Source: Gemmatimonadota bacterium (GTDB lineage Bacteria > Gemmatimonadota > Gemmatimonadetes > Longimicrobiales > Gaopeijiaceae). From it: 64,000 bases of DNA. The translations under genes were made by a program, and so were the position numbers. The stretch spans positions 62,001 through 126,000 of the forward strand of contig JAGWBQ010000004.1 in NCBI GenBank assembly GCA_021295815.1. The letters are read 5' to 3'. Below, piece by piece: positions 1 through 64,000 of the stretch (the first letter of the stretch is position 1; each line of letters opens with the position of its first letter). The notes beneath the pieces were generated by a model. The model was not told the origin of the DNA, ran no database searches, and saw only the letters and a program-made list of their open reading frames with translations.

Positions 1-243
1 GAGCTGCTGGACCGGATTCGGGGGAGCGTTCGGGGGAGCGAGGAGAAAGTGGACGAGGTCATCATCGCCACGGCCCCGGACATAGCACACGACGCCACCA
101 CCGTATACCTTGAAGGCGTTCTTCGTCCTCTCGGGGTTCGGGTCACGCGTTTCGCCAGCGGCCTTCCCGTCGGGAGCGATCTGGAATATGTGGACGGCGC
201 CACCATCGCGCGCGCTCTCTCGGGCAGAAGAGAAAGCACATGA
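1..243 (+). CDS. recR: Recombination mediator RecR, C-terminal part (truncated by window edge)
   Basis: About 80 C-terminal residues are readable from the first base to the TGA at 241. The segment has the RecR Toprim-end signature: '[18 protein letters not shown]', then '[21 protein letters not shown]', and a terminal 'ALSGRR', which match the family's EATA-Y and GLPVGGDLEYAD motifs. RecR works with RecF and RecO to load RecA onto gapped DNA. The zinc finger and helix-hairpin-helix lie upstream of the window. The stop overlaps the ATG of pgsA (ATGA), so the two are probably cotranscribed. Confidence 0.9.
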
Positions 244-872
244 ACTGGGTACCCAACGCCATCACCATCGGACGTATGTTGGCGACCCCGGTCGTGCCCG
301 TGCTCGCCCTCTCGACCGGTACCACGTGGCGGTACTGGGCGTGCGCCGCCTTCGTGGCCCTTGCACTCTCCGACGCTCTCGACGGCTACCTCGCAAGGCG
401 CCTGAAGGTGGTCTCGAATCTCGGCAAGCTGCTCGATCCGGTGGCGGACAAGCTGCTCATGGTGGCGACCCTGCTGCCCATCTACGCCATCTCGCACCGC
501 GGTCCGCCGACCGAACTCCTGCCCTGGTGGGGCGAGTTTCCTCTATGGGCGCTGCTCGTCATTCTCGGCCGGGAAGGGCTGGTGACCGGCTTCCGTCTCT
601 ACTCCGCGAAAATCGGCGTGGTGATCAGCGCCGACTGGACGGGGAAGTGGAAGATGCTCATCCAATCGATCTTCTGCGGAGCGGCGTTGCTGTGGTATCC
701 GCTCAATCTGACCGCTACCGAGGAGGGCTGGAGTTCCCAGCTCTGGATACAGATTCGCGGTATCGGCGAGGCCATTGTGGGGGTCAGCCTGGCTGCGGCG
801 CTCGTACTCACGATCTACTCCATGGCGCACTATTTGTGGAGCTATCGGACGCTCCTCGGGGCGAAGCCGTGA
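240..872 (+). CDS. pgsA: CDP-diacylglycerol--glycerol-3-phosphate 3-phosphatidyltransferase
   Basis: 210 residues. This integral membrane enzyme makes phosphatidylglycerophosphate from CDP-diacylglycerol and glycerol-3-phosphate, the committed step to phosphatidylglycerol and cardiolipin. The CDP-alcohol phosphatidyltransferase signature D-G-x2-A-R-x8-G-x3-D-x3-D is visible at about residues 48-72 (DGYLARR ... [10 protein letters not shown]). Hydrophobic helices lie on both sides. The length is slightly above the usual 180-200 residues. ATG at 240 overlaps the recR stop, and its own stop overlaps the GTG start of the next gene, so it sits in the middle of a tight operon. Confidence 0.92.
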
Positions 873-1348
873 CCGGTGCCGCCGCTCTCGTCGATTCTCT
901 GCGCGGTCGCGGTCTCTCGCTGGCGGTGGCCGAGAGCTGCACGGGCGGGATGCTCGGAGCGGAGCTGACCGCGGTTCCAGGGAGCTCGGAGGTCTTTCTG
1001 GGCGGCGTGATCTCCTATGCCGACGATTTGAAACGGGAGCTTCTCGGCGTCCGGGACGCTACGTTGGCGTCCTGCGGAGCCGTGTCCGAACGTGCGGCTG
1101 CGGAAATGGCGGTGGGGGTCCGGAAGGTCGCGGGCGCCGACGTGGGCATCGCGGTCACCGGGATCGCGGGACCGGGAGGGGGGACCTCGGAAAAGCCCGT
1201 GGGTACTGTCTGGATCTGCGTCGCGGTCGGCGAAGAGCTGGGTGCGGAGGTGCACCGCTTTGGGGGAGAAAGGGATGAGGTGCGGCGCGCCTCGGTCGAC
1301 GCGGCGGTGACGAGCGCCCTGCGCGCGCTGCCACAAACAACAGGTTGA
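869..1348 (+). CDS. pncC: CinA C-terminal-type nicotinamide-nucleotide amidohydrolase
   Basis: 159 residues from a GTG that overlaps the pgsA stop (GTGA). It consists only of the CinA C-terminal domain, as in E. coli PncC, with no N-terminal MoCF-like domain. The hallmark '[17 protein letters not shown]' lies near residue 16 and includes the catalytic Ser. '[11 protein letters not shown]' and '[13 protein letters not shown]' follow. By family knowledge it deamidates nicotinamide mononucleotide to nicotinate mononucleotide in pyridine-nucleotide salvage. The frame stays open upstream inside pgsA, but homology begins only at this GTG. Its position between phospholipid synthesis and chaperone genes looks like operon packing and does not suggest a shared pathway. 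Confidence 0.88.
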
Positions 1349-1352
1349 AGAA

Positions 1353-1952
1353 ATGACAGGGACCACCGAACCGAAACCGGGCGAAGACAACGAAGTCGGA
1401 AGCTGCGCTGCCGGATCCGATATTGAGCCCGGAGGTGCGGAGACAGGCGAAGACCGGCCGGCCGGCGCTGAGGAAGACGGATCTGCCGACGCAGGTGAGC
1501 CTGAGGGCGGAGCTCTCGCCGACAGCGTGGCGGAGCTCGAGGAACGCAACCTCCGGCTGCACGCCGAGTTTCGGAACTACCGTAGGCGCAGCGAGCGCGA
1601 GCGGCTCAATGCCTGGGCCAGGGCTCAAGCCGATCTGGTCCGCGGCATTCTCGACGCCCTCGACGATCTCGACAGGGTTTCCGCCCTGGAGCTCGATCAG
1701 GCGAGCGTGGAGTCGATCATGAAGGGCATCGATCTCGTCTCGGAGAAGTTCGCTCGTTCGCTCGCGGACGCCGAGGTCGAGATCATCAGGCCTGAGGGCG
1801 AGGTTTTCGATCCCGTGAGCATGGAGGCCGTGGTCCGAGTGCCGACGGAGTCGGAAGACGACGACGACCGCGTGGCGATGGTGGTCCAGAAGGGATACAG
1901 GCTCGGCGACATCCTGATTCGCCCCGCCAGGGTAGGCGTGTTCAAGAAGTGA
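1353..1952 (+). CDS. grpE: Nucleotide exchange factor GrpE
   Basis: 199 residues. GrpE releases ADP from DnaK and works with DnaJ, encoded next. The N-terminal ~55 residues are acidic and low in complexity (many E, D, G and A), typical of GrpE tails. A coiled coil follows ('[21 protein letters not shown]'). The C-terminal beta-wing has '[16 protein letters not shown]' and ends '[17 protein letters not shown]', the family's 'GYxLGdrvLRPAxVxVs' motif. An A-rich stretch containing GAAGAAATG precedes the start. The stop overlaps the dnaJ start codons. dnaK is not in the window. Confidence 0.93.
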
Positions 1953-3082
1953 TGAGCGCTCCGCGGAAGGACTACTATCGGATTCTGGGGGTCGGAGCCA
2001 AGGCCTCTCAGGACGAGATCAAGGCGGCCTACCGCACGCTGGCCAAGAAGCACCATCCCGACAAGAATCGGAACGACCGTCGCGCGGCGGAGCGTTTCAA
2101 GGAGGTCGGAGAGGCCTACTCCGTGCTCAGCGACCCGAAGAAACGGCGAGAGTACGACAACATCCGCAGACTGAGCGCTTTCCGGCTGGGTCAGGCGTCG
2201 GGAGGGCGTTCCGGAACCGGGGCGAGGTCCGCCGGGAACGCCTCCGACTACTCCTTCGAGGATCTCCAGGGCGGTTTCGGCCATATCTCCGACCTCTTCT
2301 CCTCCCTGTTCGGTCAGGACCAGGCGGACGAGCCGAGCTCGGGCCGAACGGCGGGACCGACAAAGGGCGCCAACGTCGAGTACGTGCTCGATATTCCTTT
2401 TCTGACGGCGGTTCGGGGGGGCAAGGTCACGGTAGCGCTCTCCATGACGGAGAAGTGCGTAAACTGCGAGGGCTCGGGCGCCGCCCCCGGAACCGGGTTG
2501 GCGACCTGCGGGGAGTGCAAAGGGGTCGGCAAGGTATTCTTCGGGCAAGGCAAGTTCGCGGTGGAGCGACCTTGTCCGGCCTGTCTGGGCAGAGGGAGGA
2601 GGCCCGAATCCCCGTGCGACACTTGCGCGGGCCGGGGGGAGCTTCGCAAGCCCCGCAACGTGCGTGTCGAAGTGCCGGAAGGCACTGACAGCGGGACCAA
2701 GGTTCGACTTCCCGGCCGAGGCGAGCCCGGCGCAAACGACGGGCCTGCGGGCGACCTCCTCGTGACTTTCAAGGTCAAGCCCCACCGCTTCTTCGACCGA
2801 GACGGGCTCGATGTCCGCGCCAAGGTGGCGGTCAACCTAGCGCAGGTCACGCTCGGCTCCGCAGTGAAGGTCAGCACCGTCGATGGCAGAAAGGTCGTGA
2901 TCAGGATTCCGCCGGGAACCCAGTCGGGCACCAAGTTCCGGGTGCGCGGCCGGGGAGTCCAGCGCGGGGAGCGTCGAGGCGACTTCTACGTCGAGGTCAG
3001 AGTCACCATACCGAAGGACCTGTCCGAGGACGAGCTCTCGGCGATGGAGGAGTTCGCCAAGGCGTCCGGCATGAGGCGCTGA
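1952..3082 (+). CDS. dnaJ: Chaperone protein DnaJ
   Basis: 376 residues. DnaJ is the Hsp40 co-chaperone that delivers substrates to DnaK and stimulates its ATPase. The J domain is at residues 1-70 with HPD in 'KKHHPDKNR'. A Gly/Phe-rich linker follows, then four CxxCxGxG zinc motifs ([32 protein letters not shown]) at about 170-230, then the substrate-binding C-terminal domains. ATG at 1952 overlaps the grpE TGA; an in-frame GTG one codon earlier at 1949 is an alternative start. The last ~97 bases overlap the 3' end of mnmA on the other strand. Confidence 0.95.
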
Positions 3083-4158
3083 GCCCTCTCGATTCTTCCT
3101 CCCCCTCGAACCTCGTCCGCTGCGGTAAGGAATACCGCCGACTGTCCGGGTGAGACCGCCCGCACCGGTTCGTCGAACTCGAAGCTCACCGATCCCGTGC
3201 TGTCGCGGCCGACCACTGTCCCGCTGGTGATTGCGCCTCGGTAGCGAATCTGAAGGCGGAGCCGCTCCCCCGCATCGGCCTCCGGGCCGAGCCAGTTGAG
3301 ACTGTTGATCTCGACCCCCTTCGCATAGAGTTCATCCCGAGCGCCGACCACGACCTCCCGGGTCTCGGGTCGGATCTCCAGCACGAACATGCGCTCGTTC
3401 ATGCCGCCCCCCAGGCCCCGCCGCTGTCCGACGGTGAAGCCGGAGTAGCCGTCGTGCCGGCCCACGAGGTCGCCGTTCCGGGTAACGACGGGTCCCGGCT
3501 GGAGCGCCGGGTGTCTGGCCGGCAGCCTCCGTGCGAGCAGGTCGCGGTAGCTCCCGGCAGGGACGAAGCATATGTCCTGCGACTCCGGCTTTTCGGCGGT
3601 GGCGAGCCCCAGCGCTCGAGCCCGTTCGCGGACCTCGGCCTTGGTCAGCTCACCCACCGGGAAGAGAAGTCGAGGCAGGAGCTCTGCGGGAACGCCCCAC
3701 ATGTAGTAGGACTGATCCTTGGCGGGATCGAGCCCTCGGAGCAGGCGGGAGCGACCGCCCTCGTGGACTATGCGCACATAGTGGCCGGAGGCGATCGTGT
3801 CGCAACCGAGGGCCTCGCCTCGTTCCAGGAGGCCGGCGAACTTGGTCGTGCCGTTGCAGTTGACGCACGGATTCGGAGTTCTGCCGAGGGCGTACTCCTC
3901 GACGAAGTCGTCGATGACGTCACGAGTAAAGTCCTCTTCCACGTCGAAGACGTAGTGCGGCACGCCCAACCTGTCGGCCACTCGCCTCGCGTCGAGTATG
4001 CCGTCGAGACCGCAGCAGGTGCGCGGGTTCTCGGGCGTCTCCTCGTAGCAGAAGGTCTTCATCGTGGCTCCCACCACCTCGTAGCCTTTCTCCACGAGCA
4101 GGGCGGCCGCGACCGAGGAGTCGACTCCGCCGGACATGGCCATCAGCACGCGGTTCAC
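2986..4158 (-). CDS. mnmA: tRNA-specific 2-thiouridylase MnmA
   Basis: 390 residues. MnmA adenylates and thiolates U34 of tRNA Lys, Glu and Gln. The PP-loop 'SGGVDSS' is at residues 9-15. The first catalytic Cys is in '[12 protein letters not shown]' and the second in '[11 protein letters not shown]'. The family C-terminal beta-barrel ends at 'GGGRI', followed by a ~30-residue Ser-rich tail not usual for the family (about 360 residues). That tail is encoded opposite the 3' end of dnaJ. The GTG start at 4158 overlaps the stop of the upstream cysteine desulfurase gene (GTGA). The desulfurase is a plausible sulfur donor, possibly through relay proteins encoded elsewhere. Confidence 0.93.
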
Positions 4159-5303
4159 GACCGCCGCGCCATCACGCGCTCGACGGCCTCCAGCGTGAGC
4201 GAGATGTCGTCGTCGGTCGTGTCGCGACCGAGGGAGAAGCGCACCGACGCTCCGCCTCGTCCGGGATAGAGAGCGTCGATAACGTGGCTGCCGCTCGATC
4301 CGCTCGAGCAGGCGGATCCTCCGGAGCAGGCGATCCCTTCCATGTCGAGACCGAACACGATCGACTGGGTGTTGACGTCGGGGAAGTGCAGACTGGTGAC
4401 CGAGCCTACGCGAGCTGCGGCGACGGCGTTGACGGTGACCCCCGGGTAGCGCCGTACGATCTCTCGCTCGAGCCGGTCGCGCAAGGCGGTCACCGTAGCG
4501 CAGCGCTCCTCTCGCTCGGCCTCCGCCAGATCGACCGCGAAAGAGAAGCCGACGGCTCCCGCCACGTCCTCGGTCCCGGGCCGGAGTCCGCGCTCCTGGC
4601 CTCCGCCGACCAGCAGGGGCGCGACCTTGGTGCCCCTTCGCACGACAAGTGCGCCGGTGCCCTTGGGGCCGTAGATCTTGTGACCCGTGATCGAGACCAT
4701 GTCCACGGCCAGGTTCCGGAGGGAGAGGTCCGTCTTTCCGATGGCCTGGACGGCGTCGGTGTGGAGCATGCAACCTTCCCGCTCGGCGAATCGCCCGGCG
4801 ATCTCGGCAAGCGGCAGCATCATTCCGGTCTCGTTGTTCACCCACATGATCGACGCCATGCAGGGGCCGCACTCAAGAGCCTCCGTCAGCCTGTCCATCT
4901 CCATCTCGCCGTCGGCCGTGACACCGAGCTCCAATGCGGGGGCGGCGGCATCGCCCTCTCCGGCGGTGCGCCTCACCGCGTCGAGCACGGCGTGATGCTC
5001 GACAACGGTCGTCGCGACTGTCGGCGGAGTCCCCTCGCTCTCGTGGAGCTGCCGACACCCGCCGACCACCGCCAAATTGTCGGCTTCAGTTCCGCCGCTG
5101 GTGAAGTACACCTCGACGGGCAAACAGCCGATGGCCCCGGCCACGCGCTCCCGGGCCTCCCACAGCGCCTTGGCCGCAGCCCGTCCCCAGCGATGGGGGC
5201 TCGACGGATTGCCGAAGGTTCCGTACAGGTAGGGAAGCATGGCCTCCCGAACCTCTTCGCGGACCGGCGTGGTCGCGGCGTTATCGAGATAGACTGACGG
5301 CAT
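4155..5303 (-). CDS. iscS: Cysteine desulfurase, IscS/NifS family
   Basis: 382 residues, class V aminotransferase fold. It converts cysteine to alanine and leaves a persulfide on the enzyme. The N-terminus is 'VYLDNAATTPV'. The PLP Lys is about residue 209 in 'TGHKIYGPKG'. The active-site Cys is about residue 332 in 'GSACSSGS', on a loop typical of the IscS/NifS class. The stop overlaps the mnmA start, which suggests a role in tRNA thiolation as well as possible Fe-S supply. No iscU, iscA or sufB gene is adjacent. The exact paralogue (IscS or NifS) cannot be settled from sequence alone. Confidence 0.92.
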   Translation of the reverse strand: MPSVYLDNAATTPVREEVREAMLPYLYGTFGNPSSPHRWGRAAAKALWEARERVAGAIGCLPVEVYFTSGGTEADNLAVVGGCRQLHESEGTPPTVATTVVEHHAVLDAVRRTAGEGDAAAPALELGVTADGEMEMDRLTEALECGPCMASIMWVNNETGMMLPLAEIAGRFAEREGCMLHTDAVQAIGKTDLSLRNLAVDMVSITGHKIYGPKGTGALVVRRGTKVAPLLVGGGQERGLRPGTEDVAGAVGFSFAVDLAEAEREERCATVTALRDRLEREIVRRYPGVTVNAVAAARVGSVTSLHFPDVNTQSIVFGLDMEGIACSGGSACSSGSSGSHVIDALYPGRGGASVRFSLGRDTTDDDISLTLEAVERVMARRS

Positions 5304-5414
5304 GACGAAATCTAGCGGCCTGCGGCGATACTCGCACGAGCGCCGAGCGCGGCATCCAGGGCGGATGCGGAGTCGCGCTGCTGCGGGAGGCTTTGGCCGG
5401 GGGCTGCTAGCCCA

Positions 5415-6146
5415 TCAGAAGCTCGATACGCGCAGCTCAGCCAGATCGTGCACTTCCAGGGCTTCCCGTGCGCGGAAGGGTTCGCCGTAGCGCGCTCGGA
5501 TCAGTGAACCGTAGTGCGCCAGCTTGGCCAGAACCTGTTCGGCTATCGGGCGATCTCCGCCCGGAAAGACCTCGCCCATCCCGGTCGCCCCTTCGAACTG
5601 CGAAGGGTAGGCGGCCATCGCCGCCATGCGGGCCTCGACGTGTTTCGAGATGTCCACGACGAAGTCGGGAGGGTCGGCGTCTTCGCGAAAGGCGGTGGCG
5701 TGGACTAGCTTGTGCGGGCGGAAGGCGGAACCTAGCTCGGGCCGGTACTTGCGAAGGCCGGCCAGGAACGAAGCATGCCTGACGAGCTCGGCGGTCCGTT
5801 CGTGGTCGGGGTGCCTGCCCGTTGTCCAGTGGGTGACCACGACTCGCGGACGCAGCTTGCGAAGGTGACCCGTCAGGAGCGAGAGCGAATCGGGATCCAC
5901 GACGATGCGGGCATCGGGAAGACCGGCGTTCAGACGCAGATTCACGCCCAGAACGGAAGCGGCGCGGGCGGCTTCTTCGAGCCGGATCTCCGGCGTACCC
6001 GAACTACCCATCTCGCCTGCGGTCAGGTCGAGAACGCCCACCCTGCGACCGGCAGCGGCCGCCTTGGCCAAAGAGCCTCCGCAAAGCAGTTCGGCATCGT
6101 CCGGATGCGCCATGACCGCCAGGAGGTCGAGCCCGACGGCGGTCAC
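5415..6146 (-). CDS. bshB1: PIG-L/LmbE-family deacetylase, BshB1-like
   Basis: 243 residues from a GTG overlapping the upstream permease stop (GTGA). Zinc-site motifs are 'MAHPDDAELLCGG' near the N-terminus and 'GRHPDHERT' mid-protein, with 'GEMGSSGTPEIRLEEA' as in BshB1 proteins that deacetylate N-acetylglucosaminyl-malate in bacillithiol synthesis. A general LmbE-type deacetylase is the alternative. No bshA or bshC is in the window, so the pathway role is inferred from similarity only. A short inverted repeat (5401-5413) follows the stop and could end the transcript, but it has no U-tract. Confidence 0.78.
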   Translation of the reverse strand: MTAVGLDLLAVMAHPDDAELLCGGSLAKAAAAGRRVGVLDLTAGEMGSSGTPEIRLEEAARAASVLGVNLRLNAGLPDARIVVDPDSLSLLTGHLRKLRPRVVVTHWTTGRHPDHERTAELVRHASFLAGLRKYRPELGSAFRPHKLVHATAFREDADPPDFVVDISKHVEARMAAMAAYPSQFEGATGMGEVFPGGDRPIAEQVLAKLAHYGSLIRARYGEPFRAREALEVHDLAELRVSSF

Positions 6147-7429
6147 TCCCTGCGCAGCGCTTCCACGGGATCGAGTCTGCTGGCCTTGAGAGCTGGCGCC
6201 AGCCCGAAAAGTATGCCGGTGAGCGCGGCCATCGCCAGTGCGACCGCGACCGACCAGAGCTGGAGCTGGGCTGGAATCGGGGTCCAGCGGGCGACCCCCT
6301 CCGCTATGCCCCAACCGGCGAGAATGCCGACCGCCGCACCGGCCACAGTCAGCGCGGACGCTTCGGTGAGGAATTGCCAGAGCACTTCGCCCCGGGTGGC
6401 GCCGAGCGCCTTGCGCACACCGATCTCCTTCGTGCGCTCGGTCACGCTGATGAGCATGATGCCGATCACGCCGACTCCGCCGACGAGCAGGCCTACCGAG
6501 GTGAGCCCGAGCATCACGAGGAAGAGGATGCCGGTGATCTGGTTGAAGAGGTCGAGGATCTGCTGGCTGGAAAGGAGCGCGAAGTTGTTTTCGTCGGCGG
6601 GATGCAGCCTGCGCGTCTGGCGCAGCTCGGTGATCACTTGGTCTTCGGCCTCCGCCTTCGTGACCGAGTCGGCGGGCACCACGTCGATGCGGGCTTGCCA
6701 GAACGACTCGCGCAGCCGCTTGCGCACGGTGCTCCACGGGAAGACGGCGAACTCGCCGAAGGCGTCGGAAAAAATGTTGGAGGCCATGCGATAGACTCCG
6801 ACGACCGTGAAGGGCACCTGCGGTGTGCGCCACGTGGAGACCCGCACGCGCTGTCCGATCGGGTCGCGCTCTCCGAAGAGCTCGGTCGCCAGATCTTCCG
6901 AGATGACGACGACGGCGCGGCTGGCGCTTACTTCGGACTCGGTGAAATCTCTGCCGGCGATGAAGTCGCCGGGCGAGTAGGCGCTCCAGCCTGAGGAGAC
7001 GGCGCTGCCCTGGGCCTCCCGCACTCGATTGCCCAAAGCCTCCATCGAGCCGACTCCAAAATCCATCGTGTAGAGGGCTTCCTGGACGGCCGGGAGAGTC
7101 CGGATTCGACGAGCCTCTTCCGGGGTGATCTGCGGCTTGTTCCACCAGGGCGGCCTGTTGTTGCCCTCGTCCGAGATGCGCACGGCGGTGAAGTCGAAGC
7201 GTACGACGGAGAAGTTGTCGGGGCCCGCAGACTCGACGGCGCTGACCACCGAGGTCCGGATCCCGACCACCAGCGCCGCTATCGCAACGACCACGGACAC
7301 GCCGACTGCGACGCCCAGGATCGTAAGGCCGGTGCGCACCAGGTTGTCGCGCATTGTCCAGAACGCTATGACGAGGCCTTCCCAGAGCCCGGTGATCCGG
7401 CGCCCGAGAGTCGTCGGTTTCCTATTCAT
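6143..7429 (-). CDS. ABC transporter permease, MacB/FtsX type (second of pair)
   Basis: 428 residues with the four-helix MacB/FtsX layout: a first helix near residues 25-50, a large periplasmic MacB_PCD domain at about 60-290, and three C-terminal helices. The FtsX motif 'ERTKEIGVRKALGA' lies just before the second C-terminal helix. There is no Walker A or B, so it is a permease without a fused ATPase. The start ATG overlaps the stop of the preceding permease gene, and the two are clearly paralogues. With TolC and the fusion protein upstream it should form a tripartite mechanotransmission exporter. The substrate is unknown. Confidence 0.87.
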   Translation of the reverse strand: MNRKPTTLGRRITGLWEGLVIAFWTMRDNLVRTGLTILGVAVGVSVVVAIAALVVGIRTSVVSAVESAGPDNFSVVRFDFTAVRISDEGNNRPPWWNKPQITPEEARRIRTLPAVQEALYTMDFGVGSMEALGNRVREAQGSAVSSGWSAYSPGDFIAGRDFTESEVSASRAVVVISEDLATELFGERDPIGQRVRVSTWRTPQVPFTVVGVYRMASNIFSDAFGEFAVFPWSTVRKRLRESFWQARIDVVPADSVTKAEAEDQVITELRQTRRLHPADENNFALLSSQQILDLFNQITGILFLVMLGLTSVGLLVGGVGVIGIMLISVTERTKEIGVRKALGATRGEVLWQFLTEASALTVAGAAVGILAGWGIAEGVARWTPIPAQLQLWSVAVALAMAALTGILFGLAPALKASRLDPVEALRRE

Positions 7430-8660
7430 AGCGGAGTGCGTCCACGGGGTTCATTCTCGCGGCCCGGGCGGCGGGGTAAACCCCGGAGGCGATCCCGACC
7501 GCGATGCCAAGCACTACGCCGATGGTCACCCAGAGGGGCGAGATGGCGGCGGGCAGCGGCGATAGAGCGGCAGCCAGCATGGCGATCCCGATTCCCATGG
7601 CGACGCCGAGCCCGGCGCCTACCGTGGTCAGGGTGACCGACTCGATGAGCACCTGCGTCAGAATGTCGCGTCTGCGGGCGCCGAGAGCCTTGCGCACGCC
7701 GATCTCGCGTGTCCGTTCCATGACCGAGACGAGCATGATGTTCATGATCACTATCCCGCCGACCACGAGCGAGATGCTGACCAGGCCGGGCAGGGCGGTG
7801 AAGAGCACACGCGAGATGTCGTTCCAGAAGCTGATGGCGTCCTCGGAGGTCTCGACCGCGAAATTGCTCTCCTCGAACGGGCGGAGCCGGCGCTGAACCC
7901 GCATGATGCCCTCGACTTCGGACTGGGTCAGCGCAACATCGTTGGGATCCAAGGGCTGAACGATGATCTCGTCGACGACCCCGAGCGGATTGAGCCAGCG
8001 TTGGAGGGGCGAGGTGGCAGGTACGTAGACGAAGTTGTCCAACGACTGGCCGAAGAGCGAGCCGCGCTCCTCGAGGACTCCGATGATTCTGTACGGAGTG
8101 CCCCTGAGCCGAATCCGCCGTCCGACCGCCTCTTCCTGAGGATAGAGAACCTCGGCGGTTTCCTTGCCAACGACCGCTACCGGGAGCCCGCGCTGAGCCT
8201 CCTGATCGCCGAACACCCTGCCTCTCGCCACGTCGAGACTCCGGATGGCGAAGGCCTCGGGCGAGGAGCCCACCAGGCGTACGTTGCTGGCGGTGCGTCC
8301 GTTGTCGGCCACCACTTCCGACGAGGCGTCGCTCTCGATGGCCACCAAAGCGGAAACGGCGAGTTCCTCTCGGATGGCGTCGGCCTCCCGGGTTCTGAGT
8401 CTGGGGAAGCGCTGCCGACGGCGGACCACGGACTCGTCGCTGCTGAGGTCGTCCGGGAAGCGGCGAACGGTGAGCGTGTTGATGCCGAAGATTTGGGAGG
8501 TGACCTCCTCGCGCATGTAACGGTCGATCCCCTCGATGGCGGTTACCACCGTGATCAGGAAGGTGATGCCGAGGATGACGCCGAGAAGCGAGAAGACGCT
8601 CTTCATCTTCTGGGTTCGTATCTGCTGCATGGCGAGGCGAACGCCTTCCCATACGTTCAC
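7422..8660 (-). CDS. ABC transporter permease, MacB/FtsX type (first of pair)
   Basis: 412 residues from a GTG at 8660, one base after the fusion-protein stop. The N-terminus 'MNVWEGVRLAMQQIRTQKMK' leads into the first membrane helix. A periplasmic domain follows, then the C-terminal three-helix FtsX domain with 'ERTREIGVRKALGARRRDIL'. It is paralogous to the next gene. The frame is open upstream inside the fusion-protein gene, but that extension is not homologous to anything and is rejected. No ATP-binding motif is present. The two permeases probably work as a heterodimer with an ATPase encoded elsewhere. Confidence 0.87.
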   Translation of the reverse strand: MNVWEGVRLAMQQIRTQKMKSVFSLLGVILGITFLITVVTAIEGIDRYMREEVTSQIFGINTLTVRRFPDDLSSDESVVRRRQRFPRLRTREADAIREELAVSALVAIESDASSEVVADNGRTASNVRLVGSSPEAFAIRSLDVARGRVFGDQEAQRGLPVAVVGKETAEVLYPQEEAVGRRIRLRGTPYRIIGVLEERGSLFGQSLDNFVYVPATSPLQRWLNPLGVVDEIIVQPLDPNDVALTQSEVEGIMRVQRRLRPFEESNFAVETSEDAISFWNDISRVLFTALPGLVSISLVVGGIVIMNIMLVSVMERTREIGVRKALGARRRDILTQVLIESVTLTTVGAGLGVAMGIGIAMLAAALSPLPAAISPLWVTIGVVLGIAVGIASGVYPAARAARMNPVDALRYE

Positions 8661-8661
8661 G

Positions 8662-9951
8662 TCAGTTGACCACCGGCCTGTCGCTGACCCGGATCCGGTC
8701 GCCCGTGTCAAGGATCCGCACCGCCTGATAAGGCCCCGCCACCACCGAGTCGCCCTGGCTGACTCCGGCCACGACCTCGAAGTAGTCGCGGCCCGTGATC
8801 CCCACCTCAACCGGTGTGAAGGTCACGATTCCGCCCTCGATCGTGAAAACGCCCTCGACCGGCTCGGCCTCCTCCTCGGTGCTCGACAAGCTCCGATTGA
8901 GGCCGACGGAGGTCTCTTCCTCGTTGCCGTCGTCCCGCCTGATCATGCCGCCGTCCCCTTCGCGGGCCGTCAGGGCGATGAAGGGCACCGAGAGGGTGCC
9001 CACGCGCCGCTCGGTGACGATTTCCGCCGTAGCGGAGAGGTCGGGCCTGAGCTCGACCCCTGTGGGAGCGAGGGTGATCACGACCTCGAAGTCGATCGCC
9101 GCCTGCGTGCCGGTGTTCTGCTGCGACGGGGGCACGATGGCCGAGTTGCCGATCTCCGTGACCGTACCGAGGAACTCCATTTCGGGGAAGGCGTCGATGG
9201 CCACGACGGCGTCGTCGCCGATCGAGATGTCCGGGACGTTGGTTTCGTCGACCTTGACGACGACCTCCATTACCGAGAGGTCGGAGATGGTGAGCACCAG
9301 GCTTCCGGGGTTGTTCATCGTCCCGATTATGACCGTTTCTCCCTCCTCGACATTGAGGCGGGTGACCCGGCCGTCCATCGGGGCGGTGAAGACGGTCTTG
9401 GAGAGTTCCTCCCCGGCTTCGCTCACCGCGGCCTCGGCCTGCTCGACGCCGTGGCGGGCCGAGGACACGTTGGCCTCCGCGATCTGCAACTGCGTGCGTG
9501 CGTCCTCGAGCTGCTGGTCGGAAACGAGACCGTTGCCGCCGCGGGCATCGAGGCCTTCCATTCTTTCGAGAGCGCGCGTTGCGCTCGCGAGACTGGCCTG
9601 CTGCTGCTGGAGACCGGCGTTCGACTGGGCGAGCGCGGCCTCGGTCCGGTCTAGGGCGGCCTGGTAGCGGTCGGGCTCCAGACGCAGGAGCACCTGCCCG
9701 CTCTTGACGTAGTCGCCCTCTTCCACCAGAACCTCGGTGACCTTGGCGGAAACGTCGGAGCTGATGTCGACCGTGCGCACGGCCCGGATGTTGCCGCTGG
9801 CCTCCACGAACTGGAAGAGATCGCGGGCCTCGACCGTGGCCACTCGCACGAGTGTGCCGACCGAGTCGTCTCGGTTGCGGGAGATTACGGCGGCGGCGGC
9901 CAGAATGCCGACTATGCCTACGGCGATGATCGCCTTGAGTGTGTTGCTCAT
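8662..9951 (-). CDS. Periplasmic membrane fusion protein, MacA/HlyD family
   Basis: 429 residues. An N-terminal membrane anchor (about residues 7-25) is followed by the biotinyl-lipoyl half-motif 'VEASGNIRAVRTVDISSDVSAKV' and the paired 'FTAPMDGRVTRLNVEEGETV'. A long coiled-coil hairpin ('QSNAGLQQQQASLASATRALERM') would dock on TolC, and beta-barrel segments follow. It links the inner-membrane permeases to the outer-membrane channel. It sits 27 bp after tolC and 1 bp before the permease pair in one transcription direction. The region with 'GDGGMIRRDDGNEEETSV' is a polar insertion near the C-terminus. Confidence 0.9.
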   Translation of the reverse strand: MSNTLKAIIAVGIVGILAAAAVISRNRDDSVGTLVRVATVEARDLFQFVEASGNIRAVRTVDISSDVSAKVTEVLVEEGDYVKSGQVLLRLEPDRYQAALDRTEAALAQSNAGLQQQQASLASATRALERMEGLDARGGNGLVSDQQLEDARTQLQIAEANVSSARHGVEQAEAAVSEAGEELSKTVFTAPMDGRVTRLNVEEGETVIIGTMNNPGSLVLTISDLSVMEVVVKVDETNVPDISIGDDAVVAIDAFPEMEFLGTVTEIGNSAIVPPSQQNTGTQAAIDFEVVITLAPTGVELRPDLSATAEIVTERRVGTLSVPFIALTAREGDGGMIRRDDGNEEETSVGLNRSLSSTEEEAEPVEGVFTIEGGIVTFTPVEVGITGRDYFEVVAGVSQGDSVVAGPYQAVRILDTGDRIRVSDRPVVN

Positions 9952-9978
9952 GTGCCTGAGGCTGGAGAAAATGGGGGG

Positions 9979-11490
9979 TCAGCGCAGCCGGCGACCGACG
10001 AACGCCTCGAGAGCCGTGACCGCGTCGTGATATGCGAACAAGGCGATGGCGCGGTCGCGTTCCGCCTGGGCGAACAGCGTCTGCGCGTTGGTTAGTTCAA
10101 CGAAGGTGATGACGCCCAACTGGTATCTTTCCCGTGCCAAGGTGAGCTGGGTGTCGGCCAGATCCCGATTGCGGGACTCGAGCTCCGCGCTCCGATATGC
10201 CGTCCTGACGTTGCCGACCGCTATCAGGATGTCGGCGGTCACGGCCAGCTCCCGCTCGCGCAACTGGTGCGCCTGGTCCTGGCTCGCAACCCGAGCCGCC
10301 TCGACGTTCCTCTCCCTGCCCAGCCCCTGGAAGATTGGGACGCTCACATTGAAGGAGACGGACGGAGGAGAGCCTTGGAAACTGAAGGGGAACTGGGAGT
10401 TGGCGTCCTCGATTGCCCGACGGGTGGCGTCGGTGAACTCGATTCCCGAGCAGTCCTGGGGGGGGAGGGGACGGGCCAGGCGCGAGTAGAGATCGTTGAT
10501 GGTCTCGCAGGAAGCCCGTTGAGAAGCGACCGCAGCTCGCGCCTGAGCGATCTGGCCGTCGACCGAGCTGGCCTGTCTGGTGAATCCGCTCCAGCCGGTG
10601 GAGACGGAAAAAGACGGCAGGTAGGCGGTCCTCGAGATCTCGACCCCGAGATCGGCCGCCTCCTGATTCGCTCGGCCGGCTATCAGTACGGGGTTCTCGA
10701 CGAAGGCGACGTCGATGAGCTCGTGCTCTTCCCATAGCGGCTCCTCGAGCTCGAAGGTGGTCGTGAGCACGAACTCGGGATCGCCAGTGATCCCCAGTTG
10801 CTGGAGCAGCCTTCTACGGGAGGTTTCGACGGCGTTCCCGGCCTGGAGGACGCTCACTTCGGCGCGTCCAACCTGAACGGCGGCGGTTCCCACATCTATG
10901 GAAGTCACCGCGCCCACCTCGAATTGGCCCTCGGCCAGCTCGAGGTTCAAGGCCGCGTTTTCGAGCTGAAGCTCCGCGAGCCTGAGTCCCTCCATCTGGC
11001 GCAGAACATCCACGTAGGCCTGAGTTACCTGCGATACCAGGTTGTGGTTGGCCGTCGCCCCGGCGGCCGCGACGGCCTTGCGGTTCGCCTTGGCCTGAGC
11101 GGGTCCCTTGAGGCTGGCGAAGGAGAACCCCATCCCCAGGCTGAGTCCGTAGTTGGAGAAGTAGTACGAAGGCTGATTGGCGTACCCGAGGTCGCCGAGC
11201 GTGAGCGATCCGAAGCGCTGTTCACCGCCTCCCTGCCACGAGACGCCCGTGTTGGCGGATATCGACGGCAGAAATGCGGAATAGGCGTTCCGAACGTCCC
11301 AATCCGCCACTCGATGGTCGTTGGTGGACTGGAGGTAGGTCGGATTGTTGCGCGTGGCGATGCCGATGGCGTCGTCGAGGGTGAGCGGGCCTCGAGCTGT
11401 CGCCTGAGCGGCGACACCGGAGGCCGTGATCGAGAGAACGGCGCAAACGAACAGCGCGTGCCGACGGAGCGCCGGCGGCGTGGTGAGCAT
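9979..11490 (-). CDS. TolC-family outer-membrane efflux protein
   Basis: 503 residues. A Sec signal peptide ends near 'ASGVAAQA'. Two OEP repeats follow, with 'LTLDDAIGIATRNNPTYLQS' in the first and a second repeat near residues 280-500 containing 'LAVTADILIAVGNVRTAYRSAELESRN' and the conserved 'YQLGVITFVELTNAQ'. By family knowledge it forms a trimeric outer-membrane and periplasmic tunnel. A stretch with two Cys residues (about 325-345) is an insertion in the second repeat. It is the second gene of the apparent operon, 35 bp after the secreted hypothetical gene. Confidence 0.9.
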   Translation of the reverse strand: MLTTPPALRRHALFVCAVLSITASGVAAQATARGPLTLDDAIGIATRNNPTYLQSTNDHRVADWDVRNAYSAFLPSISANTGVSWQGGGEQRFGSLTLGDLGYANQPSYYFSNYGLSLGMGFSFASLKGPAQAKANRKAVAAAGATANHNLVSQVTQAYVDVLRQMEGLRLAELQLENAALNLELAEGQFEVGAVTSIDVGTAAVQVGRAEVSVLQAGNAVETSRRRLLQQLGITGDPEFVLTTTFELEEPLWEEHELIDVAFVENPVLIAGRANQEAADLGVEISRTAYLPSFSVSTGWSGFTRQASSVDGQIAQARAAVASQRASCETINDLYSRLARPLPPQDCSGIEFTDATRRAIEDANSQFPFSFQGSPPSVSFNVSVPIFQGLGRERNVEAARVASQDQAHQLRERELAVTADILIAVGNVRTAYRSAELESRNRDLADTQLTLARERYQLGVITFVELTNAQTLFAQAERDRAIALFAYHDAVTALEAFVGRRLR

Positions 11491-11525
11491 ACGTAGAGGT
11501 TCCTTGGTCCTTGAGTCCCTGTTGG

Positions 11526-12329
11526 TTACGACTGTGGAAGGTACGGAGAGCCGAGGGGCATGGTTTCGGACACTCGGGGGCGAAAAACGCTGAGCGCTCC
11601 GGTCCCTACCTCGGTTCGTTCCGCCACATACCGGTGCTCCCGGATCTCGACCCGGATGACGCGATTCCGGGCGTCGAACCAGACGAAGTGTCCCTCTCCC
11701 ATGCCCGCGAAAGCGACCTTGCGGGTTGGGAGTTCGACTCCGCCGACGGTCAACAGGTCATCCTCTTCCGCAGTGACCTCGATCCGCCCCGATCTGCGCT
11801 CGCCCGGGACGATTACCGGGACGACCTCCCCAGGCTCCAGAGCGGCCAGAAAGAAGTGATGGTGGGCGACCTGCGCCTCCAGCACCCGAGTAAGAGGATT
11901 GCCCGCGTACTCCCTCGTCTCCTGGCCGTATTCCGAAGTGTAAGTCGAATTGAAGCGAGGAGTCGAGAAGGCGGGGATCGATACGGTGAATGACTCGGGA
12001 TCGCCCTCTAAAGAGAGCTCGTAGACCTCGCTCTCGCCGTCCGGGGCGCTCGCCCTCAGAATCGTGGTCCGGACACTGCCCCCGAGTTCCACTCTCGCGT
12101 TGGCCAGATACGCGCCCGAGGCGTCGCCGAGGCTGCGGATCACGAACTCCTCGGTACCGACAGGAACGCCTTCAACCGTTATGCGGAAAGCGCCCTCGTC
12201 CATCACCCCGACCTGCGACGCGTGGAAGCCCGTTCGCACGAAGGCGGGCGTCGTCGAGACGGAGGCGGCGAGCGGGATCAGCCATGCCGTCGCGTGCAAT
12301 ACCCTCCGGTTCGGTATCTTCATCCTCAT
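11526..12329 (-). CDS. Secreted hypothetical protein ahead of the efflux operon
   Basis: 267 residues that I do not recognise as a named family. An N-terminal hydrophobic stretch ('VLHATAWLIPLAASVSTTPAF') looks like a signal peptide. The mature part is beta-strand rich: 'GAFRITVEGVPVGTEEFVIR', a His cluster 'AQVAHHHFFLAALEPGE', and 'VELPTRKVAFAGMGEGHFVWFDARNRVIRVEI'. This layout recalls DUF3108-like or DUF6134-like periplasmic proteins that bind lipidic molecules, but that is only a resemblance. It is the first gene of the minus-strand block leading to tolC and is divergent from the kinase gene across 55 bp. Confidence 0.75.
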   Translation of the reverse strand: MRMKIPNRRVLHATAWLIPLAASVSTTPAFVRTGFHASQVGVMDEGAFRITVEGVPVGTEEFVIRSLGDASGAYLANARVELGGSVRTTILRASAPDGESEVYELSLEGDPESFTVSIPAFSTPRFNSTYTSEYGQETREYAGNPLTRVLEAQVAHHHFFLAALEPGEVVPVIVPGERRSGRIEVTAEEDDLLTVGGVELPTRKVAFAGMGEGHFVWFDARNRVIRVEIREHRYVAERTEVGTGALSVFRPRVSETMPLGSPYLPQS

Positions 12330-12384
12330 GCCACTCCCTACGCTAGCCGTCCAAGCCGGTTCCTTTTCTCAATAGCCGCCGCCG

Positions 12385-15300
12385 GTGCCCAATTCACCAA
12401 CCTCCGAACGAACGCGGTCGGCCCGCCGCCCCGGGCCGGTTCGACGCACCGTCGAAACCTTCGCCTGGCTGGGCGCCTGGATCGGAGTGGGCGGCCTGTC
12501 TCTCTGGGCCGCGCTCGGGTGGAGCGGCGCGCTCTTCGCTGCGGCGGCCGGAGTCGGGATCTTGGTGGCGGGACGTCTTCTGCTGAGGAATGTGACCTGG
12601 ACTCTCGGGATCGCGGTTGCTCTCCTGGGAGTGACCGCAGCCTTTTGGGTCGATCACAGGGCGACGGAGACCGTTAACGGATGGGAGGCCTACTGGAACA
12701 GTCGCAGCGAGTGGCTTGAAGACGAGTTCAGGGAGCGGCTGAGCGATCGGGTCGCCGGTGCCTACGAAGCCGCGGTCGTCCTCCATGAGATGCCCGAGCT
12801 CAGGAGCGGGCCGGTGAGCACGGACGCTGCCGCCCCTCTCCGGACCCTGCGTTCGGAGGCCGGTCTGGCCGCGCTCGCGCTCTACTCGTCCACCGCCAAC
12901 CTCCTTGCCTGGGACGGCGTGCACCGCGGACAGGTCCCGCCGGAGGTGCAGGGCGGTCTCAATCTCTATTCGTACCTGGACCAGCCCCTGTTCGCCTACC
13001 TCCATGTCGCGGCGATCACCGGCAGCGGGGAAACCGCAGTCGCGGCGCTGCTGATCCGAACGGATCTCTCGCCCGCTCTGGTGGCACGGCCGGGGGATTT
13101 CACAACCGAGTTCGCACGGGATGTGGGCGAGCGGGTCTCCGTGACGCGACCTGGGATCTCCGGCGAGACGACCTTCGACGTGACCTTGGGCGACGTTCGA
13201 GTCCCGATGACCCGGCCGGGATCCGGCCTAGCCGAGCCGGTCGCCGAGGGCGCGGTCGAGGGTACCGTGCTGACGTCGCTTCCCGACGACAGCGTCCTCT
13301 TCAGCGTCACGATCGACGAGCCCGTCCCGAACGAACGGGCGGCGCGCTTACTCGATCCGTGGCGTCTGCGCATCGCCGTCATGGCTCTGCTTGCATGGAT
13401 GCTGCTCGCCGTCCGCGACCCGCGTCGCTTCGCGAAGGGGTCTTCGCGCAGGTTCCTCGGAGCGCCGGCGCAGGCGTCGATCCTGCTGCTGATCGCCGCG
13501 ACCTTTCCGGTCGGCGAGTTCGCCGCTCTCTCCACGCTCTTCGATGTGGAGACGTTCCGACTGCAGGGGCCCGTGCCGATGACGTTGGGCCGCTTCATCA
13601 TGGTGATCGGTGCCGTGCTCGCGCTGGCGGCGGCGGTCGGTCCGGTGAGGGCTCGCCTGCCGGCATGGCTCGTGACCATGGCTCTGGGGGTCGGGCTGTG
13701 GCGGGCGACGGTCTGGTTCCTGGACGGACTGGGTCCGCTCGGCCATGCGGACGGCAGGCTGAGCATGATAGGGTTCGCGGTCGCGCTCACAGGGCTGCTC
13801 ACTCTCGTTACCGCGGCGGCGCTGGGGCTGGTTCGCGACAGTCTGCGCATAAGCGCCGAGCCGAGAAAGGCCCGCGGACGGCTGTATTTCGGCGTGGCCG
13901 GCGCTCTGTTCGCTCTGGCAACGGCTTCGGGCGGGGCGGCTCTGGTCGTCTATCTGGCCGTCCTGCCCGAGTGGTGGCCCGCTCTCTCCGCGCTGACGGG
14001 ATTTGCGTTCGTGCTGGCACTCTCCGGCTTGGCGGAGAGAGGGCGTTTCGCGCTGCTGTGGGCCTCTGCGGCGGTCGTGGGGGGGAGCGCGGCGCTACCC
14101 ATGGTGTGGTCGAGCGCCCTGCAGTCGGAGATAGAGGACGGGGCCGACCTGCTGAACGTGCTGGAAGCCGTCGACGAGCCCGACCTCGAGCAGTCGCTGC
14201 GAATCCTAGCCGAGTCGGCGGACTCCCTGACGGCGACGGGCCTTTCGGAGGTCGAGGTCATGTACGGGGCGTGGCGAGCGAGCGGACTGACTCGGTCGCG
14301 ATATCCGCTGCGGATAGCGGTGAACGACCCGGCCGGGTCTTCCAGGGAGGAACTCAGGATCGGCGTGGAGACCGAAGAGCGCCACCGGGAGCTGATGGCT
14401 CTGGAAGAGGAGGCGATCGCCACCGCCGCGGGAGGCACCAGGGTCTTCGAACTATCCCGGTATGACGCCTACTACCTGGTCGTGCGCCCCCTTGTGAACG
14501 GCGCCGTCCTCACGGTGACCGCGGCGGCTCTGCCGGCGGGGTCGGTCCGCTCGACGCTGGGAGCCCTGGTCGGCGGCGTCCCGAGCAGCGACGGCTGGCC
14601 GATGGCGGGCGCATCCGAGCTCGTCCTGATCCCTCCTCCTCTGGAAGCGCGGGACTCGCTGGCGGACGGCCGACCTTGTGTCAGCGAACCGCCGAACTGG
14701 GCCCGGACGGAGACGGTCTGGCAGGTTACCCGCGACCTGTGCTTCGTGGACGATCTTCTGCACGCCCACTATCGCGTAGCGATGCCGGGTGCGCTCATGA
14801 TCGCCGCGCGGGGCACCATCGTCTTCCTGATCGGCTTCGTCTTCCTCCTCGCGTTCTGGCTGATCGGGAGAGCGCTGGCAGGGGAGCTCGTTCCGGAGGG
14901 GTTGAGCGCCGGCTCTCTCATGCGCTCGTTCCGGGCGCGGGTGACGATGGCCCTCTTCGGCTTCTTCGTGCTCGCCGTGGCCATCTTCGGCACCCTCGCG
15001 TACCGCACCCTGAATCAGGCGGCGGTGCGGTCGGCCCGCGTCATAGCCGAAAGGGTGGTGTCGGATGCGGTCGCATCCTTCGCCGCCGTGGAGGCGGCGC
15101 CCGGCCAGAGAATCGAAGCCCTATCCCGCCAGGTGAGGGCGGAACTGCTAGAGTACCGGGGAGGGGAGCTGCGCGGCGGAGGATCGGTGTCGGAGCTGGT
15201 GGAGCTCGGCCTTTACGAGGGTTGGATGCCGATGCGGGAGCACCTCCGGCTCGACGGCAGCGAAGGCGTCGCCGGCCTCACCGAGACCTCGTTGGGGGAC

Positions 15301-16665
15301 TGGCGCTACGTGACCGCCTACCGCCGGCTTCCCGACGGGGATATCCTCGGGGCTCAGGTTCCATTCCAGGCCGGCACCACGGCCATCCGGACCACCGACC
15401 TGATCGAATTGCTAGCCTTCGCCCTCCTCGTGGGCGCTCTGCTCTCTTTCTCGCTCGCCTGGTTGAGCGGTCGCGCGCTCAGTTCTCCCATGGAAGAGCT
15501 GCGCAAGGCGTCCGAGGTCGTGGGAAAGGGCGATCTGGCGGTTCGTCTGCCCGGCGAACGGAACGATCAGTTCGGCGTCGTCTTCACCGCCTTCAACCAG
15601 ATGGTGAAGAATCTGGCGGATGCCCGTGACGCGCTGAACCGCACTACCCGACGCACTCAGGACATCATGAACGAGGCGTCCGCGGGGATGGTCGCACTCG
15701 ACGACGACGCCCATGTGATCCTCGTAAACCCTTCAGCGGGCGAGATCCTGCGGAGGGAGATCAGGGTGGGAGACCCGGTCCCGGAGGACGGCGAGCTCGG
15801 CGAGGCTCTCGGACCTTGGCTGCGAAGCTTTCTGGCGGGTGACGAGGACGAAAACACCGCTGAACTGAAGGACGGAGAGCGGAGCGTGAGGGTCAGGGCG
15901 CGGCGGTTCCGTTCGCAGTCCCTCGACAGCAGGGGAGTGGTCGTGACGCTCGACGACATCACCGACGAGCTCCGCAGCGCGAGGGTGCTGGCCTGGGGAA
16001 CCATGGCGAGGCAGGTGGCGCACGACGTCAAGAACCCCCTGACTCCCATGAAGCTCGCCGTTCAGCATCTCCGCAGGGCCTGGAAGAGGAAGGACGAGGA
16101 ATTCGAGGACATCCTCATGCGCAACGTCGAGGTGATGCTTACCGAGATCGAGAGTCTGGCGACCATGGCCAAGAGCTTCCGCCGCTTCGACGTGCCGGGA
16201 GAGGACATCGGCGCACCGGTGGCCCCGGTCGATGCGGGCGATGTGGTGTCCGAGGTCGTGCGCCTCTATGGAAGTGGAGGCTCCCCGATTACCTTCCGGG
16301 CCGTGATCCCGCCGGATCTGCCGGCGGTTTCGGCACGACGCGACGAACTCAAGGAGGTGCTGGCGAATCTTCTGGAGAACTCTCGCCGGGCGGTTGTCGA
16401 GGACGGCGTCATCGTCGTGACCGCCCGGAAGTTCGGAGGCAAGGTCCTGATCGACGTGGAGGACGACGGCTGCGGCATACCTGAAGCGATACAGGCGCGC
16501 ATTTTCGAACCGAGGTTCTCGACTCGATCGGGCGGATCCGGGCTCGGCCTCGCGATAGTCTCACGGATCGTCACGAGCTGGGAAGGTAAGGTCGGCGTCA
16601 CGAGCACCGAAGGGGAAGGCGCGGCGGTGAGGCTGGAGCTCAAGATCTGGAGCGAGGATGCCTGA
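12385..16665 (+). CDS. Giant NtrY-like membrane sensor histidine kinase
   Basis: 1426 residues from a GTG. Two or three N-terminal membrane helices (about 25-95) are followed by an extracytoplasmic region (100-325), a cluster of about eight helices (330-590), a second extracytoplasmic region (590-800), paired helices near 805-870, another sensory stretch and a helix near 1010-1030. HAMP is at about 1030-1080, PAS at about 1090-1190, HisKA with 'ARQVAHDVKNPLTPMKL' near 1210, and HATPase_c with N-box 'NLLENSRRA', 'DDGCGIP' and 'GSGLGLAIV'. The 'VKNPLTPMKL' box is the NtrY subclass signature. No response regulator is adjacent. The signal is unknown. Confidence 0.88.
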   Translation: MPNSPTSERTRSARRPGPVRRTVETFAWLGAWIGVGGLSLWAALGWSGALFAAAAGVGILVAGRLLLRNVTWTLGIAVALLGVTAAFWVDHRATETVNGWEAYWNSRSEWLEDEFRERLSDRVAGAYEAAVVLHEMPELRSGPVSTDAAAPLRTLRSEAGLAALALYSSTANLLAWDGVHRGQVPPEVQGGLNLYSYLDQPLFAYLHVAAITGSGETAVAALLIRTDLSPALVARPGDFTTEFARDVGERVSVTRPGISGETTFDVTLGDVRVPMTRPGSGLAEPVAEGAVEGTVLTSLPDDSVLFSVTIDEPVPNERAARLLDPWRLRIAVMALLAWMLLAVRDPRRFAKGSSRRFLGAPAQASILLLIAATFPVGEFAALSTLFDVETFRLQGPVPMTLGRFIMVIGAVLALAAAVGPVRARLPAWLVTMALGVGLWRATVWFLDGLGPLGHADGRLSMIGFAVALTGLLTLVTAAALGLVRDSLRISAEPRKARGRLYFGVAGALFALATASGGAALVVYLAVLPEWWPALSALTGFAFVLALSGLAERGRFALLWASAAVVGGSAALPMVWSSALQSEIEDGADLLNVLEAVDEPDLEQSLRILAESADSLTATGLSEVEVMYGAWRASGLTRSRYPLRIAVNDPAGSSREELRIGVETEERHRELMALEEEAIATAAGGTRVFELSRYDAYYLVVRPLVNGAVLTVTAAALPAGSVRSTLGALVGGVPSSDGWPMAGASELVLIPPPLEARDSLADGRPCVSEPPNWARTETVWQVTRDLCFVDDLLHAHYRVAMPGALMIAARGTIVFLIGFVFLLAFWLIGRALAGELVPEGLSAGSLMRSFRARVTMALFGFFVLAVAIFGTLAYRTLNQAAVRSARVIAERVVSDAVASFAAVEAAPGQRIEALSRQVRAELLEYRGGELRGGGSVSELVELGLYEGWMPMREHLRLDGSEGVAGLTETSLGDWRYVTAYRRLPDGDILGAQVPFQAGTTAIRTTDLIELLAFALLVGALLSFSLAWLSGRALSSPMEELRKASEVVGKGDLAVRLPGERNDQFGVVFTAFNQMVKNLADARDALNRTTRRTQDIMNEASAGMVALDDDAHVILVNPSAGEILRREIRVGDPVPEDGELGEALGPWLRSFLAGDEDENTAELKDGERSVRVRARRFRSQSLDSRGVVVTLDDITDELRSARVLAWGTMARQVAHDVKNPLTPMKLAVQHLRRAWKRKDEEFEDILMRNVEVMLTEIESLATMAKSFRRFDVPGEDIGAPVAPVDAGDVVSEVVRLYGSGGSPITFRAVIPPDLPAVSARRDELKEVLANLLENSRRAVVEDGVIVVTARKFGGKVLIDVEDDGCGIPEAIQARIFEPRFSTRSGGSGLGLAIVSRIVTSWEGKVGVTSTEGEGAAVRLELKIWSEDA

Positions 16666-16686
16666 CGCCAAGAGGGATGACCGACC

Positions 16687-18075
16687 ATGACCGACCTTCC
16701 ACTCTCCGAGTTCCGTAGGCAGGCCCGCCGAGTCGCCGAATGGAACGCCGACTTTCTGGAGCGCGTCGAGTCGCTTCCGGTCCGCGCACGGTCCGAGCCC
16801 GGAACGGTGCTCGCGGCGCTCGCTCCCGAAGCGCCTGAGGAGGGGCGCGGCTTCGACGATCTCATGCGGGAATTCGACGAGTTGATCGTTCCCGCGCTGA
16901 CCCACTGGGCTCATCCCTCCTTCTTCGGATACTTCCCGGCCGGCGGGTCGGGCCCCGGCGCCCTTGGGGAGATGCTGGCGGCGGTGCTCAACACCAACGC
17001 CATGGTGTGGCAGGCCTCGCCGGCGGGAACCGAGCTGGAACTGGCGGTGACCGGTTGGCTCGGCCGGCTGCTCGGTCTTCCCCACGAGGTGGGCGTGATC
17101 AACGACACCGCGTCTTCGTCCACGATGCACGCCCTCGCGGCGGCTCGCGCCCGCGTCTACCCGGACGCGGAGGAGCGCGGCCTCTTCGGAGCGCCCAGGG
17201 GCCGGGTCTACGCCTCGGAGGAGGCTCATTCGTCGGTCGAGAAGGCTGCGCGCGCGGTCGGACTCGGGAAGCCGAGATCGGTGAGGACCCGCGCGAACCT
17301 GAGCATGTGTCCGGTCGCTCTGGAGGAGGCGATGCGGAAGGACGCGGAGCGGGGGGACCGGGCCGTGGCGGTGGTCGCGACGCTCGGCACGACCTCGACC
17401 GCCGCCATCGATCCCATAGCCGGGATCGCCCGCGCGGCGCGCGGTTTCGGCGCCTGGGTCCACGCCGACGCCGCTTACGGCGGGGTCGCTGCGATGGTCC
17501 CTGCGGTACGTCGCCGTTTCGCGGGCTGGGAGGACGTCGACTCCGTGGTCGTGAATCCGCACAAGTGGCTCTTCACGCCCATCGACTGCTCGGTGCTGTT
17601 CTGCCGAAATCCGGATGACCTTCGGCGCGCGTTCTCGGTCAGACCCGAGTACCTGGAGGGCAGGAGAGCGGCCCAGGGCGATCTTACGGACTACGGCCTC
17701 GCGCTGGGGCGCCGGTTTCGGTCTCTCAAGCTCTGGTTGACCCTCAGTTGCTTCGGACGCTCGGGCCTGGTCGAAAGGCTTGCCGGCCACATGGCGTGGT
17801 GCCGCAGTCTGGAGGGATGGATCGACGCCGAGGAGGGGTGGGAGAGGGTCGCCTCTTCGCCTCTTGCCACGACCGTCTTCCGCCGCCGGGGCGACGACGC
17901 TGGCAATTTCGCGATCCTCGAGTACGTCAACGATTCGGGGCGCGCCTTCATCACGCATACTCGAGTCGGCGGCCGGGTGGCGCTGCGCGTGGCGATCGGC
18001 AACATCCGCACCGAACGGCGTCACGTGGAGGAGCTCTGGGAGTTGCTGCGGGAGGCGGCGAGGGAAGTGGGGTAG
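16687..18075 (+). CDS. PLP-dependent group II decarboxylase, aromatic amino-acid decarboxylase-like
   Basis: 462 residues. N-terminal 'THWAHPSFFGYFPAG' and 'WQASPAGTELELAVTGW' match aromatic-L-amino-acid decarboxylases. 'HADAAYGGVA' supplies the Asp that pairs with the PLP nitrogen. Lys293 in 'NPHKWLFTPIDCS' is the Schiff-base lysine. It should release CO2 from an aromatic amino acid (Trp, Tyr, Phe or Dopa) to give an amine; the exact substrate cannot be read. The ATG at 16687 lies 21 bp after the kinase stop and has 'AGAGGGATGA' upstream. It is convergent with the YifB gene with 2 bp between stops. Confidence 0.85.
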   Translation: MTDLPLSEFRRQARRVAEWNADFLERVESLPVRARSEPGTVLAALAPEAPEEGRGFDDLMREFDELIVPALTHWAHPSFFGYFPAGGSGPGALGEMLAAVLNTNAMVWQASPAGTELELAVTGWLGRLLGLPHEVGVINDTASSSTMHALAAARARVYPDAEERGLFGAPRGRVYASEEAHSSVEKAARAVGLGKPRSVRTRANLSMCPVALEEAMRKDAERGDRAVAVVATLGTTSTAAIDPIAGIARAARGFGAWVHADAAYGGVAAMVPAVRRRFAGWEDVDSVVVNPHKWLFTPIDCSVLFCRNPDDLRRAFSVRPEYLEGRRAAQGDLTDYGLALGRRFRSLKLWLTLSCFGRSGLVERLAGHMAWCRSLEGWIDAEEGWERVASSPLATTVFRRRGDDAGNFAILEYVNDSGRAFITHTRVGGRVALRVAIGNIRTERRHVEELWELLREAAREVG

Positions 18076-18077
18076 AT

Positions 18078-19628
18078 CTACGCCTCCGATTGTCCGGGCC
18101 CCCGATCGAGGGTGCGGAACTGGAGAGCCTCCAACACGTGTTCCTCGCGTAAATCCCGTTCACTCGCGAGGTCGGCCACCGTGCGGGCCACCTTGAGGAT
18201 CCTGTGGTAGGCGCGCGCCGAAAAGTTGAGCCGGTCCACGGCCTTCTGGAGCAAATGCGCGACCGAAGGTGAAGGCCTGCACCAACGCCTGAGCGCCTTG
18301 GCGCCCATTTCCGCGTTGGTGGCGACCCGGCTTCCCGATCCCTCAGCGAGCCGCTCCGCCTGAACCTTGCGGGCGGCGATCACGCACCGTCGGAGCCCAG
18401 GACTCGACACTCCCGCGGCTTCCTCGACGAGTCGGTCGAAAGGTACGACGGCCAACTGCGCATGGAGGTCTATTCGATCGAGCAGAGGACCGGAGATCCT
18501 GCCCAGGTAGCGTCTCACCTGGTTGGGCTCGCAGATGCAGCGCCCGCTTCCGTCTCCCGAGAATCCGCACGGGCAGGGGTTCATTGCCGCGACGAGCATG
18601 AAGCGCGCCGGGAACCGTGCCGCCGCCCGAGCCCGGGATATGCGCACCGTCCCCTCCTCGAGCGGCTGGCGCAGGACATCGAGAACGGAGCGTCTGAACT
18701 CGGCGAGCTCGTCGAGGAAGAGCACGCCGTTGTGCGCGAGCGACGTCTCTCCCGGTCGGATCGGCGCCCCCCCGCCGATGAGCCCGGCGTAGCTGACCGT
18801 GTGGTGAGGAGATCTGAACGGACGCCGGGTGACGAGCGCCGCGCCGTCGGGAAGCTCACCGGCGACGGAGTGCACTTCGGTGGTCTCGACGGCTTCTTCG
18901 ACCGAGAGCGGCGGAAGAATGCCCTCCAGCCTGCGCGCCAGCATCGTCTTCCCCGTGCCCGGCGGGCCGACAAGTATGAGATTGTGGCCGCCGGCCGCAG
19001 CGATCTCGAGGGCCCGCTTGGCGAGCGCTTGGCCCCTGACGTCGGAGAGGTCGGGAATGTCGGCGTCCCGGGTGTCGATGAGTCCGGCCGGATCGACCGA
19101 CACGCTCGGCAGAGATGCGCCCTCGCAAAGGCATGCGAGCACCTCGGCGAGCGAGGAGGCGGCACGAACCTCTATTCCGCCGACGACGCTCGCCTCGGGC
19201 GCGTTGGCGGCGGGTAAGAACACGGTGGCGATCTCCGCCTTCGCGAACGCCGCCGTCATGGACAGGACTCCGCGGACCGGCTTCAGAGCGCCGTCGAGGC
19301 CGAGTTCGCCGACGAAGGCCCGCCCCTCGACAGCGGTACGGTCGATGACGCCGGTAGCGACGAGAAGACCGACGGCGATCGGGAGATCGAAGCCGGTCCC
19401 TTCCTTGCGGACGTTTCCGGGCGCGAGGTTGACGGTCACTCGGCGCACGGGAATGGGACGGCCCGTGTTGCGAAGGGCGGCGGCTACCCGTTCACGCCCC
19501 TCCCGCACCGCTCCTTGCGGGAGTCCGACGACGGTGAAAGCCGGCAGTCCCGCAGCGAGATTGACTTCGACGTTGACGATGAACGACTCGACGCCCTGGA
19601 TCGCCCCGGTGACGATACTTGAAAGCAT
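18078..19628 (-). CDS. YifB/ComM family Mg-chelatase-like AAA+ ATPase
   Basis: 516 residues, full length for the family (about 500-515). An N-terminal ChlI-like S5-fold domain has 'GLPAFTVVGLPQGAVREGRERV' and 'VTVNLAPGNVRKEGTGFDLPIAVG'. Walker A is 'VGPPGTGKTMLARRL' near residue 220, and 'RPFRSPHHTVSYAGLIGGG' and 'GVLFLDELAEFRR' (Walker B) follow. A C-terminal domain has 'YHRILKVARTVADL'. In naturally competent bacteria ComM is a branch-migration helicase; the role here is inferred from that. The gene is divergent from the nine-Cys protein gene across 243 bp. Confidence 0.92.
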   Translation of the reverse strand: MLSSIVTGAIQGVESFIVNVEVNLAAGLPAFTVVGLPQGAVREGRERVAAALRNTGRPIPVRRVTVNLAPGNVRKEGTGFDLPIAVGLLVATGVIDRTAVEGRAFVGELGLDGALKPVRGVLSMTAAFAKAEIATVFLPAANAPEASVVGGIEVRAASSLAEVLACLCEGASLPSVSVDPAGLIDTRDADIPDLSDVRGQALAKRALEIAAAGGHNLILVGPPGTGKTMLARRLEGILPPLSVEEAVETTEVHSVAGELPDGAALVTRRPFRSPHHTVSYAGLIGGGAPIRPGETSLAHNGVLFLDELAEFRRSVLDVLRQPLEEGTVRISRARAAARFPARFMLVAAMNPCPCGFSGDGSGRCICEPNQVRRYLGRISGPLLDRIDLHAQLAVVPFDRLVEEAAGVSSPGLRRCVIAARKVQAERLAEGSGSRVATNAEMGAKALRRWCRPSPSVAHLLQKAVDRLNFSARAYHRILKVARTVADLASERDLREEHVLEALQFRTLDRGPGQSEA

Positions 19629-19871
19629 GCATCAAGGCTAAATGTTCGGGCGGGGCGTTCGAATGTCGTTTTGGGACGACGACGCGCCGTCGGTCCGTGG
19701 ACCGGGTCGAACGGCCTCGACCCTACCGGGCGCCCGAAGCACGTTGCCGGCCCATGGTCGATCAAGTAGACTACCCGACCACGGTGAGCTTCCGTTTTTC
19801 ACGTGGGCCGTCGCGGCGGCGGACGATATGGGCGCTCATCTTACACACGTCAGACAGCCAAGGAGGCGACA

Positions 19872-20066
19872 ATGGCCGCGTACGTCTGCGAAGCATGCGG
19901 AATGAGCATCGGCACCATGACCTGCGGCAGGTGCGGCAAGGAGCTCGAGCACGGGACTCTCACTCTTGAGAACGGTGGCTCGGTTCAGGTATCCGAGTGT
20001 CCCGAGGGGTGCGGCAAGGTCAAGTCGCCGATGTGCTGCGCGAAGGACATGACCTGTTCGACGTGA
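19872..20066 (+). CDS. Small nine-cysteine zinc-ribbon-like protein
   Basis: 64 residues with nine Cys. Two CxxC knuckles (C6-x2-C9 and C18-x2-C21) are followed by C43-x3-C47, C55-C56 and C62. The protein is 'VCEACGMSIGTMTCGRCGKE' then a 20-residue beta-hairpin-like stretch and 'CPEGCGKVKSPMCCAKDM'. This is a rubredoxin- or zinc-ribbon-like metal site; similar small Cys-rich proteins are known to me only as uncharacterised. The start is fixed by a strong ribosome-binding site, AAGGAGG at 19860-19866, 5 bp before ATG. No partner gene is adjacent, and its transcription unit appears monocistronic. Confidence 0.85.
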   Translation: MAAYVCEACGMSIGTMTCGRCGKELEHGTLTLENGGSVQVSECPEGCGKVKSPMCCAKDMTCST

Positions 20067-20162
20067 GCCCTTAGGGACCTGACCGAGCTCTCGAGCACGT
20101 TCCGCTCTCGACGCTCGCGCGGAAGGATTCGCAGGTCGTGAGTGCACGTCCCGCCCGGCCGT

Positions 20163-20804
20163 CTACCTTGGGATGCCCCGGCTGAAAATGACCTCGAGAT
20201 TCGGTCCCACCGCCTCTTGGTCCACTTCCGAGGGCGGACCGTCGAGAATGGCGCGAATCCGGCCCGTCTCGGGATCTCGCAGGATCGTCATGGGCGTGTC
20301 GGAATCGCGGTCGAGCTTCGCCGAGCCCCTCGGGCCTCGGAGGGTGATCTGTGCCAGTTCCTCCTTCCAGGTCACCGGCACCGAGAAGGTGAACCCGGCT
20401 CCGGCATCGCCGGCGTCCGCGATCTCCGCCATGACGAAGGATATTGAAAACAGCACGGATCCGTCGGAGTCCTTGCCGCTGATCGACCAGGGGCCGCCGG
20501 TCCGGGGCAGCGAGGGCGAGGCGTCAAAGAAGAAGGAAGGCCTGAGGTACGGGGCGCCGTCATCGTCGAGACCGCCCCATACGAGGAGGATGGTATCGGA
20601 GGCGGTTCGCGATTTTCCGAGTGCGGAGATGTCGTTATCGCTTGTGCGCGCCATCTCCGGGCCCGAGGCCGTTACGTCCAGCCTCGGCATGGCGAACGCA
20701 CCGCCGGGGACGCCGATCAGGGCGAGCGCGGCGGCCCGGATGCCCGCTCTCCACGCCCGATGCCTCGCGCGCCTTCCTCCATGCGGGTGGAGTACGGTGC
20801 TCAT
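20163..20804 (-). CDS. Secreted hypothetical protein
   Basis: 213 residues from ATG 20804; ATG 20828 is also in frame, but GGAG 11 bp before 20804 and a TATAAG box at 20831-20836 favour the shorter form. An arginine-rich N-region and a hydrophobic helix ('RAAALALIGVPGGAFA') form a likely signal peptide. The mature part is beta-rich with 'SDTILLVWGGLDDDGAPYLRPSFFFDA', 'SLPRTGGPWSISGKDSDGSVLFSISFVM' and 'PMTILRDPETGRIRAIL'. I recognise this pattern as a C-terminal module seen in secreted proteins of this bacterial group but know no function for it. Confidence 0.72.
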   Translation of the reverse strand: MSTVLHPHGGRRARHRAWRAGIRAAALALIGVPGGAFAMPRLDVTASGPEMARTSDNDISALGKSRTASDTILLVWGGLDDDGAPYLRPSFFFDASPSLPRTGGPWSISGKDSDGSVLFSISFVMAEIADAGDAGAGFTFSVPVTWKEELAQITLRGPRGSAKLDRDSDTPMTILRDPETGRIRAILDGPPSEVDQEAVGPNLEVIFSRGIPR

Positions 20805-20830
20805 GCGGTTCGGTTCTCCATGGGGCATGA

Positions 20831-20836
20831 CTTATA
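20831..20836 (-). promoter_or_regulatory. Possible -10 element for the secreted hypothetical gene
   Basis: TATAAG on the minus strand in an otherwise GC-rich spacer. Transcription would begin about 20 nt before ATG 20804. I see no convincing -35 at 16-18 bp. The 308-bp gap 20805-21112 otherwise shows nothing I can name. Confidence 0.3.
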
Positions 20837-21112
20837 TTGAGTGATCCTGCCGACCCGCGGTAGGGCGACCGGTCGCTATGGGGGACGTTTCGTTATGAGG
20901 CTGACAGCCCGTGGACAAAGCCTCCTGCGGAAGCCCGCCGCCGCATCCGCGCCGGTCCGGGTCGCTCTTCGGGCGATTGGTCGTGCCGTTCGTCCCTCGT
21001 TGCGCCGTGCGCGGCAGCTACATCGCTCCGGGTGCTCTCGCGAGCTTCGCCAAATGCTGCTAAACGCCGAAGATCGAGCGGTTCCTTGAGCACGGAGGCC
21101 CAGAATTTTCCA

Positions 21113-22411
21113 GTGACCGCCGAGGCCGACGTCGACTCCAATCGGCCCCCGGCTGCCGAGGGTTCGTTCCGAAGGGCGCGGAGCTCATCCGATGGCATCG
21201 ACTCTCGCCAGCTCGCCCGTCACTACTCGCGCTTCAGCGTCACGAAACGGGTACTGCTGACCGGACATTCGCACCAGGCGTGGCCCGACCTCGCGTTCGA
21301 GGCTCAGGCCCAGGCCTGGCTCGATGCCGCCGAGCTCGTGGACCACAAGTGGGACCGGGCGTTCGCGGTGGCGGACGAAGTTCGGGCGGGATACCGCCGA
21401 CTCCTGGACGATCCGGACGGCCACATCGCCCTCGGTCAGAACACGCACGAACTGGTGCTTCGATTTCTGTCGGCTCTGCCCCTGCGAAAACGTCCTCGGC
21501 TCGTTACCACGGACGGCGAGTTCCACTCCATCCGACGGCAGCTCGACCGGCTGGCGGCGGAGGGTGTCGAGATTGTCCGGATACCTGTGGACGGGCGGGC
21601 GTCGATAGCCGCGAGAGTGATCGAAGCGGTCGACCATCATACCTCGGCGGTGCTGATTTCATCCGTGTTGTTTCGGGATGCCCGGATCGTGGAAGACCTT
21701 GATCGTGTGGCTGCGGCTTGTGAACGCGTGGGGGCGGAACTTCTAGTGGACGCCTACCACTCGCTCAATGCGGTGCCGTTCTCCGTCGTCGACATGCGCC
21801 TGGAGAACGCGTTCGTGACAGGCGGCGGCTACAAATACTGCCAAATGGGCGAGGGGAACTGTTTTCTTCGGTTTCCGACCAGGTGTTCGCTGCAACCTGT
21901 GATCACGGGATGGTTCGCGGAGTTCGGCACGCTGGCGGAAGCCCCGCGCGGCAGCGAGGTCATCTACGGCGGAGGCCACCTGCGCTTCGCCGGAAGCACC
22001 TACGATCCGGTCAGCCACTATCGGGCGGCCGCCGTGTTCGGGTTCTTCGATCGCCAGCGGTTATCCACCGAACGCCTGCGCGAGGTTGGTCTGCGGCAGA
22101 TCCGCCGGTTGGCGGCGGGCGTGGACGAGCTCGACTCCGATCCGTCGCTGCTGAGCCGGGACCGGTCGATGCCGCTGAGTAGCCGGGGCGGTTTCCTGAC
22201 GCTCCTTTCGCCCCGGGCCGGCGAACTCTGTCGAGCCCTTAGGGAGCAAGGAGTCCACACCGATTTCCGAGGAAGTACGCTGCGCCTGGGCCCGGCCCCT
22301 TACGTCACCGATGAGCAGCTCGACGATGCGGTCGCCGTCCTCGGGGAGTGCCTCAAGGGGATCCGCTGTGACCCGGCTCCAGGGAAGCGACGGGCGGCCG
22401 CCGCTCGCTAG
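21113..22411 (+). CDS. Kynureninase-like class V aminotransferase-fold enzyme
   Basis: 432 residues from GTG 21113; the start is uncertain and TTG 21086 or an upstream ATG at 21032 are alternatives. 'SRFSVTKRVLLTGHSHQAWPD' is close to kynureninase N-termini. 'TTDGEFHSIRRQLDRLA', 'LISSVLFRDARI', 'LLVDAYHSLNAVPFS' (PLP Asp) and 'TGGGYKYCQMGEGNCFLR' (PLP Lys) follow. Kynureninase cleaves kynurenine to anthranilate and alanine, but the C-terminal half also fits uncharacterised class V enzymes, so the substrate is open. No other tryptophan-catabolic gene is next to it. Confidence 0.75.
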   Translation: MTAEADVDSNRPPAAEGSFRRARSSSDGIDSRQLARHYSRFSVTKRVLLTGHSHQAWPDLAFEAQAQAWLDAAELVDHKWDRAFAVADEVRAGYRRLLDDPDGHIALGQNTHELVLRFLSALPLRKRPRLVTTDGEFHSIRRQLDRLAAEGVEIVRIPVDGRASIAARVIEAVDHHTSAVLISSVLFRDARIVEDLDRVAAACERVGAELLVDAYHSLNAVPFSVVDMRLENAFVTGGGYKYCQMGEGNCFLRFPTRCSLQPVITGWFAEFGTLAEAPRGSEVIYGGGHLRFAGSTYDPVSHYRAAAVFGFFDRQRLSTERLREVGLRQIRRLAAGVDELDSDPSLLSRDRSMPLSSRGGFLTLLSPRAGELCRALREQGVHTDFRGSTLRLGPAPYVTDEQLDDAVAVLGECLKGIRCDPAPGKRRAAAAR

Positions 22412-22553
22412 CTCGGTGCGGGTGAGTCGGGAAATGGTCCCTGGCAGGCTCGGTTCGGCAGGGCGGAAATCCATCGGCTGACCGACGATGACGGTTGACC
22501 GGCGGCGGTCCCGATCGCAAGATTGCGGTCAGCCACTCAAGAGACGTCAATCG

Positions 22554-25500
22554 ATGCCGAACAAGCCGCGCGGTCACGGAGAAGCTCCCGGTCCCATCGC
22601 CTACATGGCGGGAAACGGTGTCGCCGCCAACCTCCTGATGATCGCCATACTCGTCGCCGGCGTGGCGTCTTTGCTTGGACTCGAGCTGGAATCGTGGCCC
22701 ACGGTGCCCTTCAACCAGGTGGAGGTCTCCGTGGCCTATCCGGGCGCCTCCCCGGAAGACGTGGAGGAGGCCATCGTCGCGAAGATCGAAGACGAGGTCG
22801 ACGGGTTGGACGGCGTGAAGTCGGTGAGATCGGTTGCCGCCCCCGGCATGGCTTCGGTCAGAGTGGTGATGCGCTCGGGCACGGACATGAACGACGCGCT
22901 GGCCGATGTCGAGGCGGCGGTCGCTCGCATTCAGACTTTTCCGGGCGAGGCCGAACGTCCCCAGATCCGGGAGCTGACCAACGCGCTGAGCGTCTTGCGC
23001 CTGATCGTCTACGGCGATGTGAGCGAGCGGTCGCTGAAGGGGATCGCGTACGGCATCGAGGACGAGCTCGCCGCGCTGCCCTCCGTCTCACTGGTGGAGA
23101 CGAGCGGCGTGCGCAACTACGAGATCTCGATCGAGGTGCCCTTGCAGCGACTGCGAGCCCTCGGTCTCACGCTGGAAGACGTTGCCAACGCCATTCGTCG
23201 CGGCTCGCTGAACCTGTCCGCCGGAAGCATCGACACCGAACAGTCCCGGGTCCGGGTACGCACGCTGGGACAGAGCTACGATCAGCAGGACTTCGAGGAT
23301 ATCGTCCTCATCGGCCGCACCGACGGCGCCGCGGTCCGGTTGGGCGATGTCGCCGACGTACGTGACGGGTTCCAAGCCACTGGTCTGATCGTCAGGCACG
23401 ACGGCTTGCCGGCGGTCTTCATAGAGGTCTCGAGGGCCGACGGGGAGAGGGTGATGAACGTGGTGGGAGCCGTTCGAGGCCACCTCGCCGACGAGGTCGT
23501 CCCCTCCCTCCCGGAGGGTGTGAACGTCACCATCTGGAACGACGAATCGGGCGCATTCGAAGAGCGTGCCGCCATCCTCATCAAGAACGGTCTCATCGGG
23601 CTTCTGCTTGTACTGATCGCTCTGGGGCTCTTTCTCGAACTCCGGCTCGCGTTCTGGGTGGCGGTCGGTCTCGGGATTTCGGCCGTCGGCGCCTTGGCCG
23701 TCATGTTCGCGTTCGACATGGCGATCCACGCGGTCTCCCTGTTCTCGTTCGTCCTCGCCATCGGGATCGTCGTCGACGACGCGATCGTCGTTTCCGAACA
23801 CGTCCATCTCGAACGAATGCGGGGGACGCCGGGCCTGGCCGCGGCGATTCGCGGTGCGCGACGGATCAAGACGCCCCTCATCTTCGCCGTGCTCACGACG
23901 ATCGCCGCGTTCGTCCCACTACTCTTCATCCCGGGGGGCGTGGGCCAAACCTGGAAGCCGCTTCCGACCATCGTGATCGCGATGCTGGCGATCTCCCTGA
24001 TCGAGTCGCTTCTGGTGCTGCCCAACCACCTTTCCCTCCATCTCCAAGGCCCGGACTGGAAACCCGGAACGCGCTTCGAGAGATTCGTGGTCGGAAATCA
24101 GGGTCGCGTCAATTCTCAATTGGCGAGGTTCGTTCAGGGTCCGCTCCACCGGGCTGTGAGCGTCGCGACCGACCGACCCGGATTGACGCTCTCGGTCGCC
24201 GTCGCGCTGCTCATCGTGTGCGGCGCCATGGTGCCGGCCGGCATCGTGCGGTTCACGTTCGCGACGGAGGTCGAGGGGGACTTCGCGATCGCCACTCTCG
24301 AGATGCCCGACGAAACCACGGCCGAACGCACCTACGAGGTGGCGCGAGAACTCGAGGCGGCAGGCCACCGGGCTATCGAAGCCCTCTCCGAAGATCGGCC
24401 CGCCGATGCGCCTCCGCTCCTGTCGGGCGTCATTATCACCGTGGGTCAGCGGGCGGGGGCCGAAGGTGGCGGTCTGAGTCCCAACCCCAACCTCAACCCC
24501 GAGGCCAACGTGGCCACCGTTTCGCTGAAGCTTCTGGAAGCTCAGCATCGGACCATTCCCACGGGAGAGGTCGTACAGGCCTGGCGCGAGGAGGTGGGCG
24601 CGCCGCCCTACGTGCGCGGCATAACCATCAGCGGCCAGATCTACACTTTGGGCAACCCCGTCGAGGCAGTGCTCTCCCATTCGGATCCGGAACGACTCGC
24701 CGTCCTCGCGACCTCCGTCGTCGACGGCCTTCGCGAGGTCGGAGGCGTCCACGACATCCGTTCGGGCGTCACGGCCGGCGTCCCGGAAATCCAGCTCGAA
24801 CTCCTGCCCGAGGCGAGAACGCTCGACCTCACCCTTGCCGACCTCGCCTCGCAGACCAGAGGCGCGTTCTTCGGCGCGGAAGCGTTGCGCGTCCAGCGCG
24901 GCCGGGAGGAGGTTCGCGTCTACGCGCGGCTTCCCGAGGACCAGCGCAACTCGATCGCCGACATCGAAGGCTTCCTCGTGCGGACGGCGAGCGGCGCCGA
25001 GGTCCCGGTCAGCCGTGTAGCCGCGCTGAGTCTGGGCAGGTCGCCGACCGCCATTCATCGCGAGGACGGCAAGCGGGTCGTCAGGGTGACGGCGGATGTG
25101 GATCCGGCAGTGATCTCCGGCGGGCGGGCCACCGGAATTCTGGAAGACAGGATCCTGGCGCCACTGGTCGCCGAGGACCCCGAATTGAACTACACCTTCG
25201 GGGGCGAACAGCAGGAGCAGCTGGAATCCATGAACGCGCTGGGCCCCGGATTCGGAATCGCGATGATCCTGATCTTCTCTCTGCTGGCCATTCCCCTACG
25301 CTCCTACACCAAACCGTTCATCATAATGGCCGCGATCCCGTTCGGGCTCGTCGGGGTGATTCTGGGCCACTGGATTCTGGGCGTCGCCCTGAGCTCCGAG
25401 TCCTTCATCGGGCTCTTCGGCCTGGCCGGCGTCGTGGTGAACGACTCGCTCGTGATGATCGACTTCATCGACCAGGAACTCGAGAAAGGACTTCCCACCC

Positions 25501-25811
25501 GGACGGCGATCATCGAGGGAGCCAAGGGGCGGTTCCGTCCGATCATGCTGACCTCTCTGACCACCTTCCTCGGCTTCACGCCCCTGATCCTGGAAGACGC
25601 GATTCAAGCGCAGTTCTTCGTCCCCTTCTCGGCTTCCGTCGGGTGCGGCGTCCTCTTCACGACGGTCATCCTGATGTTTCTGGTGCCGGCCCTGACCTCG
25701 GTCCGGCTGAGGTGGGTCGCGCACCGGGAAAGGGCTCGGAGTCGCCCCGATGTCGGTGTCGGCAAGGCGGTCGCTTCCGCAGCTCCCCGATACCGCCGGA
25801 CATGGCCCTGA
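22554..25811 (+). CDS. RND-family efflux permease (AcrB/HAE1-like)
   Basis: 1085 residues from ATG 22554; the frame is open a further 22 codons upstream without homology. 'GPIAYMAGNGVAANLLMIAILVAG' is the first helix. The periplasmic porter domain starts 'VEVSVAYPGASPEDVEEAIVAKIEDEVDGLDGV', and the second porter half starts near 24200. The helix 4 region has 'SFVLAIGIVVDDAIVVSEHVHLE', with the paired Asp residues of proton-driven RND pumps. A mirrored region 'GVVVNDSLVMIDFIDQELEKG' lies near the C-terminus. No fusion-protein or TolC gene is adjacent, so partners must be encoded elsewhere, perhaps including those at 8662-11490. Confidence 0.92.
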   Translation: MPNKPRGHGEAPGPIAYMAGNGVAANLLMIAILVAGVASLLGLELESWPTVPFNQVEVSVAYPGASPEDVEEAIVAKIEDEVDGLDGVKSVRSVAAPGMASVRVVMRSGTDMNDALADVEAAVARIQTFPGEAERPQIRELTNALSVLRLIVYGDVSERSLKGIAYGIEDELAALPSVSLVETSGVRNYEISIEVPLQRLRALGLTLEDVANAIRRGSLNLSAGSIDTEQSRVRVRTLGQSYDQQDFEDIVLIGRTDGAAVRLGDVADVRDGFQATGLIVRHDGLPAVFIEVSRADGERVMNVVGAVRGHLADEVVPSLPEGVNVTIWNDESGAFEERAAILIKNGLIGLLLVLIALGLFLELRLAFWVAVGLGISAVGALAVMFAFDMAIHAVSLFSFVLAIGIVVDDAIVVSEHVHLERMRGTPGLAAAIRGARRIKTPLIFAVLTTIAAFVPLLFIPGGVGQTWKPLPTIVIAMLAISLIESLLVLPNHLSLHLQGPDWKPGTRFERFVVGNQGRVNSQLARFVQGPLHRAVSVATDRPGLTLSVAVALLIVCGAMVPAGIVRFTFATEVEGDFAIATLEMPDETTAERTYEVARELEAAGHRAIEALSEDRPADAPPLLSGVIITVGQRAGAEGGGLSPNPNLNPEANVATVSLKLLEAQHRTIPTGEVVQAWREEVGAPPYVRGITISGQIYTLGNPVEAVLSHSDPERLAVLATSVVDGLREVGGVHDIRSGVTAGVPEIQLELLPEARTLDLTLADLASQTRGAFFGAEALRVQRGREEVRVYARLPEDQRNSIADIEGFLVRTASGAEVPVSRVAALSLGRSPTAIHREDGKRVVRVTADVDPAVISGGRATGILEDRILAPLVAEDPELNYTFGGEQQEQLESMNALGPGFGIAMILIFSLLAIPLRSYTKPFIIMAAIPFGLVGVILGHWILGVALSSESFIGLFGLAGVVVNDSLVMIDFIDQELEKGLPTRTAIIEGAKGRFRPIMLTSLTTFLGFTPLILEDAIQAQFFVPFSASVGCGVLFTTVILMFLVPALTSVRLRWVAHRERARSRPDVGVGKAVASAAPRYRRTWP

Positions 25812-25844
25812 ACGGCCGATCGTTCAAGGTGAGGCCGCTGGCCG

Positions 25845-27116
25845 TCAACCCGACAGAAACGCCGCGAAGAGCAGCAGCCCCATCAGGCCCGAGTACGCTC
25901 CGCTCAGCAAGACGCATTTGAAGAAGGTCCGTACCCAGCCCTCCCGGTAGAAGCGGCGAAGGCCGATCAGGAGGTAGAACCAAGGTATCACGAGGAAGAC
26001 CGTTCCGATCAGTGCGGCCACCGCGTTCGACCTGAACAGCATCAGGGCGCCGCCGCACAGTGTGAGGAGAGCGAAGCTGAACGTCTGAACGTGCATGGTG
26101 AAGACCAGGTGCTCGATCAGGAAGCGCTTGTGTCTGAGATGAAACAGCTTCAGCATGACGGCCAAGACGGGCAGAAGGATGAACATCGCGACCGGCATTC
26201 TGCCGAGCATGTCCTGCCAAAACGTGTCCGCGTCGTGGGCGAGGGCGATCAGGCTGCCCGCCAGCTGGCGGGCCAGGATGGTGTCGAACCCACCGTCCTC
26301 GTCACCGGCGTCATCGTTGTCATTCTCCTCCTCGGCGGAGTCCTGGTCCTCGACGCTGTCGGCGTCCGACCCGTCGGTGGAGTCCGGGGTCGATGCCTCC
26401 ACGTCCACGAATGGCCCGGCCGTTTCCGTGGCCGAATCCGCCACCTCGGCGACCGTGCCACCGTCCGTGTCGACCATCTCCGTTCCGGCCTCGGAGGATG
26501 CCGTAGCGGCGTCCGCGACGTCGTCGGCAGCGTTCTCCGGGCCGGCGGTCGTACCGTCCTGCCCGAAAATCACCAGAACCAGGTAGAGCAGATCCTTGGA
26601 CCACTCGCCCTCGGGCCGGAAGAGCACGTCGTCCATTTGCGAGGCGCGCCGCGGTCCGACGAGCTCCTTCACCTTGCTGACCTGCGCCGGATCGACATCC
26701 GCGGTCCTCGGCGCCTGTATGGGCTCACCGCCGGAAGTGAACGCCAGGTCGGGTTCCGGTCCACCGCCAAGGGAGCCGTCGAAGAAGATCGAGAGTACCA
26801 TGAAGCAGAGGAAGCTGGCGAAGAGGTAGAGACGCACCGGCGACGTGTAGCGGGCCCGTCGGTTCTTGGAGAACTCCTCCGTGAGCGAGCCGGGGCTGAA
26901 GAAGAGGCGGCGCAGCGTCCTTGGTACCCGACCGTCCACCTCGAACGCCTCGCGCACGAACTCCCACACCACGCTCAGCAGCGGGCGGACCAGGTTGCTC
27001 GAGCTCTGCCCGCAGCGCGCGCAGAAGCGATCGGCGCGAACCCCTCCGCAATTGAAGCAGAGCTCGGTCGGTGCGGACACGGCGGCCGGTAAGGAGTCGC
27101 GTGGCGTCTTGGGCAT
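25845..27116 (-). CDS. DUF3667 membrane protein with N-terminal zinc ribbon
   Basis: 423 residues. An N-terminal 'CFNCGGVRADRFCARCGQ' zinc ribbon precedes the DUF3667 hallmark 'GSLTEEFSKNRRARYTSPVRLYLFASFLCF'. The first membrane helix is in that segment, and four more lie in the C-terminal third. Between them (about residues 195-275) is a long acidic, Thr/Ser-rich insert of low complexity ending 'EEENDNDDAGDEDGG', much longer than the usual loop. The function of DUF3667 is not known. The gene is convergent with the RND gene (33 bp apart) and divergent from the NHL gene. Confidence 0.83.
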   Translation of the reverse strand: MPKTPRDSLPAAVSAPTELCFNCGGVRADRFCARCGQSSSNLVRPLLSVVWEFVREAFEVDGRVPRTLRRLFFSPGSLTEEFSKNRRARYTSPVRLYLFASFLCFMVLSIFFDGSLGGGPEPDLAFTSGGEPIQAPRTADVDPAQVSKVKELVGPRRASQMDDVLFRPEGEWSKDLLYLVLVIFGQDGTTAGPENAADDVADAATASSEAGTEMVDTDGGTVAEVADSATETAGPFVDVEASTPDSTDGSDADSVEDQDSAEEENDNDDAGDEDGGFDTILARQLAGSLIALAHDADTFWQDMLGRMPVAMFILLPVLAVMLKLFHLRHKRFLIEHLVFTMHVQTFSFALLTLCGGALMLFRSNAVAALIGTVFLVIPWFYLLIGLRRFYREGWVRTFFKCVLLSGAYSGLMGLLLFAAFLSG

Positions 27117-27323
27117 GGCTAGGTGATGACAGTTCCCGACTTACGGGGTCGGTGTCGAAAGCTAGAGTGTCGACAATACCCAAGGTGCGTCAACGCTGCG
27201 GTCTCGTCAACGGAGGGGACCGGATGCGACGCCCGCATCCCGCCGGGCTGGCCTCGGGGCCGGTGACGGCGGTAGGTTTCACCTCGTCACTCCCGCCAGC
27301 AACCTCAACGGAGGTCCCGATCC

Positions 27324-28361
27324 ATGCACCGCTCGAGAATCGCCAGCTTTTTCGCGCTTCCGGCGATAGCGTTTCTGACGCTGTCCAATTCCGGAATCGC
27401 GTCCGCACAGTCGACGACCACCAATCCGTTCCGGCCCGTCTACGGCTGGGGTGAGCTGCCCGAAGGCAGGACCTGGGGCTCGACGAGCGCCGTCGAAATC
27501 AGCCCGGAAGGCAACGTCTGGGTGGCCGAGCGCTGCGGTCGCAACAGTTGCGTGGGCTCCGACCTCGACCCCGTCCTTCTCTTCGACACGGACGGCAACC
27601 TGCTGCGCTCGTTCGGCGGCGGGCTGATCGCATGGCCGCACGGCATCGACGTGGATCACGAAGGCAACGTCTGGGTCACCGACGCCTGGGCCGCCGGAGC
27701 GGAGACCACCGGCCACGCCGTCCTGAAGTTCTCGCCCGAGGGCGAGCTGCTCATGACGGTCGGCACCCCTGGCGAAGCCGGTGATCCGCCCACCCACCTG
27801 ACCCGCCCGTCCGACGTGGTCGTGGCCCCGAACGGTCAGTTCTACGTGGCCGACTCGCACGATCGCACGAAGGGACGCATCATCCGTTACGACACCGACG
27901 GTTCCTGGATCGAGACCTGGGGCGAGCTCGGCTACGGACCCGGGCAGTTCCGCGATCCGCACGCGCTGGCGATGGATTCGCAGGGCCGCGTCTTCGTCGG
28001 CGACCGTTACAACAACCGCATCCAGATCTTCGACCAGGAGGGCGACTTCCTCGCAATCTGGACTCAGTACGGACGTCCGAGCGGCCTCTACATCGATGCC
28101 GACGACAACATCTATGTCGCCGACTCGGAGTCGAGCCCCGCGCCGAACGAATTCACCGGTCAAAGGAACGCGGGCTGGGAGAAGGGAATCCGCATCGGTG
28201 ACGCCCGCGAGGGCTGGGTGCACTACTTCCTCCCCGACGACATAGCGAATCCCATGGGTTTCAGCGGCCCCGAGGGTGTGGCCGTGGACCACGACGGCAA
28301 CGTCTACGGCGCCGAGGTCTCGCAGCGGCGGATCACCAAGTGGGTGAGGTTCCGAAGATAG
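27324..28361 (+). CDS. Secreted NHL-repeat beta-propeller, peptidylglycine amidating-lyase-like
   Basis: 345 residues with a Sec signal ending 'SNSGIASAQS'. NHL blades repeat the pattern 'V..D..GNVWV.D', for example 'PHGIDVDHEGNVWVTDAW', 'PSDVVVAPNGQFYVADSHD', 'PHALAMDSQGRVFVGDRYNNRIQIFD' and 'PSGLYIDADDNIYVADSES'. This matches peptidyl-alpha-hydroxyglycine alpha-amidating lyase-like propellers in bacteria; actual lyase activity is unproven. A clear ribosome-binding site (ACGGAGG) lies 9 bp before ATG. Its TAG overlaps the GTG of the amidase gene, so the two are cotranscribed. Confidence 0.85.
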   Translation: MHRSRIASFFALPAIAFLTLSNSGIASAQSTTTNPFRPVYGWGELPEGRTWGSTSAVEISPEGNVWVAERCGRNSCVGSDLDPVLLFDTDGNLLRSFGGGLIAWPHGIDVDHEGNVWVTDAWAAGAETTGHAVLKFSPEGELLMTVGTPGEAGDPPTHLTRPSDVVVAPNGQFYVADSHDRTKGRIIRYDTDGSWIETWGELGYGPGQFRDPHALAMDSQGRVFVGDRYNNRIQIFDQEGDFLAIWTQYGRPSGLYIDADDNIYVADSESSPAPNEFTGQRNAGWEKGIRIGDAREGWVHYFLPDDIANPMGFSGPEGVAVDHDGNVYGAEVSQRRITKWVRFRR

Positions 28362-29926
28362 TGAAGCGGCACATTGCCGCCGGGCCGGCGGCGGCGTTCG
28401 CACTCGCCTGCTCGTCGACTCCCGATCCTGTCTCCGTCGTCGAAACGACCATCCCGGAGATTCGGGACTCGGTGCTTTCGGGCGGAACCACGTGCAGGAA
28501 CGTGGTCGAGGCGCATCTCGACCGGATCGAGGCGTACGAGGAGCGGTTGAACGCGATCACCGTCGTGAATCCGCGAGCTCTCGATCGCGCGGACGAGCTC
28601 GACGATGCCATCGCCCGAGGGGAGGGTGCCGGACCGCTCTTCTGCGTGCCCATGCTGGTGAAGGACAACTTCGACACCCACGACCTGATGACGACGGGCG
28701 GGTCGGCGGCCCTCATGGGCAGCCTGCCGCCCGACGACGCCTTCATGGTGAGGCGCATCCGGGAGGCGGGCGCGATCGTGATCGCCAAGACCAACATGGC
28801 CGAATGGGCGTTCAGTCCGCGGCAGTCCGTCAGCTCCTCCTTCGACACCACCCGCAACGCCTACGCTCTCGACCGCGTGCCTGCGGGCTCCAGCGGAGGG
28901 ACAGCCTCGGGCGTCGCCGCGAGCTTCGGGGTGATCGGCCTCGGGAGCGACACCGGAAACTCCATCCGGGGGCCGTCTTCCCGGCTGGCCTTGGTGGGCA
29001 TCCGCTCGACGATCGGACTCACCAGTCGCGATGGGGTCGTCCCGCTCTCCTTCGACCGCGACATCGCCGGGCCGATGGGGCGGACCGTGGAGGACGTGGC
29101 CCGCGTCTTTTCCGTCGTCGCCGGATACGATCCGGCCGACCCCTATACCGAGCCGGCCCGCGACCGTCTTGCGGAAAACTACCTCGAACGGCTCGATCCG
29201 CGCGGTTTGGAAGGTGCTCGCATCGGGGTGCTGCGAGCCCTGGCGGATCCTGAGGAGACCGATCCGGAAATTGCTCGGCTCTTCGAGAGCGCCTTGACGG
29301 ATCTTGCCGGACTGGGGGCGGAGATCGTCGATCCTCTCGCGTTCGACGTGCGCGCGCAGCTCGAGCGCGAAGGCATGTTTTGCAGACGCTTCCGCTTCGA
29401 CATGCGGGCGTACCTGGCCTCACTGGGCGCCGCCGCTCCCATTTCAGACGTGATCGAGGTCCTGGAGACGGGTGACTTCGGAGAGGACGCGGAGCGGTCG
29501 CTGCGCTCGTACGAGGACGCCGTTTTCGACCTCCATCCTTCCGAATGGGATCCTCCCTGTCCCGACTACACCGACAACGCGGGACGCCAGGCGTACCTCG
29601 CCGACCTCGTGTCCGCCATGGACTCGGCGGGAATCGACGCCCTCGTCTATCCGACTTGGCTGAGCCTGCCCGCGCACATCGACCGGGCGAACGAGGAATA
29701 CTCAGGCGACAACTCCCAACGTGTCGCACCTGCGACCGGAATGCCCGCTATCACAGTACCGATGGGCTTCACCGGAGCCCACCCGGCCGGACTTCAAATT
29801 CTTGGCCGCCCCTGGGACGACGGCCTGCTCTTCCAGTACGCCTACGCCTACGAGCAGGGCACGCTCCACCGCCGTCCGCCGCCCGGATTCCCCGAACTCG
29901 CAACCCACACGTCACTTCGTGAATAA
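28361..29926 (+). CDS. Amidase-signature hydrolase, lipoprotein
   Basis: 521 residues from GTG 28361 (TAGTG overlap with the upstream gene). 'KRHIAAGPAAAFALACSS' is a lipoprotein signal with lipobox ALAC. The amidase-signature triad is visible: Lys in 'VPMLVKDNFDT', the cis-Ser in 'VPAGSSGGTASG', and the nucleophile Ser in 'GLGSDTGNSIRGPSS'. The family hydrolyses amides. In exported forms the substrate is usually a peptide or aryl amide, which cannot be read here. The C-terminus carries 'TGMPAITVPMGF', normal for the family. It is paired with a secreted NHL propeller, so both act outside the cytoplasm. Confidence 0.88.
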   Translation: MKRHIAAGPAAAFALACSSTPDPVSVVETTIPEIRDSVLSGGTTCRNVVEAHLDRIEAYEERLNAITVVNPRALDRADELDDAIARGEGAGPLFCVPMLVKDNFDTHDLMTTGGSAALMGSLPPDDAFMVRRIREAGAIVIAKTNMAEWAFSPRQSVSSSFDTTRNAYALDRVPAGSSGGTASGVAASFGVIGLGSDTGNSIRGPSSRLALVGIRSTIGLTSRDGVVPLSFDRDIAGPMGRTVEDVARVFSVVAGYDPADPYTEPARDRLAENYLERLDPRGLEGARIGVLRALADPEETDPEIARLFESALTDLAGLGAEIVDPLAFDVRAQLEREGMFCRRFRFDMRAYLASLGAAAPISDVIEVLETGDFGEDAERSLRSYEDAVFDLHPSEWDPPCPDYTDNAGRQAYLADLVSAMDSAGIDALVYPTWLSLPAHIDRANEEYSGDNSQRVAPATGMPAITVPMGFTGAHPAGLQILGRPWDDGLLFQYAYAYEQGTLHRRPPPGFPELATHTSLRE

Positions 29927-29938
29927 GGCAGGATACCC

Positions 29939-30937
29939 ATGCGAACCAATGCCTTCGCCCTCGTGCTGGCACCAACCACCGTCCTCCTCACCGCCTGCGG
30001 TACGTGGAGACGCTGGGACGGCGCGGCGAGGGTCCCGGCGAGTTCACCGAGGCGGAGGCCGTCGCTGCGCTGCCGGGCGGGCGCCTTGCCGTGCGCGATC
30101 CCGAAAACCAGCGGGTGACGGTATTCGGCCCCGGGCGGGGCGAGATCGCCGAGTGGAGGTACACCGGGACCGTCTCCTCGTTCTTGCCTCTGTACGTGGA
30201 CACGCGCGGCCGGATCCATCTGGTCGCCGGCGACCTGTCCCGCCTGGATGAGCTTGGCACGGAGATCATCGTTCTGGCCCCCGATGGGACGCATCTCGAC
30301 ACCCTTCCCGAACCCTCGAGCGACTACGAGGCGCCCTTCGTGAGGGCGGAGGCGCCCGGCGGCCTGCGAGTGACCTACGGCGTTCCCTTCAATCCCCGGT
30401 TTCACTGGACCATTCACCCGAGCGGCCACTTCCTCACCGGCCTGTCTTCCGACTACCAGGATCGACCTGGCGCGGGACGATGGCGTCCTCCGGATCGAGC
30501 GCAAACAGGGTCCGGTCCCGGCATCGGACGCGGAGCGGACCCATGCGCGCGACCTCACCGTCTCGCGCATACGGTGGTCGCTCCCCGGCTGGGACTGGGA
30601 CGGCCCGGCAATCCCGCGCCACAAACCGTTCTTCCGCGCGTTGCGGGCTGGCCGGGACGGGCGCATCTGGGTGCGCCTGTCGACCGAGGGACGCCCGGTG
30701 GACAACCCGGATCACGACCCCGACGAACCGGGCTCGTTCGCCGTGACCTGGGAGGAAGACACCCGGTACGATGTCTTCGAGCCGGACGGGACCTACCTAG
30801 GCGTCGTAGTCGCGCCGCACGAGTTCACGAGCTTCCCTGTGCCGGTCTTCGGCCGCGACCATGTGTGGGCGGTCAGTGTGGACGAGCAGAGGGTGGAGCG
30901 GGTGGTGCGGTACCGAATCCTCACCGAAGGTTCCTGA
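29939..30937 (+). pseudogene. Broken 6-bladed beta-propeller lipoprotein gene
   Basis: ATG 29939 begins a lipoprotein signal with lipobox LTAC at residues 17-20, but from about 30001 the homologous reading jumps to another frame ('[15 protein letters not shown]'). The first-blade region of some 60-80 residues is missing. That frame runs to about 30459 ('LTGLSSDYQ'), where one extra base shifts the reading again. The third frame holds the C-terminal blades: 'IDLARDDGVLRIER', 'DGRIWVRLS', 'RYDVFEPDGTYLGVVV', 'DHVWAV', to the stop at 30937. Read together it is a typical member of the propeller family nearby. It is either a decayed gene or sequence error; the missing N-terminal block argues for decay. 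Confidence 0.72.
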
Positions 30938-30993
30938 GTCCGCCCCTGCAGCGGTTCGAGTCTCTCCGCATCGGACCTTAGCCGACATCATAG

Positions 30994-31021
30994 TTGCCAT
31001 TTCCGACACCAGATGTAAGAT
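30994..31021 (+). promoter_or_regulatory. Candidate sigma-70-type promoter
   Basis: TTGCCA (30994-30999) and TAAGAT (31016-31021) are separated by 16 bp in an AT-richer patch upstream of the propeller gene at 31126. They match 5/6 and 4/6 of the consensus. The leader would be about 100 nt and would include the inverted repeat at 31051-31104. Confidence 0.42.
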
Positions 31022-31050
31022 AGGTTTAGGCTTCGCGTGACGCTCGCCGC

Positions 31051-31104
31051 AATCGGCAAGTTCCTCGACTCCCTTGACCGGACGAAAGCGCCCGCTTGCC
31101 GATT
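31051..31104 (+). repeat. Perfect 10-bp inverted repeat in a gene leader
   Basis: AATCGGCAAG at 31051-31060 and its exact reverse complement CTTGCCGATT at 31095-31104, separated by 34 bp. It lies between a candidate promoter and ATG 31126, and the right arm ends just before CCTCCTGATGG. It could fold in the mRNA leader or be an operator with spaced half-sites. Confidence 0.5.
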
Positions 31105-31125
31105 CCTCCTGATGGTAGCCTCAAG

Positions 31126-32346
31126 ATGCGCCTGAATCTATCTCTACCGGTCTTCGCACTCACAGCGATGCTCGCCGTCGCCTGCGCCCAGGACGACGCG
31201 GCTTCCCCCAGCGACCTCACTATCATTAGCGACACCGTTGGTAACGTCATCCACGTCACCAACAGCGGGACACCGCCCCTAGCGCGCCTCGAACTTGTGG
31301 AGTCGATCGGGCCGACGACCCTGACCGACACGGGCTCACCGGAAGAGTTCGGCGGCGTGAACAGCGTGGCCCCCGGGCCGGCCGGGGAAGTCTTCGTGGC
31401 CGACGGACGCAACTTCGAGGTGAGGGTCTTCGGTCTGGATGGTGCCCACCGACGCACTTTCGGCCGGCAGGGCGAGGGGCCGGGTGAGTTCCGCAGCCTC
31501 TATTCGCTGGCGTGGGCGGGCGACCGGCTCCTGACCTACGATCCCGCCCAGGGCCGCATCGGCGAGTGGTCGGCCGAGGGTCAGTGGCTCGGGCAGCAGG
31601 CCACGGAGGGTGGATATTCGGGCCCGGTCAGCAGGGTGCGGCTGTACCCTGTAGGCCCCGACGAGTTGTTCCGGCCCGGGCTCGGCGCCAGTTACGAGTC
31701 GGAATACGGCTCTGCCTTAAAGTCGCTCTTGATCGGTCTGAACAGCCGCGGGGAGACGGGCGACACGCTGGCGCGGCTGGACGGCCCCGCTGGCGGTTTG
31801 CCATCCGGCATAACCTGCCAATCCGAGGGAATGATCAGCTTCTTCACGATCCCGTTTGCTCCACAGTTCGTTCAGCACCCCGGGCCGGGAGGCGTCATGT
31901 ACTCCGCGCTCACGAGCACTTACCGCATCGCTGTCACTCGTTACGACGGTACCGACACCCTGCGGGTGATCGAACGACGGTTGCCGGTTGAACCCATCCA
32001 GGACGACGAATGGGAGGCCGGCAATAGGGACTACGAGGAGTGGCGCGCCGAGCAACGCGGCGCTTCCTGCGAGCCATCGGGACCCACCCGGCCCGACGGG
32101 AAGCCATTCATCGACGATCTCTTCATCGCGCCGGACGGCAAGCTCTGGGTGGAGGTGATGCGGACGGCCGGCAACCGTTGGGAGGTCTTCGACACCGGGG
32201 GCAAGCTGCTCGCCAGCTTCTCCGCACCGGAGCGCGGTGGGAGGGTCGTGCCGGCCTTCGGCCCTTCCGACCACCTGCTGACGATCCGCAAGGACAGCCT
32301 CGACCTAGACCACGTCGACGTGTGGCGCCTCGAACGGGGGAACTGA
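31126..32346 (+). CDS. 6-bladed beta-propeller lipoprotein
   Basis: 406 residues from ATG 31126. The signal peptide 'LPVFALTAMLAVAC' has lipobox AVAC. An N-terminal linker of about 50 residues precedes blade 1 ('VNSVAPGPAGEVFVADGRNFEVRVF'), the family hallmark 'RTFGRQGEGPGEFRSL', and later blades 'LFIAPDGKLWVEVMR' and 'RWEVFDTGGKLLASF'. It has two Cys in the mature part (near 'ITCQSEG' and 'GASCEPSG') that could form a disulfide. Functions of these proteins are unknown; a binding or sensory role at the outer membrane is speculation. It is convergent with the next propeller gene across 224 bp that shows nothing recognisable. Confidence 0.83.
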   Translation: MRLNLSLPVFALTAMLAVACAQDDAASPSDLTIISDTVGNVIHVTNSGTPPLARLELVESIGPTTLTDTGSPEEFGGVNSVAPGPAGEVFVADGRNFEVRVFGLDGAHRRTFGRQGEGPGEFRSLYSLAWAGDRLLTYDPAQGRIGEWSAEGQWLGQQATEGGYSGPVSRVRLYPVGPDELFRPGLGASYESEYGSALKSLLIGLNSRGETGDTLARLDGPAGGLPSGITCQSEGMISFFTIPFAPQFVQHPGPGGVMYSALTSTYRIAVTRYDGTDTLRVIERRLPVEPIQDDEWEAGNRDYEEWRAEQRGASCEPSGPTRPDGKPFIDDLFIAPDGKLWVEVMRTAGNRWEVFDTGGKLLASFSAPERGGRVVPAFGPSDHLLTIRKDSLDLDHVDVWRLERGN

Positions 32347-32570
32347 GGACGCGGGCAACTCCCCGAACTCTTGGTACCCCTTCCGGCAAAAGCCTCACCA
32401 CGGTTTCGGGCACAAACGGCCTCGTCAGGACGAGCTTAAGCGCGCTTCCGTCACGCTCTCTGCGAACTGCCCGGAACGGTTGCCCGCCGGACCGTCGCAG
32501 GGCAAGTCCGGCCTCTCGGCCGCCAGCCTCACGGACAACGAGGGCGAAAATCTTCTGGGCACTTCCTGCC

Positions 32571-33833
32571 TCACCGCCACTGGAGGCGCCTGACCACTAC
32601 TGTCTTCACATCGAGCTCGTCCCTTTCGATGAATGCGACCAGCCCATCGGGGCCGAAGGTGGCCAACCCAACCGGACGCACGGCAGTCTGCAATTGGAGC
32701 GTGCCCGCCGGGAACGTGCCACGGTAACGACCGTGCATGTCCAGCACATCGACGGGGCCGTACCTGTCTGCCGGATCCTCCCCGTGCCGCTGAACCCAGA
32801 TTTCGCCGTCCCAACCTGTCTTCAGGTTACGGATGATGGAGACCTCCTCGAAGAACTGCAGTTGTTCGATCCGCTCAAGGGCCCTCGCACGGCTGCCCCG
32901 GGGGGATTCGCGCACGCCGCTCAGCACGCTTCCACCACCCGAGGCGCTCCTCTGTTGACGCTGCTTTTCCGCTTCGATCACCCGGTTCGTTACGGGGATC
33001 GGCTGGAGAGGCCGTTTCAGGATTCGCCAGACACCCTCTCCGGGGCGAGCGATCTTGACTTCGTAGGCCGACGAGTCCGAAAACGCCACGCTTCCATCGG
33101 GGAGAACGCCGACCAGCATGAGTGGACCAAAGGTCTTGTGCAACGGAAGATCCAACGTGACAAGGTCGCCGACCGTGTACGAGCTCGGCTCGCCGTCCGG
33201 CAACCAGCCATTCGCGACCGTGTCTTTCCTGGCCACCCTGTCCGTGAGTATCACGCGCACCACCGGGCGGGTTGTGTGACGGATGGTCCGTGCGGAACCC
33301 CCAATAACCAGGCCAAACGTCTGACTCCCAACCGCCGAAAAGACGGCCTGACCACCCGGATCCGGCAGCAGCTCCGTCAGTGTCAATGGGCCCGGCTCGG
33401 ATGCCATGCGGACCCGGCGCTCGAATTCGCCTTTGGCGTCGAACAAGTGGTATGCACGATGACCTATGTCGGCGATTACGACCCGGCCGCCCCGCATGAC
33501 CACGAGTCCATCGGCGTTCTGGAACTCGCCGGGACCTTCACCTCGCCGCCCGAAGGCGCGCACGAATCCGCCGTCGGGGCTCACCAAGGTGATGCGGGAG
33601 TTCTGGTTGTCGAGGATGTACAGCTGTCCCGCCCCGTCGAAACCCACCAAGCGCACATTCCCGAATTTCTCCCAATCCTCGCCGGACAAAACTCCGACCC
33701 GGTAGAGCTCTTCGAACCACAACTCCAGATGGTGGTCCTCCGCAGGCAGACTGATGATCTCCTGAGCACCTCCCGGGCCGCTTACCACGAGACCGGCTAC
33801 TACGAAAAAGCTTCCGATTGATTTTCGGTTCAT
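32571..33833 (-). CDS. 6-bladed beta-propeller secreted protein
   Basis: 420 residues from ATG 33833. A Sec signal ends 'VSGPGGAQ'; there is no lipobox Cys, unlike its neighbours. Blades include '[30 protein letters not shown]', the hallmark '[18 protein letters not shown]', '[19 protein letters not shown]' and the C-terminal '[11 protein letters not shown]' and '[15 protein letters not shown]'. The start is 4 bp after the stop of the transporter gene on the same strand, so it is probably the last gene of an epimerase-transporter-propeller operon. Its role is unknown. Confidence 0.82.
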
Positions 33834-33837
33834 GCCC

Positions 33838-35262
33838 TTACGCCCTCGTCCTGCCGCCGCCTTCCGCCACCTTGCGCATCTGCGCTCTGCCGAGTCCGAT
33901 GGAGAGCAGGATCCAGAGAGCCGCGAGGGGCCCGGTGGACGCTGCCGCCCATGCGAGGGTGAGGCCGAGAAGAGCGAAGACGGCATCGACGCCGGCTCCC
34001 GCCGCGTCGCCGAAGCGGTAAAGGAAGACGTCCACGACGGGTTTGGCCTTGTACTTTTCGGCCGGCGACAGCACGCTGAAGAGAGTTTCCCGCGCCGGAC
34101 GTGAAATCGCGTACCGAGTCGCGCGGTGGATCGCGGCGAAGATGAGCATGACGCCGAACACGGGCCAGATCGCCAGCACGACGAAGCCCACCAGCGTCAC
34201 GAGCGGCAGCACGGCGAGCGTCCAGCCGACTCCAACCTTGCGAATGACGTGCGTGGTTATGAGAACTTGGATGATCAAGGTCACGCCCTGCGCGACGTAG
34301 TCGAACTGCGCGAAATTGGCCACCAGGCTGCTGAATCCGTCGGACCCGGTGAGCACGATGTTCGCCTGGGCGAAATAGACCAGCGTGTTGCTGACCGCCA
34401 TGAAGACGATCCAGAGTCCTACGCCCAGGAGGTAGCGCGATCTGAAGACGGCGGGGATCCCCTCCCAGAACGAGCCGCCGATCCTGGCGTCGGGTCCGGT
34501 GGGCGAGGGTTCGGTCTCGGCCTCGGCGGTCGCCGAGAGTCCGGATTCCGGGCCCGTGGTCGCAACGGGTTCGTCGGTGGCGTCCGACCTTGCCCGACGT
34601 GCCATTCCGTCGAGCACGAGCATCACGACGATCGCCAACGCGAAACAGAACGCACCGGTCATCATGAGTCCGGCCGGAAGATAGGGCGTGTCCGTGAGCG
34701 CGCTGATCCGGTTGGCGGTCCAACCGCCCGCGAGCGCTCCCAGGGTTCCGCCGATTCCAATGAATGCGAAGAGTCGTTTGCCCTGATCCACGTTGAAGAT
34801 GTCCACCATGAAGGCCCAGAAGACGGCCGTGGTGAAGAGATTGATGGTCGTCAGCCAGATGTAGTAGGTGTACCCGATCCCTCGGGAGAGACCGGTCTGA
34901 GCGTCGGTGCCGATCACCCCTCCGCCGGACCTCACGTCGTAGACCAGCAGCGCCGCGAAGATCAGCAGGCACCCGATCACGAAGAGATAGGCCGTCGGGA
35001 TGAAGCCGCGGCGATTCATTCTCGCCACCACTCCCCCGAAGAAGAGCACCGCGATCAGGGCGACAGCGGCGTTGACCACGAAGAGCACGCGCAGCTCGCC
35101 GAGCCCTCTCGCGACGCCCATCGCCTCCCGCAGAGGCCGCAGGAAGAAGTAGCCGCAGAGGACCAGGAAAAAGAAAAGCGCCGACATCGCGGCGAGCGGG
35201 AACTCTCCGCGCTTCATGTTGAAGAGGCGCCTCATGGGCCTATTCGGCGAGATTTCCCGCAT
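33838..35262 (-). CDS. MFS-fold transporter resembling ATP/ADP (TLC) carriers
   Basis: 474 residues with about 12 membrane helices, the two halves separated by a cytoplasmic loop rich in E, T, S and P (about residues 255-285). '[14 protein letters not shown]' in helix 1 and '[26 protein letters not shown]' with '[13 protein letters not shown]' in the second half are characteristic of the TLC/NTP-transporter-like family in free-living bacteria. A nucleotide substrate is not established for such members. ATG 35262 is chosen because family similarity begins there; the frame is open further upstream through the epimerase gene without similarity. Confidence 0.78.
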
Positions 35263-35309
35263 GTGCGACTCCAGGCTGTTGAGCGTGGCGGAAGGTGGGC
35301 GGAGCTCGG

Positions 35310-36527
35310 CTAGCCGGTCGGCTCTCCCATCGCGTGCCATTCGGCGAGCGCTTCGGCTTCGCGTTCGGCCGAGACTCCGGACCGGAACTCCGCCTGACGT
35401 TCGGCGGAGCGGGAGAAATGGAAGGCGAGCGTCGAGGCGGTCGTGTCGGCCAGCGAGCGAAAGGTCAGCCCCTTCTCGACCTCGGGGGTGAGATCGAAAC
35501 GAGCGAAGCCCTCGGCGCCGTCGCGGGCCGGACGCCAGACCGGGAGTTCGGCGTAGGGGCGCAGACCGGCATTGATGAGGAAGTCCGTTTCCACCCAGGT
35601 GAAGGTGGTCTCGGCCGTGGTGACCGCCCTCATTCCGTAGAGCAGCTCGGTCATGGGCCGGGGAACGGCCGGTCCGACCACGTTGTACGTGCCGCTCTCG
35701 CCGTCTTCGCACATGCGCACGAGCCAGTCGCCGAAATCGCGCACGTCGATGACCTGTACCGGGTCGGTCCCGTCGCCAGGCGCCAGCACCTCGCCGCCGC
35801 GGTGGATGCGAACCGGCCAGTAGGTGAAGCGGTCCGTTGGATCTCCGGGGCCGACGATCAGGCCGGGACGGAAGACGATGGTGCGATCCGCACCGAAGTG
35901 ATCGCGTGCGATCTGCTCGCTGAGAGCCTTGGCGAGACCGTAGTGGCTCGACTCGTTGCCGGGTTCGATCCCAGCGGTCTCGCGGGTCCACACCGGCGCC
36001 TCGATGTTCATGGGAACGCGGCTGGTGTCGGAATAGACCGACCGGGTGGATACGAAGACGTAGCGCTCGCAGGAATCCTTGAGCAGGTCCGCGCTCAGAT
36101 CGACCCAGTCCGGGGCGCGGGTGGCCGAGTTGTCGACGACCACGTCCCAGGTACGCCCCTTCAGCGCCTCCAGATCGTTGGCGCGGTCACCGATGAGCGT
36201 CTCGACGTCGGTGAAGAGATCGGGATTCGTGCGACCTCGATTGAAGAGCGTGACTTCGTGACCGCGCGAAAGGGCGTAGCCGACCTGATGGGGGCCTATG
36301 AAGCCGGTGCCGCCGAGGATGAGGATGCGGAGCGATCGTGAAGGCGGCGGTGGCTCGGGACGGCCCGGGAACCCGGCGGCGTCCGGTCCCGCATTCGCGT
36401 TCCGGGCCCCCTCGGTCTCCGAGCTCTGAAGCGAGCAGCCGCCGACGGCGGCCGATCCCACCCCGGCCGCGAGAACGCCTCCGGCCGCGGCCGAGGTCTT
36501 GAGGAAGTCGCGTCGAGTGGTGTCCAT
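35310..36527 (-). CDS. NAD-dependent epimerase/dehydratase with Tat lipoprotein signal
   Basis: 405 residues. The N-terminus 'TTRRDFLKTSAAAGGVLAAG' is a Tat signal, and a Cys in 'VGGCSLQ' could be a lipobox. After a Pro-rich linker the extended SDR fold starts with 'LRILILGGTGFIGPHQV' (NAD-binding GxxGxxG), then 'YVFVSTRSVYSD', the catalytic Tyr and Lys in 'SHYGLAKALSEQ', and 'IVFRPGLIVGPGDPTDRFTYWPVRI'. The substrate is unknown, probably a nucleotide sugar or isoprenoid-like molecule by family. Export of a nucleotide-cofactor enzyme by Tat is sensible since it folds with cofactor. It is the first gene of a three-gene minus-strand set. Confidence 0.85.
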   Translation of the reverse strand: MDTTRRDFLKTSAAAGGVLAAGVGSAAVGGCSLQSSETEGARNANAGPDAAGFPGRPEPPPPSRSLRILILGGTGFIGPHQVGYALSRGHEVTLFNRGRTNPDLFTDVETLIGDRANDLEALKGRTWDVVVDNSATRAPDWVDLSADLLKDSCERYVFVSTRSVYSDTSRVPMNIEAPVWTRETAGIEPGNESSHYGLAKALSEQIARDHFGADRTIVFRPGLIVGPGDPTDRFTYWPVRIHRGGEVLAPGDGTDPVQVIDVRDFGDWLVRMCEDGESGTYNVVGPAVPRPMTELLYGMRAVTTAETTFTWVETDFLINAGLRPYAELPVWRPARDGAEGFARFDLTPEVEKGLTFRSLADTTASTLAFHFSRSAERQAEFRSGVSAEREAEALAEWHAMGEPTG

Positions 36528-36678
36528 GGCGCCGGATCCTTGCGGGTTGAGGGGTCGAACGGCTCACGACGCCCGCACGGGCCGCCTGCCGCTCACATAT
36601 TACGCCGGGGGAGGCGACGAGCGCAACCGTTCGTCAGGGCCCGCTTCCATCACTCGGGGATCCGTAGCCCGGCAGGCC

Positions 36679-37449
36679 TCATCCGTCCGTCTCCATCTCC
36701 ACCGCCCGGGCCTCCGATTCTCCGACCGCCGGCTCCCGGCGGCGAAAGACCGAACGAAGTCGCTCGCTCCACGACCGCCGGCGCGCGAGCACGATCTGCA
36801 CCCGCTCCCCCGCCGTCGTGACGTCTCGCTCTTCACGGACGCGTCCAGCCTCGCATCTTGCTCCGCCACCGAGACCGTCCACGTGGACGAAGTGCACGTC
36901 TTCGCCCGGTTCGGGGCATGCGATCCGGTATCTCCGGCCGTCCCAGATGAAATCCTCGTAAGCTTGCCCGCGCCATTCCCGTTCAAGGAAAACCTCGTCC
37001 TCCACCGCCCATGCGCACGGTCCCAACCGCTCCCCGCGACGGTAGTAGTCCGCCTCGAAGGAGTCCCCGCGGTATCTGCGGAAGCTCTGCTCCATCGCGT
37101 GGTCGACGTCGCCGAGATCGTCCGCGTCCACCAGGGATTCGAGGTGGTGCTGGAGCTCGTGGGTGACGGTCTCGTAGATCTGTTCGCGCCAGTCGAACTC
37201 GGGGTCGATCTCCGCAAGCGCCCGGAACGAGCCCCAGTGGAGAATGATGAGCGAGCGGACGGTTTCCGGCCCCTCCCAGCCCGAGGGATATGACTCGGTC
37301 AGGCACTCCCCCAATGTGAACACGTCCTCGAAATCAGGGTGTGTGAGCCTCTCCCTCTTAATTGTGAGCCCGTCCACACCGGTCCGGTAGGCTGGGGGTA
37401 TCTCCTCGAAAATTCGTCGCGCCGCGACTTCGAACGAATGGAAATCCAT
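36679..37449 (-). CDS. Zincin-like metallopeptidase family protein
   Basis: 256 residues. 'VTHELQHHLESL' gives the HExxH zinc motif (H-E-L-Q-H) near residue 93, in the setting seen in the bacterial Zincin_1 family ('IYETVTHELQHH'). The N-terminal half, 'FEVAARRIFEEIPPAYR' and 'VFTLGECLTESYP', also fits that family. The third zinc ligand is not certain. The C-terminal ~100 residues are extra: a second possible domain with 'FIWDGRRYRIACPEPGEDVHFVHVDGLGG' and a basic tail. No signal peptide is seen, so it is probably cytoplasmic. Its ATG overlaps the stop of the small Tat-lipoprotein reading frame. Confidence 0.78.
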   Translation of the reverse strand: MDFHSFEVAARRIFEEIPPAYRTGVDGLTIKRERLTHPDFEDVFTLGECLTESYPSGWEGPETVRSLIILHWGSFRALAEIDPEFDWREQIYETVTHELQHHLESLVDADDLGDVDHAMEQSFRRYRGDSFEADYYRRGERLGPCAWAVEDEVFLEREWRGQAYEDFIWDGRRYRIACPEPGEDVHFVHVDGLGGGARCEAGRVREERDVTTAGERVQIVLARRRSWSERLRSVFRRREPAVGESEARAVEMETDG

Positions 37450-37658
37450 CAGGCGGTGACGGACGGTCTCCGGCCCGACCGGCTTAGGGTCCCGACGGAG
37501 TCACCGGCAGCGGGCGGTTCCGGTGCCGCAGCCTTCAAGCCGCACCCTGTCAGGGAGAGGGCGACGGGGCTCGCCGCCGGCCATCGAAGGATTTCGCGAC
37601 GGCTCGCGGACGCCCCTGGTCCTGCGGACGTGCTCGACGGCTCGACCATTACCGACAT
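37449..37658 (-). CDS. Possible small Tat-type lipoprotein
   Basis: 69 residues, unrecognised. It carries 'SRREILRWPAASPVALSLTGCG', which has both a twin-arginine-like motif (S-R-R-x-x-L) and a lipobox (L-T-G-C). The mature part would be only about 29 residues. ATG is 8 bp after the SelW-like stop on the same strand, and TGA overlaps the metallopeptidase ATG (ATGA), which supports translation within an operon. It may instead be the stump of a longer lost lipoprotein. No domain can be assigned. Confidence 0.42.
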   Translation of the reverse strand: MSVMVEPSSTSAGPGASASRREILRWPAASPVALSLTGCGLKAAAPEPPAAGDSVGTLSRSGRRPSVTA

Positions 37659-37666
37659 GAACGAGC

Positions 37667-37894
37667 CTAAACCGGCTCGGCCAGCGCCCGCAGGATCTCC
37701 TCGGGGCTCGGAAAGCGTCGCAATTTCTTCTTCGAGAAAATGAGCCTGCCGTCGGACTCCACCTCGAAGCGACCGCCAGATGACGACACCAGCTCGATGT
37801 CGGCGTCAGGGTGACGGTCGGTGATGCTGGCCGCCAAACTGACGGCTTTAGGCTTGTAGTTTCACATCGAGCAGTATTCGATCGAGATGCGCAT
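37667..37894 (-). CDS. SelW-like selenoprotein (Rdx family), UGA read as selenocysteine
   Basis: 75 residues if the in-frame TGA at 37862-37864 is decoded as selenocysteine (U11). The N-terminus reads M-R-I-S-I-E-Y-C-S-M-U-N-Y-K-P-K-A, the CxxU redox motif followed by the 'YxPKA' of SelW/SelT/SelH proteins. The rest is also family-like: 'AVSLAASITDRHP', 'SSSGGRFEVESDGRLIFSKK', 'RRFPSPEEILRALAE'. Homologues often have Cys in place of Sec. The fold is thioredoxin-like and the family is linked to redox or oxidative-stress roles. Standard gene calling misses it because of the TGA. There is no clear Shine-Dalgarno; ATG 37894 is chosen from family N-termini. Cotranscription with the next two genes is likely. 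Confidence 0.85.
37830..37846 (-). promoter_or_regulatory. Candidate bacterial SECIS element
   Basis: On the minus strand, starting 15 nt after the UGA, GCCGTC-AGTTT-GGCGGC forms a 6-bp stem (five Watson-Crick pairs and one G-U) with a 5-nt loop. The loop begins 21 nt after the UGA and has G as its second base. Known bacterial SECIS elements have a small apical loop 16-37 nt after the UGA with a G at loop position 1 or 2, so this fits. The element lies within the coding sequence, as usual in bacteria, where SelB binds it. Confidence 0.7.
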
Positions 37895-38137
37895 TGCGGT
37901 TCGATGGCTGGATGGGACGGGCGTCGGGCGGGCCGGACGCGGCTCCCAATGTTAGCCGGAAATCTGTGGCCGGGCACGGTTTCCCGGGCTGGGCTTGAGC
38001 TTCCGATGCGAGGGCGTGAGTCCGGGAGTCGAGACGAGAGGTCGGGTGCCGCCGTGCTGAACACGGGTCCTGGTCGCCCGCACCCTGGGTCGACAACGAG
38101 CCTGGTCGCAGGCGGTCCGGACCTCATGGGCAGGGGA

Positions 38138-38929
38138 TTACCAGCCCAGACTCTCGCCTCCGTCCACTACCAGCGTCTCGCCCGTCACGTAGGACGCGCT
38201 CGCCAGGAATACCACCGCGCGGACAACGTCCTCGGGCGACGGATTCGCGGCCAGCGGCACCATCCGACGAACGCGCGCGACGTCTTCCGCGTCGAAGTGC
38301 TTCGGGGAAAGCACGTCGCCGGGCGCGACCGCGTTCACCCGCACATCGGGAGCCAGTCGTCCGGCTGCGATCCGCGTTAGCTGCAGAAGCCCCGCCTTCG
38401 CGACCGAGTGGTGCGGATGGCTCGTCCACGGCCGCACGGCCGAAAGATCCGCGATGTTGACCACCGAACCTCGCCTGGCGCGCAGAAGCGGCGCCGTCTC
38501 CCGGATCATTAGGAAGGGCGCCCTCAAGTTCAGGGCCAGCACCGCGTCCCACTCGTCCGCGCCAGTGTCGAGAATATCTCCAGAAACGAAGCTCGCAGCC
38601 GAGTTCACGAGCAGATCGAGCTTCCCGAAGGCCTTCTCGAGCTTGCGGCACAGGGCAACCGCGCCTGCTTCTTCGGTGAGATCGGCCTGCACGACATGAG
38701 CGCGTCTTCCGAGCCCCCGGACCCGGGCGGCCGCGGTCTCCGCCTCGGCTTCCGACCGATTGTAGTGAAGGAGGAGGTCCCAGCCTCGTTCGGCCAGCCC
38801 GACCGTGATCGCGCGGCCGAGTCGAACGGCTCCGCCCGTGACGAGCGCCACCCGGCGATTCCCGGTCCGTTCCCGGTCGGTACCGCCCCGATTGTGGAAA
38901 CCCTTCGGCGTCGGGCGATGCTCGTCCAC
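38138..38929 (-). CDS. Short-chain dehydrogenase/reductase, pteridine reductase-like
   Basis: 263 residues from GTG 38929. The SDR coenzyme motif is 'VALVTGGAVRLGRAIT' (TGxxxxxG) and 'HYNRSEAEAE' suggests NADPH preference. 'LLVNSAASF' replaces the usual NNAG region. The active site reads 'HPHHSVAKAGLLQLTR': the YxxxK tyrosine is His174, with Lys178 kept, and the Ser-like position falls in 'NIADLSAVRP'. 'VRVNAVAPGDVL' and 'YVTGETLVVDGGESLG' complete the fold. Pteridine-reductase-like SDRs resemble it most. The frame is open far upstream through the DinB gene but without homology. It is 23 bp downstream of DinB. Confidence 0.85.
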   Translation of the reverse strand: MDEHRPTPKGFHNRGGTDRERTGNRRVALVTGGAVRLGRAITVGLAERGWDLLLHYNRSEAEAETAAARVRGLGRRAHVVQADLTEEAGAVALCRKLEKAFGKLDLLVNSAASFVSGDILDTGADEWDAVLALNLRAPFLMIRETAPLLRARRGSVVNIADLSAVRPWTSHPHHSVAKAGLLQLTRIAAGRLAPDVRVNAVAPGDVLSPKHFDAEDVARVRRMVPLAANPSPEDVVRAVVFLASASYVTGETLVVDGGESLGW

Positions 38930-38952
38930 CGTGAGAGGTCGCGTGCGGACCG

Positions 38953-39483
38953 TCAGGTCAGGTAGCGCCCCTTCAGCAGACGTCGGTGATGATCCGAGTG
39001 ACCGGCGACGATCCAGAGCAGTCCCCGCACGGAAAACTTCCGCCCCGATGCCTCGCCCACCCTGTCCCACATGTCCCCGTCGAGACCCTGCGCCAGAGTG
39101 GAGGTCGCGGCGCGCACGCTCCGGAACTCGGATGCGAGCTCCTTGAGCGGCCGCTCGTGAGCGTTCGAGTGACGGGCGTAGGAGTTCTCGTCGAAGCCGG
39201 GGTACGGACCGCGGTCGCCGCGGGAGAACGCGAGCGCTCTGGAAGCGAACATCCGCTCGGCGTCGACGACGTGGCCCACCACTTCGCGGACCGACCACTT
39301 GCCCTCCGCGTATCGGTGGCGCTCGAGAGCGGGCGTGACATCGGCCACGAGCTCCTCCCAAGCCTGCGAGTCGTTTTCGAGAGCCTCCTCGAGCGTCTCG
39401 CCGACAACCCGCTCGACGTAAGGAGCGTAGAACGGATGAATCTCGAAGGATGCGGGTCGGTGCGACAAGGGAGGACGGATCAT
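38953..39483 (-). CDS. DinB/YfiT-family four-helix protein
   Basis: 176 residues. Putative metal-binding His residues are in 'VVGHVVDAERMFASRALAFSR' and the C-terminal 'AGHSDHHRRLLKGRYL'. The layout is that of DinB-superfamily proteins, which include thiol S-transferases using bacillithiol or mycothiol. Given a BshB1-like gene in the same window, a bacillithiol-transferase role is possible but only an inference. The start ATG is 5 nt after an in-frame GTG-free region and matches the family's N-terminal 'P.SH.P..F.I..FY.PYV' form. It is followed by the SDR gene on the same strand. Confidence 0.83.
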   Translation of the reverse strand: MIRPPLSHRPASFEIHPFYAPYVERVVGETLEEALENDSQAWEELVADVTPALERHRYAEGKWSVREVVGHVVDAERMFASRALAFSRGDRGPYPGFDENSYARHSNAHERPLKELASEFRSVRAATSTLAQGLDGDMWDRVGEASGRKFSVRGLLWIVAGHSDHHRRLLKGRYLT

Positions 39484-39614
39484 GGATTCCGGAGCTCGGT
39501 GAGCAGGGGAGCGAAGTGCGTCCTACCGCGCGAGTCCGGCTTGGTTTCAGCGGAACCGAACCGTCGACTCAAAGGCTCGCGTGCTGATCCGGCAGCTCGC
39601 ACCGGGAATCCCGG

Positions 39615-40406
39615 CTAGTTCCGCATCTCTTCGAGCTGGGCGACGTCGAAGCCGTCGCGAATGCCCTCGAACTCTTCCACGGTGACGGCGTCGGCTTCCA
39701 TCAACACGAGAAAGCGGCCCTCGACCAGGATCGCGAACTCGACGTCTCCCTGCCCGCCGTCGGAGCCGCGCCGAGGTTCGAACCCCATGTACCCGGGGTG
39801 GCCGCGGTACGTTATCGAGCGAGCCCAGCCCTGCCCGTCCCGTTCGTCAAGCTCCTGCCCGAACTCTCCGATCACGCCGTCGGGTCCGTGTAGCGGAAGC
39901 GCGCCAACGTCGACGACGACGACCTCCAGGTCCGTCCTGCCCGGACCCGAGTACGTCGCTGTCGCGATCGCAAGCGTGTATCCGGCCAACCCCACGCGCT
40001 CCCGGTTACGGTCCAGGCGATCGAGCTTCCCGAGCTCGTCGGGAAGGAGGTCGTAGAAGTCCACCGGATCGACGGCCTCTTCCACCAGCTTCTCGCCGAG
40101 AAGCGAGTCGCTCCATTCAAAGGGGAGCGCGTAGAGATCCTCGATGATCGCGGGCAGACTCGCCTGGATCTCTTCCGCCAGCTCCTGCACGCTCTCCGAG
40201 ATCGCGTCGGCGACGTCCTGAACGGCTTCGGAGATCGCACCGGCTAGCTCGGCCGATCCCTCGTCCGCCTCACGCCGGAGGTCTTCCGCCGCCTCGGAGA
40301 TCTCAGGCACATCGACGTCGTTCTCGTCGGAATACTCGCAGCCGGCGACCGCGAGGCCCGCGAGCGCAGCGACGAAAACGGTGGTGCGGGTTATCTTCAA
40401 CGACAT
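39615..40406 (-). CDS. Hypothetical lipoprotein with amphipathic helical segment
   Basis: 263 residues, not recognised. 'FVAALAGLAVAGCEYS' is a lipoprotein signal with lipobox VAGC. Residues 35-90 are strongly acidic and alpha-helical with a heptad-like pattern ('AEDLRREADEG', 'AISEAVQDVADAISESVQELAEEIQA'), likely a coiled coil. The C-terminal half is a mixed alpha-beta domain: 'YTLAIATATYSGPGRTDLEVVVVDVGAL', 'ARSITYRGHPGYMGFEP', 'VEFAILVEGRFLVLMEADAVTVEEFE'. This looks like a surface binding module. It is divergent from the cytochrome c gene across 199 bp. Confidence 0.76.
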   Translation of the reverse strand: MSLKITRTTVFVAALAGLAVAGCEYSDENDVDVPEISEAAEDLRREADEGSAELAGAISEAVQDVADAISESVQELAEEIQASLPAIIEDLYALPFEWSDSLLGEKLVEEAVDPVDFYDLLPDELGKLDRLDRNRERVGLAGYTLAIATATYSGPGRTDLEVVVVDVGALPLHGPDGVIGEFGQELDERDGQGWARSITYRGHPGYMGFEPRRGSDGGQGDVEFAILVEGRFLVLMEADAVTVEEFEGIRDGFDVAQLEEMRN

Positions 40407-40605
40407 GGCTGTTCGCTCCGTTCCCGTGATACGTGATAGTTAAAGGGTGTTGCACCTGCGGGCCGTTACGCTCGGCGGGTGGTCCCGGTTTCAGAAAAGT
40501 ACGACCGTTGAGGCCAGACCGTCCATCGCGGAACGGGATGTGCCGACCCGGACGTCAGTCTTCGCAACCTTGCACATCACACCCGACCCGCGCCATCTTC
40601 CGCGC

Positions 40606-41127
40606 ATGAAAATCTCACCTCTCGCGCTGATCTGCATGCTGAGCGCCTGTTCCGCAGCCACCATCGGCCCCGGCGCCTCCGCGCCGAACTCCTCGTCGGG
40701 GCCTGCGACCGCGAGTGCGCCGGAGGAGCCGACGCCCCTACCCGCCAACCCTGCGGCTATCCCTGCGGAAGAGGCCCCGGCCTCCCCTTACGAATCCGAA
40801 ACCGAGGCTCCCGCTCTCGCCTTCTCCATCGACCAGGCCAACTTCGGACGCGACGTCTTCAGGGCGTCGTGCACCGCGTGCCATTCGTCGAGCGAGTTCA
40901 GCGACCGTTCCTTCAAGTTCAAATGGCGCAGACGCAGCGCCGGCGATCTCTATCGGCACATGTACTCCACCATGCCGGAGGACGCTCCCGGATCCCTGGC
41001 GCCTTCGGAATACGTGGCGCTGGTGGCGTACGTGCTCCGGCTGAACGGAGTGGATGCAGGCGAGGGCGAGCTCCCGGCCGACGAAGAGGCGCTCGAAGGC
41101 CTCAGCTTGGCCGCGATCGCCAACTGA
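40606..41127 (+). CDS. c-type cytochrome lipoprotein
   Basis: 173 residues from ATG 40606. 'LALICMLSACSA' is a lipoprotein signal with lipobox LSAC. A Pro/Ala/Glu-rich linker of about 60 residues follows. The heme site is 'FRASCTACHSSSEF' (CxxCH), with 'MYSTMPEDAPGSL' giving a likely axial Met and 'YVALVAYVLRLNGV' the C-terminal helix of class I cytochromes c. The linker tethers the heme domain to the membrane. The gene ends 23 bp before a Tat-exported FAD oxidoreductase, which suggests it accepts that enzyme's electrons. Confidence 0.88.
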   Translation: MKISPLALICMLSACSAATIGPGASAPNSSSGPATASAPEEPTPLPANPAAIPAEEAPASPYESETEAPALAFSIDQANFGRDVFRASCTACHSSSEFSDRSFKFKWRRRSAGDLYRHMYSTMPEDAPGSLAPSEYVALVAYVLRLNGVDAGEGELPADEEALEGLSLAAIAN

Positions 41128-41150
41128 CCCCCCCTCAAACCACCACCCAG

Positions 41151-42530
41151 ATGATCGACAGACGCGATTTCCTGAAGACCGCCGGGAAAGGGGTCGGCAT
41201 AGCGGGCGCCGGCCTCGTCCTGCCGACCGGAGGCCCGGCGTCCGGAGGGAACCGCAGCCCTTCGAGCGAACGGCAGGAGGGTGGGGCGCCGTTCGTCCGT
41301 TCAGGGCAAATGCCGGACGTGGTGGTCGTGGGCGCCGGCAACTTCGGCACCTGGACCGCCTATCACCTTCGGCGGCTGGGAGCGAGAGTCACCCTCGTCG
41401 ACCAGTACGGACCAGGCAACTCCCGATCGGCGTCCGGAGGCGAGACCAGGGGAGTGCGCACGTCCTACGGGGACCGCCCGCACGGGATCGACTGGTCGAA
41501 GTGGGCCGCCCGCGCGATCGAACGCTGGCAGGAGTGGGACGAGGAGCACTTCGCGAAAGGCATGCTCCCGCGCCTCTTCTTCACGACCGGCGACATCATC
41601 ATGCGAGACGAGATGACGCCCTTCATGGAGCAGTCGATCGAGAACTGGCGGGAGATGGACTGGCCCTACGAGGTGTTGAGCGCGGACGAGATCCGCTACC
41701 GCTGGTCCGTCATCCGCACGCCGGACGTGGACGTCGGCCTCTACGAACCCCGGGCCGGCGTGGTGCGCGCGCGCAGGGCGATGGAGTCGGTGGCACAGGT
41801 ATTCCAGATGGAAGGCGGCGAGCTCGTGATCGGCAAGGCGCGGCCTCCGGAGGCTGCCGGGCGGCGGATCGACCATGTCCTGGTGGGCGACGGCGAGAGG
41901 GTGGCCGGAGGCGCCTTCGTCTTCGCGCTCGGTCCGTGGTTCCCCAAGTACTTCCCCGAACTCATGGGAAGGCGGCTGCGCACGAGCACGGTAGGCCACA
42001 CCTACTACTTCGCGACTCCGCCCGGAGACGAGGGCTACCGCCACCCGAACTGTCCCAGCTACAACGTCCCGGGTGTGACGGGCTGGCCGGCGCTCGGCAG
42101 CGATTCCCGCGGATTCCGGATCCGCACCGGCGGCGCCAGCTTCGACGATCCCGACACAAGCATCCGCTGGATCCCGGAGGATCGCCACGACCGCCCGCGC
42201 GGAGTTCTCGCCAAGTACTTTCCGGCTCTCGCCGAGCTGCCCATCAACGAGACCCGGGCCTGCCACTACTGCGGCACGGTCTCGCGCAACTTCATCATCG
42301 ACCGGCATCCCGGCTTCGACAACGGTTGGTTGGCGGGCGGAGGATCGGCCGAGTCCTTCAAGCAGGGGCCGGTCCTCGGCGAGTACGTCGCCCGGCGAGT
42401 CCTCGACCAAAGGGCTTCCGACGATCCCGACGTCGCTCTGGACGAGGGCTTCCGGCTCGCGGAGGAGGAGTTTCCCGAAGACGAGGGCAACTGGTCCGAT
42501 GGGGAAGGGGAGGGTTGGGTCGACCGGTAA
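41151..42530 (+). CDS. Tat-exported FAD-dependent oxidoreductase, sarcosine oxidase-like (DAO family)
   Basis: 459 residues from ATG 41151. 'DRRDFLKTAGKGVGIAGAG' is a Tat signal. The FAD motif 'VVVVGAGNFGTWTAYHLRRLGARVTLVD' begins at about residue 55. 'YGPGNSRSASGGETRGVRTSYG' follows, and near the C-terminus 'RACHYCGTVSRNFIIDRHPG' places a Cys where monomeric sarcosine oxidase has its covalent-FAD Cys (CxY). Substrates in this family are N-methyl or secondary amino acids; which applies here is unknown. The adjacent cytochrome c suggests a dehydrogenase passing electrons to heme rather than to oxygen. Its tail is acidic. Confidence 0.86.
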   Translation: MIDRRDFLKTAGKGVGIAGAGLVLPTGGPASGGNRSPSSERQEGGAPFVRSGQMPDVVVVGAGNFGTWTAYHLRRLGARVTLVDQYGPGNSRSASGGETRGVRTSYGDRPHGIDWSKWAARAIERWQEWDEEHFAKGMLPRLFFTTGDIIMRDEMTPFMEQSIENWREMDWPYEVLSADEIRYRWSVIRTPDVDVGLYEPRAGVVRARRAMESVAQVFQMEGGELVIGKARPPEAAGRRIDHVLVGDGERVAGGAFVFALGPWFPKYFPELMGRRLRTSTVGHTYYFATPPGDEGYRHPNCPSYNVPGVTGWPALGSDSRGFRIRTGGASFDDPDTSIRWIPEDRHDRPRGVLAKYFPALAELPINETRACHYCGTVSRNFIIDRHPGFDNGWLAGGGSAESFKQGPVLGEYVARRVLDQRASDDPDVALDEGFRLAEEEFPEDEGNWSDGEGEGWVDR

Positions 42531-42674
42531 TCGGTCGCAATATCGCTGCGGACAGTGATTCCGAGACCTCGAAGCATGATCGGGCGGCACGGCCGCGCGG
42601 GTGGGCGCTCCGGCGACGTGATCGCACATCCGGACGGAACGATCCCGACGGTCGGCGCTCTCCGAGCTCCGACC

Positions 42675-44294
42675 ATGGACCGCCAGCTCACCCTGACTCG
42701 CTTCATCGAACGGGCCGGGTCACTCTTCGGCGCCCGCGAGGTGGTGAGCTGTAACGGCGGCGAACGCGAGCGGCTCACCTGGCGTGGGATCGCGGATCGG
42801 ACGGCACGTATGGTCGGAGCCCTGAGGCGGACGGGCGTGAAGCCCGGGGACCGGGTGGCGACGCTTGCCTGGAACCATCACCGCCATCTCGAGCTCTACT
42901 TCGCCGTTCCGGCGATGGGTGCGGTGCTGCACACGGTCAACCCGCGGCTCGCGCCCGGACAGATCGACCGCATTCTCATGGACGGCGGCTCCAGACTGAT
43001 CTTCGCCGACCCCGACCTGCGCGACCTCGTGCCCCACCGGCTGGAGGTGGCCGACCACGAGGCCCTAGTGAACGCCGGACCGTCGGAGCCCTTCCCGGAG
43101 CTCTCGGAGTGGACGGCGTGCGGTCTTTGCCACACTTCGGGAACGACCGGCGACCCCAAGGGCGTCCTCTACTCTCACCGCGCCCTGGTGCTTCATGCGC
43201 TGGCCATAGCTCTTCCGGACGGCTTCGGTATCGCGGAGCGCGACACCGTGCTCCCGGTCGTGCCGATGTTCCACGCTTCGGCCTGGGGGATGCCCTACGC
43301 CGCGGCAATGACCGGAGCGGGGCTGGTGCTTCCCGGTCCTCGCCCGAACGCCCGGCGCGTCGCGGAGCTGCTGTCGGCGGAATGCGTGACCTTTGCCGCC
43401 GGAGTGCCCATGATCTGGAACGAGGTGCTCGATGAGCTGCGCCGCGAACCGCGGCCGCTTTCGCCGGACTTGCGCATTCACGCCGGCGGCGCACCTTCGC
43501 CACCTTCTCTTGTCGACGCCTGGGAGAAAGAGTTGGGCGTCGAGGTGATCACCGGCTGGGGCATGACCGAGATTTCTCCGGTGGGTGCCGTCACCCATCC
43601 GCGAGCGAACCGGCGGAGGCCGGGCTCGGCTACCGCCCCGGTTCGGCCTCGGGACCCGGATGGCGCCCCGGATTCGGGCTCGGCGTTCGGCTGGGCGGAG
43701 GGCTCGTCGGCCCGGTACTCGCAGGGAACACCGCTTCCCCTGGTGGAGACGCGCATTACCGACGACGACGCCCGCGAGCTGGCCCGTGACGGCATCGGCG
43801 TCGGCGAACTTGAGGTGCGCGGACCGTGGGTTGCGGGCTCCTACTTCGGACGCGACCCGGAGGACGACCCCGATGCCTTCCGCGACGGATGGCTGCGTAC
43901 CGGCGACATCGCCACGATGGACGCCGAAGGCTACATTCGGCTCGTGGACCGCTCCAAGGACCTGGTGCGTTCAGGCGGCGAGTGGATATCGTCCGTTCAG
44001 CTCGAAAACGCCATCGCCGGCGTCGGCGGCGTGGCCGACGCGGCGGTGGTGGCGATGCCCCATCCGCGCTGGCAGGAGCGGCCTTGCGCCTTCGTGGTCC
44101 CGAAAGCGCCGCCCGATACGTACGCGGAGCACTCCCTCAGAGGAGAGGTCCTCCGCGAGCTCGGCTCCCTTTTCCCGAAGTGGTGGCTTCCGGACAGAAT
44201 AGAGTTCATCCGCGAGATTCCGCGCACCGCCACGGGCAAGATCGACAAGCGCCGGCTCCGTATCGCCGCAGCTTCGCCGGAGGACGGAAAGTGA
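42675..44294 (+). CDS. AMP-forming acyl-CoA synthetase/ligase
   Basis: 539 residues from ATG 42675 ('MDRQLTLTRFIERAGSLFG', like other medium- and long-chain ligases); an in-frame ATG at 42555 would add 40 residues without homology. P-loop-like 'CHTSGTTGDPKGVLYSHRA' (A3), 'GWGMTEISPV' (A5), 'GWLRTGDIATMDAEGYIRLVDRSKDLVRSGGEWIS' (A7 to A8) and C-terminal Lys in 'RTATGKIDKRRL' (A10) are all present. It should form acyl-AMP, then acyl-CoA. A run rich in Gly, Ser and Pro ('RRRPGSATAPVRPRDPDGAPDS') is an unusual insertion before A6. Its TGA overlaps the thioesterase GTG. Confidence 0.88.
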   Translation: MDRQLTLTRFIERAGSLFGAREVVSCNGGERERLTWRGIADRTARMVGALRRTGVKPGDRVATLAWNHHRHLELYFAVPAMGAVLHTVNPRLAPGQIDRILMDGGSRLIFADPDLRDLVPHRLEVADHEALVNAGPSEPFPELSEWTACGLCHTSGTTGDPKGVLYSHRALVLHALAIALPDGFGIAERDTVLPVVPMFHASAWGMPYAAAMTGAGLVLPGPRPNARRVAELLSAECVTFAAGVPMIWNEVLDELRREPRPLSPDLRIHAGGAPSPPSLVDAWEKELGVEVITGWGMTEISPVGAVTHPRANRRRPGSATAPVRPRDPDGAPDSGSAFGWAEGSSARYSQGTPLPLVETRITDDDARELARDGIGVGELEVRGPWVAGSYFGRDPEDDPDAFRDGWLRTGDIATMDAEGYIRLVDRSKDLVRSGGEWISSVQLENAIAGVGGVADAAVVAMPHPRWQERPCAFVVPKAPPDTYAEHSLRGEVLRELGSLFPKWWLPDRIEFIREIPRTATGKIDKRRLRIAAASPEDGK

Positions 44295-44725
44295 ATCCCG
44301 ACTCGAACGCCCGCTTCCGCTTCCACCATCCCGTGGAGGTCCGGTTCGTGGATCTGGATGCGGCATCGCACGTTCACCACTCCAGGGTCCTCGTCTACTT
44401 CGAAGAAGCGCGCTGGGCCTATTGGACCGAGCTGATGGGGTGGCCCGAGGAGGGCGAGTGGGGTTTCGTGCTCGCCAGGGCGCATGTGCGCTGGCGAAGG
44501 CGCATCTTCTGGCCGCAGACCCTCACGGTGGGAGTGCGCGTGAGCGCCATCGGTCGCCGCAGCTTCGAAATGGAGTTCGAGGTCGCCGACGCCGAGGGTG
44601 ACGTTCTGGCGTGCGGAGGCAGCACCCAGGTCACCTACGACTTCGCCAAGGGGCGCTCGATCGCCGTGCCTGAAGACCTCCGGGAGAAGTTCACCGACTT
44701 CGACGGCCCCTTTTCAAGTGGCTGA
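44291..44725 (+). CDS. Hotdog-fold acyl-CoA thioesterase (4HBT family)
   Basis: 144 residues from GTG 44291 (GTGA overlap with the ligase). 'VRFVDLDAASHVHHSRVLVYFEEARWAYW' is the 4HBT catalytic segment, with Asp in the usual position and 'HVHH' for the common 'HVNN'. 'VRWRRRIFWPQTLTVGVRVSAIGRRSFEMEFEV' covers the remaining beta strands. It hydrolyses acyl-CoA thioesters; chain length cannot be read. The overlap with an acyl-CoA ligase suggests control of a shared acyl-CoA pool. Confidence 0.88.
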   Translation: MNPDSNARFRFHHPVEVRFVDLDAASHVHHSRVLVYFEEARWAYWTELMGWPEEGEWGFVLARAHVRWRRRIFWPQTLTVGVRVSAIGRRSFEMEFEVADAEGDVLACGGSTQVTYDFAKGRSIAVPEDLREKFTDFDGPFSSG

Positions 44726-44833
44726 CGGGCGCGAGCGGCTTCCGCGGCACCCGGACCTGGAATGGCGAACGGACCGCGGACGGCGAGGGGCGTGAGCGGG
44801 CGGGATGGCGCCGGATGCGCCGACCGCGACCAA

Positions 44834-44863
44834 CTTTACGTGGTATCGTTATGTGCTTAACTT
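44834..44863 (+). promoter_or_regulatory. Weak candidate promoter upstream of the TPR gene
   Basis: An AT-rich patch in an otherwise GC-rich spacer has TTTACG and, 17 bp further, TAACTT (4/6 and 3/6 of the consensus hexamers). A 130-nt leader to ATG 44998 would result. The match is poor and other nearby registers are possible. Confidence 0.25.
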
Positions 44864-44997
44864 ATTCGTCCACTTTAGACCGATGGCCAGTGAGAGCCGG
44901 CCACCGGAGAAGAGCCCAGATACGTCGCGGAACCTGCGACGGACGCACACCCGCGGAGGGTGTGAAGCGGGGAAGGCACCCCGGGAGAGAACAGGAA

Positions 44998-46740
44998 ATG
45001 GTTGGAAGGTTCGTAGCTGCCGTCGCGCTCGCGACTCTGATCGTCGACGCCCCGGTTGATCTGGCGGCGCAGGATGCCGCGCGCCCGCGCATCCTGATCC
45101 CTTACTTCACGCCGGCCGAGGAGGTCAGTGACCGCTTCGGGAAGGAGATCAGCAAGAAGCTTCAGGAGATCATCAACCGGACGCACCCGCTCTACGTCGC
45201 GATCCCCGAGAGAGAGATCAAGGACGCCGTCAAGAACTTCGACCTGAACATCGAGGACCTCACCTGCGTCCAAGCCCGGCAGCTCTCGAGCCACATCGAC
45301 GCCGCCATCGTCATGTGCGGCTCCTATACGGAGGAGGCCGGCAAGCGCTACGCCTTCGTTTCGGAAATCTGGGACATGAAGACGAGCGAAAAGCTCGATA
45401 TCACGCCCCACACGGTTGCCGAGAAGGATTACGAGCAAGCCGCCGACCACATCCTCGGGGAGTTCGACACCTACGTCGAGATTGTCCGGTCACGCCAATT
45501 CTGCGCCGAATCTCAGGCGAGCCAGCAATGGGAGAACGCCCTGCGCCAGTGTGACAACGCCCTCCGACTCAATCCCACCGCAAACTCGGTCAGATACCGT
45601 CGGGCCCGCATTCTCATGGAGATGAACCGTCTCCCGGAGGCGCTCGAGGAGCTGGAAACCGTGATAGCGGCGGACGCCGTTCACGCCGAAGCTTACGAAA
45701 GCGCCGGCTACGTCGCGACGCAGATCGCCGAGACCGAGGAAGACAAGCTCGTCGCGCGGGGCTATTTGGAGAAGTACCTCGAGCTGAACCCAATGAACGC
45801 TGGGACACGCATGACCGTCGCGTGGGGGCTGGCCCAGGCCGGAGACCCTGTCGGCGCCATGGGGCTCATCTCCGCCGGTCTCGAACTCGACGCCGAGAAC
45901 GTCGACCTCTGGGAGCAGTACGGCAATTTCGCCTTCAACGCCGCCGAGCAGGCCAACACCGGCGGGGCCGCCGCCGAGCTCAATCCGGAGACGGAGCGCC
46001 ACTACCGCGAGGCCATCGACGCTTACGGTCGCTTGTACGACGCGAGGGGTGCCGAGACCCAAGTCGGGCGGCTTCGCAACGTCATGGCCGCCTACCTCCA
46101 GTTAGGTGATGTCGATGGCGCCTTGGAGCTGGGCGCGAGGGCGACGGAGACCCACGCGGAAGAGCCGGATATCTGGTCGATTTACGCCCAGGGGCTCTTC
46201 GATTCCGGTCACCTCGACGAGTCCTTGGAGGCATTGAACCAGCTCGAGGCCATCAACCCGAACTACCAGAACCTCGCGGTTCGCAAGGCGACGATCCTGT
46301 TGGTGCAGGACCAACTCGAGGATGCCGTCGCTCTATTGACCCGTGCGGTCGCCACCGGTCGGACCGACGCCGATGCGGCCGGCAACATCCTGTACAACGA
46401 CGCCGCCTTGAACGGCTACCAGAAAAACGACTGGACGTACACCATCACGCGTCTGGTGCCGGCCAAGCAGATCGAAGGCGTATCGTCCGGCTTCGTGAGC
46501 AAGGCGGATTTCCTGCACGGCTACTCTCTCTATGAGTCCGCTGTCAGGCGCCAGGAGCCTAGCACCTTGGCGAGCGCGAACGCCACGCTGCCCGACTTCA
46601 GGCGGGTAATCACCCTTATGGACGGAGCAGCCGAATACGCTGCCTCCAGCGGTAGGACGGCCAACGTAAACGAAATCGTGGCGGCGGCGACCCAGTACGT
46701 CGACATTCAGGAGGCGATCATCCGCCGGGGCGGCGTCTGA
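44998..46740 (+). CDS. Secreted TPR-repeat protein
   Basis: 580 residues from ATG 44998, preceded by an A/G-rich stretch. A signal peptide ends 'APVDLAAQDA'. Residues 30-210 form an N-terminal alpha-beta domain ('ILIPYFTPAEEVSDRFGKEISKKLQEII ... VMCGSYTEE') resembling TolB/CsgG-like N-domains. Tetratricopeptide repeats follow at about 210-480 ('ALRLNPTANSVRYRRARILMEMNRLPEALEEL', 'LNQLEAINPNYQNLAVRKATILLVQDQLEDAVALL'). This is a periplasmic protein-interaction scaffold; its partner is unknown. It ends just before the hairpins that separate it from the division cluster, so it is likely monocistronic. Confidence 0.84.
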   Translation: MVGRFVAAVALATLIVDAPVDLAAQDAARPRILIPYFTPAEEVSDRFGKEISKKLQEIINRTHPLYVAIPEREIKDAVKNFDLNIEDLTCVQARQLSSHIDAAIVMCGSYTEEAGKRYAFVSEIWDMKTSEKLDITPHTVAEKDYEQAADHILGEFDTYVEIVRSRQFCAESQASQQWENALRQCDNALRLNPTANSVRYRRARILMEMNRLPEALEELETVIAADAVHAEAYESAGYVATQIAETEEDKLVARGYLEKYLELNPMNAGTRMTVAWGLAQAGDPVGAMGLISAGLELDAENVDLWEQYGNFAFNAAEQANTGGAAAELNPETERHYREAIDAYGRLYDARGAETQVGRLRNVMAAYLQLGDVDGALELGARATETHAEEPDIWSIYAQGLFDSGHLDESLEALNQLEAINPNYQNLAVRKATILLVQDQLEDAVALLTRAVATGRTDADAAGNILYNDAALNGYQKNDWTYTITRLVPAKQIEGVSSGFVSKADFLHGYSLYESAVRRQEPSTLASANATLPDFRRVITLMDGAAEYAASSGRTANVNEIVAAATQYVDIQEAIIRRGGV

Positions 46741-46772
46741 CGAACCGACTTTTCTTTTAGACACCCGGTCTT

Positions 46773-46796
46773 CCCTCCCCCGGTGACGGGAGGGGG
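46773..46796 (+). repeat. GC-rich hairpin after the TPR gene
   Basis: CCTCCC ... GGGAGG with 'CCGGTGAC' between can fold into a short stable stem. It follows 'TTTTCTTTTAG', so a U-rich tract lies before it rather than after. It may help stabilise the mRNA 3' end or act with the next hairpin. Confidence 0.4.
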
Positions 46797-46806
46797 ATCG
46801 GATCAG

Positions 46807-46840
46807 GCCCCGGAGCCGCCTGATGCGGCCTCGGGGCTTT
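46807..46840 (+). terminator. Probable intrinsic terminator of the TPR gene
   Basis: GCCCCGGAGCCGC pairs with GCGGCCTCGGGGC: a 13-position stem with one mismatch and one G-T pair, loop CTGAT, followed by TTTCTGTT. The U-tract is short, but the stem is strong. It lies 66 bp after the TPR stop and would separate that gene from the mraZ leader. Confidence 0.62.
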
Positions 46841-47041
46841 CTGTTGCTCGGACTCTCTCGGGTTTTCTGCATCAAAGGCGACCGCTCGGCCGCTCTGCCA
46901 GCGTCACGGGCGACCGTCTCTCGGCGACGAAAAACGTCGAAACGCGACAATTGACGCGTCATGGACGGTCCGAGCGGACGTTCGGTATTATCGGGAAACG
47001 TTCGGAAATAGCCCGTGTTTCGGAGCCTTGGCAATAGGCCA

Positions 47042-47115
47042 TAAACCCAGTGTTCGTAAGGGTTTACGGCACGTCGGCGACCTGCCGCCCCGGACGAGGA
47101 GTTTCGGTAAACTCC
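47042..47115 (+). promoter_or_regulatory. Two perfect hairpins in the mraZ leader
   Basis: TAAACCC (47042-47048) with GGGTTTA (47060-47066), loop of 11; and GGAGTTT (47098-47104) with AAACTCC (47109-47115), loop CGGT. Both stems are 7 bp and perfect. They lie 96-169 bp before ATG 47211 in the longest non-coding stretch here (46741-47210, 470 bp). The stretch also holds the terminator above and a repeated ACGTTCGG (near 46978 and 46998). No textbook MraZ box of spaced GGG repeats or strong sigma-70 promoter stands out. Confidence 0.4.
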
Positions 47116-47210
47116 AAGTTGCGTATCTACGCCCCTCCCGCTAACTTACTTCCACGGCATCTTGTAACCATTCTCTCGCCAACTCACTACCAGGTTACCA
47201 CCAAGGCTTC

Positions 47211-47639
47211 ATGCAAGGCGACTTCGCGACCGGCTACGATCATCGCATCGACGGTGCGGGAAGGATCAATTTGCCTGCACAGCATCGCCGGGCCGTGCCC
47301 GGCGGATCGCTCTGGGTCGTGCAGCTCCACCGGGATTTCCTGACCCTCTACACCGCCGAGGGCTTCGAGGCGTTGAAGGAACGACTGACGGCCTACCGGC
47401 TTCAGGGTCCGAAGCAGGCGAGAGCGTACAGAAAGGCCTTCGGAAGTGCCACTCCGTTAGAGGTCGACGCGACGGGTCGCGTCCTGATTCCGAAGAAACT
47501 CCGGGAAAAGTGCGGCCTGGCCGGCATCGTGAAGGTCCTGGGCGCCGGAAACCGGATCGAGCTGTGGAACCTCGACAGATATAACGAGGTTGTCGGCGAC
47601 GACTTCGAGGATGTCGACATCCCGGAGGACATCTTCTGA
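47211..47639 (+). CDS. mraZ: Transcriptional regulator MraZ
   Basis: 142 residues. Two SpoVT/AbrB-like repeats are visible: 'RIDGAGRINLPAQHRRAV' and 'EVDATGRVLIPKKLREKC'. MraZ is the conserved first gene of the division and wall cluster and, in the species studied, represses its own operon. The C-terminus is acidic ('GDDFEDVDIPEDIF'). ATG 47211 follows 'AAGGCTTC' with only a weak ribosome-binding site. The TGA overlaps the rsmH ATG (TGATG). Confidence 0.92.
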   Translation: MQGDFATGYDHRIDGAGRINLPAQHRRAVPGGSLWVVQLHRDFLTLYTAEGFEALKERLTAYRLQGPKQARAYRKAFGSATPLEVDATGRVLIPKKLREKCGLAGIVKVLGAGNRIELWNLDRYNEVVGDDFEDVDIPEDIF

Positions 47640-48580
47640 TGACCGGCCCGAGCTACCACGAACCGGTGATGACCCGGGAGGTCGTCCGGCTGGTCGCGCC
47701 GAGGGACGGGGCGCTCTACCTGGACGGTACGGCAGGCGGCGGTGGCCACGCCCGCGCGATTCTGGGCGCGGCGGCCGAGTGTCGACTTGTGGCGGTCGAT
47801 ATCGACCCGGAGGCGATAAGCGCCACGGGTCGAGTCCTCGGAGATGGAGGATTTACCGGGCGGTTCCGGCTCGTGCTCGGCAACTTCTCCGAGATATCCG
47901 CAGACGAGCTCGACTCGGATGGGCTCGACGGAGCCCTGCTCGATCTCGGTGTGAGCTCGCATCAGCTCGACGACGAGGCGCGCGGTTTCACCTTCGCTCG
48001 CGGCGCCCCGCTGGACATGCGCATGGCGCGGGGCGGAGAGGATGATCGGGAGAACGCCGCCCAACTGCTCGCCCGTTCGACCAGGGAGGAGCTCACTCAC
48101 TTATTCAAGGCGTACGGCGAGGTGGTCGGAGCGCGGGCGTTGGCCAAGCAGGTCGCACGCAGGTGTCGAGAGGGGTGCATGGCGACGAGCGACGACCTGG
48201 TGGCCGCCCTCGCCAGAACCCTGGGTCGCCTTCCGAAAGCGCAGGAGAAAGCCAGAGTCTTTCAGGCCGTGCGCGTCGCGGTGAACCGGGAACTGGAGTC
48301 GCTCGGTCGCGGACTGGAGGTCATAAGGGACCTGCTCCGCGCGAATGCCGTGTTGGTCGTGATCAGCTACCATTCCCTCGAGGACCGCATAGTCAAGCGG
48401 GCCTTCCGGGAGTGGAGCGGCGGCTGCGTCTGCCCGAGCGGACTGCCGGCCTGCGCCTGCGGAGCCCGTTCCTTGGGCGAAGTCGTGACCCGGAGGCCGC
48501 TCCGGCCGTCGGATTCCGAGATCGGGCGCAACCACAGGGCGCGATCGGCGCGCCTGCGGGCGTGGAGGAGGGCGGCCTGA
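47639..48580 (+). CDS. rsmH: 16S rRNA (cytosine-1402-N4)-methyltransferase RsmH
   Basis: 313 residues. 'YHEPVMTREVVRLV' and 'YLDGTAGGGGHARAIL' (SAM motif I) begin the family pattern. 'GALLDLGVSSHQLDDEARGFTFARGAPLDMRM' is the catalytic region, then the inserted helical domain and 'LVVISYHSLEDRIVKRAFRE' near the C-terminus. It N4-methylates C1402 in the ribosomal P site. A CxxC-like pair near 'GGCVCPSGLPACACGAR' is typical of the family tail. It overlaps both neighbours at the stop-start junctions. Confidence 0.95.
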   Translation: MTGPSYHEPVMTREVVRLVAPRDGALYLDGTAGGGGHARAILGAAAECRLVAVDIDPEAISATGRVLGDGGFTGRFRLVLGNFSEISADELDSDGLDGALLDLGVSSHQLDDEARGFTFARGAPLDMRMARGGEDDRENAAQLLARSTREELTHLFKAYGEVVGARALAKQVARRCREGCMATSDDLVAALARTLGRLPKAQEKARVFQAVRVAVNRELESLGRGLEVIRDLLRANAVLVVISYHSLEDRIVKRAFREWSGGCVCPSGLPACACGARSLGEVVTRRPLRPSDSEIGRNHRARSARLRAWRRAA

Positions 48581-48864
48581 TGCGCGGCCGAGTCTACCTG
48601 GGAATCGTGGTCCTGATACTGGCGGCGCTCGGGGTGCTCGGCGCGGTCGCGAGCCGGCAGGCATCGAGCCTGGACGCGCTGGAGCGCCGGGACGAGCTCC
48701 GCCGCCAGAACGCGCAGATGGAAGAACGCGTCACTCTGGTGAGCGAGGAGCTTCGGGCGCTTCTCTCCCGTCGGATGGTCTCGTCCCGGGCATCCGAGCT
48801 CCTGGGCATGCGCACGCCCTCAGGAAACGAGCTGGTGCTGCTTCCGGTGGGGAACGACCGATGA
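48580..48864 (+). CDS. ftsL: Cell-division protein FtsL-like
   Basis: 94 residues from ATG 48580 (overlapping the rsmH TGA). One membrane helix ('VYLGIVVLILAALGVLGAV') is followed by a leucine-zipper-like coiled coil ('ALERRDELRRQNAQMEERVTLVSEEL'). The position between rsmH and the transpeptidase gene is the standard place for ftsL, whose products are too variable for firm sequence assignment. FtsL with FtsQ and FtsB bridges the cytoplasmic ring to septal wall synthesis. It overlaps the next gene by 4 bp. Confidence 0.82.
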   Translation: MRGRVYLGIVVLILAALGVLGAVASRQASSLDALERRDELRRQNAQMEERVTLVSEELRALLSRRMVSSRASELLGMRTPSGNELVLLPVGNDR

Positions 48865-50996
48865 AGCTCTTCCGATCGAGGAGACGACGCTCCCTCTCGC
48901 CGGGTTCGGCCCTGCGCAAGGCCACGAAGCGCCCGCCCGCCCCCGACAAGGCGGTCCTCAGGCCGCCGGCGCCGGGACCGCGTTCCCGCGACCGGGAGGC
49001 GCCCGCCGAGGACGCTGGCCGCTCGACCGTCCTCCTCGTGCTTCTGATGCTCGTCGGAGCGACCGTCATCGGGAGGGCCGCCCAGGTTCAGCTCGTGGAG
49101 CATCGCGAGTGGAGCGAGCTCGCGGCTCGGCAGCACATCGGCCAAGAGGAGGCTCTTGCCCCTCGAGGTCGCATCCTTGCCCGCGAAGGCACTCCCATCG
49201 CGATCTCCGTCACACGTTACTCCGTAGGGATCTCTCCTCGGGAGCTCAGGGAGGCCGAGGCCGCGATCAGACTCTTGAGCGCCGAGCTGGGACTCGACCA
49301 GAGACGGGTACGGAAGGCCGTCGAATCCGACCGCCTCTGGGTCGTGCTGCCGGGACGCTATTCGTCGATCGCGCTCTCGGCCTTGAACGAACTGGACGGC
49401 GTCTATCTCCTTCCCGAGATCTCGCGCCACCTTCCGCAAGGCGAGCTCGCGCGCCATCTGATCGGCCAGGTCAGCGACGGAACCGGACTCGGCGGGATCG
49501 AGCAGGCTTTCGACTCCTTCCTGGAAGGCACGCCCGGACGCGAGATGCTCGTTCGGGATGGGCGGAGGAGGGAGATTCCCGGCCGCCGCGTCGTGGTCGT
49601 GCAGCCGGAGGCGGGGCTCGACGTCGTGACCACGATCGACCTCGGGCTCCAGGAGATAGCGCTTCAGGCCATCGACGAAGCGATTCTCGAAACCGGGGCG
49701 GTCGGTGGCGACATCGTCATGGCCGATCCCAGAACCGGAGAGATACTGGCTCTGGCGTCGAGGAGAGACGGCGCAGCCTCGCTCGCGGCGGTCACCACGC
49801 CGTTCGAGCCCGGTTCCACCCTGAAGCCGATCACGGTGGCGGGGCTGCTGGAACGCGAGGCGGCCTCGCTCGACGATTCGGTGGAGGTGAACGACGGTAG
49901 GTGGACGATCAACGGCCGCACTCTCCACGACGTGGGCGCCCAAGGGGCGATGACGGTCGCCGATGCGCTCCGGATCTCCTCGAACGTGGGAGTGGCGAAG
50001 GCGGCGCAGGCCCTGAGTCCGGGAGCCCAGTACGAGCTGCTTCGCGATTTCGGGCTGGGCACCCCGACCGGGATAGAACTGCCCGGCGAGGTCTCCGGGA
50101 TGCTGAGGCGTCCCGAGGCGTGGACCGCCCAGTCGGCGGCTTCGCTGGCCATCGGCTACGAGGTTTCGGTGACCTCGATCCAGCTGGCCATGGCCTACTC
50201 GGCCCTTGCCAACGGTGGCAGGCTCATGAAACCGCTCCTCGTCCGGGAGGTTCGCGACCGGAACGGCGCCGTGGTGGCGTCGAACGAGCCTGCCGCAGTT
50301 CGGCGTCCGGTCTCGGCGGCGACCGCTGACGCGATCATGGAAGTGCTGACGGAGGTGGTCGAGGACGGGACGGCCACGGCGGCCCGCCTGGCAAGCTTCA
50401 AGGTCGCGGGCAAGAGCGGCACGGCCAGACTTTACGACCCGGACAGGGGCTATGAAGACGGGGCCTACTCGTCGTCGTTCGTCGGAGCCTTCCCGGCGGA
50501 GGCGCCGCAGCTCCTCATCGTGGTCAAGCTCGAACGCCCGCAGGGGGAATACTACGGCGGTGCGGTGGCAGCGCCGGTCACCCGCGCCGCCATGCAGGCG
50601 ATTCTCGCCTCGCGCGAGCAGCATCTCGACCGACGAGCTCTGCTGGCTCAGGCCGAGGAAGGTCGCCCGAACGCCTTCGTCGGCCGATCCTTCCGGTCGG
50701 ACGGTGAGGCTGCCGGCCCAAGATTCACCGCATTCGGATTCGAAGGCTCGGGACCGTCCGGCTCCGGGTCAAGGTCGCTGGGAAGCCCACCGATTCCCGA
50801 ACCGGGCGTCGTGCCGAAGGTGGAGGGTCTGGAGGCCCGGGTCGCCGCCAGACGACTGCACGCCGCAGGCCTCAGGATCGTTTGGGCAGGTTCCGGTCGG
50901 GTCGTCGGGACCGTCCCGACCGCAGGCGAGGCCATCTCCCGAGGCGACACCGTTCGCATCATGACCCGGGGTTCCCCGTGGGCGGGCAGACGCTAG
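48861..50996 (+). CDS. ftsI: Septal peptidoglycan transpeptidase FtsI/PBP with C-terminal PASTA domain
   Basis: 711 residues. A basic cytoplasmic N-terminus of about 55 residues and one membrane helix precede the dimerisation domain ('LAPRGRILAREGTPIA', the usual RGxIxDRNG position). Transpeptidase motifs are S319-T-L-K ('EPGSTLKP'), 'SSNVG' (SxN) and K518-S-G-T. A low-complexity Gly/Ser/Pro linker leads to one PASTA domain at about 652-700 ('VPKVEGLEARVAARRLHAAGLRIV'). This is a SpoVD/PBP2x-like arrangement in place of the plain FtsI of enterics. The gene cross-links peptidoglycan at the septum. Confidence 0.92.
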   Translation: MKLFRSRRRRSLSPGSALRKATKRPPAPDKAVLRPPAPGPRSRDREAPAEDAGRSTVLLVLLMLVGATVIGRAAQVQLVEHREWSELAARQHIGQEEALAPRGRILAREGTPIAISVTRYSVGISPRELREAEAAIRLLSAELGLDQRRVRKAVESDRLWVVLPGRYSSIALSALNELDGVYLLPEISRHLPQGELARHLIGQVSDGTGLGGIEQAFDSFLEGTPGREMLVRDGRRREIPGRRVVVVQPEAGLDVVTTIDLGLQEIALQAIDEAILETGAVGGDIVMADPRTGEILALASRRDGAASLAAVTTPFEPGSTLKPITVAGLLEREAASLDDSVEVNDGRWTINGRTLHDVGAQGAMTVADALRISSNVGVAKAAQALSPGAQYELLRDFGLGTPTGIELPGEVSGMLRRPEAWTAQSAASLAIGYEVSVTSIQLAMAYSALANGGRLMKPLLVREVRDRNGAVVASNEPAAVRRPVSAATADAIMEVLTEVVEDGTATAARLASFKVAGKSGTARLYDPDRGYEDGAYSSSFVGAFPAEAPQLLIVVKLERPQGEYYGGAVAAPVTRAAMQAILASREQHLDRRALLAQAEEGRPNAFVGRSFRSDGEAAGPRFTAFGFEGSGPSGSGSRSLGSPPIPEPGVVPKVEGLEARVAARRLHAAGLRIVWAGSGRVVGTVPTAGEAISRGDTVRIMTRGSPWAGRR

Positions 50997-52465
50997 CGGC
51001 CGTCGCTCAGGTACTGGCCGGAGCCGGGGTGCTGGTCGGCTCCCGGGGCGACTTGCGCACCGAGGTTGCGGGCGCGAGCCAGGATTCGACGAATACCGCG
51101 GCGGACGACCTGTTCTGCGCCTGGAAGGGGAGCATTGTGGACGCTCACGACTTCCTGCCGGTTGTAGCGCGGCGCGGCGCGTCGGGAGCAGTGGTCGAAC
51201 GAGCCGTGGAGAGTGTGCAGATTCCGCAGCTCGTGGTCTCGGACGGCAGACGGGCGGCCGCTGTGGCGGCGGCGTTCCTCGCCGACCACCCGGACCGCAG
51301 CATGACGATGGTGGGGATCACCGGAACGAACGGCAAGACTACGACCTCGCTCATCACGCGACACCTCCTGGGCCGACTCGGGCCGGCGGCGGCGGTCGGC
51401 ACCGTGGGCGTGGTCGGTACGCGGACGCCCGCCGAGCCGGGATCGGCCCTCACGACGCCGGGACCGGTCGAGACGGCCGCCACCCTGCGCTCGCTGGCGG
51501 ACGCTGGCACCGTCTCCGTCACCATGGAAGCCTCTTCTCATGCGCTCGACCAGCGGCGCCTGGACGGGATCGAGTTCGACATCGGCGTCTTCACCAATTT
51601 CACGCAGGATCATCTCGACTACCACGGCGATCTGGCTAGCTACCTCGACGCCAAGAAGCGACTGACCGAGCTGATCGCCGCCGACGGCTCGATCGTGGTA
51701 AACGCCGACGATCCCGCCTGGAACGCTCTGGATGGCGGAGGAAGGCGGATGCGGACCTTCTCGCTCGCCGGCGGCGAGGCGAGCGTCGGGGCGGAAGATG
51801 TGGCGGCCTCCTCCCTCGGCTCCGAGTTCACCTGCCGCTGGTACGGCGAACGGATCTCGGCCAGGCTGCCGTTGCCGGGCCGGTTCAATGTCTCGAACGC
51901 CTTGGCCGCCCTGAGCGTCGCGGAGCTGGCGGGCGTGGATCGGCGCGACGCCGTGGCCTTGCTCGCCGAGGCCCCCCAGGTACCCGGGCGGCTCGAACGG
52001 GTCGTGGAGACCCCCTTCTCGGTCTACATAGACTTCGCGCACACCGCCGATGCGCTGCAGAACGTGCTCGCGACACTGAAGCCGCTGACCAAGGGCCGGC
52101 TGATCGTGGTCTTCGGCGCCGGCGGAGACCGGGATCGAGGCAAGCGCGCCCAGATGGGAGCCGCCGCGCGTTTGGCGGACACGGTCGTTCTCACATCCGA
52201 CAATCCCCGCGGCGAAGATCCGGAGAGGATCATGGACGACATCGCCGCCGGCCTCGGCGGAACCCGGTTCGCGCGCGACGCCGACCGCCGCCGGGCGATC
52301 TCCCTCGCCATTGACGGGGCCGAGCCAGGCGACACGGTGCTTCTGGCCGGGAAGGGCCACGAGCGCTACCAGATCTTCGCTGAGGGCAGTGTCCCCTTCG
52401 ACGAACGCGAGGTAGTCCTCGAGGCGGTCGGGAAGCGAGCGGCCGGCGGGGGAGGAGGCTCATGA
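50978..52465 (+). CDS. murE: UDP-MurNAc-tripeptide synthetase MurE
   Basis: 495 residues from GTG 50978, which overlaps ftsI by 19 bp; the frame is open earlier but without homology. The ATP site is 'GITGTNGKTTTSLI' near residue 113. 'VTMEASSHALDQRR' and 'TNFTQDHLDYHG' are central-domain motifs. 'LTSDNPRGEDPERIMDDI' has the DNPR motif typical of enzymes that add meso-diaminopimelate, so the wall is probably A1-gamma type. It adds the third residue to UDP-MurNAc-L-Ala-D-Glu. The Gly-rich tail reads into the murF start. Confidence 0.94.
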   Translation: MGGQTLAAVAQVLAGAGVLVGSRGDLRTEVAGASQDSTNTAADDLFCAWKGSIVDAHDFLPVVARRGASGAVVERAVESVQIPQLVVSDGRRAAAVAAAFLADHPDRSMTMVGITGTNGKTTTSLITRHLLGRLGPAAAVGTVGVVGTRTPAEPGSALTTPGPVETAATLRSLADAGTVSVTMEASSHALDQRRLDGIEFDIGVFTNFTQDHLDYHGDLASYLDAKKRLTELIAADGSIVVNADDPAWNALDGGGRRMRTFSLAGGEASVGAEDVAASSLGSEFTCRWYGERISARLPLPGRFNVSNALAALSVAELAGVDRRDAVALLAEAPQVPGRLERVVETPFSVYIDFAHTADALQNVLATLKPLTKGRLIVVFGAGGDRDRGKRAQMGAAARLADTVVLTSDNPRGEDPERIMDDIAAGLGGTRFARDADRRRAISLAIDGAEPGDTVLLAGKGHERYQIFAEGSVPFDEREVVLEAVGKRAAGGGGGS

Positions 52466-53940
52466 GCCTCTACCGCTGGGACGACGCCCGGGTGAGGGCG
52501 GCGCTTGAGCCGCTGCTCGGCGGCGAGCCCGACGCGCCAGATGCGGGCGACCGAGTCTACACCGGGATCTCGACCGACTCACGTTCGGTCGCGCCCGGCG
52601 AGCTCTTCGTCGCCCTGGTGGGCGACCGGTTCGACGGCCACGCCTTTGTGGGCCGGGCCGTAGCCGGGGGAGCCGCCGGAGTCGTGGTGTCGAGGAGTCC
52701 GACCGGCGGAGCCCTCGTCGGCGAGGGAGGCGTCCTCGAATACCGGGTCGCCGACACGCTCGAGGCCCTGGGAGCTCTCGCCGCCTACCGCCGCTCCGCA
52801 GCCGAGGCGCCCGTCATCGCAATCACCGGCTCGTCGGGCAAGACGACCACCAAGGACTTCACGGCCGCCGCCCTGAGCGCGGCCTTCTCGACCCACGCCA
52901 CGACCGGCAACCGCAACAATCGCGTCGGAGTACCGCTGACCCTTTTCGCCATGCCGACCGACGCCGAGGCCGCCGTGCTCGAGCTGGGCACGAACGAGCC
53001 CGGCGAGATCGCGGCCTTGGCGGCTATGACCGCTCCGGACCTGGCGGTCGTAGTCACGGTCGGCGACGCCCACATCGAGAAGCTCGGCGACCTGGAGGGA
53101 GTGCTCGCGGAGAAGCTCTCGCTGCTCCGGGCGCAGCCCGCCGTGGCAGCGCGTCCGATCGTCGGGGACCGTCCGGCGATCCTCGCCGAGCGAGCGCGGG
53201 AGATCAGGAAGGATGTCCGGGTCGCCGGTACGAGCCACCTCGCCGATTCCGACCTCCGCGCTCGCAACGTGCGGCACACTCCCAACGGCGGGACGCTCTT
53301 CACCTGGCGAGATCTCGAGGTGAGGCTCCGCATTCCCGGGCGTCACGCAGTCACCGACGCTCTCATCGCTCTGACCGTCGCGGAGGCGATGGACGTCGAA
53401 CCGGCCGCAGCCGTGCGAAAGCTGGAGTCGGTCCAACCGGGCGCCATGCGTTCCGAGCTCAGGTCCATGGGCGAGATCGAGCTGGTGGTGGATTGCTACA
53501 ACGCCAGCCCGCAGAGTCTGGAGGCGGCCCTGGACCTGCTCCATCAGCGGAGTCGAATCCGTGCCCCGCGCAGTTCGGTGGCCTTCCTGGGCACGATGCT
53601 CGAACTCGGAGCCAAGAGCCCGGCACTCCACCGAGCCGCTCTCAAGGGTGCGCTCGACCGCGGGATCGACCTCATCGTGGCCACCGGCGAGTTCGCCGAC
53701 GCGGCCCGGGCTCTCGAAGCAAACAGTGGACGGGTCATCCTCGCCGACGACTGGAGCGACGCCTATCCCGCGCTTCGCGAACGCCTGCAAGGCGACGAGA
53801 TCATCCTCCTCAAGGCGTCACGGGGCGTGGCGCTCGAGGGTGTGATACCGCTCCTGGCGACGGATTTCTCAGGCGCCGACGCGGAGGAAGCCGGGCCTGC
53901 CGACACGGAAGCCGGCTACAACCGCGGGGGAGGGATCTGA
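52462..53940 (+). CDS. murF: UDP-MurNAc-tripeptide--D-alanyl-D-alanine ligase MurF
   Basis: 492 residues. 'GISTDSRSVAPGELFVALVGDRFDGHAFVGRAV' is the N-terminal UDP-substrate domain. The ATP site is 'AITGSSGKTTTKDF' near residue 120, followed by 'ATTGNRNNRVGVPLTL', 'ELGTNEPGEIAALAAM' and 'VVDCYNASPQSLEAALDLL' typical of MurF. It finishes the pentapeptide precursor. The start overlaps murE by 4 bp (ATGA) and mraY follows after 1 bp. The C-terminal ~20 residues are acidic and Gly-rich and do not match the family. Confidence 0.94.
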   Translation: MSLYRWDDARVRAALEPLLGGEPDAPDAGDRVYTGISTDSRSVAPGELFVALVGDRFDGHAFVGRAVAGGAAGVVVSRSPTGGALVGEGGVLEYRVADTLEALGALAAYRRSAAEAPVIAITGSSGKTTTKDFTAAALSAAFSTHATTGNRNNRVGVPLTLFAMPTDAEAAVLELGTNEPGEIAALAAMTAPDLAVVVTVGDAHIEKLGDLEGVLAEKLSLLRAQPAVAARPIVGDRPAILAERAREIRKDVRVAGTSHLADSDLRARNVRHTPNGGTLFTWRDLEVRLRIPGRHAVTDALIALTVAEAMDVEPAAAVRKLESVQPGAMRSELRSMGEIELVVDCYNASPQSLEAALDLLHQRSRIRAPRSSVAFLGTMLELGAKSPALHRAALKGALDRGIDLIVATGEFADAARALEANSGRVILADDWSDAYPALRERLQGDEIILLKASRGVALEGVIPLLATDFSGADAEEAGPADTEAGYNRGGGI

Positions 53941-53941
53941 G

Positions 53942-55048
53942 ATGCTCTATCACCTCTTCCCCGAGCTGGTGGAGCTGCATTCGGGCTTCAACGTGATTCG
54001 CTACATCACCTTCCGCTCGGCGGCGGCGGGCATTACGGCCCTGCTGATCACCTGGATCGTCGGGCCTGCGATCATCGGAACGCTCAGGCGCAAGAGGTGG
54101 GGGCAGGTGATCCGTCAGGTCGGTCCTCACACGCACTTTGGAAAGCAGGGCACACCGACCATGGGCGGGCTGATCATGATTTCGGCCGCCACGGTATCGA
54201 CGCTGCTCTGGGCCGAACTGACCAACCCCTACGTTCTGATCGCGCTCGCGAGCTTCCTCGTCTGCGGGGCGCTAGGGTTCGTGGACGACTACCTCAAGAT
54301 CTCACGCGGTAACGCCGACGGGCTGGTCGACAAGGTGAAGCTCTTCGCTCCGGCCGGAGTGGGCATGGCGGTCGGGATCTTCCTCATCGCGTCTCCGCTC
54401 TCGTCCCACGAGCCGACCGTGACGGCGCTGCCCTTCTTCTCGGATCTCCAGTTCGCCTTCGCCCCGCTCTTCTTCGTTCTCTTCACTTCCTTCGTGGTGG
54501 CCGGAAGTTCGAACGCCGTAAACCTCAGCGACGGATTGGACGGACTCGCCGCAGGCCTGGTCGCCATCGCCGCGACGACCTTCGCGTTCTACGCCTACCT
54601 GGCGGGCCGAGTCGACACCTCCGCGTACCTCGGCCTCTTCCACCTGCCCGGAGCGGGTGAACTCACCGTCTTCGTCGCCGCGCTGATCGGCACTTGCATC
54701 GGATTCCTCTGGTTCAACTCGCATCCCGCGAGCGTGTTCATGGGCGACACCGGGTCGCTTGCGCTAGGTGGTGCGTTGGGAGTGTTGGCGATCCTTGTCA
54801 AGACCGAATTCCTGCTCGTGATCGCGGGAGGCGTCTTTGTGGCCGAGGCTCTTTCCGTTATCGCCCAGAAAAGCTTCTTCAAGTTTACGCGGTGGCGCAC
54901 CGGGGAGCCGAGGAGGCTGTTGCGCATGGCGCCGCTCCATCACCACTTCGAGAAGCTGGGGTGGAAGGAGTCCAAGGTGGTCGTTCGTTTCTGGGTCGCC
55001 GGATTGCTCTGCGCCATTGGGGCGCTGGCGGCGCTCAAGATACGGTGA
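53942..55048 (+). CDS. mraY: Phospho-MurNAc-pentapeptide-transferase MraY
   Basis: 368 residues, about ten membrane helices. 'QVGPHTHFGKQGTPTMGG' is the first conserved loop. 'LGFVDDYLKISRGN' carries the paired Asp, 'NLSDGLDGLAAGL' the second conserved Asp pair, and 'FMGDTGSLALGGAL' the third. The C-terminal 'RMAPLHHHFEKLGWKESKVVVRFW' is the usual His-rich loop. It makes lipid I from UDP-MurNAc-pentapeptide and undecaprenyl phosphate. It directly follows murF and overlaps murD at TGATG. Confidence 0.95.
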   Translation: MLYHLFPELVELHSGFNVIRYITFRSAAAGITALLITWIVGPAIIGTLRRKRWGQVIRQVGPHTHFGKQGTPTMGGLIMISAATVSTLLWAELTNPYVLIALASFLVCGALGFVDDYLKISRGNADGLVDKVKLFAPAGVGMAVGIFLIASPLSSHEPTVTALPFFSDLQFAFAPLFFVLFTSFVVAGSSNAVNLSDGLDGLAAGLVAIAATTFAFYAYLAGRVDTSAYLGLFHLPGAGELTVFVAALIGTCIGFLWFNSHPASVFMGDTGSLALGGALGVLAILVKTEFLLVIAGGVFVAEALSVIAQKSFFKFTRWRTGEPRRLLRMAPLHHHFEKLGWKESKVVVRFWVAGLLCAIGALAALKIR

Positions 55049-56520
55049 TGAACGATGAACGCCTCGAACTTCGCTCCGGATCGCTCGAAGGCGCCAGGGT
55101 CTCGGTCCTTGGTCTCGGCAGAAGCGGTATGGCCGCGGCGGAGCTCGCTCTCGCCAAGGGAGGAACGGTTTACGCCTCGGACGCGAATACCGAGGTCGCC
55201 GCTCCGGCCCGCCTTAGGGCGCTCGAGCACGAAGGTGTCCGCATCGACCTCGGAAGCCACGATCCGGCCCGGATCGCGGAGAGCGATCTCATCGTTGCCA
55301 GCCCCGGGATCCCGCCACGCGCTCCCGTGTTCCGGGAGCTCGCGGCTCGCGGCCGGCGCTGGATATCGGAGCCCGAGCTCGCCGTTCGCTTCCATGGAGG
55401 CTCGCTGATGGCCGTGACCGGAACGAACGGGAAGACGACCACCGCGATGCTCGCGGCCCGGCTGCTCGAGGAGGCCGGAACGGGCGTGGCTCTGGGGGGC
55501 AACGTGGGTGCCGGCCTGGCTCCGGCCGCGTCCCGCCTGGCTCTCGATCCCGACCCGGCCGAGTGGTGGGTCCTAGAGCTCTCCTCTTTCCAGCTCGCCG
55601 GTATAGAACGTCTCCGGCCGGACGTGGCGGTCGTCACCAACCTCGCGCCCGATCATCTGGACCGTTATCCGGACACGGCCAGCTATTACGCCGACAAGGC
55701 GCGGCTGGCGAAGAACGCGGATTCCGACACCTCTTGGGTCTTTCCGCTCAACGACGAGCAGGTGACCCGCACCTTCGCCTCGGCGGCCGGAACCCATTAC
55801 CGCTTCGACGCCTCCGGTGGTGCCGCGACCGCGCGGTCGGGAGCGGTCCACGGGGTCCTGGCCGACGGATCCCTATGCGTGTCGGAAGGTGTTCTCGCGC
55901 GGGCCGGTCGGCTCTCGCGCCAAGGCCGACGCGGCGGCGTCGGAGACGACCGCGCCGGCGACGCGTGGGTGAGGATCCTCCCGCGCGAGCGTTTCCCCCT
56001 TCTGGGTCGCCACAACGTCGGCAACGCCCTGGCGGCGCTCGTCGCGGCCTCGCTGGCGGGAGCGGACGAGGCGGCGCTGGCGCGCGGCCTCAGGTCGGCG
56101 CCCGGTCTCCCGCACCGGCTGGAAGCGGTGGCCGAACGTGAGGGCGTCCTTTGGGTCAACGACTCCAAGGCCACCAATCTGGCGGCGGCGCGGGGCGCCA
56201 TCACCTCCCTCGACCGCCCTATCGTCCTCATCTGCGGCGGCAAGGACAAGGGCGAGGATCTCTCCGACCTGGTCCGCAGAGGGGATACGGTGCGGGCTGT
56301 GATCGCGATGGGCGAGGCGGGGCCGAGGCTGGCCCGCGAGCTCGCACTGGCACAACTTCACGTCGCAAGCGACCTGGCCACCGCCGTAGCTCGGGCTCGA
56401 GACACCGCCTGTAGGGGCGATTGCGTGCTGCTCTCGCCGGCGTGCTCGAGCTTCGACGAGTTCGACGACTATGCCGCCCGCGGAAATGCGTTCCGCGAGC
56501 TGGTGGAGGCCGGACCATGA
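55048..56520 (+). CDS. murD: UDP-MurNAc-L-alanine--D-glutamate ligase MurD
   Basis: 490 residues from ATG 55048. N-terminal 'RVSVLGLGRSGMAAAELALAKG' is the UDP-binding Rossmann motif. The ATP loop is 'AVTGTNGKTTTAMLAARLL', then 'WVLELSSFQLAGIERL', 'NLAPDHLDRYPD', and 'LWVNDSKATNLAAARGAI' with 'LICGGKDKGEDLS' in the C-terminal domain. It adds D-Glu to UDP-MurNAc-L-Ala. A stretch of about 45 residues around 55800-55970 (rich in Arg, Gly and Asp) is longer than in most MurD proteins. It overlaps ftsW at ATGATGA. Confidence 0.94.
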   Translation: MNDERLELRSGSLEGARVSVLGLGRSGMAAAELALAKGGTVYASDANTEVAAPARLRALEHEGVRIDLGSHDPARIAESDLIVASPGIPPRAPVFRELAARGRRWISEPELAVRFHGGSLMAVTGTNGKTTTAMLAARLLEEAGTGVALGGNVGAGLAPAASRLALDPDPAEWWVLELSSFQLAGIERLRPDVAVVTNLAPDHLDRYPDTASYYADKARLAKNADSDTSWVFPLNDEQVTRTFASAAGTHYRFDASGGAATARSGAVHGVLADGSLCVSEGVLARAGRLSRQGRRGGVGDDRAGDAWVRILPRERFPLLGRHNVGNALAALVAASLAGADEAALARGLRSAPGLPHRLEAVAEREGVLWVNDSKATNLAAARGAITSLDRPIVLICGGKDKGEDLSDLVRRGDTVRAVIAMGEAGPRLARELALAQLHVASDLATAVARARDTACRGDCVLLSPACSSFDEFDDYAARGNAFRELVEAGP

Positions 56521-57857
56521 TGAGGCCTGCGCGCAGGGACCGGAAGCCTGCGAACGGAGCGGCTCGCGCCGGGCGTTTCCGCTCGAGGGGCCGTCGAAGC
56601 GCCCTGGTCGGGCAGGGACCCATCCACGTGCCGGTGCGCACCGGGTCGGCGACGACCGCGTCACCTGCGCCTTCGGGTTCGGGCTGGGAGGTGGGAGCGC
56701 TGGTGACCCTGACCCTGCTTCTTCTCGGTTTCGGGCTCGTGTCGCTCTACAGCGGTAGCTCGGTTCTCGCCATGGAGCGAGGGCTCCCTGCCGACCATTT
56801 CTTCGTTTCCCAGACCGCCGGTGCGCTGGTCGGCATTTCCTTCCTCGCCGTTTGCGCCTTCGTTCCTCCGCGGTTCTGGCGAGCGGCCGCGATTCCCGCC
56901 CTCCTGCTCACCCTGATCGCGCTTCTGATAGTCGTTCTGCCCCAGACGCACGCCATCGCTCCCGAGATCAAGGGGGCCCGCCGCTGGCTCAGGATCGGCC
57001 CCGTCACCGGCCAGCCCTCCGAGCTCGCGAAGCTCGTGATCGTGATCTGGACCGCTTCGGCGGTGACCAGGCGAGCTTCCAGGCTGAATTCGTTGGCAAG
57101 AGGGATCCTGCCGCTCCTGATCGTCTGGGGAGTGGTCGCGTCGCTGATCGTGCTCGAACGCGACCTCTCGACTGCGGTTCTGGTGATCGGTCTCGGGCTC
57201 GCGGTCGCATTCGCCGCCGGAGTCCGCCTGAAGCACTGCGTCGGCATGGCGATCGTCACTATTCCCATTCTTCTGCATCAGCTGAACGTCGGATTCCGCA
57301 AGCAACGGATCACGGCCTTTGTCGACCCGACCGCCGATCCTTCCGGTAGCAGCTACCAGGTAAACCAGTCCCTGCTCGCCATGGGCTCGGGCGGGTTCGG
57401 GGGCGTGGGTTTCGGGGAGGGTAGGCAGAAGTTCGGATTTCTTCCCGAGCCTCACAACGACTTCGCGGTCGCGCTAATCGGCGAGGAGTGGGGTTTCCTC
57501 GGGGTACTGGGCGTGACCCTCGCCTTCCTGGGGCTGACGGTGACGGGCTTCAAGGTTGCCGGGAAGGCGCGCACCTCCTTCGAACGGCTGATGGTCATTG
57601 GGTTCACGACCATGATCGCGGTACATGCGTTTCTGCACATGGCGGTCTCTCTGGCGCTGGTTCCGACCACCGGGCTTTCCATGCCGTTCATCTCGTACGG
57701 ACGCTCGAACCTCGTGGCCATGCTCATCGCGGTCGGCATCATTGTCGCGGTCGCTCGCCGGTCCCGCGCCGCCCCGATCGACCGGGAAGGGCGCCCTTCG
57801 CCGGCAAGGCGAGCGCAGCAGGCACGGCCACTCTTGTCGCGGGGAGGCCATGCATAG
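56517..57857 (+). CDS. ftsW: SEDS-family septal glycosyltransferase FtsW
   Basis: 446 residues from ATG 56517; ATG 56520 is equally possible. A basic, Pro/Ala/Gly-rich cytoplasmic N-terminus of about 60 residues precedes ten membrane helices. SEDS motifs include 'GARRWLRIGPVTGQPSELAKL', 'LIVLERDLSTAVLVIGLG', 'YQVNQSLLAMGSGGFGGVGFGEGRQKFGFLPEPHNDF' (in parts) and 'GLSMPFISYGRSNLVAML'. It polymerises glycan strands at the septum with FtsI. The long N-terminal extension is unusual; typical FtsW starts close to its first helix. It overlaps murG by 8 bp. Confidence 0.93.
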   Translation: MMRPARRDRKPANGAARAGRFRSRGRRSALVGQGPIHVPVRTGSATTASPAPSGSGWEVGALVTLTLLLLGFGLVSLYSGSSVLAMERGLPADHFFVSQTAGALVGISFLAVCAFVPPRFWRAAAIPALLLTLIALLIVVLPQTHAIAPEIKGARRWLRIGPVTGQPSELAKLVIVIWTASAVTRRASRLNSLARGILPLLIVWGVVASLIVLERDLSTAVLVIGLGLAVAFAAGVRLKHCVGMAIVTIPILLHQLNVGFRKQRITAFVDPTADPSGSSYQVNQSLLAMGSGGFGGVGFGEGRQKFGFLPEPHNDFAVALIGEEWGFLGVLGVTLAFLGLTVTGFKVAGKARTSFERLMVIGFTTMIAVHAFLHMAVSLALVPTTGLSMPFISYGRSNLVAMLIAVGIIVAVARRSRAAPIDREGRPSPARRAQQARPLLSRGGHA

Positions 57858-59037
57858 CAGCCTGTGGAGGAACTCGCGCGAGCGCCGAGAGCGCCGGCCG
57901 GTGGTGGTTTTCGCCGGAGGAGGTTCGGGCGGCCATCTCTATCCCGCCCTGGCCATAGCCGACGCGCTCCGCAGCGACCGCCCGGAAGTGAAGGCCGTGT
58001 TCATGGGTGCGCGACGGGGGATCGAGGCGCGCATTCTGCCCCAGAGGGGTGAGCTCCACCACCTTTTCAAGGTGCGCTCCTTCGACCGATCCCGTCGGTA
58101 CGGCTTTTTCGCCGCCATCGCCCTTCTCAAGCTGGCGACGACCCGGGCCCTGCTGCACTTCCACCGTCTGCGCCCATGCGCGGTCGTGGCCACCGGGGGC
58201 TTCGCGGCCGCACCGGCGAGCCTGGCCGCGATCATGCTGGGCGTACCTCTCGTCGTCCAAGAGCAGAACGCGTACCCCGGCCTGGTTCTGCGCGTCCTCT
58301 CCCGCTGGGCCGCGCAGGTGCACATCGCCTTCCCGGAGGCCCGCAAGCACATGCCGCGCCGAGCCCGGGAGCGTTCGACCGTGAGCGGGAACCCGGTCCG
58401 TCCACCCAATGCCGATGCCAGGGCCGAGGTCAGGAACGCCCTCGGGGTCGCCGAAGACACGCGCCTCGTGGTCGTCACCGGCGGAAGCCAGGGAGCTCGA
58501 GCCATCAATTCCGCGATGCTGGACTGGGCTCGGGGCGAGGCGAAGAACGAAGATTCCGCAGCGAAGGGTGGGAACGAAGGCCCCGTCGTGCTCTGGGCGT
58601 ACGGCCGCGCACATCGCGAAACTCTCGCGGGCGAGATCTCAGCGGCGGGCGCCGGGTGGTTGAAAGCGGTCTCCTATATCGAAGATTTGCCCTCCACGTT
58701 CGCGGCCGCCGACCTCGCCGTCGGACGTGCCGGAGCGATGACCACGGCGGAGATCTGCAACGCCGCGCTGCCCGCCATCCTGGTGCCGCTCCCGACCGCA
58801 GCCGCGAATCACCAGGCCATCAACGCCCGCGCTCTCGCCGATGCCGGCGCGGTCCGCGTGATCGAGGAGACCGAGCTCTCGGCGGCCTCGCTCGCAGCGG
58901 CCGTCCATTCGCTGCTCCGGGACGAAGAACGTCTCGCAAAGATGTCCAGCGCGGCTCGCGTTCGCGCACGTCCCGAAGCTTCGCGCCGGATCGCATGTGC
59001 AGTCGCCCGGTTTCTGCCCCCCACCGAGGGAATCTGA
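57850..59037 (+). CDS. murG: UDP-GlcNAc--lipid I N-acetylglucosaminyltransferase MurG
   Basis: 395 residues from ATG 57850. N-terminal 'VVFAGGGSGGHLYPALAIADAL' is the GGTGGH-type glycine loop (with S in the fourth position). 'VVATGGFAAAPASLAAIMLGVPLVVQEQNAYPGL', 'VSGNPVRP', 'VVTGGSQGARAIN' and 'AVGRAGAMTTAEICNAALPAILVPLPTAAANHQ' follow in the order seen in MurG. It adds GlcNAc to lipid I on the cytoplasmic face to make lipid II. The end is 3 bp before murC. Confidence 0.94.
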   Translation: MHSSLWRNSRERRERRPVVVFAGGGSGGHLYPALAIADALRSDRPEVKAVFMGARRGIEARILPQRGELHHLFKVRSFDRSRRYGFFAAIALLKLATTRALLHFHRLRPCAVVATGGFAAAPASLAAIMLGVPLVVQEQNAYPGLVLRVLSRWAAQVHIAFPEARKHMPRRARERSTVSGNPVRPPNADARAEVRNALGVAEDTRLVVVTGGSQGARAINSAMLDWARGEAKNEDSAAKGGNEGPVVLWAYGRAHRETLAGEISAAGAGWLKAVSYIEDLPSTFAAADLAVGRAGAMTTAEICNAALPAILVPLPTAAANHQAINARALADAGAVRVIEETELSAASLAAAVHSLLRDEERLAKMSSAARVRARPEASRRIACAVARFLPPTEGI

Positions 59038-59040
59038 ACC

Positions 59041-60525
59041 ATGAAGCTTCCGTGGAGCACCCCCCGAGTTTCTCCCCCCGACCTGATGGAGCTCGTCGGA
59101 TCGAGCGGCTCCCGGGTCCATTTCATGGGCGTCGGCGGCGAAGGCATGAGCCCTCTCGCCGAATTCATGGCGCGGAAAGGGATCTGCGTGAGCGGTTGCG
59201 ACCTCGTCGACGGCCCGGCCCTGGCGGCTCTCCGTGAAAAAGGTGTGGATGTGAGCGTGGGCCACGACCCGGCTCACCTGGAGGGCGTGTGCGCTTTGGT
59301 GGTGTCCTCCGCGATACCGCCCTCCCAGAAAGAGCTCGCGAGGGCCGGCAGGCGGGACATACCGGTTCTGAAGCGGGCGCAGGCGCTCGGCTCGATAGTC
59401 AACAGCGGAGAACTCGTCGCCGTGTCGGGGACCCACGGCAAGACGACGACGACCGCCCTTACGGCGCACGTCTGCGCCGAGCTGGGGCACGATCCGACCG
59501 CGTTCGTCGGCGGCTGGGTGCCGGCCTGGTCGGGCAACCTGCGTCTGGGCGGGAGCGATCTTTTCGTCGTGGAGGCCGACGAGTACGATCGTTCCTTCCA
59601 CGAACTCACGCCCGATGTGGCGGTCGTGACCAACGTCGAGGCCGATCATCTGGACACCTACGGAACCGCCCGCGGCGTCAGGCGGGCGTTCGCCACCTTC
59701 CTCAGGGGCCTGAAACCGGGCGGAACCGTGATCGTCTGCGCCGACGACCACGGCGCCTCCACTCTTCTCGCGAGGACGGAAGTGAAGGCGATCACCTACG
59801 GCCTTGCCGCCGGATCCATGGTGTGGGCGAAAAACGTCTATGCGAGTACCCGGGGCATTCGCTGCACTGTGATGGAAAGGGGGTACCGGGCGGGAGAGCT
59901 CGGACTTGGCCTTTCAGGCTATCACAACCTTCGCAACGCGCTCGCGGCCGCTACCGTCGCTCGGCGCCTCGGATCGTCCTGGGACGACATTCTCGAGGCT
60001 CTGGCCTGCTTCGAAGGGGTGAAGAGGCGCTTCGAGTTCGTCGGCGAGGTCGGTGGCGCCGTGTTCATCGACGACTACGCCCACCATCCCACCGAGATAA
60101 GGGCGACCCTCGGCGCCGCTCGCGCCCGCTTCCCGGACCGACGTCTGGTAGCGGTCTTCCAGCCCCACCTCTACAGCCGAACCCGGGATTTCGCATCGTC
60201 CTTCGGCGCCTCGCTCTCCCACGCCGACATGGTCTGGATCACCGGGATCTACCCGGCTCGCGAACCGCCTATTCCCGGCGTCACCGGGGAGATGGTGGCC
60301 ACGGCGGCCGAAACCGCCGGCCACACCGACGTTCGCTACACGGAGGAGATCGACGAGATGCCCACCCAACTGGCGAACGAGCTCGGATCGGGCGATCTCC
60401 TCCTGACTCTGGGAGCGGGTTCGATCGAGAGTCTGGCACGGAAGGTGCTGAAACGCCTGGAAGAGGTGCCGGCCGGCGCTTCAGTCCGGAGGCGACGCCG
60501 ATTCGCAGGAGTTTATCATGCGTAA
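59041..60525 (+). CDS. murC: UDP-MurNAc--L-alanine ligase MurC
   Basis: 494 residues. 'RVHFMGVGGEGMSPLAEF' (UDP site), 'SGCDLVDGPALAAL', 'VVSSAIPPSQKEL', and the ATP loop 'AVSGTHGKTTTTALTA' mark MurC. 'VVEADEYDRSFHELTPDVAVVTNVEADHLDTYG' and 'KRRFEFVGEVGGAVFIDDYAHHPTEIRATL' are also characteristic. It adds the first L-Ala to UDP-MurNAc. murB and ddl, which often follow murC, are not in the cluster. It overlaps ftsQ by 8 bp. Confidence 0.95.
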   Translation: MKLPWSTPRVSPPDLMELVGSSGSRVHFMGVGGEGMSPLAEFMARKGICVSGCDLVDGPALAALREKGVDVSVGHDPAHLEGVCALVVSSAIPPSQKELARAGRRDIPVLKRAQALGSIVNSGELVAVSGTHGKTTTTALTAHVCAELGHDPTAFVGGWVPAWSGNLRLGGSDLFVVEADEYDRSFHELTPDVAVVTNVEADHLDTYGTARGVRRAFATFLRGLKPGGTVIVCADDHGASTLLARTEVKAITYGLAAGSMVWAKNVYASTRGIRCTVMERGYRAGELGLGLSGYHNLRNALAAATVARRLGSSWDDILEALACFEGVKRRFEFVGEVGGAVFIDDYAHHPTEIRATLGAARARFPDRRLVAVFQPHLYSRTRDFASSFGASLSHADMVWITGIYPAREPPIPGVTGEMVATAAETAGHTDVRYTEEIDEMPTQLANELGSGDLLLTLGAGSIESLARKVLKRLEEVPAGASVRRRRRFAGVYHA

Positions 60526-61300
60526 ATCCCGCACCGCGCTCCTCGTCTTGGCGCTCGCCCTCGCAGGTGCGTGCGTAGCGTTCCGTACTGAAATCCGGCA
60601 AGGAGTCCGGCGGGCGGTACCGGTCGGCGAAGTCGAGTTCACCGGCCTCAGGCACCTCAGCTCCATGGAGGCCCTGGCGGCGATGACCATCCCGGCGGAG
60701 GCTTCCTACCTGGATCGTGTAGGTGACTGGGTCGACGGTCTGGTCGCTCACCCTCTCGTGCTCTCCGCCGAGGTCAGGCGTTCGTTGCCGCGGAAGATCA
60801 CCGTGGCGGTCGTGGAGAGGGAGGCGGTGGCCTTGGTGCCCACGCCTCTGCTCGAGCCCGTGGACGGCGAAGGGGTCTTTCTGCCTATCGACCTGGACGA
60901 GGTTCGGCTCGATCTGCCCCTGGTCCATGCGCCGGTTGGTGGAGAGGGTGCGTCGGCTCTCTATCGCGAGCTCGCGAGACTCGGGCGCGAGGATAGCGAG
61001 TTCTTCTCGATCCTTTCCGAGGTCGAGGCCCTCGACGAGACCGCCTACGGGGCAAGGTTGGTCGCTTCGAACGTCACCTTCCTGATGCCGCATGGCGTGA
61101 CGACCGATCGAATTGGAATGGGCGCCGCCGCGCTCGCCGACGCTCGATCCAAGGGCAGGGAACCGTCCGCCGTCGACCTGCGTTTCGACGGAGTAGTGGT
61201 GGTGAGTGTCACCGGGCAGGACGAGAGCTCCGACAAGGGGAGTCCGCGCAATGCGGAGGAAGATGCGCTCGTCCCCGCCCAGGAAGAGGGGGTGAAATGA
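60518..61300 (+). CDS. ftsQ: Cell-division protein FtsQ
   Basis: 260 residues from ATG 60518. A single N-terminal membrane helix ('ALLVLALALAGACVAF') is followed by a POTRA domain: 'VGEVEFTGLRHLSSMEALAAM', 'VAHPLVLSAEVRRSLPRKITVAVVEREAVALV'. The beta domain follows and the C-terminus is a polar tail ('DESSDKGSPRNAEEDALVPAQEEG'), likely disordered. Position between murC and ftsA supports the call. It joins FtsL and FtsB in the septal complex. The stop overlaps the ftsA ATG (ATGA). Confidence 0.9.
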   Translation: MRKSRTALLVLALALAGACVAFRTEIRQGVRRAVPVGEVEFTGLRHLSSMEALAAMTIPAEASYLDRVGDWVDGLVAHPLVLSAEVRRSLPRKITVAVVEREAVALVPTPLLEPVDGEGVFLPIDLDEVRLDLPLVHAPVGGEGASALYRELARLGREDSEFFSILSEVEALDETAYGARLVASNVTFLMPHGVTTDRIGMGAAALADARSKGREPSAVDLRFDGVVVVSVTGQDESSDKGSPRNAEEDALVPAQEEGVK

Positions 61301-62514
61301 AGTCGACGCTCGTCGCGGGTCTCGACGTGGGTTCGGCCGTGACCTGCGCGGTGATCGCCGAAGCCGGCGATTCGGGCCAGGAAGTGCAGGCGCTCGGGGT
61401 CGGCCAGGCCCGGACCGAAGGGGTGCGCGGCGACGACGTAACCGAGATCGCCGCGATGACGGAGTCCATCCGGGCCGCGCTCGGCGAGGCCGAGCTGATG
61501 GCCGGCCGGACGACCGACGCTGTCTGGGTCGGCATCGGCGGCTCGAACGTGGCTTGCGGCAGCTCGCTCGGCGTCAGCGCCATTGCCCGAGGCGAGGTGA
61601 CCCAGGACGACATCGACCGCTGCCACGAGGTGGCTCAGGCCGTCGCGTTGCCACCCGACCTCGAATTGCTCCACGTGATTCCGCAGGACTACCGGGTCGA
61701 CGGGAAGGCCGGCATCGCGCACCCGGCGGGAATGTCGGGCGTCCGCCTCGAGTGCGACGCTTTCGTGGTGACCTCGATCATCACCGGCGCCGACCATCTT
61801 CGCAGAGCGGTGAACGACGCGGGCTGCCACATCGACGGCATCGTGCTCGAGCCTCTGGCGGCGGGGCGTGCGATCCTCACCAGGGACGAGAAGGAGCTGG
61901 GAGTGGCGGTCGCGGACGTAGGGTCGTCCTCGACGAGCATCGCGGTCTTCAGGGAGAATCGCGTCGAGCACGTCTCGATCCTGCCTTTCGGGGGCGAAGC
62001 CCTGACCGGGGATCTCGCTCGCGGACTCTCTCTCTCCTACCCGGAGGCCCGCCGGGCGAAGGAGCAATTCGGTACCGCCATGGCGGACATGGTCGATCCG
62101 CGAGAGTCGATCGACATGCCGAGTCCCTCACCCGGTCAGGTCCGATCGGTCGCCCGCGAGATCATCTCGCACATAATCGAACAACGCCTGAGCGAGGTGC
62201 TCACCCTGGTCCAGAACGACATAGAAAGCGCCGTATCGCTGGAGGAGCTCTCCGCCGGCGTGGTCTTTTGCGGCGGCACCGCCGGCATACCCGGCATTCT
62301 CGAGCTCGCCGAACGGAATTTCACCTGCCCGGTGCGCATCGGCCTTCCCAACGAGGGAATGAGGTCGCATGCCGACGGTGTCGCCAGACCGCGCTTCGCG
62401 GTCGCTACCGGACTCGCTCTCTGGGGGAGCGACCTCGCCCGCGCCGGCGGGGACTCTTCCCTCGCATTCAGGTTGCCGCGCCGAGCCATCGACTGGCTCA
62501 AGGACTTCTTCTAA
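61297..62514 (+). CDS. ftsA: Cell-division actin-like protein FtsA
   Basis: 405 residues. 'LVAGLDVGSAVTCAVIAE' is phosphate loop 1, then the 1C subdomain ('AVWVGIGGSNVACGSSLGVSAIA'), 'VAVADVGSSSTSIAVFRENRVEHVSILPFGGEALTGDLARGL' (phosphate 2 region), and 'VVFCGGTAGIPGILELAE' (adenosine). The C-terminal 'RRAIDWLKDFF' is the amphipathic membrane-targeting helix. FtsA ties the FtsZ ring to the membrane. It lies 12 bp before ftsZ. Confidence 0.94.
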   Translation: MKSTLVAGLDVGSAVTCAVIAEAGDSGQEVQALGVGQARTEGVRGDDVTEIAAMTESIRAALGEAELMAGRTTDAVWVGIGGSNVACGSSLGVSAIARGEVTQDDIDRCHEVAQAVALPPDLELLHVIPQDYRVDGKAGIAHPAGMSGVRLECDAFVVTSIITGADHLRRAVNDAGCHIDGIVLEPLAAGRAILTRDEKELGVAVADVGSSSTSIAVFRENRVEHVSILPFGGEALTGDLARGLSLSYPEARRAKEQFGTAMADMVDPRESIDMPSPSPGQVRSVAREIISHIIEQRLSEVLTLVQNDIESAVSLEELSAGVVFCGGTAGIPGILELAERNFTCPVRIGLPNEGMRSHADGVARPRFAVATGLALWGSDLARAGGDSSLAFRLPRRAIDWLKDFF

Positions 62515-62526
62515 CGGAGCAATGTC

Positions 62527-63801
62527 ATGAACATGGTTTTCGAGGTCAACGACGACGCGTTGCCGAACGCAAAGATGCTGGTCGTCGGAGTTGGCGGTGC
62601 AGGAGGAAACGCCGTCAATCGCATGGTCGAGGAGCACCTGAACGGAGTCGAGTTCATCTCCATGAACACGGACGCCCAGGCCCTCTCCGGCTCAAAGGCG
62701 GGCAGCAAGCTCCAGCTCGGTGCCCGGCTCACTCGCGGCCTCGGTGCGGGAGCGAGACCCGAGGTGGGTCGACAGGCCCTCGCGGAGAGCGAGCGGGAAG
62801 TTCGCGCCTTGCTCGAAGGCGCCGACCTCGTCTTCGTGACCGCCGGGATGGGAGGTGGAACCGGGACCGGCGCCGCACCCATGGTCGCCGAGATAGCCCG
62901 CGAGCTCGGTGCGCTCACCATCGGGATCGTCTCCAAGCCCTTCGGATTCGAAGGGCCGAAGCGGCTGCACTACGCCCGTCGCGGTCTGACGGAGCTGAGA
63001 AGGGCCGTCGACACCATGATCGTGGTGGCGAACGAGCGTCTCCTCACGGTTCTGCCCAAGGGAGCTTCGGTGCGCGAGGCGCTCAAGAAAGCGGACGAAG
63101 TGCTCTTCAACGCGACCCGAGGCATCAGCGACCTCGTGCACGAGACGGGCGACGTCAACGTCGATTTCGCCGATGTGCGGACCGTCATGCTCGGCAAGGG
63201 TCCCGGACTCATGGGCGCGGGCGAGGCCACGGGAGACGATCGCGCCTTGGAGGCGGCCAGAGAGGCGATCTCGTCGCCCCTCCTGGACGATGTCAGCATC
63301 AGTGGCGCGACCGACCTTCTGGTGAATGTGAGCGGCGGCCCCGACGTGGCGATGAGCGAGGTGTCTCAGGCCATATCCATGGTGCGCGAGGAGGCCGGCT
63401 ACGACGCCGAAGTGATCTTCGGCACGGTGACGAACGACAAGCTCGAGGGGCTGATCAGGGTCACCGTCATCGCCACCGGCTTCGAGGGAGCCGACGAAGC
63501 GGACATTCTGACTCCGGAGGGGAGAGGCCCCGTCTCGTCGACCGGTCGGGCGCTACGGGCAGGTGCGGCCCCGGCGTCCTTGCGAGGGTCGGCGCCGAGT
63601 CCGTGGAACCGACACGATCCCTTGGCCGGTCGGGCGAACCAGGGGCACGGCGGGGGCGCCCGCACCCACCAGACCCCTCGCCAGGGCCTGCCGCCCATGG
63701 GTGGACCCGTGGCCGCCCGACGTCAGAGCGCACCGGAACGCGAGCCCGGTGGTATGATAGACCTCGAGATCCCCACCTTCATTCTCCGACAGATGGACTG
63801 A
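62527..63801 (+). CDS. ftsZ: Cell-division GTPase FtsZ
   Basis: 424 residues. 'MLVVGVGGAGGNAVNRMVE' begins the GTPase domain. 'FVTAGMGGGTGTGAAPMVAEIAREL' is the tubulin signature. The T7-type loop is 'NVDFADVRTVMLGKG', with 'GLMGAGEATGDDRALEAAREAISSPLL' following. After about residue 320 a Pro/Gly/Arg-rich linker of some 80 residues leads to the conserved C-terminal peptide 'DLEIPTFILRQMD', which binds FtsA. This polymer defines the division site. ATG 62527 is 12 bp after ftsA; a preceding 'CGGAGCAATGTC' gives a weak ribosome-binding site. Confidence 0.96.
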   Translation: MNMVFEVNDDALPNAKMLVVGVGGAGGNAVNRMVEEHLNGVEFISMNTDAQALSGSKAGSKLQLGARLTRGLGAGARPEVGRQALAESEREVRALLEGADLVFVTAGMGGGTGTGAAPMVAEIARELGALTIGIVSKPFGFEGPKRLHYARRGLTELRRAVDTMIVVANERLLTVLPKGASVREALKKADEVLFNATRGISDLVHETGDVNVDFADVRTVMLGKGPGLMGAGEATGDDRALEAAREAISSPLLDDVSISGATDLLVNVSGGPDVAMSEVSQAISMVREEAGYDAEVIFGTVTNDKLEGLIRVTVIATGFEGADEADILTPEGRGPVSSTGRALRAGAAPASLRGSAPSPWNRHDPLAGRANQGHGGGARTHQTPRQGLPPMGGPVAARRQSAPEREPGGMIDLEIPTFILRQMD

Positions 63802-63889
63802 GCCTGTGGTGAGTCACCACGAAAAGAAGCTGGTTGCCCGGATCGGCGCGTGCGAACCGTCGACAGCGCAAGAAGGAGCGTCGGCGCAC

Positions 63890-64000
63890 ATGGGATCCGC
63901 ACCCGGCGGACGATCGCAGGTGCGCCAAAACCCCCGTGGCCGAGCGGCGCTCTTATGCCTCGGCTTCGTGCTGGCCGGCTGCGAGGAACAGGCTCCGTAC
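63890..64000 (+). CDS. Start of a lipoprotein gene downstream of ftsZ (cut by window edge)
   Basis: The open frame runs off the end of the window. From ATG 63890 (AGAAGGAG about 11 bp upstream) the product starts with a basic N-region, then 'RAALLCLGFVLAGCEEQ', a lipoprotein signal with lipobox LAGC. GTG 63809 in the same frame would add 27 residues. Only 37 residues are visible, so no family can be named. Position after ftsZ suggests an envelope or division-linked role, which is inference. Confidence 0.6.
   Translation, partial: MGSAPGGRSQVRQNPRGRAALLCLGFVLAGCEEQAPY

Follow-up and report, generated by a model that had tools for sequence, protein, structure and literature searches.

The minus strand of the 64-kb stretch of DNA analyzed here (the window) almost certainly encodes a bacterial SelW-like selenoprotein of the Rdx family, in which the organism's own SelA, SelB, SelC and SelD decode codon 11, a UGA, as selenocysteine via a hairpin inside the open reading frame. 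According to the proposed mechanism, SelB carrying Sec-tRNA(UCA) would bind this hairpin, and the product, 75 residues long, would be a thioredoxin-like protein whose redox centre is C8-x-x-U11. The features of the locus and the other candidates with an in-frame TGA in the same genome are listed in Table 1.

Table 1. Features of the selW-like locus (window coordinates) and further genes of the genome with an in-frame TGA (locus coordinates)
Feature	Position	Strand	Description and basis
selW-like ORF	37667..37894	(-)	75 codons plus stop, UGA at codon 11 (C8-S-M-U11); Pfam and NCBIfam matches, AlphaFold2 model
In-frame TGA, predicted selenocysteine codon	37862..37864	(-)	Second redox position of CxxU; comparison across mapped loci
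Putative bacterial SECIS-type hairpin	37830..37846	(-)	nt 19-35 from T of UGA; 6-bp stem, 5-nt loop AGUUU; predicted fold, covariation, synonymous constraint
SDR (short-chain dehydrogenase/reductase), upstream neighbour	38138..38902	(-)	Pfam adh_short_C2, 162 bits
Zincin-like metallopeptidase, downstream neighbour	36679..37449	(-)	HELQHH motif; weak match to Pfam Zincin_1, 17 bits, below cut-off
selD with in-frame TGA	L018:1501-2421	(+)	GUACK; genome contig C17
Two peroxiredoxin-family genes and one AhpD-like gene with in-frame TGA	L143:1501-1905, L146:1501-1893, L147:1351-1800	(+), (+), (-)	WUPYC, TPGUT, CFYUT

Sequence and profile matches of the selW-like gene

Translation of the minus strand from 37894 to 37667 yielded the product MRISIEYCSMUNYKPKAVSLAASITDRHPDADIELVSSSGGRFEVESDGRLIFSKKKLRRFPSPEEILRALAEPV, with the TGA as its sole interruption. 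The coordinates, the C-S-M-U motif and the downstream peptides given in the first-pass annotation were all correct. With the TGA entered as Cys for the profile programs, the Pfam profile Rdx (PF10262) matched positions 1-72 of 74 with 72.7 bits (E 2.9e-20, cut-off 22.6 bits), and this full-domain match, which spans the TGA as the annotation had expected, places the product in the Rdx family. The NCBIfam models SelTWH_Campy (101.5 bits, cut-off 88) and CXXU_selWTH (64.2 bits, cut-off 34.2) were matched as well, and both C8 and position 11 were invariant in the alignment. No obvious Shine-Dalgarno sequence was found upstream of the start codon. When the window was scanned by codon usage for TGAs that might be read through, the TGA of selW ranked 16th of 498, and most of the output consisted of what look like shadow frames; composition alone was therefore insufficient to detect this gene.

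A conserved hairpin 3' of the UGA

The predicted hairpin starts 15 nt after the UGA and presents its loop 21 nt after it. The G at loop position 2 (37839) was invariant in 68/68 non-redundant sequences of the class. Across these sequences 95.8% of the cells were paired, compared with 94.0 +/- 0.2% in synonymous shuffles that preserved the protein sequences and the codon content of each column and ignored the kinship of the sequences, and the inclusion of other phyla widened the contrast to 96.9% versus 89.0 +/- 0.8%; none of the 2000 shuffles reached the observed value in either set (0/2000). In the set with other phyla, pairs changed on both sides, with C-G, G-U, U-A and G-C found at pair 21-33, and G-C and U-A at pair 22-32. 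Counted from the UGA, codons 6, 7, 8 and 10 retained 0.36, 0.05, 0.08 and 0.30 of the expected synonymous entropy and codon 9 retained 0.65, while codons further 3' mostly stayed at 0.8-1.1; codon 1 was low as well (0.38). On average, the stretch 3' of the UGA had a lower folding energy than its synonymous shuffles (mean z -0.90 in 69 sequences, as against -0.06 in a control stretch). In contrast, the energy of the window's own hairpin was not exceptional (z -0.16 in dinucleotide shuffles, z -0.5 in synonymous shuffles), and since the energy of this single hairpin was uninformative, the case for a SECIS element rests on the comparison. The drop in synonymous variation, the covariation and the invariant loop G together show that the hairpin is conserved beyond the needs of the protein and selected at the RNA level. 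It fits the bacterial SECIS model quoted in PMC13188914. At gathering scores no Rfam family matched anywhere in the window, and the SECIS of selW is not detected by any family described there.

This constraint also bears on the possibility that Cys or a near-cognate residue is sometimes inserted at the UGA, so that a mixed population would arise in which selenocysteine is the minor form when selenium is short. In principle, such mixed decoding is known to affect some selenoproteins when selenium is limiting. The sequence offers no support for it here, the constraint on the hairpin points to selenocysteine as the selected product, and we regard such mixed reading as very improbable.

Conservation of the UGA among relatives

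The class was surveyed with 394 genomes, 181 of which contained an Rdx match. Two scans combined revealed exactly one TGA inside the Rdx match in 176 of these 181 genomes, the exceptions being G026, G271, G327, G203 and G246. Where the column could be mapped, it held TGA in 83/91 loci and in 29/30 further loci, and across all mapped loci (a few of which repeat the same genome) TGA was present in 112 and TGC in nine. Every mapped TGA occupied the same column, also in relatives outside the class, whose genomes bear the labels Pseudomonadales, Planctomycetaceae, Neomarinimicrobiota, Polyangia and Desulforadius. The homologue column at codon 11 thus holds either Sec-TGA or Cys, the outcome anticipated for the alignment by the first-pass annotation, and its argument that a random stop would be unlikely at this very position was borne out by the survey. 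Most of the Cys forms encountered belonged to a separate WLLRAAWMAQELL branch of the Rdx family.

An ancestral CxxC Rdx gene that suffered a nonsense mutation at its second Cys would likewise show a stop inside the ORF under the standard code. A pseudogene of this origin is refuted by the conservation of the TGA, which recurs in 176 class genomes as well as in other phyla and is flanked there by intact sequence, and the complete selenocysteine machinery of the genome as well as the RNA-level selection directly 3' of the UGA argue against it, leaving it very improbable. A TGC misread as TGA, conceivable in what appears to be a draft assembly of 35 contigs, is more improbable still, given that independently assembled genomes from the family, the order and the class all have the TGA.

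Among the metagenome-assembled genomes of the window's family, MPMR01000044.1 (L053/L070), L071 and L072 carry the NCBI labels Gammaproteobacteria or BD2-11 clade. MPMR01000044.1 itself is labelled BD2-11 clade. A BD2-11 group is listed in Gemmatimonadota (PMC10469786), whereas NCBI places the BD2-11 clade in Gammaproteobacteria, and the labels of these genomes may be wrong; Gemmatimonadota is the placement that we would tentatively prefer.

Selenocysteine machinery and further selenoprotein candidates

The decoding machinery was searched family by family in the genome to which the window belongs (2.47 Mb, 96% complete). The search returned tRNA-Sec (anticodon TCA; 70.6 bits, gathering score 47), SelA (487 bits), SelD (383 bits) and SelB (309 bits), the last with a GTPase domain, a SelB beta-barrel and a C-terminal SelB winged helix, so that the set of SelA, SelB, SelC and SelD is complete. 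The claim that this organism decodes selenocysteine was supported in this respect, and with the Rdx match across the TGA and the homologue column, the machinery supports the earlier interpretation of the locus as a hidden SelW-like selenoprotein.

SelD itself contained one in-frame TGA, followed by a strong hairpin on its 3' side. A search of the genome for two redox families added a Prx-like gene (WUPYC) near selD on the same contig, a peroxiredoxin (TPGUT) and an AhpD-like protein (CFYUT), all three with the in-frame TGA at a redox position; the AhpD-like protein matched the NCBIfam (seleno)protein model named after its motif, though below the cut-off. With five in-frame TGAs at redox positions, the genome contains at least five selenoprotein candidates, including the selW-like gene and SelD. 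That several genes have a UGA read through would also be expected if UGA were reassigned throughout the genome, for instance to Trp or Gly, a reading with next to no credibility because each of the five in-frame UGAs observed occupies the position of a redox Cys, the tRNA with the TCA anticodon is tRNA-Sec accompanied by SelA, SelB and SelD, and in-frame TGAs are absent from SelA, SelB and the majority of the other genes searched.

Local recoding of the UGA as selenocysteine is also in line with the distribution of the machinery among the relatives. SelA was matched in 290/394 genomes of the class, from which selenocysteine decoding appears to be common there. SelA was strongly matched (E 1e-60 or better) in 165/181 Rdx-positive genomes (Fisher p ~1e-15). 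Of the remaining 16, six had only a weak or partial SelA and 11 had SelB above the cut-off. In one UGA-bearing genome (G134; 81% complete, 510 contigs) neither SelA nor SelB was found above the cut-off, and this absence was put down to incompleteness.

One relative, the one-contig genome G203 (L132), had TGC at the UGA column of an otherwise similar protein. Profile searches of this genome returned no match to SelA and no SelB above the cut-off. Its loop codon was GCG, compared with AGT, GGT or AGG in the UGA forms. G203 fits the picture expected of a change from Sec to Cys with loss of the RNA signal.

Predicted fold and redox function

The AlphaFold2 model, built with 28 aligned relatives, had a pLDDT of 94.4 and showed the SelW-family fold, matching solved structures of that family at a TM of ~0.89. 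In the model C8 closes the first strand (E2-8) and U11 immediately precedes the first helix (H14-27). The nearest structures in Foldseek were the bacterial SelW-family proteins 2fa8, 2obk and 2p0g (TM 0.84-0.90), next MIEN1 and mouse SelW, and then thioredoxins. Given this fold and the placement of C8 and U11 in the model, a CxxU redox function is the best reading of the product. The redox centre would probably form a selenenyl-sulfide, or a glutathione adduct, as it exchanges thiols and disulfides or detoxifies peroxides. Glutathione-dependent antioxidant or thiol-disulfide activity would be expected by analogy with the family (SelW literature cited in PMC1088965), and what is known of the family likewise suggests the actual insertion of selenocysteine, the binding of the hairpin by SelB, and the redox chemistry and partner.

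Gene neighbourhood and phosphofructokinase

None of the most recurrent neighbour clusters among the relatives included the selW locus of the window, and no conserved operon explains its placement there. By a motif search, and hence approximately, a phosphofructokinase gene was located directly 3' of selW on the same strand in 35/52 class loci outside the window's family and in 5/5 loci of the order (40/57 together), as well as in 1/14 loci of the family itself and 0/37 loci outside the class. The loci with this arrangement were drawn from L113-L142 and L022-L069, and in L131 the identity of the phosphofructokinase was established by PF00365 (334 bits). In the window's own genome selW was not adjoined by phosphofructokinase. 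The frequency of the pair outside the window's family raises the idea that in this class the UGA-encoded SelW works as a partner of glycolysis and might sense or protect the phosphofructokinase step, a speculation to which we give little weight.

Relation to known SelW-like proteins

The novelty implied by the first-pass annotation did not hold, as few bacterial selenoprotein families are as well known or as abundant as the SelW-like proteins (PMC1088965, PMC9312934, PMC9402790). With 48 genes, SelW-like CxxU proteins ranked first in abundance among the families of the Sargasso Sea selenoproteome of 2005 (PMC1088965), they are listed with CxxU in reviews (PMC9312934, PMC13188914), and they account for 11.3% of marine selenoprotein genes (PMC9402790). 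Very few Cys homologues of SelW-like proteins have been described in organisms that use selenocysteine (PMC1794560), in agreement with the few Cys forms in our counts of the UGA column. The gene of the window is a further member of this family known in bacteria since 2005 and adds little that is new: it has the same family (PF10262) and CxxU motif and the same type of in-ORF bacterial SECIS after the UGA, and nothing essential differs. The Cys-form Rdx proteins of bacteria (PDB 2fa8, 2obk, 2p0g, 3dex) have the same fold (TM ~0.84-0.90) with CxxC in place of CxxU. The protein is homologous in sequence to mouse SelW (PDB 2npb), with which it has the thioredoxin-like fold in common. Whereas the CxxU-containing selenoprotein W of eukaryotes has its SECIS in the 3' UTR, the putative element of the window gene lies inside the ORF, where it constrains the codons for A-V-S-L-A-A.

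In E. coli fdhF a SECIS hairpin also lies just 3' of the UGA. The loop of the window's own gene is AGUUU, while many relatives in the class have GGUCU, which we take to resemble the apical loop of fdhF; stem sequence and spacing presumably differ between the fdhF hairpin and that of the window. The lineage (searched as 'Gemmatimonad') is not named in PMC9312934, PMC13188914, PMC9402790, PMC5029168 or PMC12013277, and the literature searched contained no report of the spread of selW-like genes through this class or of their frequent position before phosphofructokinase.

The general picture of bacterial selenoproteins is unchanged by this finding. Annotation by the standard code would call a 10-residue fragment and overlook the selW-like gene in a lineage that is mostly uncultured. 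Within the gene, the predicted SECIS hairpin dictates the choice of codons for the SelW-like protein, and the natural Sec-to-Cys difference in G203, in which the machinery appears to be missing, may be viewed as a small evolutionary experiment.
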